Virus record (IMG/VR): IMGVR_UViG_3300029319_000047
Span: 1-59,705 of that record
Source: a virus
Reading direction: 5' to 3' (one strand)
DNA: 59,705 nucleotides
Below, piece after piece: positions 1 to 59,705 of this stretch. Under the pieces are notes generated by a model. The model was not told where the DNA came from and made no database searches. It worked only from the letters and a program-made list of their open reading frames with translations. Position numbers and translations under genes: made by a program. Numbering within the stretch: position 1 is the first letter of the stretch; every line of letters starts with the position of its first letter.

Positions 1-1225
1 ACAGCCTCTCAAGGAACTCTAGGCACTTCTCGCTGCCGTACTTGATGTTGAGCTTGATAAGCATGTAGTGCAGCCCTGTGACGCCTAGACCAATCCTGCG
101 CGAACGCTCGCCAACAGTCTTGCACTCCTCAGTTGGGAAAGTGTTAACGGTAAGAACATTGTCCAGGAATCTAATACCAGTTCGAACAGTCTTGGCAAGA
201 CGCTTCCAATCCAGATCAGAACCGTTATCAAGAACCATATTGTTCAGGTTGATGTTAGCGAGGCAGCAGTTACCGTAAGAGGGGAGAGAGATCTCACCAC
301 AAGGGTTAGTGCTGTCAAGGTTCTCAAAATAGGAGACATTGGTGTAGCTGTTGGCTAGATCAATGTTGTAGATACCAGGATCACCAGATTCCACAGAGTT
401 CTTCCAAATGAGATCCCAAAGCTCGCGAGCTTTCATATCGCGCTGACCAATCATCTCGAAGGTGTCAGTCCACTTTACCTTGTGGAAGTTTTCTGCGCGG
501 GTGATTGCATCCTCTTCGTCAAGACCCAGGACACTAATAACCTCATCTCCATTACGCGAGATATCATAGGAGTGATACTCTTTGTTACCAAAGGTGAAAT
601 ACCAAGGCTCGTTTAGCTCGACAGCCTCAAGGAATCTGTTAGTAATAGCAACAGAGATGTTAAAGTTGTTTAGCTGGCCGTGATCAAGCTTTACAGAAAG
701 GAACTCAAGGAGATCAGGGTGAGTAACATTTAGGATACCCATGAGAGCAGTGCGACGGTTTTTACCAGCACGCACATGCTCACCAACCTCGTTGATCATC
801 TTGAGGACAGAAACGGCACCTGGGGCAGAGTTCTTGACGCTGCCAATGTGGTCACCTTTGGGTCGAATCTTGGACACATTGAAACCAACACCACCGCCAG
901 CACAGGAGATACGATACATATCCATGACCGTCTTGCCAATGCTGTCTACATTATCCTCTGGAATAATGACATAACAATTGAGAAGATTGTGTCGGCCACG
1001 ATTACGACCAGCACCATAAATAATACGGCCACCAGGAATAAGATCTCCAGACCCAATTGAATCATAGAAGAGCTTCTCGACCTTTTCCTTGTCTTCATCG
1101 TTCTCAGCCGAAGCCATAGTCTTAGCGACTACTTTAGCTCTTTCTGCCCATTTGGTTTCGCCTGGGTAAGCGTATCGGGTTTCAAAAATTTCTTGTCCAA
1201 GACCTTCTAGGTTTGCATTTGCCAT
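1..1225 (-). CDS. nrdJ: Class II (B12-dependent type) ribonucleotide reductase, C-terminus cut by window edge
   Basis: Reduces ribonucleotides to deoxyribonucleotides for phage DNA synthesis. 408 residues are visible from an ATG at 1225; the reading frame continues off the left edge. Seen: the LLNCYV segment with a cysteine near residue 84, the Gly-rich GGGVGF loop near 110-115, and NPCGEI near 306-311. NPCGEI holds the thiyl-radical cysteine and is the form typical of class II enzymes (class Ia has LCTEI). No ATP-cone precedes the catalytic domain. A ribosome site (AAAGGA) lies in the 3' end of the upstream gp46 gene. It is last in the operon that also carries thyX and the DNA polymerase pieces, so it supplies precursors beside the replisome. 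The C-terminal cysteine pair cannot be checked here; class is inferred from the active-site motif. Confidence 0.9.
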   Translation of the reverse strand, partial: MANANLEGLGQEIFETRYAYPGETKWAERAKVVAKTMASAENDEDKEKVEKLFYDSIGSGDLIPGGRIIYGAGRNRGRHNLLNCYVIIPEDNVDSIGKTVMDMYRISCAGGGVGFNVSKIRPKGDHIGSVKNSAPGAVSVLKMINEVGEHVRAGKNRRTALMGILNVTHPDLLEFLSVKLDHGQLNNFNISVAITNRFLEAVELNEPWYFTFGNKEYHSYDISRNGDEVISVLGLDEEDAITRAENFHKVKWTDTFEMIGQRDMKARELWDLIWKNSVESGDPGIYNIDLANSYTNVSYFENLDSTNPCGEISLPSYGNCCLANINLNNMVLDNGSDLDWKRLAKTVRTGIRFLDNVLTVNTFPTEECKTVGERSRRIGLGVTGLHYMLIKLNIKYGSEKCLEFLERL

Positions 1226-1226
1226 A

Positions 1227-2813
1227 TTATTTTCCTTTGAGTGTAGAGATGCCGTTCGCCTTAATCATAGTGAGGCTCTTGCTGTTATCCATTAAAGATT
1301 TAAGATAATTATTGTGCGTAATTACGAACAAACTCTTGTCTTTCTTTAGTTCGGATAGTAGTATGTAGAGACCTTCGAGACCTTCTTGGTCAAGATTCTC
1401 GGCAACTTCATCAAAAAACATAAGATTTGTCTTTTGATTGTTAGACATCTTGAGTAGCTCCTGCAATCCAAGCATTACGGCAAGGCTAATTTTCTTTTTC
1501 TCTCCACCTGACAGAGAGATGTATGCTATGTCTCTCTCGTTATGTGTGATAGTTTCTTTCAACTCTTCATCGAAAGTAATGAAGAACTTTCCCTGGGAGA
1601 GATGTGCCAGATAAAAGTTCACCTTTGAGTTGAAATACTTCAACACATTCCTAATGATATACTTTACAATGCCAGATTCAGAGAAAGCTTTTTCCCAAAA
1701 CTTCATGATGTCATACTGACTCATATAATGAGCCTTCTCATCATGATGTTGCTGAAGCTCAACTATAGTATCTTTCTTCAGACTCTGATAAGTCTCCGTC
1801 TCCTTTTTGAGGGTTCGGTATTCGTGAACTTTATAGTAATCGAACGAAGAGATCGGAGGGGTCTCGATGCTTTCTGAGATTGTGCGTACCTCTTTCTCTT
1901 TCTCCTTAATTTCCGATTGGACATCAGAGAGTTCCAGCATGAGACGCTTTGGGTGTATGTTATTGGGCAATGGCTGCCCACAAGACTTGCATTGTATAGT
2001 CGCATTTGGATTTTCTAAGCTCTTATTAATCTGTTTGTGTCTAGTATGTAGTGTCTCTAGCTGCTTGTTTATGTTCGCAATCTCATACTGTTTTGACTGA
2101 TTATTAGATTCTATCTTCAGGATATCTTGCAACTCGCATTCTAGAGCCTTAGAAACATTTGTCTTCTCAATCTGCTTCTTAAGTGAGGCAAGAGACTCAA
2201 GTTCTTTATCAAATTTTGATATAGTTTTTTCGCATTGAGAGATCAGTGTGCTTTGCTTTTTGATTTCAGAGTTAAAATCAGACTTAAGTTTTTTTACAGT
2301 ATCTCGCAAAGAAAATAGCTCATCAAGATTCAGAAAGTTCTTAATGATTGTGCGCTTATCATCTGGCGTAGCATTGATGAACTCAATATTGTTCTGCTGA
2401 CCGAACACTGTCGAGGCTAAAAATACCTTGTAGTTTGTGTGGAGGGTCTCCTCAATCAGCGCCTGAGTGTTTGTGGCGTTGTCCCTGGTAAGCTCCTTGT
2501 TCTTGTGAAAGAACTTGAGGAACACAGGTTTCTTGCCACGCTCGATGACATAATCATCATTGATTGTAATACGAACACGGCAACCTTTCTTAGCCTGATT
2601 GTTTACTAGGGCCTCTTCGGTAGACTTACGAATAGTCCTACCGAAGAGGCCCCACACAACAGCTTCAATCAAAGCACTCTTGCCTGAGCCGTTCGATCCA
2701 CCAGTATCTTTGTTCTTGCCCTCGATCAGGACAATACCTTTGTGTTTATCTAGCGAGAGCGTAACATCTTTGATGGAATAGAAGTTAGCGATTTCTACTT
2801 TGTTGATTTTCAT
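1227..2813 (-). CDS. 46: SbcC/Rad50-like recombination ATPase, T4 gp46 homologue
   Basis: Large subunit of the gp46/gp47 end-processing nuclease used in recombination-dependent replication and DNA repair. Domains in order: N-terminal ABC half with Walker A GSNGSGKS (about residue 38), a long coiled coil, a zinc hook CKSCGQ (about 274-279) at its apex, a second coiled coil, then the signature SLSGGEKKK (about 434), Walker B LMFFDEVAEN (about 461) and a VITHN switch. At 528 residues it is close to T4 gp46 and much shorter than bacterial SbcC. The start ATG lies inside gp47, overlapping it by 29 nt, which suggests translational coupling. The stop is 1 nt from the nrdJ start. Confidence 0.96.
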   Translation of the reverse strand: MKINKVEIANFYSIKDVTLSLDKHKGIVLIEGKNKDTGGSNGSGKSALIEAVVWGLFGRTIRKSTEEALVNNQAKKGCRVRITINDDYVIERGKKPVFLKFFHKNKELTRDNATNTQALIEETLHTNYKVFLASTVFGQQNNIEFINATPDDKRTIIKNFLNLDELFSLRDTVKKLKSDFNSEIKKQSTLISQCEKTISKFDKELESLASLKKQIEKTNVSKALECELQDILKIESNNQSKQYEIANINKQLETLHTRHKQINKSLENPNATIQCKSCGQPLPNNIHPKRLMLELSDVQSEIKEKEKEVRTISESIETPPISSFDYYKVHEYRTLKKETETYQSLKKDTIVELQQHHDEKAHYMSQYDIMKFWEKAFSESGIVKYIIRNVLKYFNSKVNFYLAHLSQGKFFITFDEELKETITHNERDIAYISLSGGEKKKISLAVMLGLQELLKMSNNQKTNLMFFDEVAENLDQEGLEGLYILLSELKKDKSLFVITHNNYLKSLMDNSKSLTMIKANGISTLKGK

Positions 2814-3789
2814 TAATCAGTTTCAGCCCATCTAGCAAATCCCCTTTGTTTATCTTGGTGTTGCTAGAATTTATATAGTGTTCAATTAAATCATCACTCA
2901 TTACAGAGGAGACAGATCGCTCATCAGGAACAAAAACTTCCTTATCATCCAGCAAAGGTTTGTACTTGACCTCAACGACAGGGGCTTTGATGCTCTGAGT
3001 TAGTTCAGCGATGTTTTTAATACCATCGTCCAAGGTTCCTACATTCACACGAATCATATTGTAGTCACCAGAGTTCAACCACTCTAGGTTGTCCTCTACC
3101 TTGTCATAGTCTATCACCAAATGTCTTGGTCCATATTCACATGATACTTTTTCTAGTCTAGTATCAGAGAGGACTCCGTAGTAGCAGTCTTTCCCTGCTT
3201 CTCCGAAGTTAGTGGTGTAGGGGGTTCCAAGGACTGAAACATTCCCGTTCCTACCTGCTTTGTGAATGTGCCCAAGGATTGTCGGATTCTTGAAATCGGA
3301 TACAGACAACTCAAAATCAGCGTCTCCAGCAGAATTAAGAACGCCATGATAACCAAAGTGGCCGAAAACAACATAGCCTTCGGGAACATTAGCAAGATAT
3401 TCTTTGATTCTTTCTTCGTCTTCATAGTGCGGGATGAATACCCATTTGTTTTTGTGATCTTCATGATACTCTGTATACACACGAATATTTTTATCTTTGA
3501 GCAGCGACAGTGCAGTAACACCATCATCTGCCTTTGTCACGCTATCATGGTTACCCCGAACAATATGAATCTTATATCCCAAGTAAGAGATGTCGGTCAT
3601 CAACTCTTTCAAAGCAAGCAGGACAGTGGGCTTTGGACTCCTGTGCATCATCAGATCCCCCAGGAATACTAGCTTGTCACAATCTCCGCAGCGATCTTTG
3701 CAAATTTGCATCACAGCATTAAACTGTGCTTGCAGCATACCACGAGGCTTATCCTCGAAGTGTAGGTCTCCAATTACGAGTGTTCGCAT
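2785..3789 (-). CDS. 47: SbcD/Mre11-like nuclease, T4 gp47 homologue
   Basis: Catalytic partner of gp46. The calcineurin-type phosphoesterase motifs are all visible in order: GDLHFE, LGDLMMH, RGNHD, FGHFGYHG and LGHIHK, giving the two-metal centre that cuts DNA ends. The frame can be extended to a TTG at 3801, but the ATG at 3789 gives the family-typical start MRTLVIGDLHF and has GGAAAG just upstream, so I choose it. It overlaps thyX upstream by 16 nt and gp46 downstream by 29 nt. T4 gp47 is about the same length (334 residues here). Confidence 0.95.
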   Translation of the reverse strand: MRTLVIGDLHFEDKPRGMLQAQFNAVMQICKDRCGDCDKLVFLGDLMMHRSPKPTVLLALKELMTDISYLGYKIHIVRGNHDSVTKADDGVTALSLLKDKNIRVYTEYHEDHKNKWVFIPHYEDEERIKEYLANVPEGYVVFGHFGYHGVLNSAGDADFELSVSDFKNPTILGHIHKAGRNGNVSVLGTPYTTNFGEAGKDCYYGVLSDTRLEKVSCEYGPRHLVIDYDKVEDNLEWLNSGDYNMIRVNVGTLDDGIKNIAELTQSIKAPVVEVKYKPLLDDKEVFVPDERSVSSVMSDDLIEHYINSSNTKINKGDLLDGLKLINENQQSRNR

Positions 3790-4424
3790 AATGCTTTCCA
3801 ACTGTGAGGGAACATCTCCTGCATCAGGAAACCAATCTCTTGAGCGTACTCCTGCGTCTCTAGCTGCGTGTGCTCTTCGGTCCTGAGCTTCCAGAGGTGA
3901 TGCCAGCCTAGAAGCGTTCCTGTGACCACACAGGTGGTGTACATGGACTGTGGCAGGATGGCACGAGCTTGCTCAGGAGCTACACCTTGGCGAAGCAGAA
4001 CATCGTATCTTTTCATGGCTTCTTCATTAGCTGCGTGGAACTGATTCCAGATGGCATCATAATCCTCTCCCCAGTCCTTACTCTCGCTGCCCTGCTTGAT
4101 ATTGTCTGGACGAGATCTAATATCTTCAGGCATCCAGAACTCAGGCTCACCAGTGATATATCGTCGGCTAACCTCACTCCAAGAAAAACCTACTTGGTGC
4201 TTACCCAACTGACGAAGCACGAAAATAGGGCAAGTGATGCGTAGAGTAGCCACAGGATGACGAAACGGTAGAACATGCTGCTCTCTTGCCAGATAGTTGA
4301 GAAGCTTTGCATCTTTCTCTTGATCAAATTCTTCATGCTGTTTATCGAACGAACATCTAGCTGCATTCACAACTAGTAGATCTCCTTTGGGGGTAAAGTT
4401 TAGAACATCAATATTTGTTTTCAT
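3774..4424 (-). CDS. thyX: Flavin-dependent thymidylate synthase ThyX
   Basis: Makes dTMP from dUMP using FAD and methylenetetrahydrofolate. The signature region reads RQLGKHQVGF followed by SWSEVSRRYI; the usual RHRxxSxNxxSxRY is thus present with K-H-Q in place of R-H-R and the Ser/Arg pair retained. This variant looks like the phage branch of the family. 216 residues is a normal ThyX length. The start ATG overlaps the polymerase stop in an ATGA arrangement, so it is translationally coupled to the palm gene. Together with nrdJ it gives the operon its own dNTP supply. Confidence 0.93.
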   Translation of the reverse strand: MKTNIDVLNFTPKGDLLVVNAARCSFDKQHEEFDQEKDAKLLNYLAREQHVLPFRHPVATLRITCPIFVLRQLGKHQVGFSWSEVSRRYITGEPEFWMPEDIRSRPDNIKQGSESKDWGEDYDAIWNQFHAANEEAMKRYDVLLRQGVAPEQARAILPQSMYTTCVVTGTLLGWHHLWKLRTEEHTQLETQEYAQEIGFLMQEMFPHSWKALCEHS

Positions 4425-5485
4425 AGATTGTATTCCTGTACATCTCCGAATGAAGTGCCCACCTCAATATCAATAGCAAGGGGAACATCAAAATGAATAT
4501 TGAATACCTCTTTGATGGTGGGATAGTTAACCATCTCATCATAGAGGATCTCCACGGTCTTCTGCACTTCTTCTCTCGGACAAATAATCTCGATAGAGTC
4601 GTGAACCGTGGCAACTGGCGTAGCTTCTAATCCTTCTTCCTTGAACCTGCGCGATGCTCCAAGCAGCGAGGTGAGTAGAATATCAGATGCGGAGCTTTGA
4701 ATCGTAAAGTTTAGTCCTTGCCTGAGTGCTCGATTTACGACTTGGCGATCACGGCTATAGACATCAGGAAGATTGCGCTTGCGGCCAAAAATAGTATAAG
4801 CATATCCGTTGCTCTTAATGAAGTTGTTCACATGGTCCATATATGCAAAGATGCCTGGATACACATTCTCGTAGTCTTTGATGATCTTCTCAGCACGCTT
4901 CATGGGGATGTTCATGGTCTCACTGAGATTGAATGCACCTCCACCATAAACGATCAGGAAGGATACAGCCTTGGCGATCTGTCGCTCCTCCTTGCTGATC
5001 TGCTCCTTGTTAAATAGAAGCTTGGCGGTGTAGGTGTGTAGGTCCGCGCCCTGATTGAAGGCTAGTTGCATATTACCCTCTTTGGCAATATGTGACAGGA
5101 CGCGGAGTTCCATCGCTGCATAGTCCGCAGCAATAAATGCCCAACCCTTGGGAGCAGCAAAGAGAGATCGAATGTTGTTCTCAGTCTCCCTGGGCAAGGT
5201 ATGGAAAGATACGCCCATGGCTTTCTGTGCATTGTATGCTGCACAGGACAGGCGACCTGTTGCCGTGCCATCGAAACGAAAATCACAGAACACCTTGTCC
5301 ATGCCATTGTATTCAATGGCTTTCTTGGTGCCCTCGATATAAGTCTTGGTCAGCTTCTCCGACTTGCGAAGATCAAGCAACCCTTTCACGAATTTTCTAG
5401 CATTACGCAGTTCGTCCGTAGACTTGTCTGCGATGACAGACTTGCTGATACGCTTGCCCTCATCCCTGTGCTTCCATTTACTCAC
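4421..5485 (-). CDS. polA (C-terminal part): Family A DNA polymerase, fingers/palm fragment
   Basis: Carries the polymerase active site and part of the thumb. Motif A is DYAAMELRVL with the catalytic Asp near residue 121. Motif B runs RQIAKAVSF then LIVYG (Arg168, Lys172, Phe176, Tyr180). Motif C is VHDSIEI (His295, Asp296); the usual Glu after Asp is Ser here, as in many phage enzymes. There is no exonuclease domain: that is encoded by the two upstream genes. The predicted start is a GTG eight bases inside the preceding gene, with AGGAG about 10 nt upstream. The break falls in the thumb, between the N-terminal half of the thumb (previous gene) and the DELRNARKFVKGL helices here. It should work as a complex with the other pieces (inference). 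Confidence 0.93.
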   Translation of the reverse strand: MSKWKHRDEGKRISKSVIADKSTDELRNARKFVKGLLDLRKSEKLTKTYIEGTKKAIEYNGMDKVFCDFRFDGTATGRLSCAAYNAQKAMGVSFHTLPRETENNIRSLFAAPKGWAFIAADYAAMELRVLSHIAKEGNMQLAFNQGADLHTYTAKLLFNKEQISKEERQIAKAVSFLIVYGGGAFNLSETMNIPMKRAEKIIKDYENVYPGIFAYMDHVNNFIKSNGYAYTIFGRKRNLPDVYSRDRQVVNRALRQGLNFTIQSSASDILLTSLLGASRRFKEEGLEATPVATVHDSIEIICPREEVQKTVEILYDEMVNYPTIKEVFNIHFDVPLAIDIEVGTSFGDVQEYNL

Positions 5486-5957
5486 GAGTCTGTAGCTCCT
5501 CTTCGATGTGCTCTAGCAGTAGTTTCAGTGTGGGTGCGGATACGGAAGGCTTGCCCTTCCCTGTACGGTCGGGGGGATAAAGGCCCATGCCCTCCTCACG
5601 CAGATAAAGAATCTCAATCAGATCGTTGTTTGACGAGAGGTTGTCAGTATTCTCTACGCCCTCACATAAGTAAAGAGAATCCTCTTCGTTCATGTTCTTG
5701 GAACGCAGTTGCCTACCGACAGCATCCAGCTTGTCCGTGTCCACGATCAGACCATTATACTCCATCTCCGCGAAGGTTTCAAGAGAGGGCATCACGACAT
5801 TCTCAATGAGAGTCATGACGGGATCGCCCTCAAACTTTTCCATGATAAGATCAAACAGCTTCAGAGTGAAGTAAGTATCCATCGCGTTGCCCTCACAGCA
5901 ATCGGATAGATCCATATTGGCCCAGTCAAACTTACTGGGGTTGTCAATCGTAAGCAT
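5478..5957 (-). CDS. Family A DNA polymerase, exo III/thumb middle fragment
   Basis: 159 residues that match the middle of a PolA protein: an exo III-like segment CCEGNAMDTYFTLKLF (Asp27), then the helices linking the exonuclease to the polymerase (PSLETFAEMEYNGLIVD), then thumb helices. The exo III Tyr/His expected four residues before the Asp is not obvious (a Gly sits there). Its ATG shares one base with the stop of the UDG-exo gene (TAATG), and its end overlaps the palm gene by 8 nt, so all three should be made in fixed proportion by coupling. Alone it has no complete active site. The -1 frame upstream is closed by TGA six codons before the ATG and has no slippery heptamer, so a frameshift fusion looks unlikely. 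Confidence 0.85.
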   Translation of the reverse strand: MLTIDNPSKFDWANMDLSDCCEGNAMDTYFTLKLFDLIMEKFEGDPVMTLIENVVMPSLETFAEMEYNGLIVDTDKLDAVGRQLRSKNMNEEDSLYLCEGVENTDNLSSNNDLIEILYLREEGMGLYPPDRTGKGKPSVSAPTLKLLLEHIEEELQTRE

Positions 5958-6979
5958 TACAGATCCTCTAGCTCATTGGCGAAGTAAAGTTTGGTGAGAT
6001 CCATCAGACCCTTGGGCATGTTCTCATCCAGGAGGTGGTGCATGATCTTGGTGTCCCAAACATTCTTAGTATAGATACCATAGTTGATGAGGAACTTGAG
6101 ATCAAACTTGGCATTATGAAAGACCTTCCTGCTCTTAGGATTCTCAAGAATCCGACGCAAACATCCCCACACCTTCGCATAGTCAGGCTGCCCTTTCCTG
6201 AACGGACTGTCCTTATGATCTAGCGGGATGACCCAAGTATTCTCTCGTGTGGTGAGAGCGATGGTCATAATGTCATCCTTGAGGAAGTTCAGTCCAGTGG
6301 TCTCAGTATCTACGGCAATCGTCGCTTCGGAATGCTGAAGCGTTTCTGCGAGAGCTTGTACCTCTCCGATCTCCATGAGGACTTCATAGGAGAAGTCTCC
6401 TCTAGCCTTCTGCCCAAGTACATATTTTTCATATGCATTTGAGATATCTGTCTTGAAGAGCGATAGGTGTCGGGGCTCCTTGATACAAGAATAGGGATGA
6501 AAAATAGGCACAACGGTGCAATTATGCCCAGAATTAGTAGTGTAGTCATAGGACTTTCCTCGTTTGTTTGTGATGCCGCTTTTCTTGATAAGCATCTTCA
6601 TTGCAAGGTTACCGCAAGCGAAAACAAGCTTGGGCTTTACCTTATCAATAGTTGCATCAAGATGCTGGCGGCACAAGTTCATGTTGTTCGGACTCATATC
6701 TGCCTCCTTAACAGAAGGACACTTGACCGAAGCAGCCATGACAAACTTCTCAGGATAACATTCCTTGAAAAGTTGAATCTCCGCTTTCGAGAATGCCTGT
6801 GTAGACCCAAGCTTATACTTAATTGAGTCCGATAAAAACAGGACAGGCGCTGGCGAAAGCTCCTCATAGTCCATCACCGAATGGCAAGGCTTGGACTTCT
6901 CCAGAATGGAGCAGCCATGACACAAAGGATTGTCACCATGGGCTTTGTGGCCTTGGTACAATTTGTCTAAATCAAACAT
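5957..6979 (-). CDS. UDG-like domain fused to 3'-5' exonuclease (exo I/II) of DNA polymerase
   Basis: Residues about 1-190 resemble family 4/5 uracil-DNA glycosylase: Cys20/Cys23 and Cys87/Cys103 match the 4Fe-4S ligand pattern, VKCPSVKEAD matches the Cys-Pro-Pro region, and FHPYSC (His161) matches the C-terminal HP motif. The GEAPG motif is replaced by FLSDSIKYKLG, so glycosylase activity is doubtful. Residues about 220-340 are a DEDD exonuclease: exo I VDTETTGL (Asp224, Glu226) and exo II FHNAKFDLKF (Asn289, Asp293). The protein ends just before exo III, which is in the next gene. A UDG-like N-terminus on a phage PolA is known from SPO1. It is first in the replication operon; its ATG lies 2 nt from the palindromic promoter at 6982-6990. 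Confidence 0.88.
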   Translation of the reverse strand: MFDLDKLYQGHKAHGDNPLCHGCSILEKSKPCHSVMDYEELSPAPVLFLSDSIKYKLGSTQAFSKAEIQLFKECYPEKFVMAASVKCPSVKEADMSPNNMNLCRQHLDATIDKVKPKLVFACGNLAMKMLIKKSGITNKRGKSYDYTTNSGHNCTVVPIFHPYSCIKEPRHLSLFKTDISNAYEKYVLGQKARGDFSYEVLMEIGEVQALAETLQHSEATIAVDTETTGLNFLKDDIMTIALTTRENTWVIPLDHKDSPFRKGQPDYAKVWGCLRRILENPKSRKVFHNAKFDLKFLINYGIYTKNVWDTKIMHHLLDENMPKGLMDLTKLYFANELEDL

Positions 6980-6981
6980 AC

Positions 6982-6990
6982 CTATTATAG
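6982..6990. promoter_or_regulatory. Palindromic late-promoter-like element CTATTATAG between divergent genes
   Basis: CTAT-T-ATAG is symmetric about its centre, so both strands offer a TATAATA/TATTATA box like the T4 late promoter (TATAAATA). It sits 2 nt from the ATG of the minus-strand UDG-exonuclease gene and 3 nt from the GTG of the plus-strand sigma gene. The same 9-mer, or its centre-swapped form, recurs at 8003-8011 and 56151-56159, also between divergent genes. Function is inferred from recurrence and position. Confidence 0.6.
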
Positions 6991-6993
6991 AGT

Positions 6994-7335
6994 GTGAAGA
7001 AACATTATATAGATAACACGAAATTCGAAGAGATCATCCTATCATACCAGGAGGATCCTGAAAGCCATGAAGAAGAGCTTGTTTCTTTATTTGATGTCTT
7101 AATACAGAACATCATCGAGACCTTCAAGTTTAATGTAGATCCCGATGACGCGAAGCAAGAGTGTTTCACACTAGTGCTTAGAACTGTTAAGAATTTCAAA
7201 CCAAGAAAAGGCTCGGCGTTCAACTATTTTACAACAGTGATCATAAATAATCTCAAGCTGTTGTATACTCGTGAGAAGAAGTACAATAAGAAGATCGAAA
7301 ATTACATCGACCTTCACAAAGACGATATCATCTAG
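6994..7335 (+). CDS. 55: gp55-like late sigma factor
   Basis: 113-residue protein resembling region 2 of T4 gp55, the sigma factor that reads late promoters. Seen: PDDAKQECFTLVLRTVKNF followed by PRKGSAFNYFTTVIINNL and a basic helix YTREKKYNKKIENYI. This matches the gp55 layout (helix, 'FNYFTTVIINNL' core helix, Arg/Lys-rich helix). T4 gp55 is about 185 residues, so this is a minimal form. The start is GTG, only 3 nt after the palindromic element; no other plausible start codon follows near the N-terminus. It probably controls the TATAATA-like promoters in this window, including its own. Its 3' end overlaps the convergent thioredoxin-like gene by 8 nt. Confidence 0.8.
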   Translation: MKKHYIDNTKFEEIILSYQEDPESHEEELVSLFDVLIQNIIETFKFNVDPDDAKQECFTLVLRTVKNFKPRKGSAFNYFTTVIINNLKLLYTREKKYNKKIENYIDLHKDDII

Positions 7336-7663
7336 CCTTCTTCTTCTTTGGCATGAGCGTGTTATAAATCATTGGAAGGTAATCCTCCGAGTGCACGCCC
7401 TTATGATTTAGGTGTACAAGGTGTGGGAGCTTCGTAGTATTGTAGATCACGAAGCTATGTGGCATATAGAAGCTATCAACAATGTACAGGGGCTGACCCT
7501 TGTCACTGTCTCCATACTTCTCCTTGAGCTTTTCTACAAGCTCTTGGCACCACTCGTCCCACAGAGACACGAACAAGATGTTAATACTTTTCTTGTCGCG
7601 CTTGTACGCCTTGATGATCTTGTTCAGATCATTTTCCTTTGATAGGAACTGTAGATTATACAT
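7328..7663 (-). CDS. Thioredoxin-fold-like protein with single active-site Cys
   Basis: 111 residues. The N-terminal third holds a beta strand and WDEWCQELVEKLKEKYG, like a thioredoxin active-site helix in which the second Cys of WCxxC is lost (WCQEL). Later YMPHSFVIYNTTKLPHLV looks like the central strand with a cis-proline. With one Cys it could act as a glutaredoxin/monothiol type protein or only keep the fold. It follows the 111-residue unknown gene with a TGATG one-base overlap. A role in giving electrons to the ribonucleotide reductase is possible but not shown. The call rests on pattern only. Confidence 0.45.
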   Translation of the reverse strand: MYNLQFLSKENDLNKIIKAYKRDKKSINILFVSLWDEWCQELVEKLKEKYGDSDKGQPLYIVDSFYMPHSFVIYNTTKLPHLVHLNHKGVHSEDYLPMIYNTLMPKKKKAR

Positions 7664-7998
7664 CAGTTATTTTCAGATTCTTCTAGCCTAACTCCGTCCT
7701 CATCCTCAATGACGGTGATACCAGAGGCTGCAAGCTCTTCCTTATTTTCACTAGCATATTTTGACACCATTTCTGCAAGCTGCCGATTAAGAGCGTCAAT
7801 ACCAGTGACAAATACAGTTTTAAGGAAATCATCATCAGAGATTTCTTCAGGCTTGCATACATCAGCAAAGTTTTTGAATGCGGTGGCCTCGTCCTTCGAA
7901 AGTTTAATTTGTAGTTTCATACGATTACGACTCCGCTCATCTACGCGGATTCTCCATTGACTAACATCGAGTTTAATATTTTTGGTCTCGGCGTCCAT
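7663..7998 (-). CDS. Unknown conserved-looking phage protein
   Basis: Not recognised. 111 residues, acidic at the C-terminus (EDEDGVRLEESENN). A helical middle KLSKDEATAFKNFADVC is followed by DDDFLKTVFVTGIDALNRQL, resembling a small ribbon-helix-helix or helical subunit, without a diagnostic motif. The ATG is 4 nt from the palindromic element at 8003-8011. It forms a two-gene unit with the thioredoxin-like gene. Could be a small regulator or accessory factor of early/middle genes. Confidence 0.7.
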   Translation of the reverse strand: MDAETKNIKLDVSQWRIRVDERSRNRMKLQIKLSKDEATAFKNFADVCKPEEISDDDFLKTVFVTGIDALNRQLAEMVSKYASENKEELAASGITVIEDEDGVRLEESENN

Positions 7999-8002
7999 TG
8001 GT

Positions 8003-8011
8003 CTATTATAG
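8003..8011. promoter_or_regulatory. Palindromic late-promoter-like element CTATTATAG
   Basis: Identical to the 9-mer at 6982-6990. It lies between divergent genes, 4 nt from the minus-strand ATG at 7998 and 15 nt from the plus-strand ATG at 8027. Proposed bidirectional promoter or operator, by inference from recurrence. Confidence 0.6.
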
Positions 8012-8026
8012 TGCAGGGCACAGATT

Positions 8027-8539
8027 ATGAAAGATAATTATGATATTTCTGCTTTGAAGAAGAAAAAGAAAGTAAACAGCAGGGCGAAGGGCTCCACCTT
8101 TGAGAGGCAGATCGCCAAGATACTTAATGATAGACTAGGCACCACAGAATTTTCAAGAACTCCTGGGTCTGGCGCATTCGCCACCACGCACTCGTTGCCC
8201 GATCACCTTAAAATTTATGGGGACTTGATTACTCCACAAAACTTTAAGTACTGCCTAGAGTGCAAGAAAGGATACAATAACCAAAACTTATATAGCTTAT
8301 ATAATCATAGTAGCGACTTCTGGAAATTTATAGAGCAATGTCAAAAAGATTCAGAGAAGTGCGGGAAAATACCAATGGTCATATTTAAACAGGATAGGCA
8401 GCCAACACTAGCCATCATCCCCTCTCATATAGTAGTAGAATCTAATAACTACATAGAGATACACAAAGAAAGCCAGTACTATAGGATTTATATGTTCGAT
8501 GATTTACTCAATGAAGATGATTCTGTTTGGGTGAGTTAA
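8027..8539 (+). CDS. PD-(D/E)XK nuclease, probable Holliday junction resolvase
   Basis: 170 residues. After a Lys-rich N-terminus comes AKGSTFERQIAKILNDRLG (Glu26 on the first helix), then SRTPGSGA, then YGDLITP (Asp66) and YCLECKKGYN (Glu78-x-Lys80). This E...D...ExK order with the RTPGSG loop is that of Hjc/RecU-type resolvases. It would resolve the branched DNA made during recombination-dependent replication, in place of T4 endonuclease VII (gp49), which I do not see here. Its 3' end overlaps the convergent large gene by 32 nt. A related DNA-repair PD-(D/E)XK role remains possible. Confidence 0.72.
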   Translation: MKDNYDISALKKKKKVNSRAKGSTFERQIAKILNDRLGTTEFSRTPGSGAFATTHSLPDHLKIYGDLITPQNFKYCLECKKGYNNQNLYSLYNHSSDFWKFIEQCQKDSEKCGKIPMVIFKQDRQPTLAIIPSHIVVESNNYIEIHKESQYYRIYMFDDLLNEDDSVWVS

Positions 8540-10874
8540 GAATATTTTCTAATAGTTTCATTTGCCCCTTAAGAAATTTAGTAAGCGTGCTTTCATTTTG
8601 TTCTTTACCAAGCATGTTAAGGGACTCAATACTCTCAGGAGATATCTTAGTCACAGAACGAGTAGTTGCTTTACCCCCGCTGTAAGATCGCTCCTGATTA
8701 AACGATACAGAAAGACCATCAGGAGTTGTAATTGTACAGGTCATGCCCTTTACTTCTATAGTTGGCTTCTTGCTGGGATCATCAGAACTTTCTCCCTCAC
8801 AAATTTTTTTGAATACCTCATTATGTGGGACAGCGTATGTCTGCCCTGCGTCAGTGGTGATTAGCTGTGTCATGTCTTTAGCGTTCATACCGCAGACCAT
8901 GACTTGACGAATCATGGCGTCTCTTGCAGCTTGGTTTCCTGACTCAATTTCATCTTTATACTTTTTCATTCGAGCTTCTCTGGCAACTAACTCGGCAACC
9001 TTACCCTGCGTAGCCTCATTGCTGAAATCTTGAAAGTCTCCACTACCCTTGAACAAAGCTTTACCTAAAGCAGATCCTCTAAGTGCATTGTACCCCAGCA
9101 ATCCTTTCACTCGATTTCCGATGAGTCTAAGTTTAGACTCGGGATCACTGGCTTTAATCTTGCCATTGGCATCCACATAAGTTTGAGTTTCTGTAAGAGG
9201 AGCTACGGTTCTTTGAATCTCTGCTTCGGTATCCTTCATAAAATCGTTAGCTGCTTGCTGACGATCAGAGCCTGAACCTTTGTACTGGGTATCATCCATT
9301 TTTTTTTGGAATCCCGCTTCTAAGTTATCCCCTGCTTGGATCTCACCTGTGGCAATACCATTCAATCTTTCTATAGAATTAATCTCTCCGAATTTGACTT
9401 TTCCAATTTCTTTAATTCTTTTCTGTCCTACACCTACAATAAACTTCCCCTTGTTTGGTCCTTCTTTTATTCGCTCGGGTTCACCCATAAAAGAGGGTAC
9501 ATCTGCCTCTGTCTCGTATCCCATGTTGGCATCTGCTCTTCCACCTGTACGAACTACTTTTGCTGCGTCTTCCACAAAGGAAGCTCCCGCCTTATTAATA
9601 AACTCTGATTGATAAGACAGTTCTCTAAGTAAAAAGTTTTTAAGTTCATCAGGGTCTTCCGCGATACCTGCCTGTTCCAAGATTACATCTCTATCAAAGG
9701 TCTCGCCAAGATCTAAAGCCACATCAGACTCATCTCTGTAGTCCTGTGCAATCTCAAGTAACTGAACTTTTTTCTTATCTAGTGCAACAGCGATTTCAGC
9801 AAAGGCGGCTCTAGCTTCTTCTTCTGTCTTAGCAGCATTTAATCTAACACCCATTTGGAAAATAGTTTCATTAAAGGTTCCTCTAATGGTGTTAATGGTA
9901 TTTTGCGCTAGGCCACCTTTTGCAACCTCTTGAAACCCTGTGTCATCTATCCCACATTCTTTTTTAGCTTTGTCTACTGCATCATTTTGAAGAGGGTTGG
10001 GGGTAATGGTAACACCTTCGCTAGTATTACCACCAAATACCACCATACGATCCTTGTAAAAACCAATTTTATCTGTGATTGTATCACAGTCACCCTTGCC
10101 ACCTAAGAAATCCATAAGAGCATCGTGGCTTTCTGCTACATCATTGAGCAACCCTGGAGCGATCCCCTCCTTCTCATCAAGCTTTCTGCCTGTTTCAGGA
10201 TCTATGACTAAAGTTCTACCCGCTGCAAGTTTATGTGCAAAACCAGCATTTGATATTCCTGTAAGATAGCGTCCTGGCTCCTTACAATACTTTGGCTGAC
10301 TTGCCTTATCATATTGTTCACACGCTTGTTGAACAGTTTTGATACTATTGTCAATAGAATCTAGAGCAGGACCAATTTCTTTTAAGTTATACTTATATCT
10401 CTCCTCAAAAGCCCCTCCAGGTTTTGCTAGATCTGATAGTCTCTGCTGCTCTGCCTGTTGTTGTTGCGCCTCTAGATTATCTCCAACTTGATCTGATGCA
10501 CTAGGCTCTTCTCCCTTACCACTCATGGCCTTGAACAGCCTTTCCCACATTTTATCGCCAGCGTTATTAGGCTGGCCCTTAGCATTCACTTTTGCTCTGC
10601 TTCCATTTTTATCTAACACAGTAGCTTGACCATCTCGGGGAGATAGCACTGTGACACCACCATCAGCAGATTTTCTATACTTAAAACTTTTTAAACCAGG
10701 ATAATTTGGATCTTCAATGCTCTGCTCATAACCTGGAGTTTCGGGGGCATTACTTAGTATTTTTGTAAGAACACCTTCAGCGTTAGGATCATCCTGCTCA
10801 GAAATATATGTCAGCTTGAACGTCCTCTTTTTTAGCTTACTGTAGCTCTCTAGTAACTCGGAAAGGTAATCCAT
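8508..10874 (-). CDS. Large unknown protein, possible internal virion protein
   Basis: 788 residues, not recognised. It begins with a short amphipathic stretch MDYLSELLESYSKLKKRTF, which could be a capsid-targeting tag ending in a LLE|S-type protease site. Then come a Gln-rich segment (EAQQQQAEQQ, about 135-145) and a long mixed helical body with several Cys, including MVCGMNAKDM and GMTCTITTPDG near the end. It has its own promoter-like box (CTATAATA, 4 nt before the ATG) and follows the terminator of the tail operon, so it is transcribed alone. The size, helical content and tag-like N-terminus suggest a packaged or ejected protein; this is inference. Confidence 0.75.
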   Translation of the reverse strand: MDYLSELLESYSKLKKRTFKLTYISEQDDPNAEGVLTKILSNAPETPGYEQSIEDPNYPGLKSFKYRKSADGGVTVLSPRDGQATVLDKNGSRAKVNAKGQPNNAGDKMWERLFKAMSGKGEEPSASDQVGDNLEAQQQQAEQQRLSDLAKPGGAFEERYKYNLKEIGPALDSIDNSIKTVQQACEQYDKASQPKYCKEPGRYLTGISNAGFAHKLAAGRTLVIDPETGRKLDEKEGIAPGLLNDVAESHDALMDFLGGKGDCDTITDKIGFYKDRMVVFGGNTSEGVTITPNPLQNDAVDKAKKECGIDDTGFQEVAKGGLAQNTINTIRGTFNETIFQMGVRLNAAKTEEEARAAFAEIAVALDKKKVQLLEIAQDYRDESDVALDLGETFDRDVILEQAGIAEDPDELKNFLLRELSYQSEFINKAGASFVEDAAKVVRTGGRADANMGYETEADVPSFMGEPERIKEGPNKGKFIVGVGQKRIKEIGKVKFGEINSIERLNGIATGEIQAGDNLEAGFQKKMDDTQYKGSGSDRQQAANDFMKDTEAEIQRTVAPLTETQTYVDANGKIKASDPESKLRLIGNRVKGLLGYNALRGSALGKALFKGSGDFQDFSNEATQGKVAELVAREARMKKYKDEIESGNQAARDAMIRQVMVCGMNAKDMTQLITTDAGQTYAVPHNEVFKKICEGESSDDPSKKPTIEVKGMTCTITTPDGLSVSFNQERSYSGGKATTRSVTKISPESIESLNMLGKEQNESTLTKFLKGQMKLLENILNSPKQNHLH

Positions 10875-10878
10875 GATA

Positions 10879-10886
10879 TATTATAG
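10879..10886 (-). promoter_or_regulatory. Late-promoter-like box CTATAATA before the 788-residue gene
   Basis: Minus strand reads GCTATAATATATCATG: the box ends 4 nt before the start codon at 10874. It matches half of the CTATWATAG palindrome, but only in one direction; here no divergent gene exists. It lies just past the tail-operon terminator, where a new promoter is needed. Confidence 0.5.
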
Positions 10887-10891
10887 CTAAG

Positions 10892-10933
10892 AGAAAAAAG
10901 GCCCAGTCTGAACGTATAAGCAGACTGGGCCTT
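10892..10933 (-). terminator. Rho-independent terminator of the tail operon
   Basis: A perfect 13-bp stem (10898-10910 with 10921-10933; AAGGCCCAGTCTG arm) with a 10-nt loop. On the minus strand it is followed by TTTTTTCTC. It lies 22 nt past the stop of the tail tube gene, so it ends the neck/tail transcript. Confidence 0.92.
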
Positions 10934-10954
10934 ACCATTTAAATCTCTACTTTA

Positions 10955-11554
10955 TCAAACTCCAGTGGGATTCGAATAGTTATAGACATTGAGGAAATCG
11001 TACTTGAAGGTAACAGTCAACTGATGGAACTGATTAGTTGCGTAGTTAAATTCAGCAGCTTGCCAAGAAATTGGGTAAACACCATAAAGCTCGATGGTCG
11101 AGTGAGGAGTAAGGGTGTTGTCCAGCATTACAACTTCAACCTTGTCAGCCTTAAAAGTATTGCCCGCAGTGCCCCCAGGTTGAGAGCTTTTGGTCATCTC
11201 ACCTGTGAGAGGATCATAGGTATGACGGAAGAAGCGATAAAGATCAGCCGCAGTCTCACGAAGATAAAGATTATCAAAGTCTACAGAAAGCTCGCCAGGA
11301 GTGTTCTTTCCTGGATAGTGAACTCTATCGTTGACACGATCAATTGTCAGAGTTTCGTTCTTCATCTCAATGCCACCAACTCTTTTGGCTGCTAGAGTAA
11401 GATCTACTTGGTTCGTGACATCCTCTGGAAGACCAAAGAAGTGAATCTCAAACTGATATGCTCTAACCGAATCAAGATCAGTGGAAATAGTAGGCAGTCC
11501 CTGACCTGGGGTAAAGTCTCTACCGTATTTATTCTTGTAATATGATGTTGCCAT
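10955..11554 (-). CDS. 19: Tail tube protein, T4 gp19-like
   Basis: 199 residues. The conduit protein stacked in hexameric rings inside the sheath. Seen: LDSVRAYQFEIHFFGLP near the N-terminus, LTLAAKRVGGIEMKNETLT, and a C-terminal half with LTPHSTIELYGVYPISW and FHQLTVTFKYDFLNVY, the alternating strands of the gp19/Hcp fold. It lies directly downstream of the sheath gene with a strong ribosome site AAGGAG 7 nt before the ATG, and is the last gene before a strong terminator, as expected for a very abundant protein. Confidence 0.92.
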   Translation of the reverse strand: MATSYYKNKYGRDFTPGQGLPTISTDLDSVRAYQFEIHFFGLPEDVTNQVDLTLAAKRVGGIEMKNETLTIDRVNDRVHYPGKNTPGELSVDFDNLYLRETAADLYRFFRHTYDPLTGEMTKSSQPGGTAGNTFKADKVEVVMLDNTLTPHSTIELYGVYPISWQAAEFNYATNQFHQLTVTFKYDFLNVYNYSNPTGV

Positions 11555-11565
11555 TAATTATCTCC

Positions 11566-13773
11566 TTATAGGCTTCCTAACTGAGCCGACTGGTTAGTCA
11601 GGTTAATTTCAAAGATGAGGATCTCAGCAGTCTTGGTTGGCTTGATAAGAACCTTAGTCCAGAGTTCATTACGATCAACTCTGATTGGTGTGTTTACTGT
11701 CTCATCACAGATGACACGGAACTCGGTGATGCCCCTGCGTCTGCGGATGTCATCAAGGAATGGGTTGAGAACACCTTCGATTTGTGCGTAAGTAAATTCA
11801 TCGTTAGGTTCAAAGACAAATCTTTGAGTTGAAAGAAGAATTACTTTTCTAATAGCAATCATGAGCCTACGAACATTGATTCTATCAAGAGCCGTGGGAG
11901 CACGCTGAGTAGTTCTTTGCCCGAAGATTGTGATGCCTTGTTGTGGGAAGTTAACAATTGGGTTGATAACATTACCGCCACTATAGAGGCTATCTCTGTC
12001 GCCCTGATTTAGCTTGACCTCAACTTCAGTTGGCTTTGTAAGGCGACCTCTACGGAAACCAGCAGGAGCGAACCAGCTATCTGCAACTGCGTCAGTGAAG
12101 GCCATTTGTCTTGCACCAAAGATAGTGGGATCTAGGAAGCGATCTTTACCATCAAAGACTGAGAAGATCTTAACATGAGGCCAGTAGACAGCGGCGTAAG
12201 AACTGTTAAGTGCGGCAGTTCTTGAGTTTGCTGTAGAGGACGACTTGCCATTGGTCCAGTCAATCGCAGCCTGAACATTACCAATTGCAAGAGGTGGAGC
12301 CAGCAGGGCTAAGAAGTTTTGGGTTCTCTCAGCTAAGGTCACTAACTCATTCTGAACACTTTGAGTGTAGATTCCAGGAATAAGTGCTATACCGATGTTA
12401 AGAAGAGGATCATCTAGAGCTTGCATGCCAGTTTTTGGATCTTGACTGGCATCCCCGATTAGAGCGGTGGCTTGATCACTGTCATCACCATTTGTGCCAC
12501 CAGTAAGATTAGTTGCTGCGGCTTGAAGAAGTTTTACAAATCGACCACCAGAATCTGTTACAGGAGTTTCTACAGTTGCAGTTCCTACACCATCGGTCTC
12601 TGTCCCAGTGGGGAGTAAAGTTCTAGTTGTAGCATTAAAACCTGTTGCTCCAAAAAGAGTTTGAGCAACATCAATAAATCTGTTTAGCTTTGACGCTGTG
12701 GCATCAGCACCATCTTTTCTAAGGTTACCTTTGATAATTTCTGATGTGGCGTTTGTTTCTCCAGTATTAATTACGTCTTCTAAGAAAACACCAGAGCCGA
12801 GGAAGTTAGCTTTAAATGTTTCTTCAGCCACACCATCTTGATTTACAACAACACTAAAGTTTTGTGATCCAAGACCATTAATTGTAACACTGTTACCGCT
12901 AGCGTCCCCGTTAGTTTTAGTTCCACCATTATATCCAGTTCCTGGATGAATACTTTCTACTAAGTAGCTACAACTATTAGTGCCAGTAGATTCGAATGAA
13001 GTTCCGAAAGCTCTAACTGCGGAAGCATAGTTTCCTGAAACACCAAAGCTTGTTAGTGAACTTGGACCATAAGAAAGCCTAAGAGCAGAAACTCCAAAGG
13101 CAGGATTAAAAGTGGTGCCAGAACATGCAGATACACCAATAGAGGCACCAGATCCAGCGAAGGAACCCACAATGGCTCCTGAGAGTCCTAAGCTTCCATT
13201 TGTTATGGAGTCATCATCAAAAATTCCTACTTTATCAGCATCTAAACTTCCTCCAACAATATTTCTTAAAGCTAGAGCCTGGGTATTAGCAGTGCCTTTG
13301 ATAATCGTGAAGTCTTTTCCTGCTCCACTATTTTGAGTAAATTGTGCAACACCATTATTATCAAAAGCTTGAATTCTTAAAGTTAAGGAAGAAGCCCCAG
13401 TTCCTGTTCCGCCAAAGCAGTTAGCAGCATCAGTTCTACTTGCTGGTCCTGAAACAATGATCGCAGGGCAAAGACCCACTGACATTGTGGCAGAGGCATC
13501 AGTGGCGGCATCATTAGCGGCTCTCACAAAGAAAAGAGAATTTGTAGTTTCAAGAATCTCAAGACTTCCTTCAAGCGCCTGACCAGTTATATCCTCACTA
13601 GGAAAACCAAAAGTTTTAACAAGATTATTTTGATCAGTGATCAAAGTAGCTTTGTTAACTGGGCCTTTTGAAGCAAAACCAACAATACCTACGATTGATG
13701 TGTTAATCGAAGGAGCGAAATCTGATATGTCTTTTTCAATGGTGTAAACACCAGGGCTCACATAATTAGGCAT
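11566..13773 (-). CDS. 18: Contractile tail sheath protein, T4 gp18-like
   Basis: 735 residues. The N-terminus YVSPGVYTIEKDISDF and FVRAANDA are sheath hallmarks, as is the conserved C-terminal region: QQGITIFGQRTTQ, then INVRRLMIAIRKVI, then FVFEPNDEFTYAQIEGVLNP and the final domain with FRVICDETVNTP. The middle (about residues 90-390) is a Ser/Gly/Thr-rich variable insert exposed on the tail surface. It is preceded by GAGGATTAAGTT and followed 11 nt later by the tube gene, the usual pair. Confidence 0.95.
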   Translation of the reverse strand: MPNYVSPGVYTIEKDISDFAPSINTSIVGIVGFASKGPVNKATLITDQNNLVKTFGFPSEDITGQALEGSLEILETTNSLFFVRAANDAATDASATMSVGLCPAIIVSGPASRTDAANCFGGTGTGASSLTLRIQAFDNNGVAQFTQNSGAGKDFTIIKGTANTQALALRNIVGGSLDADKVGIFDDDSITNGSLGLSGAIVGSFAGSGASIGVSACSGTTFNPAFGVSALRLSYGPSSLTSFGVSGNYASAVRAFGTSFESTGTNSCSYLVESIHPGTGYNGGTKTNGDASGNSVTINGLGSQNFSVVVNQDGVAEETFKANFLGSGVFLEDVINTGETNATSEIIKGNLRKDGADATASKLNRFIDVAQTLFGATGFNATTRTLLPTGTETDGVGTATVETPVTDSGGRFVKLLQAAATNLTGGTNGDDSDQATALIGDASQDPKTGMQALDDPLLNIGIALIPGIYTQSVQNELVTLAERTQNFLALLAPPLAIGNVQAAIDWTNGKSSSTANSRTAALNSSYAAVYWPHVKIFSVFDGKDRFLDPTIFGARQMAFTDAVADSWFAPAGFRRGRLTKPTEVEVKLNQGDRDSLYSGGNVINPIVNFPQQGITIFGQRTTQRAPTALDRINVRRLMIAIRKVILLSTQRFVFEPNDEFTYAQIEGVLNPFLDDIRRRRGITEFRVICDETVNTPIRVDRNELWTKVLIKPTKTAEILIFEINLTNQSAQLGSL

Positions 13774-13783
13774 AACTTAATCC

Positions 13784-13960
13784 TCAAGCGTTAGAGATTT
13801 TAAAAATTCTGCGTCTGTGCAGAGTTTTAATTTGTTCTGTAATGTAAGTCTCAGGAACAACAATTGATTCCCCAGGCTTCATGTATTTTTCTAAACACCC
13901 CGTTTCAGTGTTAAAAAAGACAACGATGGTTTGCATACAGTCATTCTTAACTATTTTCAT
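13784..13960 (-). CDS. Small unknown protein between PAAR and sheath genes
   Basis: 58 residues if started at the ATG at 13960, which has AGAGGA 7 nt upstream; an in-frame ATG at 13975 lies upstream of that site and is less likely. The sequence has TGCLEKYMKPGESIVVPETYI followed by a basic end (TLHRRRIFKISNA). The 'PGESIVVPE' turn looks like a small beta domain. Transcribed just before the sheath gene with a 10-nt gap. Function unknown. Confidence 0.65.
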   Translation of the reverse strand: MKIVKNDCMQTIVVFFNTETGCLEKYMKPGESIVVPETYITEQIKTLHRRRIFKISNA

Positions 13961-14015
13961 AACAAATCCTCTCAATACTATGTACTATACCTTGATACTA
14001 CTTTGTGAAACTTTT

Positions 14016-14831
14016 TTATCCACAAGCGTTAGAAACTCGCACTCTAATTGTAGCTATAGAGTTTTGTTCATCAGGCTCAGTAACTGTTTGATAAATATCA
14101 GGATAAACACCAAATACATAGTCTCCAATATCCGCTCTATAAACTTCTGGGAACACAAAAGTTCCAGAAAAAGTTTGTCCAACTAGTAATGAAGGTACAT
14201 CTGCGGTAGCCACTAACACAGCATCAGGATATGTTTCTGCTGCTTGAATAGTTAGAATAGCTTGAGTTGGAGCGTTGGCTGTGTCAGTAAATCTCCAGAA
14301 ACCCACAGTCTGTGGTTGGCTTGTATCTGTTCCCGTATTTTTTATCTCATAAGAATAGGTCAGATTAGGTGGTGATGGTCTACTTGAATATATTGAATTT
14401 GGGTCAGCACAATTATAAAATGCGTTTTGCATATTTGTAGGGGGATATATGCCTGTCCCTGAGCAAAATAGTTCAATTATGCCATTTCCATAGTTTGTGG
14501 TAAACTGTGTAGTAATAATATCTGGCCGAGGTGCAAACCCTGTACTAGCAGAATCACCTGCAAATCCTGTTCCTACAAAAACTTTTTGTTGAGTTGAGGT
14601 AGTTCTGGCACTAGAGTGTGGGGATTTACCATGAGAGGCTATGGCATCCCCAACTAAGGAAACTTTAATATTTTCTACAAAAACATTCTGAGACCCTGGG
14701 CCAATAATGAGTCCACCAGCGGTATCTACTTCTACCCTAGAAACACCGTTGCCTTGAACGAATACTCTACTGCTCCCTGTCTGCACATGTCCACATGATG
14801 CAGGTGCACTTTTATGAGATACTAAAGGCAT
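14016..14831 (-). CDS. PAAR-type tail spike tip protein with C-terminal extension
   Basis: 271 residues. The first ~90 form a PAAR repeat: SHKSAPASCGHVQTGS, SRVFVQGNGVSRV, GPGSQNVFVENIKVSLVGD, SHGKSPHSS and QQKVFVG. His6, His15, His67 and His72 fit the zinc-binding positions of PAAR tips (T4 gp5.4). The remaining ~180 residues (FTTNYGNGIIELFCSGTG onward) form a beta-rich domain I do not recognise, with an Ig-like strand pattern near the end. A PAAR tip sharpens the gp5-type spike, so it should meet the 45072-46175 product at the baseplate, yet the gene lies 30 kb away between gp15 and gp18. Its ATG overlaps the gp15 stop by one base. Confidence 0.8.
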   Translation of the reverse strand: MPLVSHKSAPASCGHVQTGSSRVFVQGNGVSRVEVDTAGGLIIGPGSQNVFVENIKVSLVGDAIASHGKSPHSSARTTSTQQKVFVGTGFAGDSASTGFAPRPDIITTQFTTNYGNGIIELFCSGTGIYPPTNMQNAFYNCADPNSIYSSRPSPPNLTYSYEIKNTGTDTSQPQTVGFWRFTDTANAPTQAILTIQAAETYPDAVLVATADVPSLLVGQTFSGTFVFPEVYRADIGDYVFGVYPDIYQTVTEPDEQNSIATIRVRVSNACG

Positions 14832-16978
14832 TATGTAATCTCAATATTAAATTCTTCAATCTCGCCTGTAGAAGTGACGAGAAACTTAGGACTTGGTATG
14901 TAAGTTCTTAAAACTACATTAAGAGTCTTTTTAATAACTCTATCCTCTTTATCATTAGCAGTCATTGAACCTGCTGCCTCCTCAGATTCCAAGAAGGCTT
15001 TTGCTAATGTTGAATACTCTGTGGGGACATTCATCTCTGGATTAAATTTGAGTCTAATTTGTTCAAGAATTTGATCCATATCTGCCATATACTTAGTATA
15101 AACATTAACCTGGTAGCTAATATTTACGGGTCTGGGAGATAAACTTAAAACTCTAACGGCTCTATGTTTTTCTTTATCGAAAAATTTTTCATGAACTAAT
15201 ACACTCTCATAACGTCTGCGCTCATCATCATTATTAGATATTGTTTGTGACACAGAAATTATTGGAAGAATAATATTATTTTCTTGTTTAAGTTTAGCAA
15301 TTGCACGTTCTGCGTTACCATGAATACATTTTATCTCTACAAAATCATCTTCTGAGTTAAAGTAACCAATATCATTAAAGGATGCGATCATGGATCGGAG
15401 AGATTCCTTGTAGATGAAGGAAATATTAGACTTAGCTTGAGTCATCTTGAAGATCTTAGCTCTAACATCACCTTCTCTAGTGGGCCATCTACGACTTCGA
15501 CTCTCTAACGATGATCCATCCCAAGTTGTATTTAAAGCTGAAGCATTCTCTACAAAACCAACGGTCGCTCCCGATTTAGATTTACCACCAAAACCGCCAG
15601 TTAGAGGGTCACTAGGGCTGGGAGCAGGAGGATCACTGACCGCTTGACTGACGACTGGAGCAGACGTATCAAAAACAAAAGTGATTCCTGACGTTGTTCC
15701 AAAATCATTTGTCAGATCCACTCTCCAATAGTATTCTTGTGAGTTATCGAGAGATGTTTCTAGAGTTACTGGTGGCGCTGTAGTTGCAACTATATTAGAG
15801 TCGGTTAAAGTAGAAGAAGTTCCTAGTAATACTTTTCTACTAGTAATTTTTTGATCAGGCTCAGACCAGCTAAGAGTTGTATTAACATCTACATTCTCTG
15901 CTCCATTTGCAGGAAAGGGGTTAGTAACAAGTCCAGGAACCTCAGTTGAAATAGTTTGTGCAAAAGCTCCAGGCTGGGTTGTTGGCCCACTTCTAGCAAA
16001 GCCTTCAATACCACTCGCTGGCACGTTAGAGTCTACACTAGGCCCTACGCCTTGATTAAGAGCAGTATTGCTTTTACTATCAAGTAATTGGCCCGTTGAA
16101 CCACTGAAAATAGAAAAACTTCCATCCCCAGGATTGGCACTGGTTGTTGGCTGAAGAACTATACCGATGCCCCCTCCAAGTGAACTAAAACTGTAAGAAC
16201 TGTTACTGGCCGCAGAGTTGCCTACATTATTCCTAGAACCAGTGATATCAACACCACCACCTGTGATATTAGCATCATCGCTTGCATTTTGTGCTAGGTT
16301 AATACAATTGATAATCTTGAATGAAGCATCAGGCATACCGCCAGTTAAAGCCCAGTTCCAAACTTGGTTTGTTGAACTTCCACTATTTAGATGGGTGCAG
16401 TTTACAAAAAGAATATGCGCCCCTTTTGTATGACTACCTCCTGAAATAAATTGAGACGTAGAAACAACAGAGCTTGTTACAACATTTCGAACTGTAATTG
16501 GTTCCGCACTCGTTCCAAGTGCATTATCTTTACCAAATTTTTGGCACTTAATTGCTGTTGTGTCCGCAGTTAGTTTTGCGTTCTGAATAATTGTTCCTGC
16601 TTGATCTGTGCCATAACCACTATCTGCACGAATTTGATAACAAGTGCCAGATTCCGCATTTAAATCAATACCATCCCAGGTAGTGTATGGATTAAAAATT
16701 CTAATCGCATTACCTGTTCCAGTATATTTATAAATTGGTTGTCCACTTGCGGCAGTGTACGATACATTTCTTGTGGCATCTGTGGTCAGTGATGTGCTTT
16801 GAATACTAAATACGCCAGCATTTGTGAAAGTTTCTGGGTCAACTTTAAAGACAATAGCTTCGTCATTTGCAACAAGATCGGCTGAAGTGCCGATAGTTTC
16901 AGTGGCAGCTTCTGCCAGTTGAAAAGTTGCAAAATCTCGCCCACTAGAGCCAATCGTTCTTGTAATAACTGTAACCAC
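14831..16978 (-). CDS. Fusion: beta-helix/FN3-like adhesin + gp15-type tail terminator
   Basis: 715 residues from a GTG with GGGAGG upstream. Residues about 1-340 are a right-handed beta-helix type domain (start TVITRTIGSSGRDFATFQ, later IINCINLAQN and similar turns), a type I recognise from free-standing phage and environmental adhesins. Residues about 345-445 look like a fibronectin III/Ig domain (NGAENVDVNTTLSW ... YYWRVDLTNDFGTTSG). A Pro/Ser/Gly linker follows. From about 490 the sequence becomes a T4 gp15-type terminator: ESLRSMIASFNDI, SPRPVNISYQVNVYTKYMAD, QILEQIRLKFNPEM. T4 gp15 caps tail tube and sheath. Synteny (gp13, gp14, then this, then gp18, gp19) supports that. The fusion would place an adhesin at the neck, like a collar or whisker. 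Confidence 0.78.
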   Translation of the reverse strand: MVTVITRTIGSSGRDFATFQLAEAATETIGTSADLVANDEAIVFKVDPETFTNAGVFSIQSTSLTTDATRNVSYTAASGQPIYKYTGTGNAIRIFNPYTTWDGIDLNAESGTCYQIRADSGYGTDQAGTIIQNAKLTADTTAIKCQKFGKDNALGTSAEPITVRNVVTSSVVSTSQFISGGSHTKGAHILFVNCTHLNSGSSTNQVWNWALTGGMPDASFKIINCINLAQNASDDANITGGGVDITGSRNNVGNSAASNSSYSFSSLGGGIGIVLQPTTSANPGDGSFSIFSGSTGQLLDSKSNTALNQGVGPSVDSNVPASGIEGFARSGPTTQPGAFAQTISTEVPGLVTNPFPANGAENVDVNTTLSWSEPDQKITSRKVLLGTSSTLTDSNIVATTAPPVTLETSLDNSQEYYWRVDLTNDFGTTSGITFVFDTSAPVVSQAVSDPPAPSPSDPLTGGFGGKSKSGATVGFVENASALNTTWDGSSLESRSRRWPTREGDVRAKIFKMTQAKSNISFIYKESLRSMIASFNDIGYFNSEDDFVEIKCIHGNAERAIAKLKQENNIILPIISVSQTISNNDDERRRYESVLVHEKFFDKEKHRAVRVLSLSPRPVNISYQVNVYTKYMADMDQILEQIRLKFNPEMNVPTEYSTLAKAFLESEEAAGSMTANDKEDRVIKKTLNVVLRTYIPSPKFLVTSTGEIEEFNIEIT

Positions 16979-16981
16979 GAT

Positions 16982-17323
16982 TTATGCCTCCCTGTCGATC
17001 GTAAGCGCCTGAATTTCAGACCATGTTTTTTCGATCCCCGCAGCCGCCGCTTGATCTTCAGGCACCCAAGTTTCAAACTCTGATCCTGTTAGCGTAACTT
17101 GATAGCGCCTCTTTAAAAGTAGTTCGCTAGGGGAATCCATCAGAGCCAGAACCTCTGGATCATCATGATTCTTATCGGTGATGTAACAGAATAAAAAACC
17201 ACTATCGGTGGGTGTAACAGATGATCCAGGATTTTGACCACCATCAAGCACTTGGATAACATCGTTATCTTCGTAGGTTAACCCACCACTTGGTTTAGCT
17301 GTGATAATAAGTGCGTGTGCCAT
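16982..17323 (-). CDS. Small unknown protein before the gp15 fusion
   Basis: 113 residues, not assigned a function. Starts MAHALIITAKPSGGLTYED, then IQVLDGGQNPGS, then LKRRYQVTLTGSEF. The first part resembles small phage proteins found next to beta-helix adhesins in environmental phage genomes (recollection, not verified). Stop to next start is 3 nt, so it is co-translated with the fusion gene; it might be an accessory of the adhesin domain. Confidence 0.65.
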   Translation of the reverse strand: MAHALIITAKPSGGLTYEDNDVIQVLDGGQNPGSSVTPTDSGFLFCYITDKNHDDPEVLALMDSPSELLLKRRYQVTLTGSEFETWVPEDQAAAAGIEKTWSEIQALTIDREA

Positions 17324-17324
17324 G

Positions 17325-17894
17325 TTAGTCTATACCTGCGTAGCCCCCAACATCATCGCTGACCCTGGTAAGTGGGGTGTCCTGAATATCATCAGAATCG
17401 CGGAGGAGTTTAGCAGAGCATACTAAATGGTAAACACCATACGCTTCGAAGCTATCCTCAACCACTTCGAAGATTTCGTACTTCTGCTCCTGGAACATGG
17501 GCTTGATCACATCGCCAGGAATGACAGGGCGACCAAGCTTTCTTTCAATATAGCTTTTATTGAAAGTAAATAGTTGATCGTTAGTAAGCTCAATGCCAAA
17601 CTGAGTAAGCTCCTCACTCATAGCTACGGGATCGTAGTGACCATGAACCGTGATGGGAGTTTTCGATATGGGCTTGTTACGAGACTCCATATACACTTCA
17701 TCGTACTCGTCAGTTTGGTAGTATTTGTAGAATAAAAACTTAGAGCCAGCAAGGCGAATCATCTCATCATCTACAAGGTTGAACAGATTGATGTCAGGGT
17801 TATCCTGATCAAATAGGTTCAGAAGCCCCTCACCCCCATCCAGATCAGGAAGTTCGGGAAGCTTCGTAGTTACCTTGTAGTTTTTGTTTTTCAT
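17325..17894 (-). CDS. 14: Neck protein, T4 gp14-like
   Basis: 189 residues. The segment GDVIKPMFQEQKYEIFEVVED followed by VYHLVCSAKLLRDSDD matches the gp14/stopper pattern, where a lid on the head-tail connector is formed. LFYKYYQTDEYDEVYMESR earlier also fits. The gene lies three down from gp13 and just above the gp15-type gene, the T4 order. It overlaps the upstream gene by 4 nt (ATGA). Confidence 0.75.
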   Translation of the reverse strand: MKNKNYKVTTKLPELPDLDGGEGLLNLFDQDNPDINLFNLVDDEMIRLAGSKFLFYKYYQTDEYDEVYMESRNKPISKTPITVHGHYDPVAMSEELTQFGIELTNDQLFTFNKSYIERKLGRPVIPGDVIKPMFQEQKYEIFEVVEDSFEAYGVYHLVCSAKLLRDSDDIQDTPLTRVSDDVGGYAGID

Positions 17895-18670
17895 ACGGGA
17901 CGATCAAGACCTAATTCTCTAGTCTTTTTTCTTTTAGCTGCCATTTCTTCTTTTCCTTTAGACAAAGGCTTAGGTGTATCTAAACCACCAACAGCAGCCA
18001 TGGGGGAAACCCCCTTACCACGCATTACTTTGCCCATTCTATCTGCTCTTCTTTTTGCTGCCTCTTCACCACCGCCAGATACTTCGGCGTGCTTTTTTGG
18101 GCTATAAACCTCAGATAAGACTTTGCCTATTTGCTTGTATACAGTCCAAGATTCCTCCTGCTGCTCTGGCTTCATCTTATCAGTTGCCATTTCTGCTCCT
18201 TTTTTAGCAGCCTTTTTTGCCACACCACCAACAACTTTTTTACCAATAGCTTTTGCGGCCATACCTAGAACAGGAGCAATTTCATCAACACGATAGCCGA
18301 GAGCTTCTGCCATCATGAGGCCCATGCGTTTGTACTCAGTATGGCTTTCATTTTTTTTACCCATGGGAGCAATATTTTGATCAGGGTTTTTGAGAGTCTT
18401 TTTGCCTTTGGGGAGCTTGCTAAGATCCGTTTTTTTGGCACCTGTGAAACCCATGTCAGCTAACATAGATCCTGGTTTTACTCCTCGTTTTTCTTCTTCG
18501 CTAATGCTAAGAACTTTTTCTAGATAACTCATTTTAGATTCCTCTGTTTTTTCTACACCTGAGATGGTGCCTTTATTTTTGGAGGCGTAGAAAACTTTCT
18601 CGCCCTCTTTTTCGCCATACTGCTTACGCATAGCCCGCATGATCTTCTTACCTTTTTGTGATAGTGGCAT
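17891..18670 (-). CDS. Basic, protease-tagged head protein (unknown)
   Basis: 259 residues, rich in Lys and Ala. N-terminal module MPLSQKGKKIMRAMRKQYGE followed by VFYASKNKGTISG is a short module common in phage head proteins. Then two copies of a helix cassette: ESHTEYKRMGLMMAEALG (about 108-125) and EESWTVYKQIGKVLSEVY (about 172-189). Each ends in a (L/M)xE site like those cut by the T4 gp21 protease. The rest is Lys-rich and could bind DNA. It sits between gp13 and gp14 but looks like an internal head protein. See the finding on shared cassettes. Confidence 0.7.
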   Translation of the reverse strand: MPLSQKGKKIMRAMRKQYGEKEGEKVFYASKNKGTISGVEKTEESKMSYLEKVLSISEEEKRGVKPGSMLADMGFTGAKKTDLSKLPKGKKTLKNPDQNIAPMGKKNESHTEYKRMGLMMAEALGYRVDEIAPVLGMAAKAIGKKVVGGVAKKAAKKGAEMATDKMKPEQQEESWTVYKQIGKVLSEVYSPKKHAEVSGGGEEAAKRRADRMGKVMRGKGVSPMAAVGGLDTPKPLSKGKEEMAAKRKKTRELGLDRPV

Positions 18671-19554
18671 CAGAACATCGTGAAGGCAGGGGGCTCTTCA
18701 ATTTCAGATAGAAGCTCTTCTTTGAGCTTTTCTTTTTCTTGATCACTCTGTTGAGTCAGAGCAGCGCCGTTAAGACTAGCTCCACCTCCTGGCGAGGGAA
18801 GGGAGGAATATTTACCTCTTACTTCACCAAGGATTCCCTTGGACACAGCAAGAGCGTATCGTTGAATCCAGTTCCTGTAGTATGGATGCATCGTAGCAGT
18901 ATCAAGACCACGATATACTAAGATAACTGTCTCACCATTGAAAGTGGGTGTGGGGTATAACTGAAGAATGTTACCATTGATGAGATCCCAAGAACCCTCC
19001 TGACTGAGAATCTTGCGTATCATCTCTAAGTGTGTTTGTAACAAATAAAAATCAGATACAGCAAAATTACTGAACAAGAAGTTATCTTGGAAATATTTGA
19101 TAAAGAAATCAAACTCTAGACTTCCTGCCATATTTTGAATACTAAGTAGAGATTTTTTATATGCACAATAGCTAAGACCATTTGCAATGTGCATTGGTAG
19201 CATATACATGTTTATACCACCAGAGGTCTCAAACGCTGCTATCTGTGTGCACCAGAAAGGAGCATGATAATCTAGATGAGTGATCGACTCATCAATAGCA
19301 GATTTAATCTGAAAGTCTGTAAGCTCTACTCTTACAACTGGATGTCCCAGTCGGCCAAGGATAAAATCCTTGATTGTTTGTTCAAATTGGTTGAGTTCTA
19401 TTCCCTCTTCAAAAGTGCTTTTATTTAACTTATCCGAGTCAATAGCAGTTGAAAAAATATCTGTATCACCGAGGTTCCTACCTGCGTAGGTTCCAAAGGT
19501 GTCACCGTAACCTAGTAATCTAGGATCTACTTTGGGTGCTGCTGCTATTGGCAT
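18670..19554 (-). CDS. 13: Neck protein, T4 gp13-like
   Basis: 294 residues. LNQFEQTIKDFILGRLGHP with FQIKSAIDESITHLDY is the gp13 N-terminal helical region; RNWIQRYALAVSKGILGEVR, the loop GGGASLNGAAL and the end EEPPAFTMF match the gp13 C-terminus. With gp14 it forms the neck that closes the filled head and receives the tail. One-base overlap with the next gene; the upstream small gene overlaps its start by 35 nt. Confidence 0.88.
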   Translation of the reverse strand: MPIAAAPKVDPRLLGYGDTFGTYAGRNLGDTDIFSTAIDSDKLNKSTFEEGIELNQFEQTIKDFILGRLGHPVVRVELTDFQIKSAIDESITHLDYHAPFWCTQIAAFETSGGINMYMLPMHIANGLSYCAYKKSLLSIQNMAGSLEFDFFIKYFQDNFLFSNFAVSDFYLLQTHLEMIRKILSQEGSWDLINGNILQLYPTPTFNGETVILVYRGLDTATMHPYYRNWIQRYALAVSKGILGEVRGKYSSLPSPGGGASLNGAALTQQSDQEKEKLKEELLSEIEEPPAFTMF

Positions 19555-19732
19555 CTAAAATCTCCAAATTTTTCTTAGGACGACCCATCTTTTTTGGTGC
19601 TGAAACTAATTCTAAGTATCTAGACTCAACAATCCCTTTTGATTCAAAAAGTTCTGATGGTCGAATCTCAACCACTTCCCCATCTATGTGAAGAAGCATA
19701 TTCCAACGGCATTTGCTTCTATACTTGTACAT
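19520..19732 (-). CDS. Small basic protein opening the neck/tail operon
   Basis: 70 residues. Begins MYKYRSKCRWNMLLHIDGE and has a KKMGRPKKN stretch that resembles an AT-hook. Its last 35 nt overlap gp13 in another frame. A promoter-like CTATATAAAATAG lies 7 nt before the ATG. The N-terminal half has a plausible small beta fold, but I do not recognise it; reality is supported by the promoter and by filling the gap from promoter to gp13. Confidence 0.6.
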   Translation of the reverse strand: MYKYRSKCRWNMLLHIDGEVVEIRPSELFESKGIVESRYLELVSAPKKMGRPKKNLEILDANSSSTQSRS

Positions 19733-19739
19733 AATTGTT

Positions 19740-19752
19740 CTATTTTATATAG
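19740..19752 (-). promoter_or_regulatory. Late-promoter-like CTATATAAAATAG before the neck/tail operon
   Basis: Minus strand reads GCTATATAAAATAGAACAATTATG. The TATAAAATA core is close to the T4 late promoter TATAAATA. It lies directly downstream of the capsid gene terminator, where transcription of neck and tail genes must restart. Ends 7 nt before the start codon. Confidence 0.5.
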
Positions 19753-19793
19753 CAAAGAAAGAGGGCCAGAGGAACAAAAAACCTCTGACCCTC
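19753..19793 (-). terminator. Rho-independent terminator after the major capsid gene
   Basis: A 12-bp stem (19761-19772 with 19782-19793; GAGGGTCAGAGG arm on the minus strand, one G-U pair), 9-nt loop, then TTTCTTTGC. It lies 22 nt past the capsid stop and separates the head unit from the neck/tail unit. Confidence 0.88.
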
Positions 19794-19814
19794 AGATTTA
19801 GTTACCTAATCAGA

Positions 19815-21515
19815 TCAGCTTACTGCTGTGCCGAAAACTTCAGAGTTTCTAGCGAATGGGCTGAAGAGATAGTTGGCGGTTGGGCCAATAATACGGATGA
19901 TACGATAGTATCTGTTTCCTGGCTCGATCTGTACCTTGCCATAGCGGGTAAGGATGCCCTTTCTGGGCTGGAAGGACTCAGGATCCGTAATGGTTGGAAG
20001 CTGCTGGAGTGGGATGTATGGAGCGTAGATAAGACCAGCATCCATTGCATTGGCACCCTTGTAGCCAACCATAATCTCGTCTGTGGGGTACATAGGATCG
20101 ACATAAAGGTCGTAACGGCCCATGAACTTACCACGGAACTCAATGGCGTTTGCACCAATGTTGGTGGGGCCATCAGCAGGCTGAACACCACCCTCAAGCT
20201 TGGCAGCACTCTCAAGAAGAGAAGCGACCAGAGGTGAGGTAAGGAGCCAGTTGCCTGGACCACGCATTGTGGTGCGGTAGATGTCCTGCGAAGCAAAGTT
20301 AATTATTGCAAGCAGGTTTGCATAAACCTCACCAACGTGGCGTGGGTAGAGGCTAAGGCTATCCTGGCTGAAATCAATCACAAAGACATTGGAGCTTTCC
20401 CGATTAGGTATATCAAACTGGGTAGCAGTATTAGTACCTTGAGCACCAGAGAAGTCGTAGGTGAATTGAGCAGGAACAAAGACGCCAGTTGCAGCAGAGT
20501 CTTGAACGCCTGGGAAACGGCCAGCAGCACGATCACCCATAGTGATATAGCTGTTATCCATGAGGTTCTGGTTTACACCACCAAGATTACGATCACGAAC
20601 ACCATAAGCGATCAGACGAAGATCTTCAATAAGCTCGCGGTCGATCTCAAGCTGAAGCTCCTTCGAGAGAAGGTCAGTAAGCTCCCGCTCAAGGTCAAGG
20701 TTGTGATAAGCCTTGAGATCTTGTGAAGCCTCAAGAGTCCAGAGAGCACGCATCTTACGAGTGTTGGCGACAACGGCCTCCTGCTCGATATGGAAGGTCA
20801 TCTCAGGGATGCCAGTTCCAGTCAGGCGCTCACCAGCGGAGAGCATGTAGCCCATGACGGCAGAAGTGTTAGGCCAAGCAGCGATTTGACCACCGAAAGT
20901 ACCAGAACCAGCACCAGCGCCAATGATATCATTGACACCAGAAGTACTGGCAAGGACGTTGGAGAGGTCGAAGCCAGCACCAGCAAAATCACCATCAAGA
21001 CCAAGAGATGCCGCAGAGAGTTGGTTGCCGTCCTCATCAGTGAAAGTACCCTGAGCAAAGGCAGTTCCACCACCCTCGACATTTCTTTGAGAAGTAGTAC
21101 CAGAAGCAGAACCAATACGCTGGGCAGTCTTACCCAGGTAGGTCAGGTTGAACTTGCTGAAGACAGTCTGACGGTCACCAGCACCAGCGCCGCCGTTACG
21201 AGCACGGCTGTTACCAAGGTAGAAAACCTGCGAGACTGGACCCTGCATGGGCTGAACGCCAACAAGCTGGTTGGCAATTAGTTGGGGATAAACCCGACGA
21301 ACAAGAGGGAAGGCAAACTTTTGGAAAGTACCAAGCTGACCAGTTGTGGTGGCAGCGGCACTAATATCCTCGGAAAGCTTCTCCTCAACAATAGACTTAG
21401 CTTGGTTCTCAAGAAGTTGAGCGGTTACGCGACGAGTGTAGTCACTGCCAATGCCCTCAAGGACAGGCTCCCACTTCTGGACTAGCGTGTCATCAGTTTG
21501 ATGCATCATATCCAT
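19815..21515 (-). CDS. 23: Major capsid protein, T4 gp23-like
   Basis: 566 residues. The HK97-fold capsomer subunit of T4 type. Seen: LVRRVYPQLIANQLVGVQPM followed by GPVSQVFYLG, which is the signature of gp23; VANTRKMRALWTLEASQDLK and LDLERELTDLLSKELQLEID; and the end YYRIIRIIGPTANYLFSPF. The N-terminus up to about residue 40 (PVLEGIGSD, TAQLLENQAK) holds VLE and LLE sites, suggesting removal of a short delta peptide by the prohead protease. Followed by a strong terminator. Confidence 0.96.
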   Translation of the reverse strand: MDMMHQTDDTLVQKWEPVLEGIGSDYTRRVTAQLLENQAKSIVEEKLSEDISAAATTTGQLGTFQKFAFPLVRRVYPQLIANQLVGVQPMQGPVSQVFYLGNSRARNGGAGAGDRQTVFSKFNLTYLGKTAQRIGSASGTTSQRNVEGGGTAFAQGTFTDEDGNQLSAASLGLDGDFAGAGFDLSNVLASTSGVNDIIGAGAGSGTFGGQIAAWPNTSAVMGYMLSAGERLTGTGIPEMTFHIEQEAVVANTRKMRALWTLEASQDLKAYHNLDLERELTDLLSKELQLEIDRELIEDLRLIAYGVRDRNLGGVNQNLMDNSYITMGDRAAGRFPGVQDSAATGVFVPAQFTYDFSGAQGTNTATQFDIPNRESSNVFVIDFSQDSLSLYPRHVGEVYANLLAIINFASQDIYRTTMRGPGNWLLTSPLVASLLESAAKLEGGVQPADGPTNIGANAIEFRGKFMGRYDLYVDPMYPTDEIMVGYKGANAMDAGLIYAPYIPLQQLPTITDPESFQPRKGILTRYGKVQIEPGNRYYRIIRIIGPTANYLFSPFARNSEVFGTAVS

Positions 21516-21530
21516 TTGAAAAAATCCTAA

Positions 21531-22175
21531 TTAGTTTTGGGAGGAAAAGGGCATGAACTTCATGACCTCATCAGTTAAAAACTCATTACCAGTATGAGCT
21601 TTCGATTCGTTGATCTCAACATCCGCTTGAGATACAACAACTGCCTGTTCAGAGGAAGCAAAAGCCTCATCCCGCGCAGCGACCAGATTCTCAACTTCTT
21701 CGAGAAGCTGTATTTTGTGACCCTCAAGTTCCTCAACAGCGTTTTCTTGAATAGAAACTTTATCGTTGAGAACCTTAACAGTGCCCTGAAGCTTTTCGTT
21801 TTCAACAACCAAAGCGTTAAGCTGGTTTGTTAAAACGTCAAACTCTTCCTGAAGTTCACCATGTTGGCTAGTCATTTCAGAAAGAGCATTCTCATCATCA
21901 GAGTTGTTAAGTTCTAGGGCCATTAGAGTTCTAACTGATTCAAAGAGGCGAGCGTTGCGGAAAACCTCGCTTTCTTCACTAAGTTCAGCCAGAGCTTGTT
22001 CTTTTAGCCTATCAACCTTAGTTCTGAGATAGGCATTTACTTTGGCCTCAAGTAAACCAACTTTCTCAGCGACTTGCTCGTTAATAGTCGAATCCACCAG
22101 TTCAAAAACAGCTTGAACGGTGGATTCATCAAGTCCATCAGGAAGAATATCGGCAATATTCTTTAAATTACTCAT
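21531..22175 (-). CDS. 22: Prohead core scaffold, T4 gp22-like
   Basis: 214 residues, almost all helical and acidic. Starts with ADILPDGLDESTVQAVFELV, typical of gp22 scaffolds, followed by VDRLKEQALAELSEESEVF, then a heptad coiled coil (about 95-170) and a short C-terminal tail ending FMPFSSQN that may bind the capsid. Position between the protease and capsid genes is as in T4. Ribosome site TAGGAG 8 nt before the ATG. Confidence 0.88.
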   Translation of the reverse strand: MSNLKNIADILPDGLDESTVQAVFELVDSTINEQVAEKVGLLEAKVNAYLRTKVDRLKEQALAELSEESEVFRNARLFESVRTLMALELNNSDDENALSEMTSQHGELQEEFDVLTNQLNALVVENEKLQGTVKVLNDKVSIQENAVEELEGHKIQLLEEVENLVAARDEAFASSEQAVVVSQADVEINESKAHTGNEFLTDEVMKFMPFSSQN

Positions 22176-22214
22176 GAGTAGATCTCCTAGATTCTATTGA
22201 TATCTATGTATGTG

Positions 22215-22243
22215 TTTTCTAAATTATGATTTTTTTTAGAAAA
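22215..22243. other. AT-rich inverted repeat between gp21 and gp22 genes
   Basis: 9-bp arms TTTTCTAAA (22215-22223) and TTTAGAAAA (22235-22243) with an 11-nt A/T-rich spacer. It sits in a 72-nt gap between protease and scaffold genes. No T-tract follows, so it is not a standard terminator; it could be an RNA processing or partial attenuation site that sets different amounts of protease and scaffold. Confidence 0.35.
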
Positions 22244-22247
22244 TGTA

Positions 22248-23666
22248 TTAGATAAGGTCAAAAGCCTCAGCAAGGCGAAGACCAATCATTTTGTAAGCGG
22301 TTGCTTCAGGGACTCCTGCTCCAAAGGTTCCCTTGGGTCTAACCTTTGTGGGCTTGGGTGCTTCCTCTGCTGGCTTGTCTGAAGATGCAGCAGCTAGACG
22401 GGCACTAACATTCGCTTTTTTTCTATCTGCAATGTTACTTTGGGAGGTTCTACGAGCCTGAGCCTTACGGACCGCTCCAGTGCCAGCATCTTTTGCAGCC
22501 TGTGAAAGCTTTTCAGCCCCTCTAACAATCTTGCCAGGAGCGGCAGCAAGACCCTTACCAATTTTACCAGCACCAGCAGCGACTTTTTCACCAGTTGTTA
22601 CGGGCTTACCCTCAGCGGCAGCCGCCTTGGCTTTGTCCATCTTGCGGGCTAGTTTAATCTGACCCTTTTGTCTAATAGCAGCGGCTTTTACATCAGCCTT
22701 GGCCGCCGATTTTCTACCAGCAGCATCCCTGCGACGATCCATGAAGCTGGGGCCACCCGCCTTTACTCCTCCACCAGCAGTGCCTTGATCTACTTTTGTT
22801 TTGTCTACTTCATCAGCGAAAGCCTCTGCAAGGGCATTAGCAATCTGATGCCAACTACCCTCTTCCTTAACGGCTTTCATAGCCTTACCTTTTTTGCCCA
22901 TAGCTTTGGCGATGGCCTTTCTACGATTCATAAGGTACTTGTCGCTGGAATCAGTGTCGCCGTCATTATCAATATCAGCATCCCCCTGACCAACGGGATC
23001 CATTCCATCGCCATCATCAGTAGGCCCAGAGTCTTTTTTCTTCTTTGCTTCTTCAATCCAAGGATCATAGGCTTCACGCAGTTTAGACCGAAGCATTACT
23101 AGAAAATTAGATTCTTTCTCAAGTTTACTTTGGCTTTCTCTTGCAAACTGCGACTGAGTAGACTCAGAGAGACCTGGGAATGCACCACGGGTCGAGGGGT
23201 CAGCAACAAGATCGAAGGTGACTAGGCGGAAATCTTCGTTAACAATCTTATTACCTTTAGCATCTTCTGACAGAGTGCCCATGCCACGGGATGAGATACC
23301 GATCTTTACACCGCCCTCTACGAGAGCTTTGGCAGTCAGGCCAGCGGGAGTCTTGAGGATCTCAGCCTCTCCAATAAGTTCGTCCCCCTTCATCTCAAGC
23401 TTAGTGATTAAGTGAGATGCGTTGGAAAGCTTTACGGTGTCATTTTGTGGGTGATCGAGTTCACCGCATAGACGCCGCTCAGAGATGAGGGGCTGAACCT
23501 TTTGTAGTTGACCTTCAAGAACATTGGTAGGATAAATTCTACCGTTGTTGTTCTTTTCGTTACACCGTCCGAAGACACCCTTAATCTTCATGGTGTCACT
23601 ATTCTTACCCTCGGTAAGAATTTGAAGGTTTTCTACGATAAATACATCTTGGAGTAGCTGTGTCAT
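22248..23666 (-). CDS. 21: Prohead maturation protease (T4 gp21-like) with calcium-loop and basic tail
   Basis: 472 residues, about twice T4 gp21 (212). Protease domain about 1-175: GRIYPTNVLEGQL, GELDHPQ with catalytic His near 72, and GISSRGMG with Ser near 123-124. The extension begins with a DxDxDG loop DIDNDGDTDSSD (about 231-242), dockerin or EF-hand like, followed by KYLMNRRKAI. Then SWHQIANALAEAFADE, a Lys/Ala tract like histone H1 (about 290-440), and a final ATAYKMIGLRLAEAFDLI. The two helices end in LAE|A, the expected cleavage site of this same protease. It may therefore cut itself and release basic peptides into the head (inference). ATGA overlap with the upstream gene. Confidence 0.9.
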   Translation of the reverse strand: MTQLLQDVFIVENLQILTEGKNSDTMKIKGVFGRCNEKNNNGRIYPTNVLEGQLQKVQPLISERRLCGELDHPQNDTVKLSNASHLITKLEMKGDELIGEAEILKTPAGLTAKALVEGGVKIGISSRGMGTLSEDAKGNKIVNEDFRLVTFDLVADPSTRGAFPGLSESTQSQFARESQSKLEKESNFLVMLRSKLREAYDPWIEEAKKKKDSGPTDDGDGMDPVGQGDADIDNDGDTDSSDKYLMNRRKAIAKAMGKKGKAMKAVKEEGSWHQIANALAEAFADEVDKTKVDQGTAGGGVKAGGPSFMDRRRDAAGRKSAAKADVKAAAIRQKGQIKLARKMDKAKAAAAEGKPVTTGEKVAAGAGKIGKGLAAAPGKIVRGAEKLSQAAKDAGTGAVRKAQARRTSQSNIADRKKANVSARLAAASSDKPAEEAPKPTKVRPKGTFGAGVPEATAYKMIGLRLAEAFDLI

Positions 23667-24082
23667 TTGTACTTTAATCCTCGTTCTTTCTTGATAGATC
23701 GACTACCATATTTTTGAGCTAACTTGTCAGAGCCTTTTCCGTACCGAAGCACGGTTCGTGCTGCGTGTTTTTTTACGCTATCAAAATCCGCAGAGGGAGT
23801 TGCACTACCTCTAGTGAATCCCTTTGCTATTTTCCCTCTTCCGCTTTTATCACCCCACTTACCCTTAGATATTACATACAATCTACCAGCAGCTTTTGTA
23901 GTGAATATGTCTCCAAACTTACCGTCTGAGAGAGCCTGTTTTATGCTGTTATAATTTCTAACTCTACCTTTGAAAGCCTTTTTAGTATCACGCTTTGCGC
24001 CTTGTCTGGAGGTATAAGTTTTTCTCCCCTCCTTTGAACCACGCGCTTCGTTCATTACATCTAAGGCTTCCGTCAGTTTCAT
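23663..24082 (-). CDS. Small basic prohead core/internal head protein
   Basis: 139 residues, very Lys/Arg-rich. N-terminus MKLTEALDVMNEARGS looks like the T4 capsid-targeting sequence (a short helix ended by a xxE|A site). The body RQGAKRDTKKAFKGRVRNYN, DIFTTKAAGRLYVISKG and KHAARTVLRYGKGSDKLAQKYG would be strongly DNA-binding. It is the kind of internal protein that is freed in the prohead and packaged with DNA. Order core genes - this - gp21 - gp22 - gp23 supports it. Four-base overlaps on both sides. Confidence 0.7.
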   Translation of the reverse strand: MKLTEALDVMNEARGSKEGRKTYTSRQGAKRDTKKAFKGRVRNYNSIKQALSDGKFGDIFTTKAAGRLYVISKGKWGDKSGRGKIAKGFTRGSATPSADFDSVKKHAARTVLRYGKGSDKLAQKYGSRSIKKERGLKYK

Positions 24083-24567
24083 TTTCTTTTTAGTTTATTT
24101 CTAATTGATTGCTTAAGAATATCTTTCTTTGAGTTTGCTGGGCGAGCAGAAATATAACCATATTTCTTCTCAGTTTTGCCGATGCATCCATCATCCTTCT
24201 GAGGACCAGCCATGTTTACTCCCATCATGCCAGCGGTTGACATCTCTTTGAGAAGATCTCTAACCTCCTCAAGAAGGGGTACAAGCTGCTGTGCAGTCTC
24301 TTCAGTCAAAGATTGAGGAGCTTGTTCAGGCTCTGCATCTGTCCAAACCAGTTCAGGAATAGCGTCTGCGGCAGGAGTATCTTGAGGATGAAAACTTTCA
24401 CCAAGGACTTCACGCATGAAATCATCAGGAACTTCAATATTCGAAATATCTCTGCCAGCAGGAGCCAGACCAGCAGCCTTAGCTTGGGGAGGGAGTTCTT
24501 TTCCTTCCCTTATGCTTTGGGTTTGGTTTAGGATTAGCTGTTCTGCGAAGTCTCCGATACTGTTCAT
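24079..24567 (-). CDS. Prohead core-region protein, unknown
   Basis: 162 residues. Begins MNSIGDFAEQLILNQTQSI; middle has VPDDFMREVLGESFHP (a possible VLGE|S site) and an acidic helix LTEETAQQLVPLLEEVRDLL; C-terminus is basic (SIRNKLKRK) after KTEKKYGYISAR. No recognised family. By position it could correspond to T4 gp68 or an equivalent core protein. Its stop overlaps the next gene by 4 nt. Confidence 0.65.
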   Translation of the reverse strand: MNSIGDFAEQLILNQTQSIREGKELPPQAKAAGLAPAGRDISNIEVPDDFMREVLGESFHPQDTPAADAIPELVWTDAEPEQAPQSLTEETAQQLVPLLEEVRDLLKEMSTAGMMGVNMAGPQKDDGCIGKTEKKYGYISARPANSKKDILKQSIRNKLKRK

Positions 24568-24586
24568 CCGATGATCCTCCGTCTCC

Positions 24587-24991
24587 TCACTCTTCCTCTA
24601 GATCTTGAAAAAGAAGCTCGGCAAGAGTTTCGTCGATGATAGAATCAATGTCCTCATCACCCTCTTGAAGCTGGGTAAGGCGATCAACTAGGCCAACGAC
24701 AATGTTAAGGTGCTCAAGGATACGCTCCTCATCAATGGCCTCGTCAAGGTGGGAGGTGCAGAGGGGGCAAACATGGGCGACTTCTTCAGCCTCCTCCATC
24801 TTCTCCTCTTTCTTCTCCTCTTTCTTCTCCTTTGGCATGTCCTTTTTCTTTTCTTTCATCTTTTCCTTCATCTCTTTGGCCTTGTCATCATGCTTGGCCT
24901 CATCAAGACGAGGAGTTACGCCAGCCTTGCCCCAGGCAGCGGACTCAAGTAGTTGCTGACGAAGTTCGTCACTTAATTTATAATGATCCAT
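24587..24991 (-). CDS. Acidic/lysine-rich prohead core protein, gp67-like by position
   Basis: 134 residues. A charged repeat-rich middle (EMKEKMKEKKKDMPKEKKEE, about 40-65) predicts a long single helix. It is followed by VCPLCTSHLDEAIDE with a CxxC pair and an acidic end. Several LxE sites (QQLLE|S, RLDE|A, HLDE|A) fit prohead protease cleavage. First gene of the head unit, matching T4 gp67, a small acidic core protein; similarity is in character and place, not sequence I can align. Confidence 0.65.
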   Translation of the reverse strand: MDHYKLSDELRQQLLESAAWGKAGVTPRLDEAKHDDKAKEMKEKMKEKKKDMPKEKKEEKKEEKMEEAEEVAHVCPLCTSHLDEAIDEERILEHLNIVVGLVDRLTQLQEGDEDIDSIIDETLAELLFQDLEEE

Positions 24992-25087
24992 TTCTTTATC
25001 TCATAAAAAATAGGGTTAAGATTTGCATCTCTAAACATATCTAGCGTAGATTCGCAGGAATGTGTGTTTTATTTTGTTTTTTGTGAA

Positions 25088-28000
25088 CTAGGATGCTGGG
25101 CCAAAGCCGCCCACGCCATCTTCATTTGGACTAATAATGTTGAGACCATCATTAGTAGCTTTAATTGGTTGGAAAGTGTCAGCCCCTGCTGTAGTCTTTC
25201 TTTGTACCAACTGAGTTTTATTAATAACAATTCTGTTATCAGCGTTTTCTATGGGGGGAATAAGCTTGACCTCATTTATCAGGCCATTAGAAATAGCTCT
25301 GTTGATTTCATTAAAATTTTCTAGCCTAGACAGTATATTGAACTGTTTAAGGTTTAATCTACTAAATGCATCAAACTCAGTTAAAGTTTTTCCAATACCA
25401 TTAAAAGAGAGTTCATAGTTTGTATCTAACTCATTAATGATTTCACGCAATAATCTAAATCCTGTTTTTGATCTGTTTATACCATACTCAGAAGCTGATA
25501 CAAGCTCATTATTTTTTCTAAAACCAGTTTTAAATATACTATCAGTGGGATCAATAAACGATATTCTAGTTTGAGAATCTGTATTTCCTAGAATATCACT
25601 AGCGTCTCTTCCCACTGTCCCATATCTAATAAACTTATTAGTTTGCGGTTGTGTAAACTCTGGATTTATATGAGTTTTGCATCTTAATTCTCTAGTAACT
25701 GCTCCATCATTGGCTATTTCAAGAATTTTAGATTTATCATTAAAAATATTATATTCGGGTCTATTTGTTGGATAAACCATAATGTAAAACGGAACTTGTC
25801 TTACTAATAATGGAATATTTTTGTTTACTTTTGGAGAATTAAATAGTATATCTGTTTGAGTTAGATTAACTGACTCTGTATTTTCTATGTAATCTATAAT
25901 TAAATCTTCATGATCGAGAACGAATATTCTTTTATTTGCTTTAAATTTAATAAACTGATTAGTTGCTCTAAGCCCCTCTGCACTAGAGGTGTCCATTAGT
26001 TGATACCTTAGTGTAGTATTTTTAAGAAGAAACGATCCGCCAAATGAAGGTGAAGTTTGTACTGAGCTAAGAACAGCACTTAACACATAAAATGGCTGCC
26101 TAGAACTGGAAAGTGAGGAATCGAATTCGATTCCTGATGCTGTTGCCGCATCTCCACTAACACTTAGAATTCTGCCAGACTCCCCTCCAAGGAGAGCTAT
26201 GGCTCTCTGTCTTACATCTTCGGGGATCAAGAAAGCATGATCAACCTCTGATTGTGTAAATAAACGAGTTACTTTATCACCAGAGGATATCTCAAAGAAA
26301 TCTCCATCTTCGATAGAGAGTGTTGTTCTATCAATAAACGTGTCATCATCATTTATATAAAATCGTCTATCAGCACCATTGATTTTCATAGGAAGAAATT
26401 TATCAACATCAGATGATAGAATTTTAAAGTTCTTAAATATCTGCCTCTCTCTGCCAATTAGTTTAGATGTATCTAAGGGAATTTTATTTCTATCAATAAG
26501 TATTAAAGCTGCTACTTCATTAACTTTATTGATAGAGCTTCTTGTTATCGTGGTGGGCACACGCTTTTGACTGTCATCGGCTAGTGTTTGTAAAAACCTT
26601 TTTGTTATATTTCCTATTGATCCATCTAGAATTCTAGAACCAATCATATTAAATATTTGATTTTGAGTCAGATTTGTGCCATCATAGTTTTTAATTTTAT
26701 TTATAATACTTCTAATCTCTGGCTTTAAGCTACTAAGAACAGTTACAGCAGTTACACCAGCAGCTTTTGTGCTATCCCAATTTTTACTATTATTTTTGTT
26801 TTTTAAAATGTAATATATATTACTATCTATATTTTCGTTAAATAATTCAGTAAATTCAGTATCATTTTGAACTAAAGTAGGGACTTGCGGACTTTTATTA
26901 AAAGCTATTACATTGTCTTCAATTCCATTTGGTTTTAACTTTAATATTTCTCTTATAACAGCAGGGTTATTTAAATCTATATCTTGTGTGGCTAGGGCAT
27001 TATTAACTAAATTGCCATCAAGACTAGATTCAGAAATTAGGCCCTCTCCTGCGGGAGATGGGGAGGCGTCTCCTGGAATTGGCACGGGAGGAGGAGTGGT
27101 TGGAAGATCCCCTTTTGTAGAAATTCCAGTCTTACCTCCCGCATCAGGGCCTGGAGTAATACCATTTCCTCCTGGTCCCCCTGGAGTTTGAAATGGAGGT
27201 GCACCAGCCCCTAGCCCCAGATCTGGCCCTGGGGTAATAACATCTCCCCCTGGACCGTCATCAGGCACCTCACCTGCTCCTCCAAAATTACCAGGAGGAG
27301 GGGGGCATTCTCTCCATATTACGAAGCCATCTCCGCAACTTCCCCCACAATTATTAGGTCTACAAGTTCCAGAGTATCTACCACGGTCTGTTATTTCTGC
27401 TATAGTATATCCAGGTCTAGGAGTCGGCTGAAAACTTTGCTCTGGATTTTGACCAATCTTTGGACCAACCACGGGGTCATCAGGATCGAGAACCTCACAC
27501 GAATATTCCCAGGTAGCCCTTCTTAATACACAACCATTGTTAAGAGTTACCCCGTTAGAAATTTCTGGATTGATATTCACTACAACACAGCCGCAAGGAA
27601 ATGGAACTCTACCTGGGGGAGGTGCTGTCCCTGGAGGAGTTGTTGTTGGTCCCTGCGGGGGAGGGGCTGCTCCTCCAGGTATTCCAGTGGTGTCGGTGTC
27701 TCCCGTTGTTGTGGGCCCTGCGGGAGGAGGTCCAGTTATTGGAGGTGCGGGTGTTGTTCTCCCCCTTCTCCAACGTGTAGTGACTGTGATGGGAGGACAA
27801 AATAAACTACATTGACCATTAGGAAGCTGACAATCTTTTCCTATTTCTCCTGCAATGATGGGGCCATCAATTAATACCCAACCATCTAACACAGGAGGAG
27901 GATCCTGGTTTATAATAATTTGTTTAGCAGACTCAATTTCTAAATTAGCTAAGTCTTGATTAGGAAACTCAGTGCATGTTTGATCATAGACCCTAGTAAC

Positions 28001-28246
28001 GATAGCGATTCCAAAACCATCGGGAGGATAGATCACATTTTCGGCAGGATCCGTAGTGTCTGGTATACAAGCACAAACTTTATCAGGATCCGATGGATCT
28101 GGGTCTATTGGGGTAGGGGGATCGGGATCGTCTCCTCCGAAGCCCCCGCCACCATCAATTGTCCCTCCACCAGTAAACTCAGGAAAATTACCAGGGCCTT
28201 CCCCTGGTAGGAAGACCCCACAACCGAATGTGGGATTTTGGCTCAT
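25088..28246 (-). CDS. Large Pro/Gly- and Cys-rich fibre or baseplate-associated protein
   Basis: 1052 residues, not recognised. The N-terminal ~320 residues carry about 17 Cys in small clusters (KVCACIPD, GQCSLFCPP, PFPCGCVV, CRPNNCGGSCGDG) mixed with Pro/Gly tracts (TGPPPAGPTTTG, GGAAPPPQGPTT). Residues 320-420 are Gly/Pro linker. The rest is a soluble domain with regular strands and helices (KAAGVTAVTVLSSLKP, ALLGGESGRILSVSG, YNIFNDKSKILEIANDG). The gene is last in the 27 kb fibre/baseplate unit and overlaps the 817-residue gene by ATGA, so it is likely a fibre, collar or whisker-like protein. No signal peptide. Confidence 0.7.
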   Translation of the reverse strand: MSQNPTFGCGVFLPGEGPGNFPEFTGGGTIDGGGGFGGDDPDPPTPIDPDPSDPDKVCACIPDTTDPAENVIYPPDGFGIAIVTRVYDQTCTEFPNQDLANLEIESAKQIIINQDPPPVLDGWVLIDGPIIAGEIGKDCQLPNGQCSLFCPPITVTTRWRRGRTTPAPPITGPPPAGPTTTGDTDTTGIPGGAAPPPQGPTTTPPGTAPPPGRVPFPCGCVVVNINPEISNGVTLNNGCVLRRATWEYSCEVLDPDDPVVGPKIGQNPEQSFQPTPRPGYTIAEITDRGRYSGTCRPNNCGGSCGDGFVIWRECPPPPGNFGGAGEVPDDGPGGDVITPGPDLGLGAGAPPFQTPGGPGGNGITPGPDAGGKTGISTKGDLPTTPPPVPIPGDASPSPAGEGLISESSLDGNLVNNALATQDIDLNNPAVIREILKLKPNGIEDNVIAFNKSPQVPTLVQNDTEFTELFNENIDSNIYYILKNKNNSKNWDSTKAAGVTAVTVLSSLKPEIRSIINKIKNYDGTNLTQNQIFNMIGSRILDGSIGNITKRFLQTLADDSQKRVPTTITRSSINKVNEVAALILIDRNKIPLDTSKLIGRERQIFKNFKILSSDVDKFLPMKINGADRRFYINDDDTFIDRTTLSIEDGDFFEISSGDKVTRLFTQSEVDHAFLIPEDVRQRAIALLGGESGRILSVSGDAATASGIEFDSSLSSSRQPFYVLSAVLSSVQTSPSFGGSFLLKNTTLRYQLMDTSSAEGLRATNQFIKFKANKRIFVLDHEDLIIDYIENTESVNLTQTDILFNSPKVNKNIPLLVRQVPFYIMVYPTNRPEYNIFNDKSKILEIANDGAVTRELRCKTHINPEFTQPQTNKFIRYGTVGRDASDILGNTDSQTRISFIDPTDSIFKTGFRKNNELVSASEYGINRSKTGFRLLREIINELDTNYELSFNGIGKTLTEFDAFSRLNLKQFNILSRLENFNEINRAISNGLINEVKLIPPIENADNRIVINKTQLVQRKTTAGADTFQPIKATNDGLNIISPNEDGVGGFGPAS

Positions 28247-30696
28247 TGTCCACCTTTAAGCGTGATGGTTGGGTTAGTTCCGTTTAGATTTCCATAAAGA
28301 AAACTAGAATCATCTTCAGGTACTCCAGTTATTTTCCACATGACCGTGGGATATGTGCATTTTCCCACTCGTGGATTTCCTTCGTAACCTTGTCTTCTGC
28401 TTGAGGTTCGGTTATCAGTAATTGAAGTTGTGTTAGAATATAAAATATCTCCTACTGGGACAATGAACCCACTAAACCTCTCTCCACCTCTCTCTGACAC
28501 AGTGACTCCCTGATCTGTTACATATGGCGCTGGGAATCTTGGGTTAGGATTATTGGAGGTCTCCGCTGTGAAAGCGACATAAATTGTAAATTCATCAAAA
28601 CCTTTTTCTACCCAAGTGCCAAAATAACAACCAGTCGAAGTTCTATTATATGTATTTCCTGAATGATTTTGAGCTAGGCAGTTAATCAGGCTAACATCCA
28701 CGTTGTAATCAGCAAGCCAAGATGGTCTCGCAAATTTTATTTTCTTAGAAACATAATGAAAATAAACATTTGCAACTGCATCATAAACAAAAGTGTTTAT
28801 AAAGTTTCTACATCTACCAGAGGGTGAAGCATTTTCCGATGGTGTAACTCGACCTCTGTTACTTCCAGCGACGATTGATTGATCAGGCACATCACGCGGC
28901 GATCTCCCAGAAATAAAGGTATTAATATAATCATTAGGGAAAAACCCTTTTTCTTCAATGTCTTGTTGGATACACCATTGAGATAAGTCCCAATCTGGAT
29001 AATCTGGGACATTTATCTGTGCTAGTCCACTGCCAAATGCATAGGTTGATGTGATGTGGTTTTTAATTGTGGTTATAGCATCATTATCTGGATTATTATC
29101 AGAAGCAAAAACGCCCTGCCAGTAATCGAATAAAGCACCTTCTGGGCCAAAATTGTAGCCACCAAAAATATAGCCTGTTGCTAGGGTATTAATTTGAGCC
29201 CTCGCATCGTTCACTTCTTCATTGGCAGCTATTCTTGAATTTAAATTATTGTATAATCGGTTAATTTCATAATCTAAATGTGATTTACCGACTGCTGGAT
29301 TGGCTAGAGAAAGCTGTGGGAACGCTGCTCCAAGGCCAGCCCGCTCATTATAAGTAAGCTCCGCAGTTCTAAACAATGGTCTAATATCAATGACATCTGA
29401 ACTTAAAACTACCTGCGAGTTTCCCTGAACAAAAACATAAGCTACAGGAAGAATAGATTGCCCAACAAGCTCATAAGCATTGTCTTCTAGACTTTGAGAA
29501 ATTAAGGGAGCTATGTTAAGGAGATCATCAGGAGCAGGGAAGCTGCCTCGCACTGAAGTTACAATATCATTTGCTGAGGTGCTCGTAAAGCCCATATCTG
29601 TATTGTATTGATCCCCAGGGGCCGCTAGGATGGAATCATTGGTTTGCTCCTTATACCCTGCTGCAAGGTCGGAAATTTTTGCCTCAAAATTAGCTCTAAT
29701 ACCCGCGCCCTTGACAACGCCAAGAGTAGGTTTACTAATTCTATCCAAAGAGCCATTTCGAATAATTCTAACGGAGCTTGTGTCTACGGGTTTACTGTAA
29801 ATAAAGACTAAATCAATTCTTTGCTGGACGTTATCTACAGAAACACTGTTACCATTAGCATCAGTATACGAGAAGTCTTCAGGATCAAACTGAGGGATTT
29901 GAATAGTAAGCTCATCATCGACATCAACTATGGCTGTTCTAGATACACCACGCCAAGCTTTGATAAAGTAGCTTTCTGTTAAAGGAAATTTTGACCATCC
30001 ATAGTTACTATTCGTAGTTTCATAACTTGGTAAAGCAAATTCATCTGTATTAGCGCCCTCAGATTTTGCCCAAAGAATAGCTTCAGTTATGAGGAAGGGG
30101 GACTTAGAAGCTCCCCCACCAGGGAGGTTAAACTCTGGCCCCCCATAAGTTAGCCAAGATCTAGATTGGTCTATATCAACGCCAGTGATATTTACTACTT
30201 GATCAGTATTAACAACAGGCCAAGTGAACGCTCTTTCCACCAGACCATTCATTCCTAGCGCATTTTCTGTAACAGCTTGTTTAAACCGATCTAAGGCTGC
30301 TGATAGTAATTCGTTTCCTACTTGGGCTCCAGGGTTTGGAGTAACCGCTGCCCAAGCGTCTAGGTCGTCGATTGCTTCGCCTAAGACCTTCCTAAGATAA
30401 GCAAGCGGCGTTCTAGTCGAAGCGTCATTAATTCTAGCTGAATAACGTCCAGGCTTTACTCTAACCAATCTATCCGCACCAGTGGCGTAGGGCAGTAGTT
30501 CGTCAATATCAGCCCGCTTCACTCCTGTTAGCCTGTTAGCATCCTTTCTAACTTGATCTTTCAACCACAGGCAATTTTCCTGAAGCTGTTTAAGAGGAAT
30601 GTTATCTACTTCAAAGTAGTAAGGATCATTCGCTTTAAAGAAACGAATAGGATCGGTGAACCTATAATTACTTTCTTGATATATTTGTTCGGCCAT
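28243..30696 (-). CDS. Baseplate-attached structural protein (fibre/wedge)
   Basis: 817 residues. The N-terminus YRFTDPIRFFKANDPYYFEV then DNIPLKQLQENCLWLKDQV resembles an attachment domain that I recall from other T4-superfamily baseplate proteins; a related motif opens the next upstream gene's product. The remainder is a beta-rich distal part (SGRSPRDVPDQ, FINTFVYDAVANVYFHY, a C-terminal stretch ending NPTITLKGGQ). Likely sits on the wedge periphery or forms a fibre. Exact T4 counterpart unclear (gp10 region by place). One-base overlap with the upstream gene. Confidence 0.65.
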   Translation of the reverse strand: MAEQIYQESNYRFTDPIRFFKANDPYYFEVDNIPLKQLQENCLWLKDQVRKDANRLTGVKRADIDELLPYATGADRLVRVKPGRYSARINDASTRTPLAYLRKVLGEAIDDLDAWAAVTPNPGAQVGNELLSAALDRFKQAVTENALGMNGLVERAFTWPVVNTDQVVNITGVDIDQSRSWLTYGGPEFNLPGGGASKSPFLITEAILWAKSEGANTDEFALPSYETTNSNYGWSKFPLTESYFIKAWRGVSRTAIVDVDDELTIQIPQFDPEDFSYTDANGNSVSVDNVQQRIDLVFIYSKPVDTSSVRIIRNGSLDRISKPTLGVVKGAGIRANFEAKISDLAAGYKEQTNDSILAAPGDQYNTDMGFTSTSANDIVTSVRGSFPAPDDLLNIAPLISQSLEDNAYELVGQSILPVAYVFVQGNSQVVLSSDVIDIRPLFRTAELTYNERAGLGAAFPQLSLANPAVGKSHLDYEINRLYNNLNSRIAANEEVNDARAQINTLATGYIFGGYNFGPEGALFDYWQGVFASDNNPDNDAITTIKNHITSTYAFGSGLAQINVPDYPDWDLSQWCIQQDIEEKGFFPNDYINTFISGRSPRDVPDQSIVAGSNRGRVTPSENASPSGRCRNFINTFVYDAVANVYFHYVSKKIKFARPSWLADYNVDVSLINCLAQNHSGNTYNRTSTGCYFGTWVEKGFDEFTIYVAFTAETSNNPNPRFPAPYVTDQGVTVSERGGERFSGFIVPVGDILYSNTTSITDNRTSSRRQGYEGNPRVGKCTYPTVMWKITGVPEDDSSFLYGNLNGTNPTITLKGGQ

Positions 30697-33600
30697 CAGT
30701 TGTCCCTCGAAAGATCAAAGATTGCTGCGGATTTAAATCCTAGTGAACCAGAAGTATCTCCTGGATAAGGCTCTGAGCCTCTATTAGTATCACTTCTAGC
30801 TCTAGTAAGAGTAACTCTTCTTGGAGTTCCAGCTATGCCTACGCTTGCATGCTGAGAATTAGCAAAAGTTCTAGCAGCAGACTCGTCTAGGATACACTGA
30901 GAAGGATCATCATCTAGCATTTCTGAACAATAATAAAATCCAGAAGTCCAAAGCTGATCAGGAACCCCATCGCCATTTGAATCGTAAGACAACCTTAATA
31001 GATCTGGGAAGTCTCCACTAGCGTTTAACTTGCCTGTTGGAACAACTGCTGAGAGAGGAGCAGAGCAGTTATATCCTTGAGCAAAAATTTGATACGCTGG
31101 GCCAACAACTCCAGAGAAGTTTCCGCTATGCGGAAAGGATCCTTTGAAATATCCACTAAGATCCGTTTGTAAAATTTTTGCGCTAGATTTAGGAGTAAAA
31201 TAAATTCTAAACGGCCCTTGATTTCTACTGGCATGAGGACCAGCGCCGATTAGATAAGTTTTAGTGCCACTAACATTAATACCTGCATCACCAAGAGCAG
31301 TCGCTGTTTCATTATTAAGTGCTCCTGACACAGGATAAACTCTATCAAAGGTGCTATTTACATCCACGCCTGAAGGCACGGCCCAAACACTACTTCCCGC
31401 TCCAAAAACATCCAGAACACTTAAACTACCAGTGTCAGGTGTGAGGGCAGGGGCACCAAAAGCTGCTCTATTATGAAGATCACCAGAGTCTGTTCCATTA
31501 AAGGAGGAAGCCCAGAAGGCGCTGGGTCCATGATATTGTGTGCTGATAGGATGCATACCACTCACAGAGAGATACGAGGCGTTTAGTCTGGAAGTATCAG
31601 CGATATTCCAAATCATGAATCTATTACAATCGCTACCGCTGGTGGTATAGTAAAAGCCATCAAGCGGAGAGCCATTAGTGCCCAAGGGGAAGTGAACATT
31701 TTTAGCATTTACTACGCTGTTCTCTGTAGCTCTAACCGCAACTCCCCCTTGTGTAATTTTTGCCTGAGTTCCATAAGTGGGTGCTGAATTAATTATTGCT
31801 TGTTTTATAAAGAAGCGGTTCAAACCAGTGAAAGGATCAAAGGTAGGAATTGTTCCTGGATTAAAAGCAAGACCAGCGGCAGCGGTTATATCGTCTAATT
31901 TGCCCTCGTTTACAGCGTTGTCATCTTGTGGGTTTGGGTAAAACTGAAGGCACCCAGATGCAGTGTATGAGCTAGTGTCAAAAGTAGCAAGATCATAGTC
32001 AGCACCAAAATCAAGGAACTCTGTTCCAGCGGCTGTTCTGGGCCAATTGACTGAATATGCTCCAAGATCAGTTAGATTTATAGTAGAATTTTTATTTGCA
32101 ACCAAGCATGCCCTAGTAGCGTGTAGTTCCACTGACGTATGATTCTCTCCATCTTCCAGATCAAAACTGCTAACTTCTAAAGCATATTCATTTCTTTTCC
32201 TGGCAGGTTCAATATTAAGGACGGAGTTATCTTCAACTAAAACATCAACACCAAACTGACCTATCGCGGTTGGTCCATGCAAGTTAATTGTTGAGTTATT
32301 TGAGCCGTAAATTCCAGCCATCTTCTTCTGAAAATTAAGCCCTGCTGGTCCAAATATAAAGTTGCATCCAGTTTTGCTACCAAACAAGGAAACCTTTGAC
32401 GAGTTAACAGCTTTAATAGCTCTTCCAAAGGAGGGTAGATTAGCAAAATTATCTGCTGTTTTTGTAACTTGAATATTTGGATGAATAAGATCTAAAATTG
32501 ATCCATCATTTACTGAGATTGAAGGGAGCGCATATCTTGTCTGACCCTCATCCCAGGTTATTGCACCATGTGAATCAAAGAATCTACAGTTTCCGTAGAT
32601 CGTAGGAGTGCTATTTTTTCTTACAAAGCCAAATGAGCTATTATTTTGAAGACTAATGTGCTGTGCATTAGCAGATAGGTCTAGTTGCTGTCTATCACTT
32701 TGCCCAGCACTGCCAGGACTGGCTGCGGAATCAAAGATAAATTTTGAGTTTCTACTGATGATGGCCTCATTACTGTGTGCCTCTACACAAAGATTCTCAA
32801 AAATAAACTTTGAGTTGTCTGCCTGAATCCCTTTGTTGTTTCCATAAACATCAACAAGACCCTCAAGATCCACCACAGAATTATTTAAGATAAATCCAAA
32901 GCCCGTGTTAAGCTCTGCACCTGTAATGCTTGCTCTATCAGCCACAGTAGAAATTAACCTCTGCACACCACCAGTGAGCTTAGAGTTATCTAAAACAAAA
33001 CCAGCATAGTTTCTAGAGGAGATTAACTTGCAGTCAGAACCCGAAGCTCCGTTATCCCCAATCGAAGTGAAGTCGAATCCAAGAGGAACGGAGCTAACAG
33101 TTACTTCACTATTTACAGCGTGGAAGCCAAAACCAACTTCAGAAGCACGAGTGGTCGTAGTTTCTAGAGTGTAGTTTCTATAAGCAAAGGCGGATCTAGA
33201 GAGCGTTACATCAGAATTATTGAATTTAAAGCCAGCCTTTTTACATCTTACAGAGGCACAGTTCTCTAGCACAACCTTCGAGTTGACCACTTCGATACCA
33301 TTTTCATTTACCGCTGCTGTGTTCTTCGCGCCATCAACAAAGAAGTTTCTTATGAAAATTGGGCCATCACAGTTCTTAACAGAAATTTTGCCAAGAGTAT
33401 TGAAGTGCATATTGCCTCCAATTAGAGTGCCAGCTTCCGCCACATCCCTGATTATTTCACTATCATCAGACTGTTTGGTACAACTCGTGTCAAGTTTCGC
33501 AAGGGTATTATCAAATGTTGTATCCACAACATGTTCATAAGGATTCGCAGAAAATCTATTTGCCTGGATGAACCCTGGATCTTGTCCAATGCCTACAGCG

Positions 33601-34250
33601 AGTGGCGCTTTTCTTAAAGCGTGCTTAGGATAAACAATTCTGTTACAATTGTTTACGGCTCTGATATCACCTCCTGCTCCACTAAACACCAAGGCTGAGA
33701 TATGCACACAAGAAGCATCATTCAACGCATTACTAGTGTCCAAAGAACTAAGCTTCAATGGTATGTTGTGGCTTGAATTTTGTGCTGGGGCTTGAACGCT
33801 GCGTACATCACTAGAGGCATCATAAAATCTAGCAAAGTTTCTATTGATGATTTCAATAGATCCGCCCTCTTCAATTCGGAAATTATGTAGCTCTAAGTCC
33901 CCAATATCACCAAAGCTCCCGACCTCTACAAGAACAGGGAATCTTACGACTTTAGGAATAGCCGCAATACAAGAGCTTAGTTGTGTGAAGATATTTCTAT
34001 TTGCAGCGAGACTAGTTGAATCAGCATCAGCGGATACACTTAAGGCAAGCCCTGGAACTCCAGCGGATGTGGTAAATCCCTGCTGCTCCCAAAGCTCGTA
34101 TGTTCTATCTTCTAGGTCATAGATGGGAAGATTGTCCTGCTCCCAGTTATAAAAAGAGCTAGTGTCAAACTTGTGAACATAAGGAACCCACTCATTAAAT
34201 AGTTGGACGCTCCCGCTAGATGTGTAAATGTCGTTAGGATTAAAAGGCAT
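30696..34250 (-). CDS. Beta-helix tail fibre/baseplate protein
   Basis: 1184 residues. N-terminus WVPYVHKFDTSSFYNWEQ then DNLPIYDLEDRTYELWEQQ carries the same DN(I/L)P anchor motif as the 817-residue neighbour. From about 200 to 700 there is a right-handed beta-helix: recurring turns such as NSKVVLENC, NSDVTLSRS, NSEVTVSS, NSKLTGGV, NSVVDLEGL, NSKFIFEN, NSKFIFDS, each starting with Asn-Ser. Such helices are typical of receptor-binding or sugar-cleaving spikes. No clear hydrolase residues seen. The C-terminal third is a mixed domain with MHPISTQYHGPSAFWASSF. Likely host-recognition spike mounted on the baseplate. Confidence 0.75.
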   Translation of the reverse strand: MPFNPNDIYTSSGSVQLFNEWVPYVHKFDTSSFYNWEQDNLPIYDLEDRTYELWEQQGFTTSAGVPGLALSVSADADSTSLAANRNIFTQLSSCIAAIPKVVRFPVLVEVGSFGDIGDLELHNFRIEEGGSIEIINRNFARFYDASSDVRSVQAPAQNSSHNIPLKLSSLDTSNALNDASCVHISALVFSGAGGDIRAVNNCNRIVYPKHALRKAPLAVGIGQDPGFIQANRFSANPYEHVVDTTFDNTLAKLDTSCTKQSDDSEIIRDVAEAGTLIGGNMHFNTLGKISVKNCDGPIFIRNFFVDGAKNTAAVNENGIEVVNSKVVLENCASVRCKKAGFKFNNSDVTLSRSAFAYRNYTLETTTTRASEVGFGFHAVNSEVTVSSVPLGFDFTSIGDNGASGSDCKLISSRNYAGFVLDNSKLTGGVQRLISTVADRASITGAELNTGFGFILNNSVVDLEGLVDVYGNNKGIQADNSKFIFENLCVEAHSNEAIISRNSKFIFDSAASPGSAGQSDRQQLDLSANAQHISLQNNSSFGFVRKNSTPTIYGNCRFFDSHGAITWDEGQTRYALPSISVNDGSILDLIHPNIQVTKTADNFANLPSFGRAIKAVNSSKVSLFGSKTGCNFIFGPAGLNFQKKMAGIYGSNNSTINLHGPTAIGQFGVDVLVEDNSVLNIEPARKRNEYALEVSSFDLEDGENHTSVELHATRACLVANKNSTINLTDLGAYSVNWPRTAAGTEFLDFGADYDLATFDTSSYTASGCLQFYPNPQDDNAVNEGKLDDITAAAGLAFNPGTIPTFDPFTGLNRFFIKQAIINSAPTYGTQAKITQGGVAVRATENSVVNAKNVHFPLGTNGSPLDGFYYTTSGSDCNRFMIWNIADTSRLNASYLSVSGMHPISTQYHGPSAFWASSFNGTDSGDLHNRAAFGAPALTPDTGSLSVLDVFGAGSSVWAVPSGVDVNSTFDRVYPVSGALNNETATALGDAGINVSGTKTYLIGAGPHASRNQGPFRIYFTPKSSAKILQTDLSGYFKGSFPHSGNFSGVVGPAYQIFAQGYNCSAPLSAVVPTGKLNASGDFPDLLRLSYDSNGDGVPDQLWTSGFYYCSEMLDDDPSQCILDESAARTFANSQHASVGIAGTPRRVTLTRARSDTNRGSEPYPGDTSGSLGFKSAAIFDLSRDN

Positions 34251-34251
34251 T

Positions 34252-34872
34252 TTAGAAATTTAGTGTCCAACGGAAAATGAGACTGAAATCATCAGTCTTT
34301 CGGATATTACTAAATGTACGATAACAAACTAAAATAGGTCTATCATCGTTGCTTCCCGTAGGATTTTTCATGAACATACCTATCTCATTAAGATTTAAAT
34401 CTGCGGAGTTTCTACTTATACCATTACATGCCTCCTCATCCAAGACAAGCGTATATCTAACCGAGGAATCTCCGATTCTTGTGATTTTATTAGCAGGTAT
34501 TCTAGCGAACGCTCTATTAGTTGCCTCCGCTCCATCTACAAGCTGGTTGTTAACAGATATAAAAAGATTACTACCTGCGCCATATTCAGTATCAGTAAGT
34601 TGTCCTGATAATTGAAAGATACCACTAGTTACTCCTCCAGCAGGAGGACCAGAAACGCCAACCTGGAAACGATCAATCTGATAATCTAGAACTGTATCTG
34701 ATCCTGAGCCTGTGAATAAATAGGATAGACCCACACCCATGCCAGATACAATGATATTACTATCATCCAAAAGAACTTCTTCCTGACCATCTCTCCACTG
34801 TCGGATGATAGTCAGATGTCCGTTTATGCCCATATCTTCAGCAAAATTTTTCATCGGAAATGTATTCTCCAC
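34252..34872 (-). CDS. Virion protein, paralogue of its upstream neighbour (short form)
   Basis: 206 residues. Starts NGHLTIIRQWRDGQEEVLLD followed by NIIVSGMGVGLSYLF and ends DDFSLIFRWTLNF. The same frame (an opening 'RGxxEVWRxDxLILEExNxxV' block and a closing 'DLTIKWRIHF' strand) occurs in the 364-residue gene upstream, so the two are diverged duplicates of one fold with different inserts. Likely part of the fibre or wedge. It overlaps that gene by 22 nt. Confidence 0.68.
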   Translation of the reverse strand: MENTFPMKNFAEDMGINGHLTIIRQWRDGQEEVLLDDSNIIVSGMGVGLSYLFTGSGSDTVLDYQIDRFQVGVSGPPAGGVTSGIFQLSGQLTDTEYGAGSNLFISVNNQLVDGAEATNRAFARIPANKITRIGDSSVRYTLVLDEEACNGISRNSADLNLNEIGMFMKNPTGSNDDRPILVCYRTFSNIRKTDDFSLIFRWTLNF

Positions 34873-35945
34873 TTGATAGTAAGGTCTTCATACTTATCAA
34901 CATCAGTAATATGTGTCAAGTCTTTACTTAAGCCTTTTCTACAGAACAACTTGTACTTTCTAGGATTATTTAGTACACTAAACGCAAACGGTGGTGTATT
35001 TCCATTCAGAAGTGATCGTTCCATGTCAATGGTCCAAAGACCTAGATGTGTGATACCTCCATATGCGTGAGCAAAGTTGCAATCTCCAGAAGCTAAACTA
35101 ACGGTGTATTCTGCAAAAGGAAAACCTTCATTAGTTTCTTCAGCGGGAGCAGACAGGCATAAGCCACTAGCACCACCACTAAATTGTAGTCCAGCATTAG
35201 GAACGGAACTCATGACCATATTAACAAAGCCAGACAGATCCATGGAGCTAACTTCATTGAAGAAGCCACCGTCTATTACTGCAAATTTTTCTGCTCCACC
35301 TGTAGGTCTATACGCTATCCTATTTATGGCTAACGAATATGGCGCACTGCTTCCATCAGGAAAAGCTCCCATCAGAGAGGCAGCCACACTTGCAGAAGTA
35401 GTGCTATCAAAAACAGTGCTATCGTACACAGAAGAATAGATGGCTGACGGTATAAAGTTAGTTAGCTGACCATTACCAGGGGTTATAGCACTAACTGAAT
35501 ACTCTTTACCTGCGCTGTCAGGCAATTTAGACGATACACTGGTATCCTCTTCTAAAACAGCCATGGCAGGATTTGGGCTATCTGGTAACCCAATTACAGC
35601 AGGGAATCCCACGCCAGGGTTGTTAGGCAAACTGTTTACGGCAAGCATTCCTAAGAGCCCGTCTAAATGATTGTCCCGTCTACTACCAGTAAGCTGCTGT
35701 AAAGAATCTTCTCCCAAAGCATGTGCGTTTGCTCTAAAGGCGTCCTTACCAGTTCCAAACGATATGGCATTGATTCTGTAGTTAGAAGCATCTAGAATAG
35801 ATGAGGTAGCATGATCTTCTATACCTGAAAGAGAGGGAGATACAGTCATGATGTCAGCCAATAACTCTCCAGCACCATCAACAAGCATGTTGGGCTCTTC
35901 AAGGATTAACTTATCCCCTCTCCATACTTCTACTACTCCTCTCAT
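34851..35945 (-). CDS. Virion protein, paralogue of its downstream neighbour (long form)
   Basis: 364 residues. Begins MRGVVEVWRGDKLILEEPNM then LVDGAGELLADIM; ends EDLTIKWRIHFR. Between lies a longer insert than in the 206-residue paralogue, with ISFGTGKDAFRANAHALG and YGGITHLGLWTIDMERSLL. The block 'GLWTIDM...PFAFSVLNNPRKYKLF' suggests a conserved core beta-sandwich. It follows the gp7-like gene by a one-base overlap. Probably a baseplate periphery or fibre network subunit. Confidence 0.68.
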   Translation of the reverse strand: MRGVVEVWRGDKLILEEPNMLVDGAGELLADIMTVSPSLSGIEDHATSSILDASNYRINAISFGTGKDAFRANAHALGEDSLQQLTGSRRDNHLDGLLGMLAVNSLPNNPGVGFPAVIGLPDSPNPAMAVLEEDTSVSSKLPDSAGKEYSVSAITPGNGQLTNFIPSAIYSSVYDSTVFDSTTSASVAASLMGAFPDGSSAPYSLAINRIAYRPTGGAEKFAVIDGGFFNEVSSMDLSGFVNMVMSSVPNAGLQFSGGASGLCLSAPAEETNEGFPFAEYTVSLASGDCNFAHAYGGITHLGLWTIDMERSLLNGNTPPFAFSVLNNPRKYKLFCRKGLSKDLTHITDVDKYEDLTIKWRIHFR

Positions 35946-38900
35946 CAGTTATTGAACTCCACTTCTGTATAGTTTTCATGTGTACCGTTGGTATGCTTTA
36001 CCCATTCTGGGGAGATTCTATAGTTAAGTCTACTTCCTCCACTTACTTCCAGAATACCAGAGGTAATCGTAGCATCTCTAGAAGCAAGATTTGTAGCATA
36101 AACACCTGTGCCTTGGCCTATCAATCCATTATAGAACTTTAAAATATCTCTAAGTTGATCTTTAGATAGCTCTAATTTAGTTTCCTTAGCAAAAGGGCGT
36201 AAAGGGGTTCCTTTACTTAGAATACCATACCCAGTTCCTATGCCCGCACGATCACGAAGTGTCTTATCCTGTAATTCAATAGAATCAATTAATAAATATT
36301 TTTCTGAGTCAAGGTTTGGTAAGAAAAAGATTTCTACAATATAATTAGTAGAATCCATATTAACTTGCTCTGTTATGATGTATTCACTTTCTTGAATTGG
36401 AATAATTTTTAAATACTCAGAATTATTTTGATCAGTGAAGTTTCTAGTGTCAAAGTTGATAGAGAAAGTTTCAAAATAGCTTTCTTTTATATTTCCTAAA
36501 GAAACATTATTTACTGCTTGTTCTGTTTTTATAGTGTTTCCTAAGCAAAAAACTTTTTCGTCTCTATCTGGACTCTTGAACTCAAAGTTATAAATATGTG
36601 CTAAAGTATTTTTAACTACATCTATGGATATTCTATTTTCTCTTATGGGTTCCCACTTTCCTCTGGGTGTCCAACTCCACACTAACCCGTCCTTGCCGCC
36701 ACCACTCGCATCGGTGTGAATCCAAACTCCCAGCTTTCCCCCTCCAAGAGTATTAGAATACTCTTCAGCAACTAAAGACTTTATCTTTAATTCAAATTCA
36801 TGATCCTTAATAAATCTATTTCTTCTCTCACCATACGAAGATAAATCAAATCGAATCCTGGGTAATCCTCCTTGAGACTTGCATTTAATTATTCTGTTAC
36901 CAACTAGATAATTTTCTAATCCAGGGACTTTAAATTTTGAATCTATATCAAAAATAGAAAATTGATTTTGTGTGGGTGCGCCCGAAATATCACAAAACTC
37001 AATGCCGCTTAAAATATTAGGATTACGGAACTCGGCGTTATTAACCTTACCAGCAATAAATGTTCCCGATAGGGGCACTACGCCTTGTCGAGTTGAAGAG
37101 GCAATGTATGTTCCGTTAGCACTTTCATTCCATACGTTTACAGTGTTGATTGGGGTAGCGGAATTGACACTGGAGGCCACAAAATTACTAACTTCTGATC
37201 CATCAAGCTTTAGATCACAATTGTAAAGACCCAATCCAAATACATGCCCAAAAATGTTTCCTCCCGTTTTTTCTATCTCAGTTAAGCCTAGTGGGTGTTT
37301 TGCGAAATACTTGCAATAATCTTGGTGAACTTTTTGGATTCCTCTACCGAAACTAAAGTTTTCATAGTCAGCGAACGAGTTTAGTACGAGACCACTAGCC
37401 ACCGCCTCATTGGCTAGACTTTGAGCGTTATTTTTCCAATAAGAATCAGAGTCATAGACAGTGGTGCCTGAAAGTATTTGAGTAGCATTAAAAAGGGCCT
37501 TAGCCTCAAATATCTCATGCATTGTGTTGTAAAGTTCAGGCAGTTGGCCTCGATCCACATATCTCGCTGTGGCGGATGCGTTTGCATCACGAGCGACTGA
37601 TCCTAATTCAAATAATCCCCGATAGGGAAAAGTATTACTAGTATCAATACTAGAAAAAGCTCTGCTAGAATCAAGGTCTTCACAAATATCCCAGACCCCA
37701 GAAGGGCTTACGGGGTCTACAACAGGGTGAAACTTGCCAGCAGAGGCCACATAACCTAGTGTAAGCTCTCCTAACGAGGAAGGCATGGATAGCTCTAGAG
37801 TCGAAGGATCGTAGCTCACAGGGCCATTGAAGCCCGTTCTATCGTAGTATCCTTCGTGAGGCAGAAGATACTTTAGGTTGCGTCTGCGTAAAGCGCGACG
37901 AGCAACAGATCCAAGATCAGCAACAGTAGAGGTCCCTGACAATAAAGGATCTGAAATATTATCTACGTCAGTTCTTCTAAACTTGTTAGTCTCAGAATTT
38001 AGCTCCATCAGAACTCCGCTAAACTCAAAGTTTCCGAAGATTGAGGCTGAAGTATAACTAGCTCTAGAATCATCATGATCTAAGGCAAGATACTCCATTC
38101 TGGTGCTGCTGGTTTCGAATGAATCTTCAGCACTCGCGGCTAAGTTTACCCGTGTGATTGCGTGCGCTGGTGAGAACTCCCTGGCTGTCCTAGCTGCTTC
38201 ATACAGAGCATATCTTCCATCTCCCTCTAAAGTAGTTTTTGAAAAATCAAAATCTGTATCCTTGAAGTTTATAAAGAGATGTGAAGACTTTCCATTCCAC
38301 AAAGAAATAAGATTTTTCTCATAGTCAGAAATACTCAGCATTACGTCGTTAAAGTTTGATGGTGTCTGCTCAGAGCTAAAGAACATTAAAAATTCATTTA
38401 ATGATCCTAAATCACTGTCATCTGTCACCGCACTACTGACAATAAAGTTACCTACTTGATCTGCAAAGTCTTCTCTGACCTGGAAACACTTAAGACGCTC
38501 AACTAATAGATCCACCATGGGCTTAGTAACAGAGCTATCACGATAGTATTTTACTTCTTCAAAAGGGGGTATAGGATAATTATTTTTACCTCTGTAATTA
38601 AAAAGGAACTCTAAATCCCCCTTGAATTTGAGATATATGGGGCGCTCTCCTACAGGATGCTCTATCCCCGCCATATACACACCCTCACCTAAAGGACCAT
38701 TTCCAACTGCTGCGTCAAAGGCGTTACTCTCTCCATTTATTTTAGCACTTAGTTTTAGAGATTCGAATGACGAATCATTTATGCTATGAATATGGAAAGG
38801 CTTCATTGCAGGGTCTCCTACAATTGTGTATATTTCCGTTTCGTTTCCGTCGTTATCGAGAACATAAAACTGTGGGACTGAAAAAGGTCTACCATTAAAT

Positions 38901-40315
38901 AAGAAATTTTCTGGGAAGCCTTTATATAAATCTAGAAGAATACTATCCGTTACTATTTTCAGATTATCTTCTAAGCTACTCGTGCTATATGATTGAACTC
39001 CCGCTTTTGCAGCAAGGGATGCAGTCCAAGTTTCAAGATTTTTAAATAAGGGAGACTCTGTTCCCAAAGAATACCAAATTAAATTAGGAATGTAGGATTC
39101 AAAAAGTTCTTGAACCTTGCCTGAAACATCGAAAACCGAGTCAACTATTAACGCATTTATAGCTGTCTGAATTGCTTCTAAGGTCCCTGATTTTTTATAT
39201 AAATCAATGGCTAAACGAAGCTGGTGTCTCCACTTGGATGGAGATGATCCTCTTAGTTTAAACCCAATAAGATCTGCTATGTATTGTAAATGTTCAGAAC
39301 GAACATTCTCTATATCGTAAATGAGTGATAGATTTTCTATTTCATTTGATATGTCAGCAAATTCAAAACCCAGCACTGTATTAAATTTTCTGTGTGGTCC
39401 TTTTGATACTAAATCATCTAGTTCCACACCAGCGTCAATAAAGCTATCAAAAGCGTCTTTAACTGTGTAATCTCTTTGGTCCACATATAGAGGAGAATAG
39501 ACTACATCAAGTAATGTATTGAGCGAATCGAGCTTTTGAACTCCACTGGTATAAGTTGCTACCACACCGTCGCTTGCGTCAAGCACAGCGTCAGCAGTGC
39601 CAGATACAAAAGAAGCAGGCAAGTACGCCCCGAAGGAACAAGTTTCATTATTTCTCCAAAGATATTCGGTTAGTCCTTTTATTCCATCAACAGTCTCTAA
39701 AGTGTTACCAACATATAAAGAATTGAAAGAGTCCAGAACATAGCTTGACGGAGAATAGTTAAGACCGCCATTTGCTGATGTATTTAAAAAGTAAAACCAC
39801 CCTAAACTATCGACAAGGTAATTATGAACAGAGCTTGCATTAATGTTATTAGTTAACGCAGAGAGAGTTGCAATATTTGCTTCTAGCGCGCCTGGTTCAG
39901 TTTTGCTGGCTGGGACTAATAGTGGTAGTAACGTGCCTGATAAGTAAGAATTAAAAGCACCACTTGTTTCGTAGTTCTTTAAAGTTGTCCCAAGGGGGTT
40001 TAATATCTTACTTTCTAGAGTATATGGATTTATATTTGTAAGGTTATTTTGCTTTACAAAATATTGAGATATACCATTAATGTTCCCTAAAGAACTTGTT
40101 TGAGTGTTGGCAACTCCAGATAAAGAAATAATATCAGAAATATTATTAGCGATTTGCACATGCTTATTAACTATATCCGAGATAGGATTTAGCTCTGTAC
40201 CACTTAGCTCTAGGTCTTTCTGTCGATATATCTCAGGACTAATAAGCTCAACTAATTCTACAAAATTTGTTTTGTAGAAATTTCTAGAATCAGGAGTGTG
40301 CTTATTAAAACCCAT
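35945..40315 (-). CDS. 7: Baseplate wedge protein, gp7-like with tail protein I-type domain
   Basis: 1456 residues. Near residues 325-400 LIYDIENVRSEHLQYIADLIG then KWRHQLRLAIDLYKKSGTLEAI matches the P2 gpI/tail protein I pattern found in wedge proteins of contractile tails (T4 gp7). N-terminal helices FVELVELISPEIYRQ and long beta-rich C-terminal domains (about 900-1456) fit a large wedge subunit with added modules. It directly follows gp6 with a one-base overlap, as 6-7 in T4. T4 gp7 is 1032 residues, so this one carries about 400 extra. Confidence 0.78.
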   Translation of the reverse strand: MGFNKHTPDSRNFYKTNFVELVELISPEIYRQKDLELSGTELNPISDIVNKHVQIANNISDIISLSGVANTQTSSLGNINGISQYFVKQNNLTNINPYTLESKILNPLGTTLKNYETSGAFNSYLSGTLLPLLVPASKTEPGALEANIATLSALTNNINASSVHNYLVDSLGWFYFLNTSANGGLNYSPSSYVLDSFNSLYVGNTLETVDGIKGLTEYLWRNNETCSFGAYLPASFVSGTADAVLDASDGVVATYTSGVQKLDSLNTLLDVVYSPLYVDQRDYTVKDAFDSFIDAGVELDDLVSKGPHRKFNTVLGFEFADISNEIENLSLIYDIENVRSEHLQYIADLIGFKLRGSSPSKWRHQLRLAIDLYKKSGTLEAIQTAINALIVDSVFDVSGKVQELFESYIPNLIWYSLGTESPLFKNLETWTASLAAKAGVQSYSTSSLEDNLKIVTDSILLDLYKGFPENFLFNGRPFSVPQFYVLDNDGNETEIYTIVGDPAMKPFHIHSINDSSFESLKLSAKINGESNAFDAAVGNGPLGEGVYMAGIEHPVGERPIYLKFKGDLEFLFNYRGKNNYPIPPFEEVKYYRDSSVTKPMVDLLVERLKCFQVREDFADQVGNFIVSSAVTDDSDLGSLNEFLMFFSSEQTPSNFNDVMLSISDYEKNLISLWNGKSSHLFINFKDTDFDFSKTTLEGDGRYALYEAARTAREFSPAHAITRVNLAASAEDSFETSSTRMEYLALDHDDSRASYTSASIFGNFEFSGVLMELNSETNKFRRTDVDNISDPLLSGTSTVADLGSVARRALRRRNLKYLLPHEGYYDRTGFNGPVSYDPSTLELSMPSSLGELTLGYVASAGKFHPVVDPVSPSGVWDICEDLDSSRAFSSIDTSNTFPYRGLFELGSVARDANASATARYVDRGQLPELYNTMHEIFEAKALFNATQILSGTTVYDSDSYWKNNAQSLANEAVASGLVLNSFADYENFSFGRGIQKVHQDYCKYFAKHPLGLTEIEKTGGNIFGHVFGLGLYNCDLKLDGSEVSNFVASSVNSATPINTVNVWNESANGTYIASSTRQGVVPLSGTFIAGKVNNAEFRNPNILSGIEFCDISGAPTQNQFSIFDIDSKFKVPGLENYLVGNRIIKCKSQGGLPRIRFDLSSYGERRNRFIKDHEFELKIKSLVAEEYSNTLGGGKLGVWIHTDASGGGKDGLVWSWTPRGKWEPIRENRISIDVVKNTLAHIYNFEFKSPDRDEKVFCLGNTIKTEQAVNNVSLGNIKESYFETFSINFDTRNFTDQNNSEYLKIIPIQESEYIITEQVNMDSTNYIVEIFFLPNLDSEKYLLIDSIELQDKTLRDRAGIGTGYGILSKGTPLRPFAKETKLELSKDQLRDILKFYNGLIGQGTGVYATNLASRDATITSGILEVSGGSRLNYRISPEWVKHTNGTHENYTEVEFNN

Positions 40316-41886
40316 TAGTCAAGTAAAATTATATTAATGCTAAGGTTATTTAGTTGTGCAATCTCATTGAAATCAATTGGCACATTTTGATCTAAATTAT
40401 CTATTGTAGAAAATCTTACTTCGTCCACTTCAAAAATTTGTCTATTCAATTCAGCGATATTAAGATCTTCCCCGAAACTCCTGTTATCAGCACTCATGTA
40501 AGTTAGAATTTTATCTCTAACTTTACTTTTGATAACATTTTGATTCTCTTCCTCTTCTTTATCCACCCTAATTGAAACTGCTAGGTCTAATGTTCTAATG
40601 AGACCGTCCACGATAGCTATGTCATCAGTAGCCATTTTCTTTTTATTTATGGCATTTAGTAACTGTGTTTTAAAGTTTGTAGTGGCTCTTTGAAGCTGTA
40701 AGTCTGACGCCTTTTCAAGAACATAAATATCAACAATATTTGCTGAGGCATAAGCTTTTCGTGTTGCAGCGGCGGCTTTTCCTACTGTTCCAAAATCACT
40801 GATAAATGTATTAGCAAATACTGCGTAGTCCTCCAGAGTTACTAACCTATCCTGTCTTCTGAAAGTTAGAGGTGCATATTTTTTGGCGTGTTCAATGGTC
40901 TCAGCGTTTGCGCCGCCAGTAGCTTTACTGATATTTGTTATAGTTCCTGGGGCTCGGGCTGTATTGATAGAAGCATTAATAGTATCCTTTTCCAGGTTAC
41001 CTCTTGTCCCTCCCCCAACGCGATACTCAACTCTGAACGATGCGGTATCCTCTGGGGAAGCACCTACTGATCCATCTCCGAAGACCACAGTGGCATTGTA
41101 GTCTTCATCATAGACTACCTCAAAAATCTTATCAGAGGACCCTGATGCATAGTATACATTAGGGACCTCAGTATAAGCTCCTTGGGTAGCTGCGTTTGGG
41201 CTTGTAATAAAAACAGCGATGCTACCCTCCACTACAGGGCCTTGAGATAGCTTTACTGTTTTTACCCCCTCAGTGGCTGCAAACTCCCCCTGTTCATCAA
41301 CTAAAGCACCTTCTTGAATAACAAAGTTAGTGTATACTTTTCCAGCAGGATCATCAGATTCAGTATTACTGAATAAGATATTTCCAGTATCATTTGCAGT
41401 ATCAACTAAACCGTTTACAACTTTATACAAAGTGAAAGAAAGATTACCACCGTCTTCAGGAGAGGTCACAGTGATTACCCTATCTTGTGGAGTTATTTGA
41501 TTAGTTGCAAAGGAGTTATCAAATACTAACTTCACATCCGCTGCTGAAGATAATGGACCCCTCATTCTTACGCCGATTAATTCAAGTAATTTTTTAACGC
41601 TAGATCTTTGCTTGGCTGTAGCTAAGAAGTTTTCGTTAGCCAACATGTCTGCTTTCATTGACATGACCGCTCCCATATATGCGGTTAGTTCTAAAAACAT
41701 TAATCCTAAATCAGATTCTACGAAATACTTATAATCGTCAGGATAAACCGCCTTAGCGTAATCAATAAGAGAGTTTCTAAGAGAAACAAAATCTGTTGCG
41801 GCAAAATTAATTAGTGATGGTCTTTTAGAAACTGGTATGTTAGACAGCTTCATAAAATCTGAAGATATTGTTCCTGAAAAATTCAT
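40315..41886 (-). CDS. 6: Baseplate wedge protein, T4 gp6 / baseplate J-like
   Basis: 523 residues. LRNSLIDYAKAVYPDDYKYF then SDLGLMFLELTAYMGAVMSM is the baseplate J N-terminus; NENFLATAKQRSSVKKLLEL and IGVRMRGPLSSAADVKL follow. The central VFGDGSVGASPEDTASFRVEYRVGGG loop and YAPLTFRRQDRLVTLEDY are also typical. gp6 dimers join wedges into the ring that triggers sheath contraction. Neighbours gp25 (upstream, ATGA overlap) and gp7 (downstream) reproduce the wedge order. Confidence 0.93.
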   Translation of the reverse strand: MNFSGTISSDFMKLSNIPVSKRPSLINFAATDFVSLRNSLIDYAKAVYPDDYKYFVESDLGLMFLELTAYMGAVMSMKADMLANENFLATAKQRSSVKKLLELIGVRMRGPLSSAADVKLVFDNSFATNQITPQDRVITVTSPEDGGNLSFTLYKVVNGLVDTANDTGNILFSNTESDDPAGKVYTNFVIQEGALVDEQGEFAATEGVKTVKLSQGPVVEGSIAVFITSPNAATQGAYTEVPNVYYASGSSDKIFEVVYDEDYNATVVFGDGSVGASPEDTASFRVEYRVGGGTRGNLEKDTINASINTARAPGTITNISKATGGANAETIEHAKKYAPLTFRRQDRLVTLEDYAVFANTFISDFGTVGKAAAATRKAYASANIVDIYVLEKASDLQLQRATTNFKTQLLNAINKKKMATDDIAIVDGLIRTLDLAVSIRVDKEEEENQNVIKSKVRDKILTYMSADNRSFGEDLNIAELNRQIFEVDEVRFSTIDNLDQNVPIDFNEIAQLNNLSINIILLD

Positions 41887-42347
41887 GCTATTGTTACTTC
41901 TACATCAAATATTTCTAAGTCAGATTTATCTAACTTTAACGATAGGATCACTTGTAAAGAGTTGCCGCCCGCTGGTCCTGCGTCTCCTGTAGGGAATATT
42001 GACAGCTTTGCTATTCTTGCCCCTACAATATAATTATTAAATGATGTTTCTATCTCTCTTCTTATATTGTTAAAAGTAGTCTCGTCTAATGGTTGAAATA
42101 AGTAACGCCTAAGATTGCATCCAAAATTTGGTAACATTACTCGTTCGCCACGTTCAGTCAGTAAAAGCTGCTCCACGGCAGCTTTTATCATATTTATTCC
42201 AGATGTCTTATTAAAGACACCTCCATTTCTGCTAGATCCCAGGGGGTAGTGCAATCCAAATACTTCTTTTCTAGCAGACTTAGGTGCTTGTATGTTGTAC
42301 CTATCCTGAATAGATCCATGAACTGTTACTGTCTTATTAGCGGCCAT
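41883..42347 (-). CDS. 25: Baseplate wedge protein, T4 gp25-like
   Basis: 154 residues. GINMIKAAVEQLLLTERGER followed by VMLPNFGCNLRRYLFQPL is the GPW/gp25 signature; the final DLEIFDVEVTIA completes the fold. gp25 is the part of the wedge that contacts the sheath and starts its assembly. ATGA overlap with gp6 and one-base overlap with the LamG protein gene. Confidence 0.93.
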   Translation of the reverse strand: MAANKTVTVHGSIQDRYNIQAPKSARKEVFGLHYPLGSSRNGGVFNKTSGINMIKAAVEQLLLTERGERVMLPNFGCNLRRYLFQPLDETTFNNIRREIETSFNNYIVGARIAKLSIFPTGDAGPAGGNSLQVILSLKLDKSDLEIFDVEVTIA

Positions 42348-45070
42348 TATATTTTAATATTTTTGAAAAAGCCTTGTTGGGCATTGTAATTCTTTTTTAC
42401 TTCTGTACTATTTAGGGGTCTTGAATAGAACTTTAAACTTCCTACATGCCCACGAAGACCACTAATCACACCACCCCGATCTCCTCCCATAAAGTTTCCG
42501 TATTGATACATGCCATCAGTGTAGCCTCCACCAACAATCCAGGGAGTGTAGAATGGATAAAGCAGGGGTCCTTGTTTTAAAGTTGTAGGTCCATCAACCG
42601 TGGTTGAGGAATATTGGAAACTATTATCTTTTTTGAAGCTTGGAAGGGCAGCAGGTTTTTTAACATCAACTCCAAAAACTTCTGAAAGAGCAGAAGTAGC
42701 AACAAGGGAACCATCAGCATACATCTTCATGGTGTTCTCGTTAACGTCGCAAGCTATGTCTATCAATACAAACTGAGAAGAGACATTTCCAAAAGCAGTT
42801 GAAGATAAATCAACTTTCATTTTATGAAAATGTGGTTCATTCTGACATTTATCATTATTAATGAAAGATGCAGACGAAAGGTCTCTGGCTTGTGTGGGTG
42901 CCACAAAAAAGCTTAGAGATGATGTAGGATTATTAAATTCATTATTATTACTAAATCCAGCCCCCTCTTGAGTAATCCTTCTGTCTCGGGTAAACCCACA
43001 AATCATGCCTCTAACAAATTCTCCTCCTCGCTCAGGCTTTAAGAAGTCTAAGTCCCTAATGGTCCCTGTATGATCAATTGCCAAAGAGTTAGGATTGTGT
43101 CCTACATTTTCAGAACCAAATAAAACTTTAGTTAGACTGGAGGCTGCTGGAGTGCCGACCGCTGTGCCGCTGGCCCAGCCAAGCGCCCCATCCGTAATAT
43201 AAGGCACATGCACCCAACATTCGAAGGTAAATCCATTTGACGAATAAGTTAGATCTCTAAACTCGGTGGTGTCAGGTAACTTTATGAAAGATCCTAACGC
43301 AGAAGCTGCTGGTGGATCTGAGCTTTTATTTTTTACAATACCTTCCAGGTATGGGATGCTTATGCCAGAAGCAAAAATGGATCTTCTGTTTGCACCGACT
43401 AGCTGTGCGTTATTATACATATTTTCTGTTGCACAGTTAGTTACGTTAAAATTTGTAGATGAAGGTAATTCTATGCTAGTATCTAAAAAGTTATAGATAG
43501 CAAAAAGATCTTCATACACAATCTGATCATTCAAAGCTAACACCGTTCCAGAAGAGGATCCTGAAGGTGAGTAAATGATACTACCTTTACCTATTGGGGG
43601 AACAGATAATTGATCATAAGATATGGAGGGAGCTTTATCTCTAGCGGGTGTCACATATTTTGTTTCTACAGGTAAAACAATGCCTTGCACATCTGCTTGC
43701 TTAAAAACTAAAGATCTTTGTTTTTCTAAATCAATTGATAAATTATATTTTTCAAGATAAGAAAAATCATTAATTGGAATATCTCCTGGACCAAACTCTG
43801 GGCCGCTTAAATCTCCATATATTTGCCCAGCCTTCACAGCTACTTCAATTTGTTTTTTTCTACGATTAATTTTTGTATTGTGGTTAGCAATCTCACTTAT
43901 GATAAGTTTTCTTTGATTAATCACAACTGAGGAATCCTCTCCAAACTCGTCAATAAATCCCTGTAGATCAGATGATAAATCAAAGATATGCTTATCCCTT
44001 TGCTGTTTTACCACAGCAAGGAAATGGTCCTCATTGTAGTAATGCTGAAGACCTGCACTGTCGTCAATTTTATTTGGATCAAAAATATTATCAGTAAATT
44101 TATTTAAGGAGGCTATGGAAATGGCTTGTCCCTTTCCTCCTAGATTTGGGTCATAATTGTACTTCCACGCATCTCCCACAGGGACCATTCCCGAAATAGC
44201 TAGATATACGGGATCCAGCCCACCATTGTAGGAATCATAATAAAGACCATCGTTTGTCAGAACATAGGAGCCATCAGTGGATATCGGAGGTCCATACGTC
44301 AAGCGGAAAATAGAGTCGTCCTCCTCTAGTCCAGGATCTTCTAATTCAAATCTATCAAAACTTGTTCCTGATAAAAATTGATCTAGCTCCCTGCTATCTA
44401 AAAACTTAGGCTCTAATGATGGATCTTCAGTTCTGGCCGCAAAGATATCATTTATTTCAGAAATTTTTGCGTCAGCAGCTACAATAAAATCTCTGGCCTG
44501 TTCCAGAGATGCCTTGTCCGCCGCATACATGGAATTAAAAGACTCTTCAATTTCTTGCTGAGACAGCGTTGCTCTTTGATCCGCTGAATTACCCGATTGA
44601 AATTTTTGAAGTTCACTAAACTTATTCAAACAATCTTGAATAGCTTCTATCTCATTTCTAATATCTGTGTAATTTTGATAAAGCTCTGCTCCAAAAGATG
44701 CGGCATACTGAAAAGCCCCTAAAACTCCTGCTAGATTATTTTTAGTTTGAGAATCATCATTATCCATGCCCATCCAAGCTGAGTCCGATTGAAATTTAAA
44801 TGTTCCTGTTTCAGTATCAAACTCTATAATGCCCGTGTTAAGCATCATTTTTTTAAAAACTTGCTTTGTAACTTCGTTTGCTTTTGCCTTCCCTGTAGCA
44901 ATCTGTGATCTCACATCTGAAAGCACAGAGCTAGGTAATAGGTTTAAAGCTTGGCTCGCTAAATTTAGCATACAACTGGGCATACCATAAGACATGCCCA
45001 GAGCTTGAATGGCTCCTGTGCCTGTTTGTCCTTGAACTTTTAGGAATGTTTCTAGATCGAAAGATGCCAT
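42347..45070 (-). CDS. Baseplate-region protein with C-terminal LamG/concanavalin-like domain
   Basis: 907 residues. N-terminal ~240 residues are helical (LETFLKVQGQTGTGAIQALG, KFSELQKFQSGN, EIEESFNSMYAADK). The C-terminal part (about 590-900) is a LamG-like lectin fold: FTFECWVHVPYI, FVLIDIACDVNENTMKMYAD, SGLRGHVGSLKFYSRPLNST followed by EVKKNYN. The last block is the family's closing strand. A lectin on the baseplate next to gp5 and gp25 could bind host surface sugars. N-terminal part may anchor it. No enzyme residues recognised. Confidence 0.75.
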   Translation of the reverse strand: MASFDLETFLKVQGQTGTGAIQALGMSYGMPSCMLNLASQALNLLPSSVLSDVRSQIATGKAKANEVTKQVFKKMMLNTGIIEFDTETGTFKFQSDSAWMGMDNDDSQTKNNLAGVLGAFQYAASFGAELYQNYTDIRNEIEAIQDCLNKFSELQKFQSGNSADQRATLSQQEIEESFNSMYAADKASLEQARDFIVAADAKISEINDIFAARTEDPSLEPKFLDSRELDQFLSGTSFDRFELEDPGLEEDDSIFRLTYGPPISTDGSYVLTNDGLYYDSYNGGLDPVYLAISGMVPVGDAWKYNYDPNLGGKGQAISIASLNKFTDNIFDPNKIDDSAGLQHYYNEDHFLAVVKQQRDKHIFDLSSDLQGFIDEFGEDSSVVINQRKLIISEIANHNTKINRRKKQIEVAVKAGQIYGDLSGPEFGPGDIPINDFSYLEKYNLSIDLEKQRSLVFKQADVQGIVLPVETKYVTPARDKAPSISYDQLSVPPIGKGSIIYSPSGSSSGTVLALNDQIVYEDLFAIYNFLDTSIELPSSTNFNVTNCATENMYNNAQLVGANRRSIFASGISIPYLEGIVKNKSSDPPAASALGSFIKLPDTTEFRDLTYSSNGFTFECWVHVPYITDGALGWASGTAVGTPAASSLTKVLFGSENVGHNPNSLAIDHTGTIRDLDFLKPERGGEFVRGMICGFTRDRRITQEGAGFSNNNEFNNPTSSLSFFVAPTQARDLSSASFINNDKCQNEPHFHKMKVDLSSTAFGNVSSQFVLIDIACDVNENTMKMYADGSLVATSALSEVFGVDVKKPAALPSFKKDNSFQYSSTTVDGPTTLKQGPLLYPFYTPWIVGGGYTDGMYQYGNFMGGDRGGVISGLRGHVGSLKFYSRPLNSTEVKKNYNAQQGFFKNIKI

Positions 45071-45071
45071 G

Positions 45072-46175
45072 TTAGTATGTGGTTACTCCTGTATTTTGAT
45101 ATTGGCTCTGGGGACTAGGTATAACTGGAGAATCTGGACTAGCAGTATCGCTTGCTAGATTAATGACAGATCCATCAATATCTACCCCACCACCGCATGC
45201 TACATCCATTTTTGTGCAGTTAACACTATATTTTTGACAGTCAATGTTCAGATTACCGCCAGACCTCATATTTATATCTTGATCGGCTGATATATTAACA
45301 GCGCCTTTAGTTTTAATTGTGATGCCCCCTGCTGTTCCATTAGTCTCAATCACAATCTCTTGATTAGTTCCATCCTGATTCAAGCACTCAATGAAAATTT
45401 TTCCTTGTTCAGCCTGAGTGAAAATATTTACATCCTTCCACTTACTTTGTATATTTACATTTCCAGACTCGACACTGTTTCCCCAAGGCACCCCATTAGC
45501 ATTGTTAAGAACCTGTAATTCTCGGCCACCAGCCCCAACGACTATATCAGTTTGAGATTCTGTATTAATATACTTTTGAGGGCCAACAGACTCCACTTGA
45601 ATTGATCTAGCAGCGAGACTTTGATTTTGTGGATCATCTGTTAAGGTAATCTTACTACCGTTTCCGCTGTCTAATATGATTGAATCAATCGTAGGAGCCT
45701 CAGTCATGGTAATTTTTTTAGCTCCCCCCGAAGACATTTCAGTTTTTGGATTAAAGAATTCGGGATTATACTCGTCGGACATGGTTATTCCTGCGCCCTG
45801 TGGACTTTTGAAAGTGTATTTCATGGGAGTCCCGCGAGCCTTGTATATCTCAGGATCTACTCTTTCAAAAGGTAAAACTTTCGCATCCTTCAGTTTAGAA
45901 CCATCAACCTCTGCGGGTTCTGGTGCGAAGGTCGTGCCTAAATAATACCAGCTTGTTCCTCCAGCCACCTTGCAAACAAGAACTTGTGTTCCTACTTCAG
46001 GGACCGCTATAAACGCCCCCTCTGCGTTTGAACCATAAGGGCTGACGTAATATACAGTTTGCTCATCATTACCTTCAGAGGCAACCTTAGCTCTGAATGC
46101 GCCGCTTCTACCAGGGTCCACGCGGCTACGGACCTCGGCTAATGATATAGCTCCTTGGTTTTTGCCCTCTTGCAT
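45072..46175 (-). CDS. 5: Baseplate spike protein, gp5/VgrG-like, no lysozyme domain
   Basis: 367 residues. Residues about 10-85 form the OB-fold (VRSRVDPGRSGAFRAKVASE, VYYVSPYGSNAEGAFIAVPE, GTQVLVC). After a linker come DSIILDSGNGSKITLTDDP and a beta-helical needle (NVNIQSKWKDVNIFTQ, GGITIKTKGAVNISADQD, INMRSGGNLNIDCQKYSVNC). T4 gp5 has a lysozyme domain between the two; none is present here. It needs a PAAR tip, which is at 14016-14831. Between the gp27 and LamG genes, fitting the hub. Confidence 0.85.
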   Translation of the reverse strand: MQEGKNQGAISLAEVRSRVDPGRSGAFRAKVASEGNDEQTVYYVSPYGSNAEGAFIAVPEVGTQVLVCKVAGGTSWYYLGTTFAPEPAEVDGSKLKDAKVLPFERVDPEIYKARGTPMKYTFKSPQGAGITMSDEYNPEFFNPKTEMSSGGAKKITMTEAPTIDSIILDSGNGSKITLTDDPQNQSLAARSIQVESVGPQKYINTESQTDIVVGAGGRELQVLNNANGVPWGNSVESGNVNIQSKWKDVNIFTQAEQGKIFIECLNQDGTNQEIVIETNGTAGGITIKTKGAVNISADQDINMRSGGNLNIDCQKYSVNCTKMDVACGGGVDIDGSVINLASDTASPDSPVIPSPQSQYQNTGVTTY

Positions 46176-48752
46176 TTATTCCTCTGTTTTAAACTTTGGC
46201 GCATTTTTTACAAGCTTAAATTCTGATGTTGCCGCGCCAGTTGTAATGGTATGCTTAAATCCCATTATTTTATAGAGTCCACTAAAAAATTTATTTAATG
46301 AAGTTGATGGTTGTCGAGTTGATTGTGTAATAGGTTGATCCTGTCCAAAAAAGATGCAGGGTGTTCCTAGTGAAGATGTTTTAGATATATGAAAAAGAGG
46401 TAGAGTGGTTATACTCATTTGAAGTGCTTTTCTATATAACTCTTCTGTGAAGTCTGCCATGATAGAGTTTGGGTTGCCAGGAAGTTGTTGATCCACTAAA
46501 ACTAACCCGTGTAGATTTTTTTCTTCTAGCTCCTCTACAATAACAGCTAAGGAGTCTGCGGCTGCCTCAGAGGAATCAACATCAAGGTCTTCTGCTAAAT
46601 CAGGAGATACTCGTAGAGCTAGTTGATTTATTATATCTCTTTTTTCTTTATCTCCAAGACCTTGAGAATACCCCTTGCTTCTCAGATATGCGATAGCTGC
46701 TCCTCGCTCTCTAATAGGAAATGTTCCAACCCCTGTGGGTAAAACACCTTCAGCGACCGCTGAAGTAAGCCTTTTTATTTCTTTTTGATATCCTGCTTTT
46801 AGTAATGCAAAGTATATGGCTCCAAACTTAAATTTCATATCTATTGTATTTGGGTTTTCCGTGTTATATCTAAAAACAGGAATGCCATTTTCTTCAATAT
46901 ACTCTTTTTCTTTATCACTAAAAGATTCATCCTGATAAGCAAAATCATCAGGCAAGTAAGAAATGTCTCCAAAAGATCCGACCCCTTTCAATACTGGATG
47001 AGCAATTGCTCTTACTTTCTTGTTGTATTCTACATTATTCAATGCAAAGTTATCTAAGGGGTGTAGGGGCACTTGAGTAGCCGCTGCAAATAAGTAATCC
47101 GCTGAGGTAGGGTCAGAAGCCTCATTTGATTTTTTGGCCTTTTTACTAAAAGTTTTTAGTAAACCTGATTTTACTTGCTTTGCAATAGCGATGGCCGCCT
47201 TGGCTCGTAATTCATCAACAGCAGCTTTCTTTTGTTGTAAATTTACTGATCCATAAAGATATTCTTTTATTAATGCAAGATCTCCTACTATTATGGCTGA
47301 ATCTCCCTCAAATGAATCATATCCTCCAAATGTGTAGAATTTATTAAAAGGACTTGTCGTCCATAAATTCATCATGTTTACTTCTGTTTCATTTACAACA
47401 GCTAGGCTGGACATCTTATAGGATTCGTGGGATAGTTTTTTTATTTTATCAAATACAGTTTGTAGAACTGCCATGTGGTCAGGAACCTGCCTGTCAGTTT
47501 TATCAATCACTGCTGTAAAATACCTTTCTTTGTAGTATCCTTTCACAGCACTACTTGATGATGGGTACTTTTCATTCTCTGCATGTTTTGCGATTGGACC
47601 AAAAGGGATTGCCTGTTTTTTTAAAGAATCATCCTTACTTCCCATATGCATTCTTAAACCAAAAGCAGCGAGAGTGCCATCTACAAATAATTCTGTCTTA
47701 CCTAACTCCTTATCGGTTGGTGTAACTAAATCATTTACTCTAGAAAGTAGGAAGGGCCCTGGGAATGGGACTGATGAGGCAGCGGTTGATAGTGCATCAA
47801 CAACTTTACTACTAACATAAAACTTTCTAGCTTCATCTTTAATCGCTTGTCTACAGGTAATATTTAAATTAGGCAGTAGAACAATAACATTTTTGTTACT
47901 AGTAGCTTTTTGAACATAACTACGAATGGCATCAACGACCATGCAGTGAAAATCAAATTTTTCTAGCTTTTCAGAAACTTCTTCAAATCCTAGATCAGCC
48001 AAAAGTTTTCTTTCTTCTTTTAAAGCATTCGCTATTGCTGAATTTTCACCAGCACCTGAGATGTATTCGGTGGGGTCATACGGCTTTCTAGAATTAAATT
48101 TAATCTCCTGTGATTCCCCTGCATATCGTATCTTTAGACCAAGAAGATTTAAGTTAACTTTTTCATTATATGCTCCTCTTCTGTTATTAAGATTAAGAGC
48201 ATTAGGAGTTGGTGTTAAGGTTAGTGTAATTTTTCTAGCTCCCTCAACGGTTATGTCTGCGTTAGTCATAACAGTTCTATGGGGACCTGACCAAAGATCT
48301 AAATTATTACCTGTTCCATATGCAACATATATTTCTCTTTCACCTATATTTTTTTGTAATTCTTTTTTATATTGAACAACATATTCTTTTGAATAATTTT
48401 CTTGGCTTTGTTTTACATCATCTGGTTTATCTGTTATGAAGCCTTCAGTTTTTTCAATTGCAGGATTTGAAAAACCTTCAATAATTTTAGTTGGGTTATT
48501 AGTAAAAAATCTTTTTTCAAATTCATTTTTAGGATCAATAAACGATAAAACTATTTTAAACCCACCCCCCAAACCAAGACTATGTTCTAATGATATGAAA
48601 TTTGGATTAGCAACATTGTCAAAAAGCAAAACATTATCTAATCCCTCAGATAACTCAGACACCAAACTTTTGTAGGTAGCGCCTGAAGAAAATAGTCTTT
48701 CCATAACTTTCTTATCGAAAGCGACCACTATGTTTGCTGTGGGTATGTTCAT
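46176..48752 (-). CDS. 27: Baseplate hub protein, gp27-like (large)
   Basis: 858 residues, over twice T4 gp27 (391). The N-terminal domain has ISLEHSLGLGGGFKIVLSFI then DPKNEFEKRFF, and the second has REIYVAYGTGNNLDLWSGPH then ITVEGARKITLTLTPTPNAL, as in gpD/gp27 hub proteins. C-terminal parts (LADLGFEEVSEKL, LHGLVLVDQQLPGNPNSIM, GTPCIFFGQDQPI) are added modules. The hub trimer links the tube to the spike. Immediately precedes gp5 (no gap), as expected for partners. Confidence 0.75.
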   Translation of the reverse strand: MNIPTANIVVAFDKKVMERLFSSGATYKSLVSELSEGLDNVLLFDNVANPNFISLEHSLGLGGGFKIVLSFIDPKNEFEKRFFTNNPTKIIEGFSNPAIEKTEGFITDKPDDVKQSQENYSKEYVVQYKKELQKNIGEREIYVAYGTGNNLDLWSGPHRTVMTNADITVEGARKITLTLTPTPNALNLNNRRGAYNEKVNLNLLGLKIRYAGESQEIKFNSRKPYDPTEYISGAGENSAIANALKEERKLLADLGFEEVSEKLEKFDFHCMVVDAIRSYVQKATSNKNVIVLLPNLNITCRQAIKDEARKFYVSSKVVDALSTAASSVPFPGPFLLSRVNDLVTPTDKELGKTELFVDGTLAAFGLRMHMGSKDDSLKKQAIPFGPIAKHAENEKYPSSSSAVKGYYKERYFTAVIDKTDRQVPDHMAVLQTVFDKIKKLSHESYKMSSLAVVNETEVNMMNLWTTSPFNKFYTFGGYDSFEGDSAIIVGDLALIKEYLYGSVNLQQKKAAVDELRAKAAIAIAKQVKSGLLKTFSKKAKKSNEASDPTSADYLFAAATQVPLHPLDNFALNNVEYNKKVRAIAHPVLKGVGSFGDISYLPDDFAYQDESFSDKEKEYIEENGIPVFRYNTENPNTIDMKFKFGAIYFALLKAGYQKEIKRLTSAVAEGVLPTGVGTFPIRERGAAIAYLRSKGYSQGLGDKEKRDIINQLALRVSPDLAEDLDVDSSEAAADSLAVIVEELEEKNLHGLVLVDQQLPGNPNSIMADFTEELYRKALQMSITTLPLFHISKTSSLGTPCIFFGQDQPITQSTRQPSTSLNKFFSGLYKIMGFKHTITTGAATSEFKLVKNAPKFKTEE

Positions 48753-49084
48753 TATATTTTAGGAATAAAAATTCTATCGCTTTCATTAAATCCTTCAAAA
48801 GGATCATTGATACCATTAACCATCATTAGCAACCACCAATTTTTAGGAGTGCCATAAAATAAATTAGAAATTAAGTCTGGTCGATGAGCATACCCTGCTG
48901 GAATGTACCCAATTTCATATTCAAAAGCCTCCTCTAAATCAGATAAAAGAAGATCAAACTTTTCTGAATTTACAATAGTGTTAGTCATGATGTTACGGTG
49001 ATCCACACGAACTTCATCTAAACTGTAGGGGCCTTTATCTGTACTAGTCATTGGTATATCCTGGATCCATGCTATTTGTTTCAC
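48752..49084 (-). CDS. 53: Baseplate wedge protein, gp53-like
   Basis: 110 residues. The body GYIPAGYAHRPDLISNLFYG then TPKNWWLLMMVNGINDPF followed by ESDRIFIPKI is the gp53 pattern (RPDLI..YG...WW....N.I.DPF....G..I.IP). gp53 closes the wedge-to-wedge ring around the hub. Overlaps the gp48/54-like gene by 41 nt, an unusually long overlap, and its stop shares a base with the gp27 start. Confidence 0.82.
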   Translation of the reverse strand: MKQIAWIQDIPMTSTDKGPYSLDEVRVDHRNIMTNTIVNSEKFDLLLSDLEEAFEYEIGYIPAGYAHRPDLISNLFYGTPKNWWLLMMVNGINDPFEGFNESDRIFIPKI

Positions 49085-50039
49085 CTAAAATAACTGCTTC
49101 CCAGCCAGCTAAATTATCTCGTTCTATTGGGTTACCTTTAGGAATAAACTCACCAAAGTCGCCTGTTCTAATTTCTTCTAATTTTAGATTAATTTTTAGT
49201 TGCCTGGGAAGAAGAGTATCTAAGTCATATCCTGCTGCTTCATTATAATCAATTGAATAGTCAGTGCAAATACAGGGTATATCCTGATATAAAATTCCAT
49301 GGCGAAGTCTAATAATGGGAGGCCCATAGATCGGGTTCTTTGAGTAGTTTACCACACTTGATCGTATAATATTTGTCCAATAAATAATTAGATCTATTAT
49401 TCTATATTTTAATTGCTGAGTTTCGTTGTATTCAATGGCGTTTTGTTGAAAACCTGTGTTTGGCCTATCCGTAACCACGGAAGTTGGTGTCTGAGCTATT
49501 TGAGATATGGCTAGTGATTCTAGACCATAGCGTGCGCCAAAGTGTTCGCGATCCTCTACATTTAAAGATCCTGATAAAGTAGATTCTAAACTATTAAGAA
49601 CTTGTTTAGCAGAATCTCTTGCCAAGCTTTTTGTATATTTAGTGCCTAGCTGGAAAGCCATGCCTTTAGGTATAGATTGAACTTTGTAGGGCTCTAAAAA
49701 CTTTTGCTTTTCAAGTTCTGAGTTATCCTTATCCTGCATGTAGCTAATATATTTATCTAAATTTATATCAGGATGTTCCTCAAGCAGATGGGGTAAACTC
49801 ATATTGAACGTAAGATTCAACATTCTAGAGTCGGCTCCAAGATAACTATACAAATTACTTGATCTAGAGATCAAAGAATACTTTTGATATCGAGCCCTTT
49901 TGGATTCTTGAATAGCTACATTTTCAAAAAATGGCAATTCAATAACATAGTAATCATTCCCCGTGCTTGGCATGGGGAAATAAAACATAAGTTTGGCTCT
50001 TTCAGGTAATGCTCTGTCTACTATGTGTCTATTAGTCAT
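49044..50039 (-). CDS. Tail tube initiator/baseplate cap protein, gp48/gp54-like
   Basis: 331 residues. YYVIELPFFENVAIQESKRA then SNLYSYLGADSRMLNLTFNM and a second strand-rich part IIRLRHGILYQDIPCICTDY, then LLPRQLKINLKLEEIR. These resemble tube-like strands of proteins that begin the tail tube on the baseplate (T4 gp48 is 364, gp54 320 residues). Position right after the tape measure gene, as in T4 (29-48-54), supports this. I cannot tell gp48 from gp54. Confidence 0.65.
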   Translation of the reverse strand: MTNRHIVDRALPERAKLMFYFPMPSTGNDYYVIELPFFENVAIQESKRARYQKYSLISRSSNLYSYLGADSRMLNLTFNMSLPHLLEEHPDINLDKYISYMQDKDNSELEKQKFLEPYKVQSIPKGMAFQLGTKYTKSLARDSAKQVLNSLESTLSGSLNVEDREHFGARYGLESLAISQIAQTPTSVVTDRPNTGFQQNAIEYNETQQLKYRIIDLIIYWTNIIRSSVVNYSKNPIYGPPIIRLRHGILYQDIPCICTDYSIDYNEAAGYDLDTLLPRQLKINLKLEEIRTGDFGEFIPKGNPIERDNLAGWEAVILGETNSMDPGYTND

Positions 50040-50041
50040 GA

Positions 50042-51832
50042 TTAGTTTCCAGTTTCTATTTTGCCGTCAGCCACGATAAGCTTTTGTTCGGCTCTTTGCT
50101 GATTGGCGACTTTGAGTTCTTCCAGAATTTCTGCTGATGTAGCATCCTTACCTATGCCCAAAATACCCTCGATGCTTCTGCCTAGCATGTTTGCCGTTTC
50201 ATCTAAAAACTCGGGAGTGGTTGCAATCTCTGGGGTTTTTCTATTTATCTCTTTTGATTCTTTAACCAGCTTTTCCATATTTTCGTTTTGCTTTCTGCCA
50301 AATCCATTACCCTCTTCAATCTTTTTTCTGGCAGCCTCAAGTGCTTTAACAGTTGGATCATTCTTTGCCGCAGCATCCATGCTTTTTTTAGCATCAACTA
50401 GCAGCTTACCCAGGGGGCTGGTTGTTCCATCCTCACCACCCCTTTCTGCTAAAGCTTCTTTCATAGCCTCATAAGTATTACCTTCATTAGCTTTAATTCT
50501 AGCCTCCAAAGCATCCGCAGTTTTCTTAGCTTCAGCTTCTCTTGCCATCGCTCTGTCATCAGCATCACCAAATAAGACAAACTCCATGGCATCGTTGAGA
50601 ACTTCTAGGAATCTAAAGAACGCCATCTTAACCTTATCAATGATGCCGCCTTCTCTGAAGACTTCAAAGAAAGCTCCTTGTAGTTTGTCAACCAGCATAG
50701 GAATGCCTTCAGTAATTATTTTGCCTGCAAAATCAAAAGCTCCTCTAAGCTTCCCTATGGCGTTAATTGCAAAATCTATAATACCTAATTGCAGATTTTT
50801 TAGAGCCTCTTTACCATCTCCAAGCCCGTCAGCAAACGCCTTAAACCTTTGTCCTACAATATTTGCAACTCCTGAAATAACATCAGCGAGTTCTACCAAG
50901 AATGGATATAAATTAGTTAATCCCTCTTGGAAAGGCACAAAGATTTCAGCCTTCAAGTTTTCCAGAGTCATACCAAAGTCTACCGCTTGATCCGACTCCT
51001 TTGCAACACGCTTTCCTAAATTGTCTGCGATGGTCGTTAGTTGAATCGCCTGTGAACCGAAAATTTCACTAGCAACGCCAATCTGGAAGAATCCATCTTC
51101 AGCACCTCCTGCCACTGATTCAAAACTACCTGCCGCTTTTACGAAAGCGTCTTTTAAAATTTGTTGTGCCTCAGCAGCGTCTTTAGCCGCAGATAATCTC
51201 TCTCTTACATCACCGATACCTAGCTTAGTAAGTTTCTCGTAACCCTCCATGCTGGTATCCATCACCATCTTCATGGCAGCATTAAGAGGGCCAGCTAACT
51301 GGGGTCCTAACTCACCCTGTAGACCAGCAACGGCTCCCATCACCTTATCACCCATGCCAGCGAGCGCCTGAGCAGGGAAGGTTTCTTTCAACGAATCAAT
51401 CGCATCTACTAGCTTATCAGTGCTGATTTGATATTCTTCTCCAGTTTCAATCAGGCTATTGGAAAGCAGGTTTGTCTGATCTCTAGACAGACCTAAAGAA
51501 GATTCTAATCCAGCAAAGGCCGTTGCAGTTTTTCCAAATGCAGTTCCTGTTAGCTGTTGCTGATTAATTAATCTGGCTACTCCAGCGGTGTTTCCTTGAA
51601 GACCAGCCTCCAGGCCAGCAATTGCTGCACCAAATCTCTGGTTGATATCGCCACGGAGACCTTGCATTGTACCACCTAGTTGATCTTTTGTGGTATCGTA
51701 GGTCTGCCCCAAGGCTAGAGACGCTTTTTGTGCTTTATCAGCAAAAGCTAAAGCTTGCTGAAGCTGATTAGATAGCACATTCATGGACTTAGTTAAGCCC
51801 GTTAAAGCTACATCAAGTGCTGCTCCTATCAT
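50042..51832 (-). CDS. 29: Tail tape measure protein, gp29-like
   Basis: 596 residues, nearly the length of T4 gp29 (590). Mostly helical; opens GAALDVALTGLTKSMNVLSN with QQALAFADKAQKASLALGQ, then the central GVASEIFGSQAIQLTTIADN and hydrophobic runs FLVELADVISGVANIVG and GIIDFAINAIGKL that could cross a membrane on DNA entry. The C-terminal third is charged coiled coil. Its length should set tail length. Followed 2 nt later by the tube initiator gene. Confidence 0.85.
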   Translation of the reverse strand: MIGAALDVALTGLTKSMNVLSNQLQQALAFADKAQKASLALGQTYDTTKDQLGGTMQGLRGDINQRFGAAIAGLEAGLQGNTAGVARLINQQQLTGTAFGKTATAFAGLESSLGLSRDQTNLLSNSLIETGEEYQISTDKLVDAIDSLKETFPAQALAGMGDKVMGAVAGLQGELGPQLAGPLNAAMKMVMDTSMEGYEKLTKLGIGDVRERLSAAKDAAEAQQILKDAFVKAAGSFESVAGGAEDGFFQIGVASEIFGSQAIQLTTIADNLGKRVAKESDQAVDFGMTLENLKAEIFVPFQEGLTNLYPFLVELADVISGVANIVGQRFKAFADGLGDGKEALKNLQLGIIDFAINAIGKLRGAFDFAGKIITEGIPMLVDKLQGAFFEVFREGGIIDKVKMAFFRFLEVLNDAMEFVLFGDADDRAMAREAEAKKTADALEARIKANEGNTYEAMKEALAERGGEDGTTSPLGKLLVDAKKSMDAAAKNDPTVKALEAARKKIEEGNGFGRKQNENMEKLVKESKEINRKTPEIATTPEFLDETANMLGRSIEGILGIGKDATSAEILEELKVANQQRAEQKLIVADGKIETGN

Positions 51833-52218
51833 TGTTCAACCTCATCTGGCGATTCTTTGCTAATTCTATGAAGAGGCCCAAAAATATTGGACATAATATA
51901 TGTTCGGTATCCCTCTTCTGGGAGTTCGCTATTACTATATAGCGTTTCGAGTGATTCTGGAGAATAAGAGCCTTCTGGTGGAACCTTAAACCCTGTTAAC
52001 AACAGGTTACCTGTTTGAGCGTCTTTAGTAACTGGCTCAGTAATAAGTAGTATCCTCATCCCCCTACTACCCTTTCCAGTTCCTAACCTGTATCTAAAAA
52101 ATACTATATCCCCTGGGTCGCCACAGGAATCGCTCTTGGGGACTATACCTACTCTCAAGGAACTGTTTGCTCCAACCTGAGTAAGAAAACCAATGATTTC
52201 TTTTGAAAATTTTGCCAT
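51829..52218 (-). CDS. Unknown protein before the tape measure gene
   Basis: 129 residues. GDPGDIVFFRYRLGTGKGSR then GMRILLITEP reads like a small KOW/SH3-like beta barrel; LYSNSELPEEGYRTYIMSNI follows. Not recognised. First gene of the 27 kb tail and fibre unit, 2 nt from the inverted repeat at 52221-52248; overlaps the tape measure gene by ATGA. May be a tape measure accessory or assembly factor. Confidence 0.65.
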   Translation of the reverse strand: MAKFSKEIIGFLTQVGANSSLRVGIVPKSDSCGDPGDIVFFRYRLGTGKGSRGMRILLITEPVTKDAQTGNLLLTGFKVPPEGSYSPESLETLYSNSELPEEGYRTYIMSNIFGPLHRISKESPDEVEQ

Positions 52219-52220
52219 GT

Positions 52221-52248
52221 CTCTATATTATATATTAAGAATATAGAG
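52221..52248. promoter_or_regulatory. Inverted repeat flanked at 2 nt by two divergent start codons
   Basis: Arms CTCTATATT (52221-52229) and AATATAGAG (52240-52248), perfectly complementary, with an A/T spacer of 10 nt. The minus-strand ATG at 52218 and the plus-strand ATG at 52251 each lie exactly 2 nt outside the arms. Both directions contain TATA boxes. It must drive the 27 kb structural unit on one side. Proposed bidirectional late promoter or operator. Confidence 0.6.
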
Positions 52249-52250
52249 CT

Positions 52251-52547
52251 ATGAGTTATAACCTAGATGTAGATATTATTGATTTTCTTGATCTTATAAA
52301 TGAAACACTTAGTTACTCTTTTGTAGAGAAATGGAGACATAAGTATAGTGAAAAGTTTATTAAGCACTTTCAGTTTAAGATATTGGATGCTATGACTAAA
52401 CAGAAGCCTATCAAGGCTGAAATGCTATACAATTACTTAACTAAGAAGTGTAAGTATTCACATGATCAAGTACAAAACTTTTTTGTCTCTGTAGAGATTG
52501 ATATCTACACACCGTTCATTTACGGTTCTTACCCGAAGACTTTTTAG
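52251..52547 (+). CDS. Small unknown replication/transcription-region protein
   Basis: 98 residues, mostly helical: IIDFLDLINETLSYSFVEKW, KFIKHFQFKILDAMTKQKP, then LYNYLTKKCKYSHDQVQNFF and the end IDIYTPFIYGSYPKTF. It looks like a compact winged-helix or helical adaptor. By context (divergent from late genes, beside primase and Cas4-like genes) it could be a transcription or helicase-loading accessory, but I cannot match it to gp33 or gp59. The 3' end overlaps the convergent nuclease gene by 32 nt. Confidence 0.65.
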   Translation: MSYNLDVDIIDFLDLINETLSYSFVEKWRHKYSEKFIKHFQFKILDAMTKQKPIKAEMLYNYLTKKCKYSHDQVQNFFVSVEIDIYTPFIYGSYPKTF

Positions 52548-53304
52548 CCTTTAGCTCTTCGATCTTGCTCTGAACTTCATGCATGGTGCAGAACTCAGGG
52601 CAAGCACTTTTGTAGGCGCACCAATTACAGAAGTCGTTCCTGTTGGGCTTCATGTCGTCCTTTTTGCTCTTGCGGATCTTCCATACCTCGTCAACAATCT
52701 TACGAGCGTGGGCTGAGATCTGGGGAATAGAGTATTGAACATGCACGAAATTGTTAGTCAGCGGGTAATAGTGTGCCGCCACGATCTTTGAGATGGGGAC
52801 ATCGTAGAGCTTGCTGATCGCGTACACATACCCCTTGAGTTGGGAGTCCTGGTAAAGCTCAACCTTACTTTTCTCACGCTTAGAAGTTTTATAGTCGATG
52901 ACTAAATAACCTCCATCCTTGCCTTTGATCACGCGGTCAATTACTCCATTGAGTGTAATGTCATCTTTGACATCAACTTCGAACACAAGCTCACAGGCTA
53001 CGGTGCCTTCTAGTTGCTCATTGAACTTGAGAAAATTTTGGATACACTTTAAATCCTTGCCATCGTACTTCTCTGATACCTTGTATGTGCCCTTCACTTC
53101 TTCAGCGATCTGAACAAGCTCGTCCTCGGTCTTGGCATTCACACCATCCTCAAGGATCTTGTGAATATATGATCCAAAGTGTAGAGCGTCCGTGTTGGAC
53201 TCTTCTGGCTCAGGCAGTCGATCAACATACCGATAGCGATATTTCAGTTTGCACTGCTTGAAAGTTTGATACTTAGATTCGGAAATAGTTTTTATGTACA
53301 TCAT
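52516..53304 (-). CDS. Cas4/RecB-type PD-(D/E)XK exonuclease with Fe-S cysteines
   Basis: 262 residues. Motifs in order: KYQTFKQCKLKYRYRYVD (Cys18), HFGSYIHKILEDG (His48), LNGVIDRVIKG (Asp123), YLVIDYKTSK (Asp137, Lys139), YQDSQLKGYVYA (Gln motif), then FCNWCAYKSACPEFC (Cys226, 229, 235, 239). Cys18 plus the C-terminal cysteines fit a 4Fe-4S cluster as in Cas4/AddB. There is no Cas1/Cas2 or array nearby, so a role in end resection or recombination is more likely than adaptation. Its two tandem ATGs overlap head-to-head with the primase start. Confidence 0.85.
   Translation of the reverse strand: MMYIKTISESKYQTFKQCKLKYRYRYVDRLPEPEESNTDALHFGSYIHKILEDGVNAKTEDELVQIAEEVKGTYKVSEKYDGKDLKCIQNFLKFNEQLEGTVACELVFEVDVKDDITLNGVIDRVIKGKDGGYLVIDYKTSKREKSKVELYQDSQLKGYVYAISKLYDVPISKIVAAHYYPLTNNFVHVQYSIPQISAHARKIVDEVWKIRKSKKDDMKPNRNDFCNWCAYKSACPEFCTMHEVQSKIEELKAKKSSGKNRK
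53294..53301. other. Octamer palindrome ATGTACAT holding two divergent start codons
   Basis: The plus-strand primase ATG and the second of two minus-strand nuclease ATGs (53301; the first is at 53304) are the two ends of one self-complementary octamer. The two mRNAs would share complementary 5' ends, which may limit simultaneous expression. Confidence 0.7.
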
Positions 53305-54286
53305 TGCACCTCAGTTTATTAGAGACTACATCACCCAAAACTTTGCTGACAAAGGCAGGTTATCCTCTACAGGTAGGGAATTCATCATGGAGTCTATCTT
53401 CGTTCAGAATGATTGGAAGAAGCACATGAGCGTCAATGTAGATAGTGGTCTTTGGCAATGTTTCAAGACTGGGCGCTCTGGTAACTTCGTGCGACTGTAC
53501 GCTGAAATTGAGGAGATCCCCTACTTCCGTGCCTACAGGGACCTGATGATTAGGAACTTCGAGTTTCTGGGTGAGGACATCCCCGAGCAGATCAAGGAGG
53601 AGCGCCAGCTAGAGCTTGACACCAGTAAGCTTGTTCCCCTCAATATCGAGTCTGGGTTCTCTGATGACCCTAGCGTGCTCGCTGCATGGAGTCTTCTCTT
53701 TGAGCGAAAGCTTTTCACAGAGGATGAAGTACCTGAAGCAGAATACTATCTCTGTCAAGAGGGCAAGTTTGCCAATAGAATTATCGTGCCATTCAAGAAG
53801 GAGGGTATCGTTTATTACTTTCAGGGACGAGCCCTGGGTGACCAACGACCTAAGTATCTCAACCCATCTACGGAGATCGCCCCCAATCCTTCTGAGATCC
53901 TGTATCCTTATGATGAGGAGGCTGATCATGTTGTTGTTTGCGAGGGACCACTGGACGCCAAGTCTCTTCAGCTTCAAGGGATCAATGCCACGGCGACTAT
54001 GAAGAACTATATCAGCCCACGCCAAGCTGAGATCCTCTCCACGTTCGATGGACGAGTCATCATTGGGTTCGATAATGACGAGGCAGGACTCCGTGGGTGT
54101 CAGCGGTTTGATCAGCTACGACGGGAGCGCCTGATGGAAGACTTCTGGGTATGCTCTCCTCCTAAAAGGTACAAGGACTGGAATGAAGCACACACAAAAG
54201 GAGAAGACCTCCCCGCTTGGATTGAGCGAGAAAGTCTTCTCTATAACTTTGAATACAAAATGCTAAATGAAATTAGCTCACTGTGA
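53294..54286 (+). CDS. 61: DnaG-type primase, T4 gp61-like
   Basis: 330 residues. Lays RNA primers for lagging strands. TOPRIM motifs: HVVVCEGPLDAKSL (Glu217) and VIIGFDNDEAGLRG (Asp260, Asp262), then the RYKDWNEAH end motif. The N-terminal region has the primase zinc-ribbon context (DSGLWQCFKTGRSGNFVRLY) but only Cys56 remains: the usual CxxC/CxxH ligands are missing. The start ATG lies 11 nt inside the divergent nuclease gene. No strong ribosome site is evident. A replicative helicase (gp41) is not in the window. Confidence 0.88.
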   Translation: MYIIAPQFIRDYITQNFADKGRLSSTGREFIMESIFVQNDWKKHMSVNVDSGLWQCFKTGRSGNFVRLYAEIEEIPYFRAYRDLMIRNFEFLGEDIPEQIKEERQLELDTSKLVPLNIESGFSDDPSVLAAWSLLFERKLFTEDEVPEAEYYLCQEGKFANRIIVPFKKEGIVYYFQGRALGDQRPKYLNPSTEIAPNPSEILYPYDEEADHVVVCEGPLDAKSLQLQGINATATMKNYISPRQAEILSTFDGRVIIGFDNDEAGLRGCQRFDQLRRERLMEDFWVCSPPKRYKDWNEAHTKGEDLPAWIERESLLYNFEYKMLNEISSL

Positions 54287-55226
54287 AATAGTAGGGTGGT
54301 GATATAATAGTCTCGTTCAGTAGGTTATATTTCACCACCGCTCTATATGTGCCCGTGAGACCCCCAAAATCTGCGACTCTAGGGTGTGTTGCAAGTTTAG
54401 TGGTATCGAAACTAAAGATCAAAGTATTATCGCTAGTAACATCCACAGAGGATTCAGTATCTTCAAAAGATGAAACTACTACAGTGGCAGGTAGCGTAGT
54501 AGAGTCCTCATTTACTTTTTCAATCTTAATTGTTGCACTAGTGATAGCAGAATCTTTAAATATATTCTTAACACTTTGATCAATGTCCTTATTTTGAACA
54601 GTGATCTCAGTTGTCACTTTAAGATTCTCGATGGAACTTAAAGTGACATGTTTATTAATCAGTTTATTTCTAGAGGTAAGAAGTAGCGGCTGAGTGATAC
54701 TGAAGAATGTATCATTAAAAAGATGAAAATCATTGATTAATGTTTGATAATCAGAACCAGCGGCAAACCTAATTGTCCAACAATCAATATAATCATTCAC
54801 AGCAGATGCTGTGTTTTTTACGACTAGAGAAGATCCATGAAAATCGTATAGCCCTGATGTTGTTTGTGTTCCATCAAGAACAACCATATATTCTCCCTTA
54901 CTAATGCGATAGACCCCACTAGTGGATAGAATATCAGTTCCTGGATTATAGCCGCTGGGGTCCTGACCTGCTGTTCCTCCATCATCTGCTGAGGGAGTAA
55001 AATGCATTAAGATAATGTCAGATGGGATTGAACTTGCTAGAATGTTATTAGAGCCCAGAACAGTGCTTGGAGAAAAGTTAGATGCTTTTTGAAATATTGT
55101 TACGCCACTGATGTCATTAGGATCATAAAATTCTCCATCATTAATAAAGAATGCCCTTAATGCGACCTTCTGAATTACAGTTGGTCTATTATGCCTGTCA
55201 ACTACTTGTGTTCCGTTTAATTGCAT
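54273..55226 (-). CDS. Virion structural protein, unknown
   Basis: 317 residues, beta-rich. NRPTVIQKVALRAFFINDGE followed by FYDPNDISGVTIFQKASNFS, then GVYRISKGEYMVVLDGTQTT, DYIDCWTIRFAAGSDYQTLI and an Ig-like end TYRAVVKYNLLNETIISPPY. The general look is that of a baseplate or fibre-adaptor protein. It follows the chaperone gene: the -1 frame extension overlaps its first 29 nt. Overlaps primase 3' end by 14 nt (convergent). No T4 counterpart recognised. Confidence 0.65.
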   Translation of the reverse strand: MQLNGTQVVDRHNRPTVIQKVALRAFFINDGEFYDPNDISGVTIFQKASNFSPSTVLGSNNILASSIPSDIILMHFTPSADDGGTAGQDPSGYNPGTDILSTSGVYRISKGEYMVVLDGTQTTSGLYDFHGSSLVVKNTASAVNDYIDCWTIRFAAGSDYQTLINDFHLFNDTFFSITQPLLLTSRNKLINKHVTLSSIENLKVTTEITVQNKDIDQSVKNIFKDSAITSATIKIEKVNEDSTTLPATVVVSSFEDTESSVDVTSDNTLIFSFDTTKLATHPRVADFGGLTGTYRAVVKYNLLNETIISPPYYFTVS

Positions 55227-56120
55227 TGCTTTCCCTCTCCAAGTCCTCTTTAAGGAGCTTAAGGAATATAGTTCTCTCTGTGCGAGTCATCTCTTTTACA
55301 TCAGAATATGTGAAGTTGGCTCGTTTCACAAGTATATAGGCTTCTAAAAGAAGATTATCAACATCAATTACTTCTTCTAGTTCACGTCGAAAAAATTTGC
55401 ATCAATTGGTAAGTCTACGACTGTTACCCCTCCGCAATTGTTGCACTCAAATTTAATTTTTGTATCAACACCAAAATCAGTCTTGATTGAGTTTAGAATG
55501 GTGCGAATATCTTTAAGAGGAAGCTTATCGACAACTGCTGCAATAATAGATTTATCTGTGTGTCCGTCAATTTCAGAAACAAATCTCCACAACTGATCTA
55601 AAGCAGCCTCAGTATCTACCATTACTTTTTCATCACGAACTCTAGGAAGTCTTACTTTAGCTTCTTTATTAATGCTAGGTAAAAGAACGGTTACTGGATC
55701 CTCAAAATCATCAGGAACAGGATTCACATTTAGTTGAGATAGCTTGACTACAGTGGGGTTTTCTGCTTTACAGTGAGAGCAAATTAAAAGAGTATTATAA
55801 TCATCACCATATGAAATTTCTCTAAGTTTCATGAGAAGATATAACTTATCCATAGCAAGAAGATCCATTACTTGAATATTAGTGGTGCATCGCTGAAGAA
55901 TTAAGTTAACTGGGTCCTGTCCTTTCCCTGCGCTAACTAAAGCCTTCTCATCTTCAAATGTCATTGGACGAATACTAACTGGAGCCCCTGGATCCTCCAG
56001 TTTGTATACTTTACACTCGGAGGGTAGCTCTACTTCAACTGCTGTATCTACTGGCAGTTCCTTTAAAATTTCATCAATGACTGCTTGTTTTGCTTCGTCA
56101 TTTTGCGGACCATTTAGCAT
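55198..56120 (-). CDS. Predicted -1 frameshift product of the gp26-like gene (tail assembly chaperone long form)
   Basis: If ribosomes slip -1 at 55389-55395 the protein gains 60-odd residues and ends at 55198, giving 307 residues. The extension begins RRELEEVIDVDNLLLEAY and continues ILVKRANFTYSDVKEMTR then TERTIFLKLLKEDLER. The 'R.NF.Y.DV..M...ER..F...L' pattern is what I recall from second proteins of myophage chaperone pairs. The extension frame is closed by TGA two codons before the A-run and contains no ATG; the first GTG lies deep inside the conserved part. So it has no ordinary way to be started and frameshifting is the simple explanation. It should work with the short form in wrapping the tape measure protein. 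Confidence 0.72.
55377..56120 (-). CDS. 26: gp26-like baseplate hub/tail assembly chaperone, short form
   Basis: 247 residues. SIRPMTFEDEKALVSAG and MDLLAMDKLYLLMKLREISY are the T4 baseplate protein (gp26) family core. Two CxxC pairs, ICSHCKAEN (Cys114, 117) and FECNNCGG (Cys226, 229), could bind one zinc. Ribosome site AAAGGAG 7 nt before the ATG. In T4 gp26 is tied to hub assembly; in many myophages the same genomic slot holds chaperones G and G-T. Both can be true here given the frameshift site at the end of the gene. Confidence 0.82.
   Translation of the reverse strand: MLNGPQNDEAKQAVIDEILKELPVDTAVEVELPSECKVYKLEDPGAPVSIRPMTFEDEKALVSAGKGQDPVNLILQRCTTNIQVMDLLAMDKLYLLMKLREISYGDDYNTLLICSHCKAENPTVVKLSQLNVNPVPDDFEDPVTVLLPSINKEAKVRLPRVRDEKVMVDTEAALDQLWRFVSEIDGHTDKSIIAAVVDKLPLKDIRTILNSIKTDFGVDTKIKFECNNCGGVTVVDLPIDANFFDVN
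55389..55395 (-). promoter_or_regulatory. Slippery heptamer U UUU UUC for -1 frameshifting
   Basis: Minus strand 0-frame reads GCA AAT TTT TTC GAC GTG AAC TAG. The heptamer T TTT TTC is exactly in phase (XXXYYYZ), and A AAT TTT just before it is a second possible site. The 0-frame stop is three codons later. No clear downstream hairpin seen. Confidence 0.7.
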
Positions 56121-56150
56121 ATTTCAACTCCTTTGGGTATAATCCCTATT

Positions 56151-56159
56151 CTATAATAG
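56151..56159. promoter_or_regulatory. Palindromic late-promoter-like element CTATAATAG
   Basis: Centre-swapped form of the CTATTATAG element. It is 4 nt from the uvsW-like ATG at 56164 and 30 nt from the minus-strand chaperone ATG at 56120, which has its own ribosome site. A second TATAAT (56138-56143) lies nearby on the plus strand. Confidence 0.6.
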
Positions 56160-56163
56160 TGTG

Positions 56164-57534
56164 ATGAAGATCCATGTCGAAAACCTAAATTCTCGCATAG
56201 AGACCGACAATCCTGAGCTTCTAAAAGCACTATACGAGCTTTACTCATTCAACGTCCCAGGTGCGCGGTATTCCCCCGCGTACAAGCGCAGACAGTGGGA
56301 TGGTAAAACTCATTTCTTAACCAAGTCGGGTGTTTTTAAGACTGGCCTATTATCTAGGCTTCTCGCGGACCTAAAGAAGATTGATTGCACGCCAGAGGTA
56401 ATTCAGAATATTCGAATGCCTGATTTACAGCATTCAGACCATGAAATCCCAGGGTTCACATACTATAACTATCAAGAAGATCTAATCTCTCAAGGGCTAG
56501 ATAATAAGAGGGGTATCATTAAGTCTCCAACAGGTTCAGGTAAAACTTTGATCATGGCGGGGTTGATCAAGGCGTTGGAGGGTAGAAAGATGGTAATTCT
56601 TTTCAATGCAAAGCAACTCCTAACGCAGACCTATGATTTTCTTACTGAAGCTTGTGGCATGGATAATGTTGGCCTTTGTTTTGGTGAGGGTTATATTTAT
56701 GGCGATATCATGCTTTGTACTGTTCAGTCTGTTGAACGAATACTTGATACCCACCTCGAAGAAGCGGAAGTCCTCATGGTGGACGAGTGCCATGAGTTTT
56801 CTAACGGGAAGACCACGTTAGCTGCGCTCAGGAGCTTCCCAAAGGCCGTGTATCGCCTTGGCTTCACTGCTACGCCTCCTAGCGAGGATATCCCTAGATA
56901 CAACCTAGAGGGCGCTCTAGGAGGCGTCATGCAGAGTGTAGGAACAGCAGACCTTGTAGACGAAGGCAAACTAACCAAACCAATTATTCAGCTAATAGAC
57001 AGACCATACGAAGCCAGCGGTGTAGATGAAGATCTAGGATTCCTGGATGTGTACGAGGATTACATCGTTTCCAATGAATCTAGAAACAATATTATTAAGG
57101 AGATAGTTAATGACATTAGGCGTACAAATGAAAAAGCCCGCATACTTATTCTTACCAAATCACTTGATCACGGACGAACGCTTAAAGAACTGGTTGGGGG
57201 CTCCGTCGAGTTCCTGGAGGGGGCTAATTCGATCGGAGAGCGGTATGACTGTATATCTAGATTCCGAGGAAGTGATGAATCTAGTGTCCTTATTGGAACA
57301 AAGATCTTGCAAACGGGTGTCAATATCGAAGAAATTACCCACTTCATCAACGCAAGAGGTATGAAGTCTGAGATTGCTACACTACAAGCTTTGGGTCGAG
57401 CACTAAGACGCCATGAGAGCAAAGATGTAGTATATATCTACGATTTCCTGGACAAGGAAAAATACTTGTCAGATCACTCGGTAGCTAGAAAACGTCACTA
57501 CGAAAGAGAAGGGCATACCGTTAAGATCCTATAA
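56164..57534 (+). CDS. uvsW: UvsW-like superfamily 2 DNA helicase
   Basis: 456 residues. N-terminal ~80 residues (LLKALYELYSFNVPGARYSP, KRRQWDGKTHFLTKSGVF) match the UvsW DNA-binding domain. Helicase motifs: Q-like NYQEDLI, I SPTGSGKTL (about 122), II VDECHEF (about 206), III LGFTATPPS (about 235), VI ALGRALRRHE (about 411). UvsW unwinds R-loops and branched DNA and switches T4 to recombination-dependent replication. A GTG three bases upstream is possible, but the ATG is preferred. Only 4 nt separate it from the palindromic promoter. Confidence 0.92.
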   Translation: MKIHVENLNSRIETDNPELLKALYELYSFNVPGARYSPAYKRRQWDGKTHFLTKSGVFKTGLLSRLLADLKKIDCTPEVIQNIRMPDLQHSDHEIPGFTYYNYQEDLISQGLDNKRGIIKSPTGSGKTLIMAGLIKALEGRKMVILFNAKQLLTQTYDFLTEACGMDNVGLCFGEGYIYGDIMLCTVQSVERILDTHLEEAEVLMVDECHEFSNGKTTLAALRSFPKAVYRLGFTATPPSEDIPRYNLEGALGGVMQSVGTADLVDEGKLTKPIIQLIDRPYEASGVDEDLGFLDVYEDYIVSNESRNNIIKEIVNDIRRTNEKARILILTKSLDHGRTLKELVGGSVEFLEGANSIGERYDCISRFRGSDESSVLIGTKILQTGVNIEEITHFINARGMKSEIATLQALGRALRRHESKDVVYIYDFLDKEKYLSDHSVARKRHYEREGHTVKIL

Positions 57535-57547
57535 TTGAGGTAAAACA

Positions 57548-57771
57548 ATGAGAGCTAGAGAAACAATAGAAAAACAAATATTTTCTATCTCTGAGGATGA
57601 TAGAAAAAGCATGCCCTGGCTGAAGAGATCAGGATGGCTACAGCGGGCAAGGTCGTGAATGAAGAACTGATTCACAAGCTGGACAATATCATCACGACAC
57701 TTAGCACTCTAAGAGATAGCTACATGTGGAGATTGCTCAGGGCAGCCAAACAAAATCACATGATTGACTAG
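57548..57771 (+). pseudogene. Small gene broken by a frameshift at an A-run (or recoded)
   Basis: From the ATG at 57548 (GAGG 7 nt upstream) frame 1 gives 36 residues, MRARETIEKQIFSISEDDRK then a short junk end. In the -1 frame, the sequence after the A-run at 57604-57608 is KHALAEEIRMATAGKVV then NEELIHKLDNIITTLSTLRD and ends at 57771. Joining both gives one coherent helical protein of about 74 residues; one extra A in the five-A run would do it. So it is either a recent deletion, a sequencing error, or frameshifting (no good heptamer). A separate start at ATG 57634 could also yield the last 45 residues. Function unknown; it follows uvsW closely. Confidence 0.6.
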
Positions 57772-57998
57772 TCGTTAATATCAGGTATAGAAATATCTGG
57801 GTTCTCCATTTTGAAGCGGAGGCCCCAGTTTTCCATATCTCTCTTAGTCCATTGATCCTCTAGCTTTTGCTCTAGAGTATCCAGCTTAAAATTTATATTA
57901 TTAAGCTGTGTGCTAATCCAAACAACGCCAACGCAAATGGTAATAACCATGCCTAAAGGTAGCATCGTATCTTTTGATATAAGTGTTTTCTTTTCCAT
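57768..57998 (-). CDS. Small membrane protein, possible holin-like
   Basis: 76 residues. One membrane helix, LPLGMVITICVGVVWISTQL (about 13-32), followed by an amphipathic coiled coil NINFKLDTLEQKLEDQW and an acidic end. Topology probably N-in. Such proteins next to tail fibre genes are often holins or spanin partners, but one helix plus coiled coil is not diagnostic. RBS AAGGTAAT before ATG. The TAG stop shares CTAG with the plus-strand neighbour's stop. Confidence 0.65.
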   Translation of the reverse strand: MEKKTLISKDTMLPLGMVITICVGVVWISTQLNNINFKLDTLEQKLEDQWTKRDMENWGLRFKMENPDISIPDIND

Positions 57999-58015
57999 GG
58001 TATTACCTTATAAAA

Positions 58016-58246
58016 TCAGGTTGGACGATCCTCATCGCCTTTTCTAGGCACGGGCTGCGGAGCCCATGCTGTTATTGTGACATCAGCTTCTCGGACTGTA
58101 ATTGGTCCGCTAGTGTCGTGTTCTATGTCAGTTAGCCAACCACCAAGTGTGCCATCTGGAAGAGCTTCTTTTTCAGCACCACAGATAATGACTCTCCAAC
58201 TGGCTCCGTCCCAAGAGACGATATCTCCTACTTTTAAGTTAGTCAT
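58016..58246 (-). CDS. Small beta-barrel-like unknown protein
   Basis: 76 residues. MTNLKVGDIVSWDGASWRVI then an insert and PITVREADVTITAW: reads like a KOW/SH3-type barrel, 'VGDIVxWxGxxWRV'. The C-terminus is Pro/charged. ATGA overlap with the tail fibre gene upstream suggests it is made with the fibre; possibly a fibre assembly helper. Not recognised. Confidence 0.6.
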   Translation of the reverse strand: MTNLKVGDIVSWDGASWRVIICGAEKEALPDGTLGGWLTDIEHDTSGPITVREADVTITAWAPQPVPRKGDEDRPT

Positions 58247-59705
58247 GCTCCTTTCCTCTGTATTTTAATAATTACTGTGCTGGCGTCAATAGTAACAGAG
58301 CCAAGAACTAGAGCCACTCCTAATATGTCACCAGCAGCAACATCCACATCAAGTGTAAAGTCACTGAAAGTATCAACAGCCCCTAAAACACCAGTTTGAA
58401 CTATACCAGTGGTGTTCGTTCCTCCACTGTTTTTATCAATTCTTGCATTCCAACCATTAAAGGTCGTTGAACTATGTCCCCTCCACCCAGTGATCACCAT
58501 ATCATGGGGAACAAGCCACCCCTTCTCCTGCGTGGTCGCTGCTGTGCCCTGATGACCAACATACAAGAAGTGCCCCACTCCAGCGCCAGTTGCGGCATTT
58601 GCCTTTCCCATGCTGATGTAATAAGGGCATCCAAGCCAATGTCCACGCCCTGAGTCATAGGTGTATAACTCATCATGAGTGGTGTTGTACCAAAGATCTC
58701 CCTCAGCGGGAGATGGTGGGGCAGCAGTTCCTGCACTAACACCCAGCATGTTTCTTGCAGTGGCTTTATCAACAGATTCTACAGGGGCACCTAAAGTATT
58801 AGGGTTGCCCAGGAAGTTACCTGCTGCTATGGGAGTTAGTTTATTTAAAGCAAGTCCACCTATGGCAATATTTCCACTCGCTGCTCCTGTCTGTAATTGA
58901 TTTGGGCCAACAGAGTCATCAGCAAGTGCAGCTTCACCTATCTCATTATTTCCGATATTTATAGCTCTAATTTTTCTAAAAGCAAGTTTTCCATCTGCTT
59001 CATTTAAAGATAAAACTGAACCACCTTCTGGCGTGTCTATAACAGAACCATCAGCACCAGAAATCTCCACAGAAGACCCGTTTGCCACAAACAAAGCACT
59101 AGCTACAGCCGATCCGCCACCTACTCCTTGAAGAAAGTTAGAAGACAGAGTTGTTAGGTTGCTCCATGCACATAAGCTATAATCGAAGGAAGAAGCTGCT
59201 TTATTAATTCCAGTTTTGGTCCAAGTAGCAGTATCAGTTCTACTAGGACCAATTCTAATTCCACCCTCTGGGCTTGTTAAAATCAAAAATGTAGATGATA
59301 GATCTAATATACCACCAGATCCACTAACCGATGCACAATTGCTAATAGAGTTTCCATTGGCATTAAGATTTGCAGCTAGTTGAGAATTACCTGCAAAGGT
59401 ATTAGTCACAATGGTATTAGGATAATTTGTAGACCCATCAAGTATACCAGACAAGTTTTGTGTTGATACTGCAAGTTGCGTTAAAAAGGTATTTCTATTT
59501 GATATGTTTACACCATCAACAGTGCCTGGATTTGTAATATTATTACTATTACAATCAAGGTTTACTTTTAATCTGCCTGCTTGATCAAATGTTCCATCGG
59601 CAAAAGTATTAGGATAATCAGTGGAACTATCAAGTATACTAGAAAGATTTCTAGTGGACACTTCAAGACTAGTGACTAAAGTATTTGGGTAGTTTGTAGA
59701 TCCAT
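58243..59705 (-). CDS. Tail fibre with tandem repeats, N-terminus beyond window edge
   Basis: At least 487 residues. A GTG at 59661 can start it, but the frame stays open to the edge and the extra residues, GSTNYPNTLVTSLE, repeat the pattern seen inside: STRNLSSILDSSTDYPNT, STQNLSGILDGSTNYPNT. So the gene is 5'-truncated. The centre has a beta-helical look (NGNSISNCASVSG, GGIRIGPSRTD) and the trigger segment GDLWYNTTHDELYTYDSGRG is a common fibre strand. The C-terminal ~120 residues (VPHDMVITGWRGHSSTTFNG ... IDASTVIIKIQRKGA) form a likely receptor-binding head. No chaperone-type protease domain seen. Confidence 0.78.
   Translation of the reverse strand, partial: GSTNYPNTLVTSLEVSTRNLSSILDSSTDYPNTFADGTFDQAGRLKVNLDCNSNNITNPGTVDGVNISNRNTFLTQLAVSTQNLSGILDGSTNYPNTIVTNTFAGNSQLAANLNANGNSISNCASVSGSGGILDLSSTFLILTSPEGGIRIGPSRTDTATWTKTGINKAASSFDYSLCAWSNLTTLSSNFLQGVGGGSAVASALFVANGSSVEISGADGSVIDTPEGGSVLSLNEADGKLAFRKIRAINIGNNEIGEAALADDSVGPNQLQTGAASGNIAIGGLALNKLTPIAAGNFLGNPNTLGAPVESVDKATARNMLGVSAGTAAPPSPAEGDLWYNTTHDELYTYDSGRGHWLGCPYYISMGKANAATGAGVGHFLYVGHQGTAATTQEKGWLVPHDMVITGWRGHSSTTFNGWNARIDKNSGGTNTTGIVQTGVLGAVDTFSDFTLDVDVAAGDILGVALVLGSVTIDASTVIIKIQRKGA

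Follow-up and report, generated by a model that had tools for sequence, protein, structure and literature searches.

A family A DNA polymerase encoded as three genes in a group of T4-related bacterial viruses

Described systems with divided polymerases

Several described phages divide a replication enzyme among separate genes. The replicative polymerase of the T4-like Aeromonas phages 25 and 44RR is encoded, as at the locus analysed here, in separate genes (gp43A and gp43B), and the split chains of phage 25 are reported to co-purify and polymerise; however, these are two-part family B enzymes associated with either a homing endonuclease or an untranslated sequence between the cistrons (PMC2988022). 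The same source describes the genes-in-pieces ribonucleotide reductase NrdA of Aeh1, which is likewise cut within a functional region and still active, although it is another enzyme and was divided by a homing endonuclease gene, a kind of element not recognised in our analysis (PMC2988022). Within family A, two-part polymerases are reported for the OM43 phages MEP401 and MEP402, whose separate ORFs with a small ORF in between resemble the arrangement described below, but whose cut lies inside the polymerase domain and leaves the exonuclease whole; their authors consider an intron possible (PMC10580990). The split minimal DNA polymerase III of jumbo phages also places a catalytic module on two proteins that are thought to reassemble, but it belongs to family C, is encoded by two distant genes and accompanies a family B enzyme (PMC7824862). 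The domain order of the present locus (UDG, exonuclease, PolA) occurs in one chain in PaBG, which we liken to it by description only (PMC7412058), and in the one-piece genes of loci L374-L376, which share 28-30% identity with part 1 of L182.

An earlier note on this DNA had named Rhodothermus phage RM378 as a two-part PolA, which it is not, as the RM378 record contained no family A match and a family B polymerase domain at 79977-81137. Like the present virus, RM378 is T4-related and has separate genes for its exonuclease and polymerase domains, but these are family B domains in two places ~57 kb apart (the exonuclease being p024, PF03104), and the cut falls between domains. We also considered RM378 as a hidden three-part case, as the small gene p025 overlaps p024, and rejected this because p025 has no Pfam match and p024 is the family B exonuclease. 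No three-part PolA was found among the open-licence PMC papers searched for split or three-part polymerases.

Three consecutive genes and their catalytic residues

The window, the whole stretch of 59,705 nucleotides of viral DNA that we analysed (IMG/VR record IMGVR_UViG_3300029319_000047), carries T4-like myophage features, namely a gp23-type capsid, a sheath and gp46/47 (PHROG_138, PHROG_23, PHROG_77/100). It contains three consecutive minus-strand genes that make up one family A DNA polymerase in order, as the earlier note had proposed; coordinates, Pfam matches and ordered, non-overlapping alignment to PHROG_17 (part 1 to 539-785, part 2 to 797-927, part 3 to 931-1237) all agreed. Part 1 (5957..6979, 340 aa) comprises a family-4 UDG-like domain at about residues 44-186 (PF03167, E 1.4e-7) and an exonuclease fold with exo I and exo II (PF01612, DNA_pol_A_exo1, E 3.4e-22). 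Part 2 (5478..5957, 159 aa), which had no Pfam match at E 0.1, holds the last exonuclease helix and a piece of the thumb, and part 3 (4421..5485, 354 aa, GTG start) holds the remaining thumb, the fingers and the palm (PF00476, DNA_pol_A, E 5.9e-80). Profiles of the three parts matched residues 7-136, 161-292 and 300-594 of the Klenow chain, so that exo II and exo III lie on either side of the first cut and the second falls within the thumb. Whereas a family A polymerase with 3'-5' exonuclease is expected as a single polypeptide, three genes were found.

Both overlaps given in the earlier note were confirmed. Parts 1 and 2 meet at TAATG (5955..5959, minus strand), where stop and start have one base in common, and AGAGGA lies 6 nt upstream of the part 2 ATG; the start of part 3 and the stop of part 2 overlap by 8 nt, GTGAGTAA (5478..5485, minus strand), with AGAGGAG 10 nt upstream of the GTG. 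Downstream and co-directional, thyX (3774..4424, minus) shares 4 nt with the end of part 3, and genes for an SbcD/gp47-like nuclease subunit (2785..3801, minus) and an SbcC/gp46-like ATPase (1227..2813, minus) are also present.

The exonuclease is cut between two genes, as had been claimed: the exo I (D224, E226) and exo II (D293) ligands lie in part 1, and the exo III aspartate, D27 (Klenow D501), lies in part 2. D224 and E226 were kept in 53 of 54 three-part rows (the remaining row had a gap), D293 and D27 in all 54, and each of the four metal-ligand acids (Klenow D355, E357, D424, D501) was present in 7/7 two-part rows. In part 3, which also carries H295, the motif A and C aspartates (D121, D296) and the O-helix residues R168, K172 and Y180 were conserved throughout (54/54 three-part, 7/7 two-part). 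The exo III tyrosine (Klenow Y497) was replaced by glycine in all 61 split rows (54 three-part, 7 two-part), so proofreading may be weaker than Klenow's; five one-part rows had one tyrosine, one arginine and three gaps at this position.

The earlier description of an N-terminal UDG-like domain was borne out in its fold, which matched 4zby/4zbx in addition to PF03167, but a glycosylase function is doubtful because motif A is altered, with S-D-S-L opposite the G-E-A-P of 4zbx (family 4 motif GEAPG). The motif A acid was retained, as D in 45/54 rows and E in 6/54. Cysteines C20, C23, C87 and C103, which we take to be the iron-sulfur cluster pattern of family 4 uracil-DNA glycosylase, were present in 52 of 54 three-part rows (two gaps) and absent from the 7 two-part rows.

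Conservation among relatives and alternative explanations

Relatives, which the earlier note had regarded as the deciding test, were drawn from scans that gave the best 80 of 337, of at least 289, of 166, of 343 and of at least 180 matches, and one-, two- and three-part forms were all found. Among the matches listed, 402 loci comprised 317 three-part, 29 one-part and 10 two-part forms, with 46 left unclassed because one part was not found; the three-part loci fell into 54 protein clusters at 85% identity. Both cuts were retained in 227 of the 228 related loci, among the matches listed, that had all three parts in view, many of these sharing contigs. The 227 include L031 (the same as L126), which has a damaged part 2, and L065. 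L065 was examined as a fusion of parts 1 and 2 and rejected, its contig being broken in many frames, and for L031 a damaged part 2 is more likely than a four-part form; we excluded L031 from the tree, the residue-conservation rows, the gap-frame counts and the part-1-end counts. In a single contig (L175, the same as L341), parts 2 and 3 were fused at the contig end. Among annotated phages, part 3 of the window, a two-part fusion and a distant part 3 each had no match at 60% identity or above, in a search whose scope possibly left out own-genome records. Two polymerase ORFs were observed in BSP7.

Pairs with dS of 0.1-1.0, out of 528, gave dN/dS medians over the parts of 0.046 (6 pairs), 0.021 (9 pairs) and 0.054 (9 pairs), so the parts are under purifying selection as far as these few pairs reach. 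Distances between parts were correlated at 0.86-0.91, which is to be expected of any linked genes. Each of ten long records had one PF00476 match and none to PF00136 or PF07733, so that these three Pfam models recognised no further polymerase of family A, B or C.

The alternative that best withstood these data holds that the parts are no longer one enzyme, part 3 polymerising alone and part 1 being a separate or inactive exonuclease or a UDG-like DNA-binding protein. Parts 1 and 2 are often apart in relatives, and the exo III glycine and the altered UDG motif A would fit this reading. However, part 2 is under purifying selection like parts 1 and 3 although it has no domain match of its own, and its D27, kept in 61/61 split rows, would by homology act only beside the ligands of part 1, and we regard this alternative as unlikely.

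A second alternative is that one continuous chain is produced from the parts through programmed frameshifting, ribosome bypass, an intron or a split intein. In the window the parts do overlap in different frames, and introns are common elsewhere in phage DNA polymerase genes (PMC11878797). However, the part 2 frame is open for just 15 nt upstream of its ATG before TGA closes it, the part 3 frame is open for just 27 nt upstream of its start, and neither stretch contains an XXXYYYZ heptamer, in agreement with the earlier statement that a slippery site is absent and the other frame is closed. Of 53 three-part representatives, 20 had whole reading frames between part 1 and part 2, the longest being antisense in 13; the earlier view of coupled genes therefore stands for the window, with its overlaps, but not for the group. 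No clear ribosome site was seen by eye upstream of part 2 in the loci with an antisense insert. L176, L177 and L178 share a 525-nt gap between parts 2 and 3, which in L178 holds a gene weakly similar, below Pfam cut-offs, to nucleotide or phosphomevalonate kinases. The presence of whole genes in the gaps of relatives leaves little room for any of the four mechanisms. Neither an endonuclease gene nor a group I intron was recognised at the cut, as neither the window nor 18 loci matched Rfam at gathering scores, and all six gap-1 proteins searched for a homing endonuclease were without a Pfam match. Additionally, the part-1 profile reached the last residue in 45 of 53 representatives and ended 1-4 residues before it in the other 8, which leaves no room for an intein. 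We consider a joined chain very improbable.

A metagenomic contig with some broken related contigs (L065, L031) might raise the suspicion of an error in sequencing or assembly, or of a polymerase gene in decay, but the probability is negligible here and the explanation is refuted for the group as a whole, given identical cuts in the 54 clusters (L031 having its damaged part 2), low dN/dS, conserved catalytic residues and no recognised replacement polymerase. The conservation of the cuts in relatives likewise excludes chance. The combination that the earlier note had set against its own claim, intact relatives and a non-functional gene here, was not found, because the one-part relatives among the matches listed are only distantly related, sharing 22-38% identity with part 1 of L182, and the parts of the window are conserved.

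Proposed enzyme and proposed order of the cuts

We consider it highly probable that the three gene products are translated separately and form, as subunits held together non-covalently, one family A replicative polymerase with a composite proofreading site, and that the three genes arose by fission. Parts 1, 2 and 3 would assemble into an active enzyme without a covalent link, and the proofreading site, which in these T4-related bacterial viruses would need two proteins, would be built from D224, E226 and D293 of part 1 and D27 of part 2. An AlphaFold model of part 2 alone was poor (mean pLDDT 42, pTM 0.22, from an alignment of 20), which is compatible with folding that depends on the complex and also with so shallow an alignment.

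The locus belongs to an evolutionary series in which a core replication enzyme is encoded by one, two or three genes, and its active site appears to be split between two chains and maintained in that state across a wide group of phages. This series and the persistently split site make the division of a polymerase, the fixation of fission and a separable, dosable proofreading subunit directly testable, and the natural cut points may help in the design of split polymerases for biotechnology. More tentatively, the replicase of these phages may be a natural family A enzyme of three chains, with two polypeptides contributing to the proofreading site and a docking element newly evolved at the thumb cut; the exonuclease cut may be kept open as a place where cargo genes can land, and the separate UDG-like/exonuclease chain may allow the phage to adjust proofreading through the dose or timing of a subunit.

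The ancestor would have been a one-piece UDG-exo-pol gene, first cut between exo II and exo III, with the second cut, in the thumb, made later and in one branch. In the part-3 tree, the three-part forms made up one clade (97/82) and the two-part forms, which carry the exonuclease cut only, another (100/100), the two being joined (98/93); the tree required 2 state changes in total, compared with 18.0 in shuffles. It fits a simple series of an intact gene, a two-part clade and one three-part clade, although its rooting is weakened by the long branches of the one-part rows. Parsimony assigns the same cost, 2 changes, to a thumb cut made second and to a thumb cut that came first and was undone by re-fusion in the two-part clade. 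We prefer the former because the extra residues found at the three-part junction are missing from the fused proteins. Compared with their fused two-part relatives, the three-part enzymes have ~33 additional residues at the thumb cut, and these residues, a longer C-terminal helix of part 2 and an N-terminal tail of part 3, may serve as a docking element.

Layout of the three genes and their correspondence to Klenow

The three consecutive genes of the family A DNA polymerase lie on the minus strand of the window: part 1 (6979-5957, 340 aa; a UDG-like domain and exo I/II), part 2 (5957-5478, 159 aa; exo III and a piece of the thumb) and part 3 (5485-4421, 354 aa; the rest of the thumb, the fingers and the palm). 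Parts 1 and 2 meet in TAATG (the exo cut) and parts 2 and 3 overlap by 8 nt in GTGAGTAA (the thumb cut), with an AGAGGA-type sequence ahead of both junctions. The next gene after part 3, overlapping it by 4 nt, is thyX, followed by gp47-like and gp46-like genes. The window, a virus contig of 59,705 bases, belongs to a T4-like myophage and also carries genes for a gp23-type capsid, sheath, head-tail adaptor, primase and helicase. A small divergent gene adjoining part 1 (6994-7335, plus strand) had a weak match to sigma-70 region 2, below cut-off, and small genes resembling it by eye were seen at the same place in the relatives L172, L175 and L178.

Parts 1, 2 and 3 of the window tiled PHROG_17 in order and without overlap. 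When compared with solved structures, part 1 matched the family-4 UDG 4zbx with an E of 2.3e-14 as well as the exonuclease of Klenow; the matches of parts 2 and 3 were to Klenow chain residues 161-292 and 300-594, respectively. Taking chain residue 1 to be Klenow 324, as we assume, D27 of part 2 corresponds to D501 and G23 to Y497; since D27 is D501, the exo cut separates exo I/II from exo III. By extrapolation, this cut would lie near Klenow 472-475, and the thumb cut falls in the thumb in the Klenow alignment. A fold search with the predicted model of part 1 (mean pLDDT 75.5) found UDG and Klenow folds; part 2 modelled alone gave a poor model.

Around the exo cut, a stretch of 24 residues in Klenow corresponds to about 22 in parts 1 and 2 combined, so this is a plain cut. 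The thumb cut has about 33 residues more than the fused two-part proteins when compared by eye, comprising a longer C-terminal helix in part 2 (with E154 kept in 53 and R158 in 50 of the 54 rows) and an N-terminal tail in part 3 (W4, R7 and E9 in 41 of 54 rows, K11 in 50 of 54). This helix and tail may serve as docking elements.

Of the 54 three-part rows, 52 retain four cysteines of the UDG-like domain (C20, C23, C87 and C103) and 2 have gaps; these cysteines are of an iron-sulfur type and are spaced as in family-4 UDGs. Motif A reads S-D-S-L opposite G-E-A-P of 4zbx, its acid being kept in 51 of 54 rows, and the two-part rows are without the four cysteines. The domain may cut, may bind without cutting, or may do neither.

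Relatives, conservation and probable order of the cuts

A first scan with part 3 as query gave 68 polymerase loci of relatives, and further scans used alignments of parts 3, 1 and 2, with the best 80 loci listed for each. Among the matches listed, all three parts were in view in 228 of 258 loci and a part was missing in 30; both cuts were present in 227 of the 228, three of which had broken frames (L031, L126 and L065). The frames of L065 (IMGVR_UViG_3300045125_000023) were broken all through its polymerase genes, where read errors are likely. Part 2 always began with ATG in the first 68-locus set, and parts 2 and 3 overlapped, mostly by 8 nt, with L031 and L065 as exceptions.

Two wider scans and a scan of bacterial genomes were then added, and the loci were clustered because many share contigs. 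The 402 loci among the matches listed comprised 317 three-part, 29 one-part (intact gene), 10 two-part and 46 unclassed loci, and the 313 with a near-complete part 3 fell into 73 clusters when grouped at 85% identity, of which 54 were three-part, 12 one-part and 7 two-part. In eight of the two-part loci the exonuclease is cut and parts 2 and 3 are fused; the others, L175 and L341, are a single contig, placed inside the three-part group, that ends within the fusion.

Exonuclease and polymerase residues were kept in the split rows, with the exception of one gap. Median dN/dS was 0.046 for part 1 (range 0.010-0.114, 6 pairs), 0.021 for part 2 (0.009-0.098, 9 pairs) and 0.054 for part 3 (0.010-0.059, 9 pairs), these small samples being drawn from 528 pairs at dS 0.1-1.0. 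Ten long records were examined, namely the window plus nine others measuring 73-131 kb (completeness not stated). PF00476 matched exactly once in each, PF01612 matched in all ten (in G003 at both ends of the record), and PF00136 and PF07733 had no match. Enzyme function appears to have been kept in the split forms. All 61 split rows have glycine at the position of the exo III tyrosine (part 2 G23, window 5889-5891); in the one-part rows this position was readable in only 2 of 5, as Y and R.

The part 3 tree contained 73 rows (72 clusters, L031 being left out, and the window). The three-part rows all grouped in a single clade (support 97/82), as did the two-part rows (100/100), and the two clades were joined at 98/93; the one-, two- and three-part states took 2 changes, versus a mean of 18.0 with shuffled labels. 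The outside group consisted of the one-part rows, whose branches are long, and the tool warned that such joins may be false. We prefer an order in which an intact gene acquired the exo cut and then the thumb cut; re-fusion of parts 2 and 3 in the two-part clade would take an equal number of changes. A gp23-type capsid match was found in 5 of 13 records searched, namely the two-part G010 and G014, the one-part G022 and two three-part records.

Separateness of the parts and the genes between them

Parts 1 and 2 abut or overlap in 33 of 53 three-part representatives, and are separated by an insert in the other 20, the longest reading frame being antisense in 13 of these and sense in 7. A gene with weak similarity to a dNMP kinase or a phosphomevalonate kinase, scoring under the Pfam cut-off for each, sits between parts 2 and 3 of L178, and the gap recurs in L176 and L177. 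In two-part relatives as much as 3.7 kb separates the two parts, with genes that by eye resemble thyX and glutamine synthetase. In the window, the frame of part 2 is open upstream for 15 nt, a stretch with no XXXYYYZ heptamer, and a search of the window and 18 loci gave no Rfam match. Judged from sequence, the three parts are truly separate genes. Directly before part 2 in several loci with an antisense insert (L012, L013, L032 and others) stands TATATAG plus two bases, with no clear ribosome site by eye; from its appearance, TATATAG could serve the antisense gene as a late promoter.

The exo cut may be a landing place for genes. A 91-aa gene lies between parts 1 and 2 in L036 (5253-5528), L045 (972-1247), L053 (5253-5528) and L180 (7008-7283), with 88-97% identity over four lineages in which part 2 is 42-69% and part 3 59-75% identical. 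This would reflect either exchange at a set position or an exceptionally low rate of change. Five gap genes were tested, and among the fetched polymerase loci and the window all five were confined to this gap wherever both flanks were visible.

Known split polymerases and a possible host

The chains of gp43A/B, a split T4-like phage polymerase, are reported to co-purify and to be functional (PMC2988022), but this enzyme is of family B. The earlier note had cited RM378 as a precedent for a two-part PolA, which does not hold, as the RM378 polymerase also belongs to family B. OM43 phages are reported to have a family A polymerase in two parts (PMC10580990), and no three-part PolA was found in the passages seen of PMC11348598, PMC6302109, PMC7689252, PMC4360716, PMC7824862 and PMC9599517. 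The splitting of phage polymerases is thus already known, and with respect to these passages the three-part family A polymerase is a new form of a known phenomenon.

One relative, L404, is contig QCKN01000003.1, from a record titled Prochlorococcus sp. AG-409-P03; its 130,604 bases equal the length of the L081 contig. This relative hints at Prochlorococcus as host and the sea as habitat; the record is, we take it, a single-cell genome, and the contig may come from a co-sorted particle. Elsewhere in the window, a 472-aa gene (22248-23666, minus strand) matched a head maturation protease over residues 21-199 and other small families over residues 200-285.

Follow-up and report, generated by a model that had tools for sequence, protein, structure and literature searches.

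In the phage DNA of IMG/VR virus record IMGVR_UViG_3300029319_000047, positions 1 to 59,705 (the window), the gene for the tail terminator gp15 is fused at its 5' end to a long sequence encoding a beta-helix and an FN3-like domain. Such extensions recur among relatives of this gp15, and the same beta-helix, preceded by a small companion gene here termed s113, is found fused to other virion proteins in unrelated phages. It is probable that gp15 gained its surface adhesin by way of a horizontally mobile two-gene cassette that was inserted at the gp14/gp15 boundary. The wider proposal is that the cassette moves among myo-, sipho- and podophages and is anchored by the product of the adjacent downstream virion gene, even where this requires the gene to be split, with tail terminators, nozzles and tail-tip proteins all serving as display platforms; the odds of this joint claim are judged slightly better than even.

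Studies of phage host recognition usually look to tail fibres and baseplates. On the cassette reading, a core protein of the head-tail joint would be a recurrent platform for receptor modules, and the module would be common to different tail morphotypes that anchor it differently. Annotation pipelines give these proteins no label beyond 'tail sheath stabilizer' or 'nozzle', with the consequence that this class of adhesin is overlooked.

The adhesin-gp15 fusion

The structural genes of the window form a T4-type block, recognised from the ORF list and from Pfam and PHROG matches, that lies entirely on the minus strand (Table 1). A 259-aa ORF lies between the gp13-like adaptor and the gp14-like gene of this block, and the capsid and sheath proteins are less than 60% identical to those of every isolate.

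Table 1. Features of the gp15 region of the window and of the surrounding structural genes
Feature	Position	Strand	Basis
gp23	19815-21515	-	
gp13-like adaptor	18670-19554	-	
gp14-like neck gene, directly upstream of the cassette	17325..17894	-	identified by gene order only
s113, 113-aa companion ORF between gp14 and the adhesin	16982..17323	-	
Shine-Dalgarno sequence AGGGAGG, 8 nt upstream of the fusion-gene GTG	16987..16993	-	read from sequence
Adhesin-gp15 fusion gene, 715 aa, GTG start, single ORF	14831..16978	-	Pfam/PHROG gp15 matches; fused relatives
Beta-helix adhesin module, ~aa 1-340	15959..16978	-	tandem homologous modules in relatives; model and Foldseek
FN3-like domain, ~aa 345-440	15659..15946	-	Foldseek to FN3 domains; FN3 of relatives
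Disordered linker, ~aa 443-483	15530..15652	-	pLDDT <50 over most of aa 443-483
Complete gp15 with N-terminal segment of plain relatives, ~aa 478-715	14834..15547	-	PF16724; homology to 245-aa plain gp15; Foldseek
PAAR and CARDB ORF downstream of gp15 (context, outside the cassette)	14016..14831	-	PF07705 4.5e-5; PF05488 2.3e-4; PHROG 281 2.9e-7
gp18 sheath	11566-13773	-	
gp19-like tube gene	10955-11554	-	

The assignment of the C-terminal part to gp15 follows from its sequence, from the position of the gene between gp14 and gp18 in the window and in relatives, and from its predicted fold. Pfam family T4-gp15_tss (PF16724) matches residues 524-714 (E 5.2e-13; 49.2 bits, cut-off 25), and PHROG 227, the tail sheath stabilizer family, matches the fusion protein at 8.4e-10. 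In the AlphaFold2 model (mean pLDDT 72.5), an N-terminal region rich in beta-strands is followed by an FN3-like domain, then by a disordered linker and finally by a gp15 fold, and the best Foldseek match of the model is T4 gp15 (9mkb_AB, 3.4e-7; also 4huh and 4hud), followed by FN3 domains and then, weakly, by the PL6 beta-helix lyase 7dmk (E 0.011, prob 0.99). No Pfam match above cut-off was obtained for the beta-helix or FN3 part of the window protein; the assignment of these domains is weak by sequence alone, but is supported by the fn3 domains of relatives and by the predicted fold, and the FN3-like domain is 55% identical to the FN3 of one relative (L001). Both the gp15 and its fusion were confirmed as genuine. 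The sequence-only reading, in which one frame was taken to join a beta-helix, an FN3-like domain and a gp15-type terminator, was borne out, and its coordinates and domain boundaries were accurate to within a few residues.

The junction itself retains a trace of the ancestral gene. In relatives with a plain gp15, translation starts at a position equivalent to about residue 478 of the fusion protein, where the window has GTT. The segment that precedes the gp15 core and ends in PTREGDVR is common to the window and to plain relatives such as L008, and the retention of this segment makes the window look like a fusion formed at the old start codon, now GTT. Between residues 430 and 512 there is no in-frame ATG, GTG or TTG, which excludes a complete gp15 that is started separately.

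Extensions among gp15 relatives

Relatives were collected from viral contigs with two successive queries, first the whole protein and then an alignment of gp15, giving 106 distinct contigs including the window, after 22 repeat contigs had been merged by contig name; near-duplicates that came from different samples were retained. All of these relatives are metagenomic contigs without hosts. No isolate closely related by gp15 was found, the only match (25%) being LR756511, a metagenomic jumbo phage whose gp15 of 350 aa is without an adhesin.

Where it can be read, the gene order in the relatives is gp23-gp13-gp14-[extension]-gp15-PAAR-gp18-gp19, and the position of gp14 next to gp15 is kept in plain and fused relatives alike. 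Plain gp15 genes, with 22-56 aa before the conserved core and directly after gp14, are found in 74 of the 106 contigs, leaving about 70% of relatives without any extension. Large N-terminal extensions are present in 13 contigs, with 377-3073 aa in frame (some end at a contig edge, such that their lengths are minima), and small ones of 165-195 aa in 11; a single contig (L050) has a C-terminal extension, of ~695 aa and without a PHROG match, and in the remaining seven the status of gp15 is not readable owing to contig ends. As a control, none of 81 pelagiphage-type gp15s has an N-terminal extension of more than 11 aa. The arm is peculiar neither to this phage nor to gp15: an extension recurs in about a quarter of the gp15 group, and the same beta-helix is fused to other anchors in siphophage-like and podophage-like contigs.

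On the gp15 tree the large extensions need at least five changes and all N-terminal extensions 10, while the starred branches alone require at least two changes for the large and at least four for the small extensions. Arms have thus been gained or lost repeatedly, and they differ while the gp15 of the relatives stays 65-89% identical to that of the window. For instance, tandem beta-helix modules of ~330 aa homologous to the window module are found in L083 (Pfam Beta_helix at 1.4e-3, below cut-off), L028 and L084, the last with 3073 residues before gp15; arrays of FN3 domains precede gp15 in L049, L019 and L079 (Pfam fn3 at 8.7e-17 in L049, and also in L079 and L086); and a single beta-helix with FN3 is found in the window and in L001. 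In the case of L068 (2193-3632), gp15 is fused to an alpha/beta-hydrolase of the BD-FAE esterase family (6e-7), with no further esterase-gp15 fusion in the collection searched. The 165-195 aa extensions of L103, L120, L125, L113, L056 and L020 form a family of their own, without s113 and without a PHROG match. Not every gp15 extension is a cassette, since several T4-like ones (the FN3 arrays, the esterase and the 165-195 aa family) occur without s113.

Relatives with adhesin and gp15 as separate genes had been named as a finding that would speak against the fusion. No separate adhesin gene was found in the plain relatives, but L048 (5273-5968) has an additional 232-aa ORF without a family match between gp14 and gp15; no other relative has an additional gene there.

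A two-gene cassette with interchangeable anchors

When the beta-helix modules were used as the sole query against viral contigs, matches were also obtained in phages that are not T4-like, and in these a homologue of the 113-aa ORF always directly precedes the beta-helix when the contig extends far enough upstream. Conversely, the s113 protein as sole query retrieved 37 contigs, with a beta-helix ORF directly after the s113 homologue at all 30 loci (window included) where the downstream side could be read; two further loci agree with this order. The ORF after s113 typically begins with the beta-helix motif (M)VTVITRTIGPSGRDY. Neither s113 nor the beta-helix module was found in the isolates searched, and no genome contig matched. 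The s113 protein has no PHROG family, and although its AlphaFold2 model is confident (pLDDT 87.8, pTM 0.80), the fold has no match below E 1 in PDB or BFVD. The constant linkage suggests that s113 is an assembly partner or cap, and it is probably a factor specific to the adhesin.

The C-terminal partners of the beta-helix include gp15, a T7-type nozzle, a lambda gpL-like protein, a DUF2460 tail protein and others of no named family, such that one domain family is carried by different structural proteins of unrelated phages. In L264, L256 and L260 the beta-helix is followed, within the same ORF, by the C-terminal portion of a podophage nozzle. Upstream of s113, an ORF examined in L264 and L256 corresponds to positions 1-583 of the nozzle profile PF25675 (3.9e-163), and the end of the beta-helix ORF corresponds to positions 585-790 (3.7e-39). 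With the two halves on either side of it, the cassette lies inside the nozzle gene and splits it at profile position 584. If true of the particle, an essential tail protein would be assembled from two chains, with the adhesin at the cut. The L284 partner resembles the minor tail protein gpL (PF05100 1.3e-4; PHROG 18 1e-6) and has a gpJ homologue as its neighbour. For L289 the partner is a DUF2460 protein (4.7e-5), flanked by a tape-measure gene (5.3e-23) and a gpL gene (2.8e-11). The assignments of these two partners, to gpL and to DUF2460, fall short of the curated Pfam cut-offs and rest partly on gene context. In L317, s113 follows a possible head cement protein (1.2e-3, below cut-off).

These arrangements can be accommodated by a cassette that would consist of s113 and an adhesin ORF lacking its own stop codon. 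The adhesin frame would run into the next gene, whose product would be borrowed as the anchor.

A separate observation concerns L310 (12943-14145), where the C-terminal part of the cassette adhesin reads like an SGNH hydrolase, with GDST near the start and HFKPLSYKKYGERFA near the end, and has no Pfam match.

Horizontal transfer

With the window sequences as reference, gp14 is 81-93% identical across the T4-like s113 loci. In L016 and L309, gp14 identities of 92.6% and 92.5% are paired with s113 identities of 40.7% and 35.8%, and in L292 and L293 gp14 is 81-84% and s113 65% identical. The s113 proteins of the nozzle contig L264 and the gpL contig L284, both without gp14, are 78% and 77.5% identical to that of the window (82-83% in the multiple alignment). 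The window s113 is therefore close to those of podophage- and siphophage-like contigs and distant from those of some T4-like kin with a gp14 of ~92% identity, which indicates horizontal transfer. This conclusion rests on the identities and not on the s113 tree, which is poorly resolved, has long branches, includes untrimmed upstream residues and is too poor to date or direct the transfers. The GC content of the window cassette is 41-45%, as compared to 61-65% in the L264 and L284 contigs, and the nucleotide identity between the window cassette and these high-GC contigs is ~66%; the transfer is therefore not recent, but old enough for composition to have adapted. Taken at face value, the pattern suggests a ready-made surface-binding module that is passed by phages between particle types.

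Proposed display at the neck and alternative explanations

In T4, gp15 forms the hexameric ring that tops the sheath, and the fibritin loop docks on this ring (PMC3004832). By homology, the six arms at the neck envisaged in the sequence-only reading would be expected here also, with the beta-helix/FN3 arms radiating from the neck ring on flexible linkers of ~40 residues. In other contractile phages the terminator has its C-terminus embedded in the uppermost ring of the sheath (PMC10491603, PMC12886913); with that end buried the N-terminus would be the freer one, in keeping with the 24 N-terminal extensions as against one C-terminal extension. Anchored on a nozzle or a siphophage tail-tip protein, the same adhesin would be shown at other points of the virion. 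Glycans are suggested as the ligand by the beta-helix fold, with its weak PL6 match, by the FN3 domains and by the esterase seen in one arm; the arm would most likely bind polysaccharide reversibly, on host cells or on particles, as a supplement to the baseplate fibres. The cassette reading predicts density at the neck, glycan binding and a function for s113.

An enzymatic role is one alternative, whereby the beta-helix would be a depolymerase that cleaves polysaccharide, as in many tailspikes. The Foldseek match to a PL6 alginate lyase and the esterase domain borne by the gp15 of L068 are consistent with such a role. However, the fold match is weak and reflects the beta-helix alone, there is no Pfam lyase match, and the residues that all modules have in common are chiefly Gly, Pro, Asn and Thr and include few that could be catalytic; a depolymerase is judged unlikely. 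The resemblance to PL6 is one of fold, and no PDB lyase was matched by sequence. The arms could instead be structural, as a whisker analogue or collar that holds the tail fibres at the neck in the manner of T4 fibritin, and gp15 would be a natural platform for a collar given that fibritin contacts both gp15 and the long tail fibres (PMC3004832). This suggestion, made in the sequence-only reading, found no positive evidence and is quite unlikely to be correct: the fusions are to beta-helix, FN3 and esterase domains with no Pfam or PHROG fibritin match in the window or in fused relatives, the arm is beta-structured in the model and shows neither the coiled coil nor the foldon of fibritin, and most gp15 relatives do without an extension. 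Moreover, the same beta-helix is anchored on nozzle and tail-tip proteins, in phages in which no such collar is expected, which counts against a neck-specific role.

Other explanations concern the fused frame rather than the arm. Use of an internal start, such that only part of the gp15 is made with an arm, could be imagined at the ATG codons at residues 512 and 530, but neither is accompanied by a clear Shine-Dalgarno sequence, and initiation at 512 would omit the conserved PTREGDVRAKIFK segment of nearly all plain and fused relatives; there is only a slim chance that such a start is used. Mixed gp15 rings may also arise through proteolysis. Neutral accretion, whereby long extensions are tolerated at a free N-terminus without a selected function, accords with the majority of relatives that have no extension, yet is very improbable in view of open frames of up to 3073 residues that remain intact, repeated independent acquisition, and the conserved linkage to s113. 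Finally, an assembly error joining two genes has a negligible probability, and was ruled out by comparable junctions in fused contigs of several metagenomes, in which the gene order is undisturbed to either side.

Relation to known systems

The C-terminal 235 aa of the fusion are like T4 gp15 (PF16724; PDB 4HUD/4HUH/9MKB) in sequence, gene position and fold. Neither T4 gp15 (272 aa in PDB) nor the gp15 of pelagiphage HTVC008M (271 aa) has an adhesin, whereas the window protein has ~480 additional N-terminal residues and its relatives up to 3073. T4 fibritin is a separate protein, composed of a segmented coiled coil and a foldon, that is bound non-covalently. The fibritin whiskers (wac) are comparable to the proposed arms as a six-fold appendage at the gp15 ring, but differ in being a separate protein, and no sequence relation to the arm was found. 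In the case of Staphylococcus phage 812, the tail terminator also has an added domain, an extra beta-sandwich, but this domain is structural and binds the sheath, and is not a long swappable arm (PMC12886913).

Domains that decorate virion proteins are known from other phages. As described in PMC5009743, which cites Fraser et al. 2006, Ig-like and FN3 domains are promiscuous on phage virion proteins, being added non-homologously to different structural proteins and suspected of binding carbohydrate; they have an Ig fold and are typically C-terminal, sometimes via a frameshift. The cassette is similar in the variety of its carriers, but its core is a beta-helix rather than an Ig fold, with FN3 as an accessory, and it has a constant companion gene, is N-terminal to its anchor and is able to split a nozzle gene. 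In the 936 lactococcal phages, carbohydrate-binding modules are carried by several virion components including Dit, the major tail protein and the neck passage structure (PMC6669499). These modules are confined to one phage group and to dedicated or tail proteins, with none reported on a tail terminator (PMC6669499), and there is no cassette common to different tail morphotypes as is the case for s113. Modular tailspike depolymerases likewise swap a specificity module, often a beta-helix, on a conserved anchor (PMC6872550, PMC8262889), but are dedicated receptor-binding proteins with an N-terminal anchor, whereas the cassette has its anchor at the C-terminal end, in the form of an unrelated core protein of the virion. 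A search of the open-licence literature found neither a gp15 with an adhesin arm nor a two-gene cassette whose C-terminal anchors are different core proteins in phages of different tail type, though an earlier report may exist elsewhere.

Other features of the gp15 region

Two adhesin arrays are divided between overlapping frames, in L028 (1680-4619 and 4574-8758) and in L049 (1-1804 and 1783-7263), which may represent either a sequencing error or a real frameshift. The C-terminal gp15 fusion is that of a single relative, L050/L110, with the ORF at 7455-10301 of L110 and no family match for the added part. Both the window and its relatives have an ORF with a PAAR domain between gp15 and gp18, which is an unusual location for a spike-tip protein; its length varies from ~90-100 aa in many relatives to 260-310 aa in others, with a CARDB-like addition in the window.
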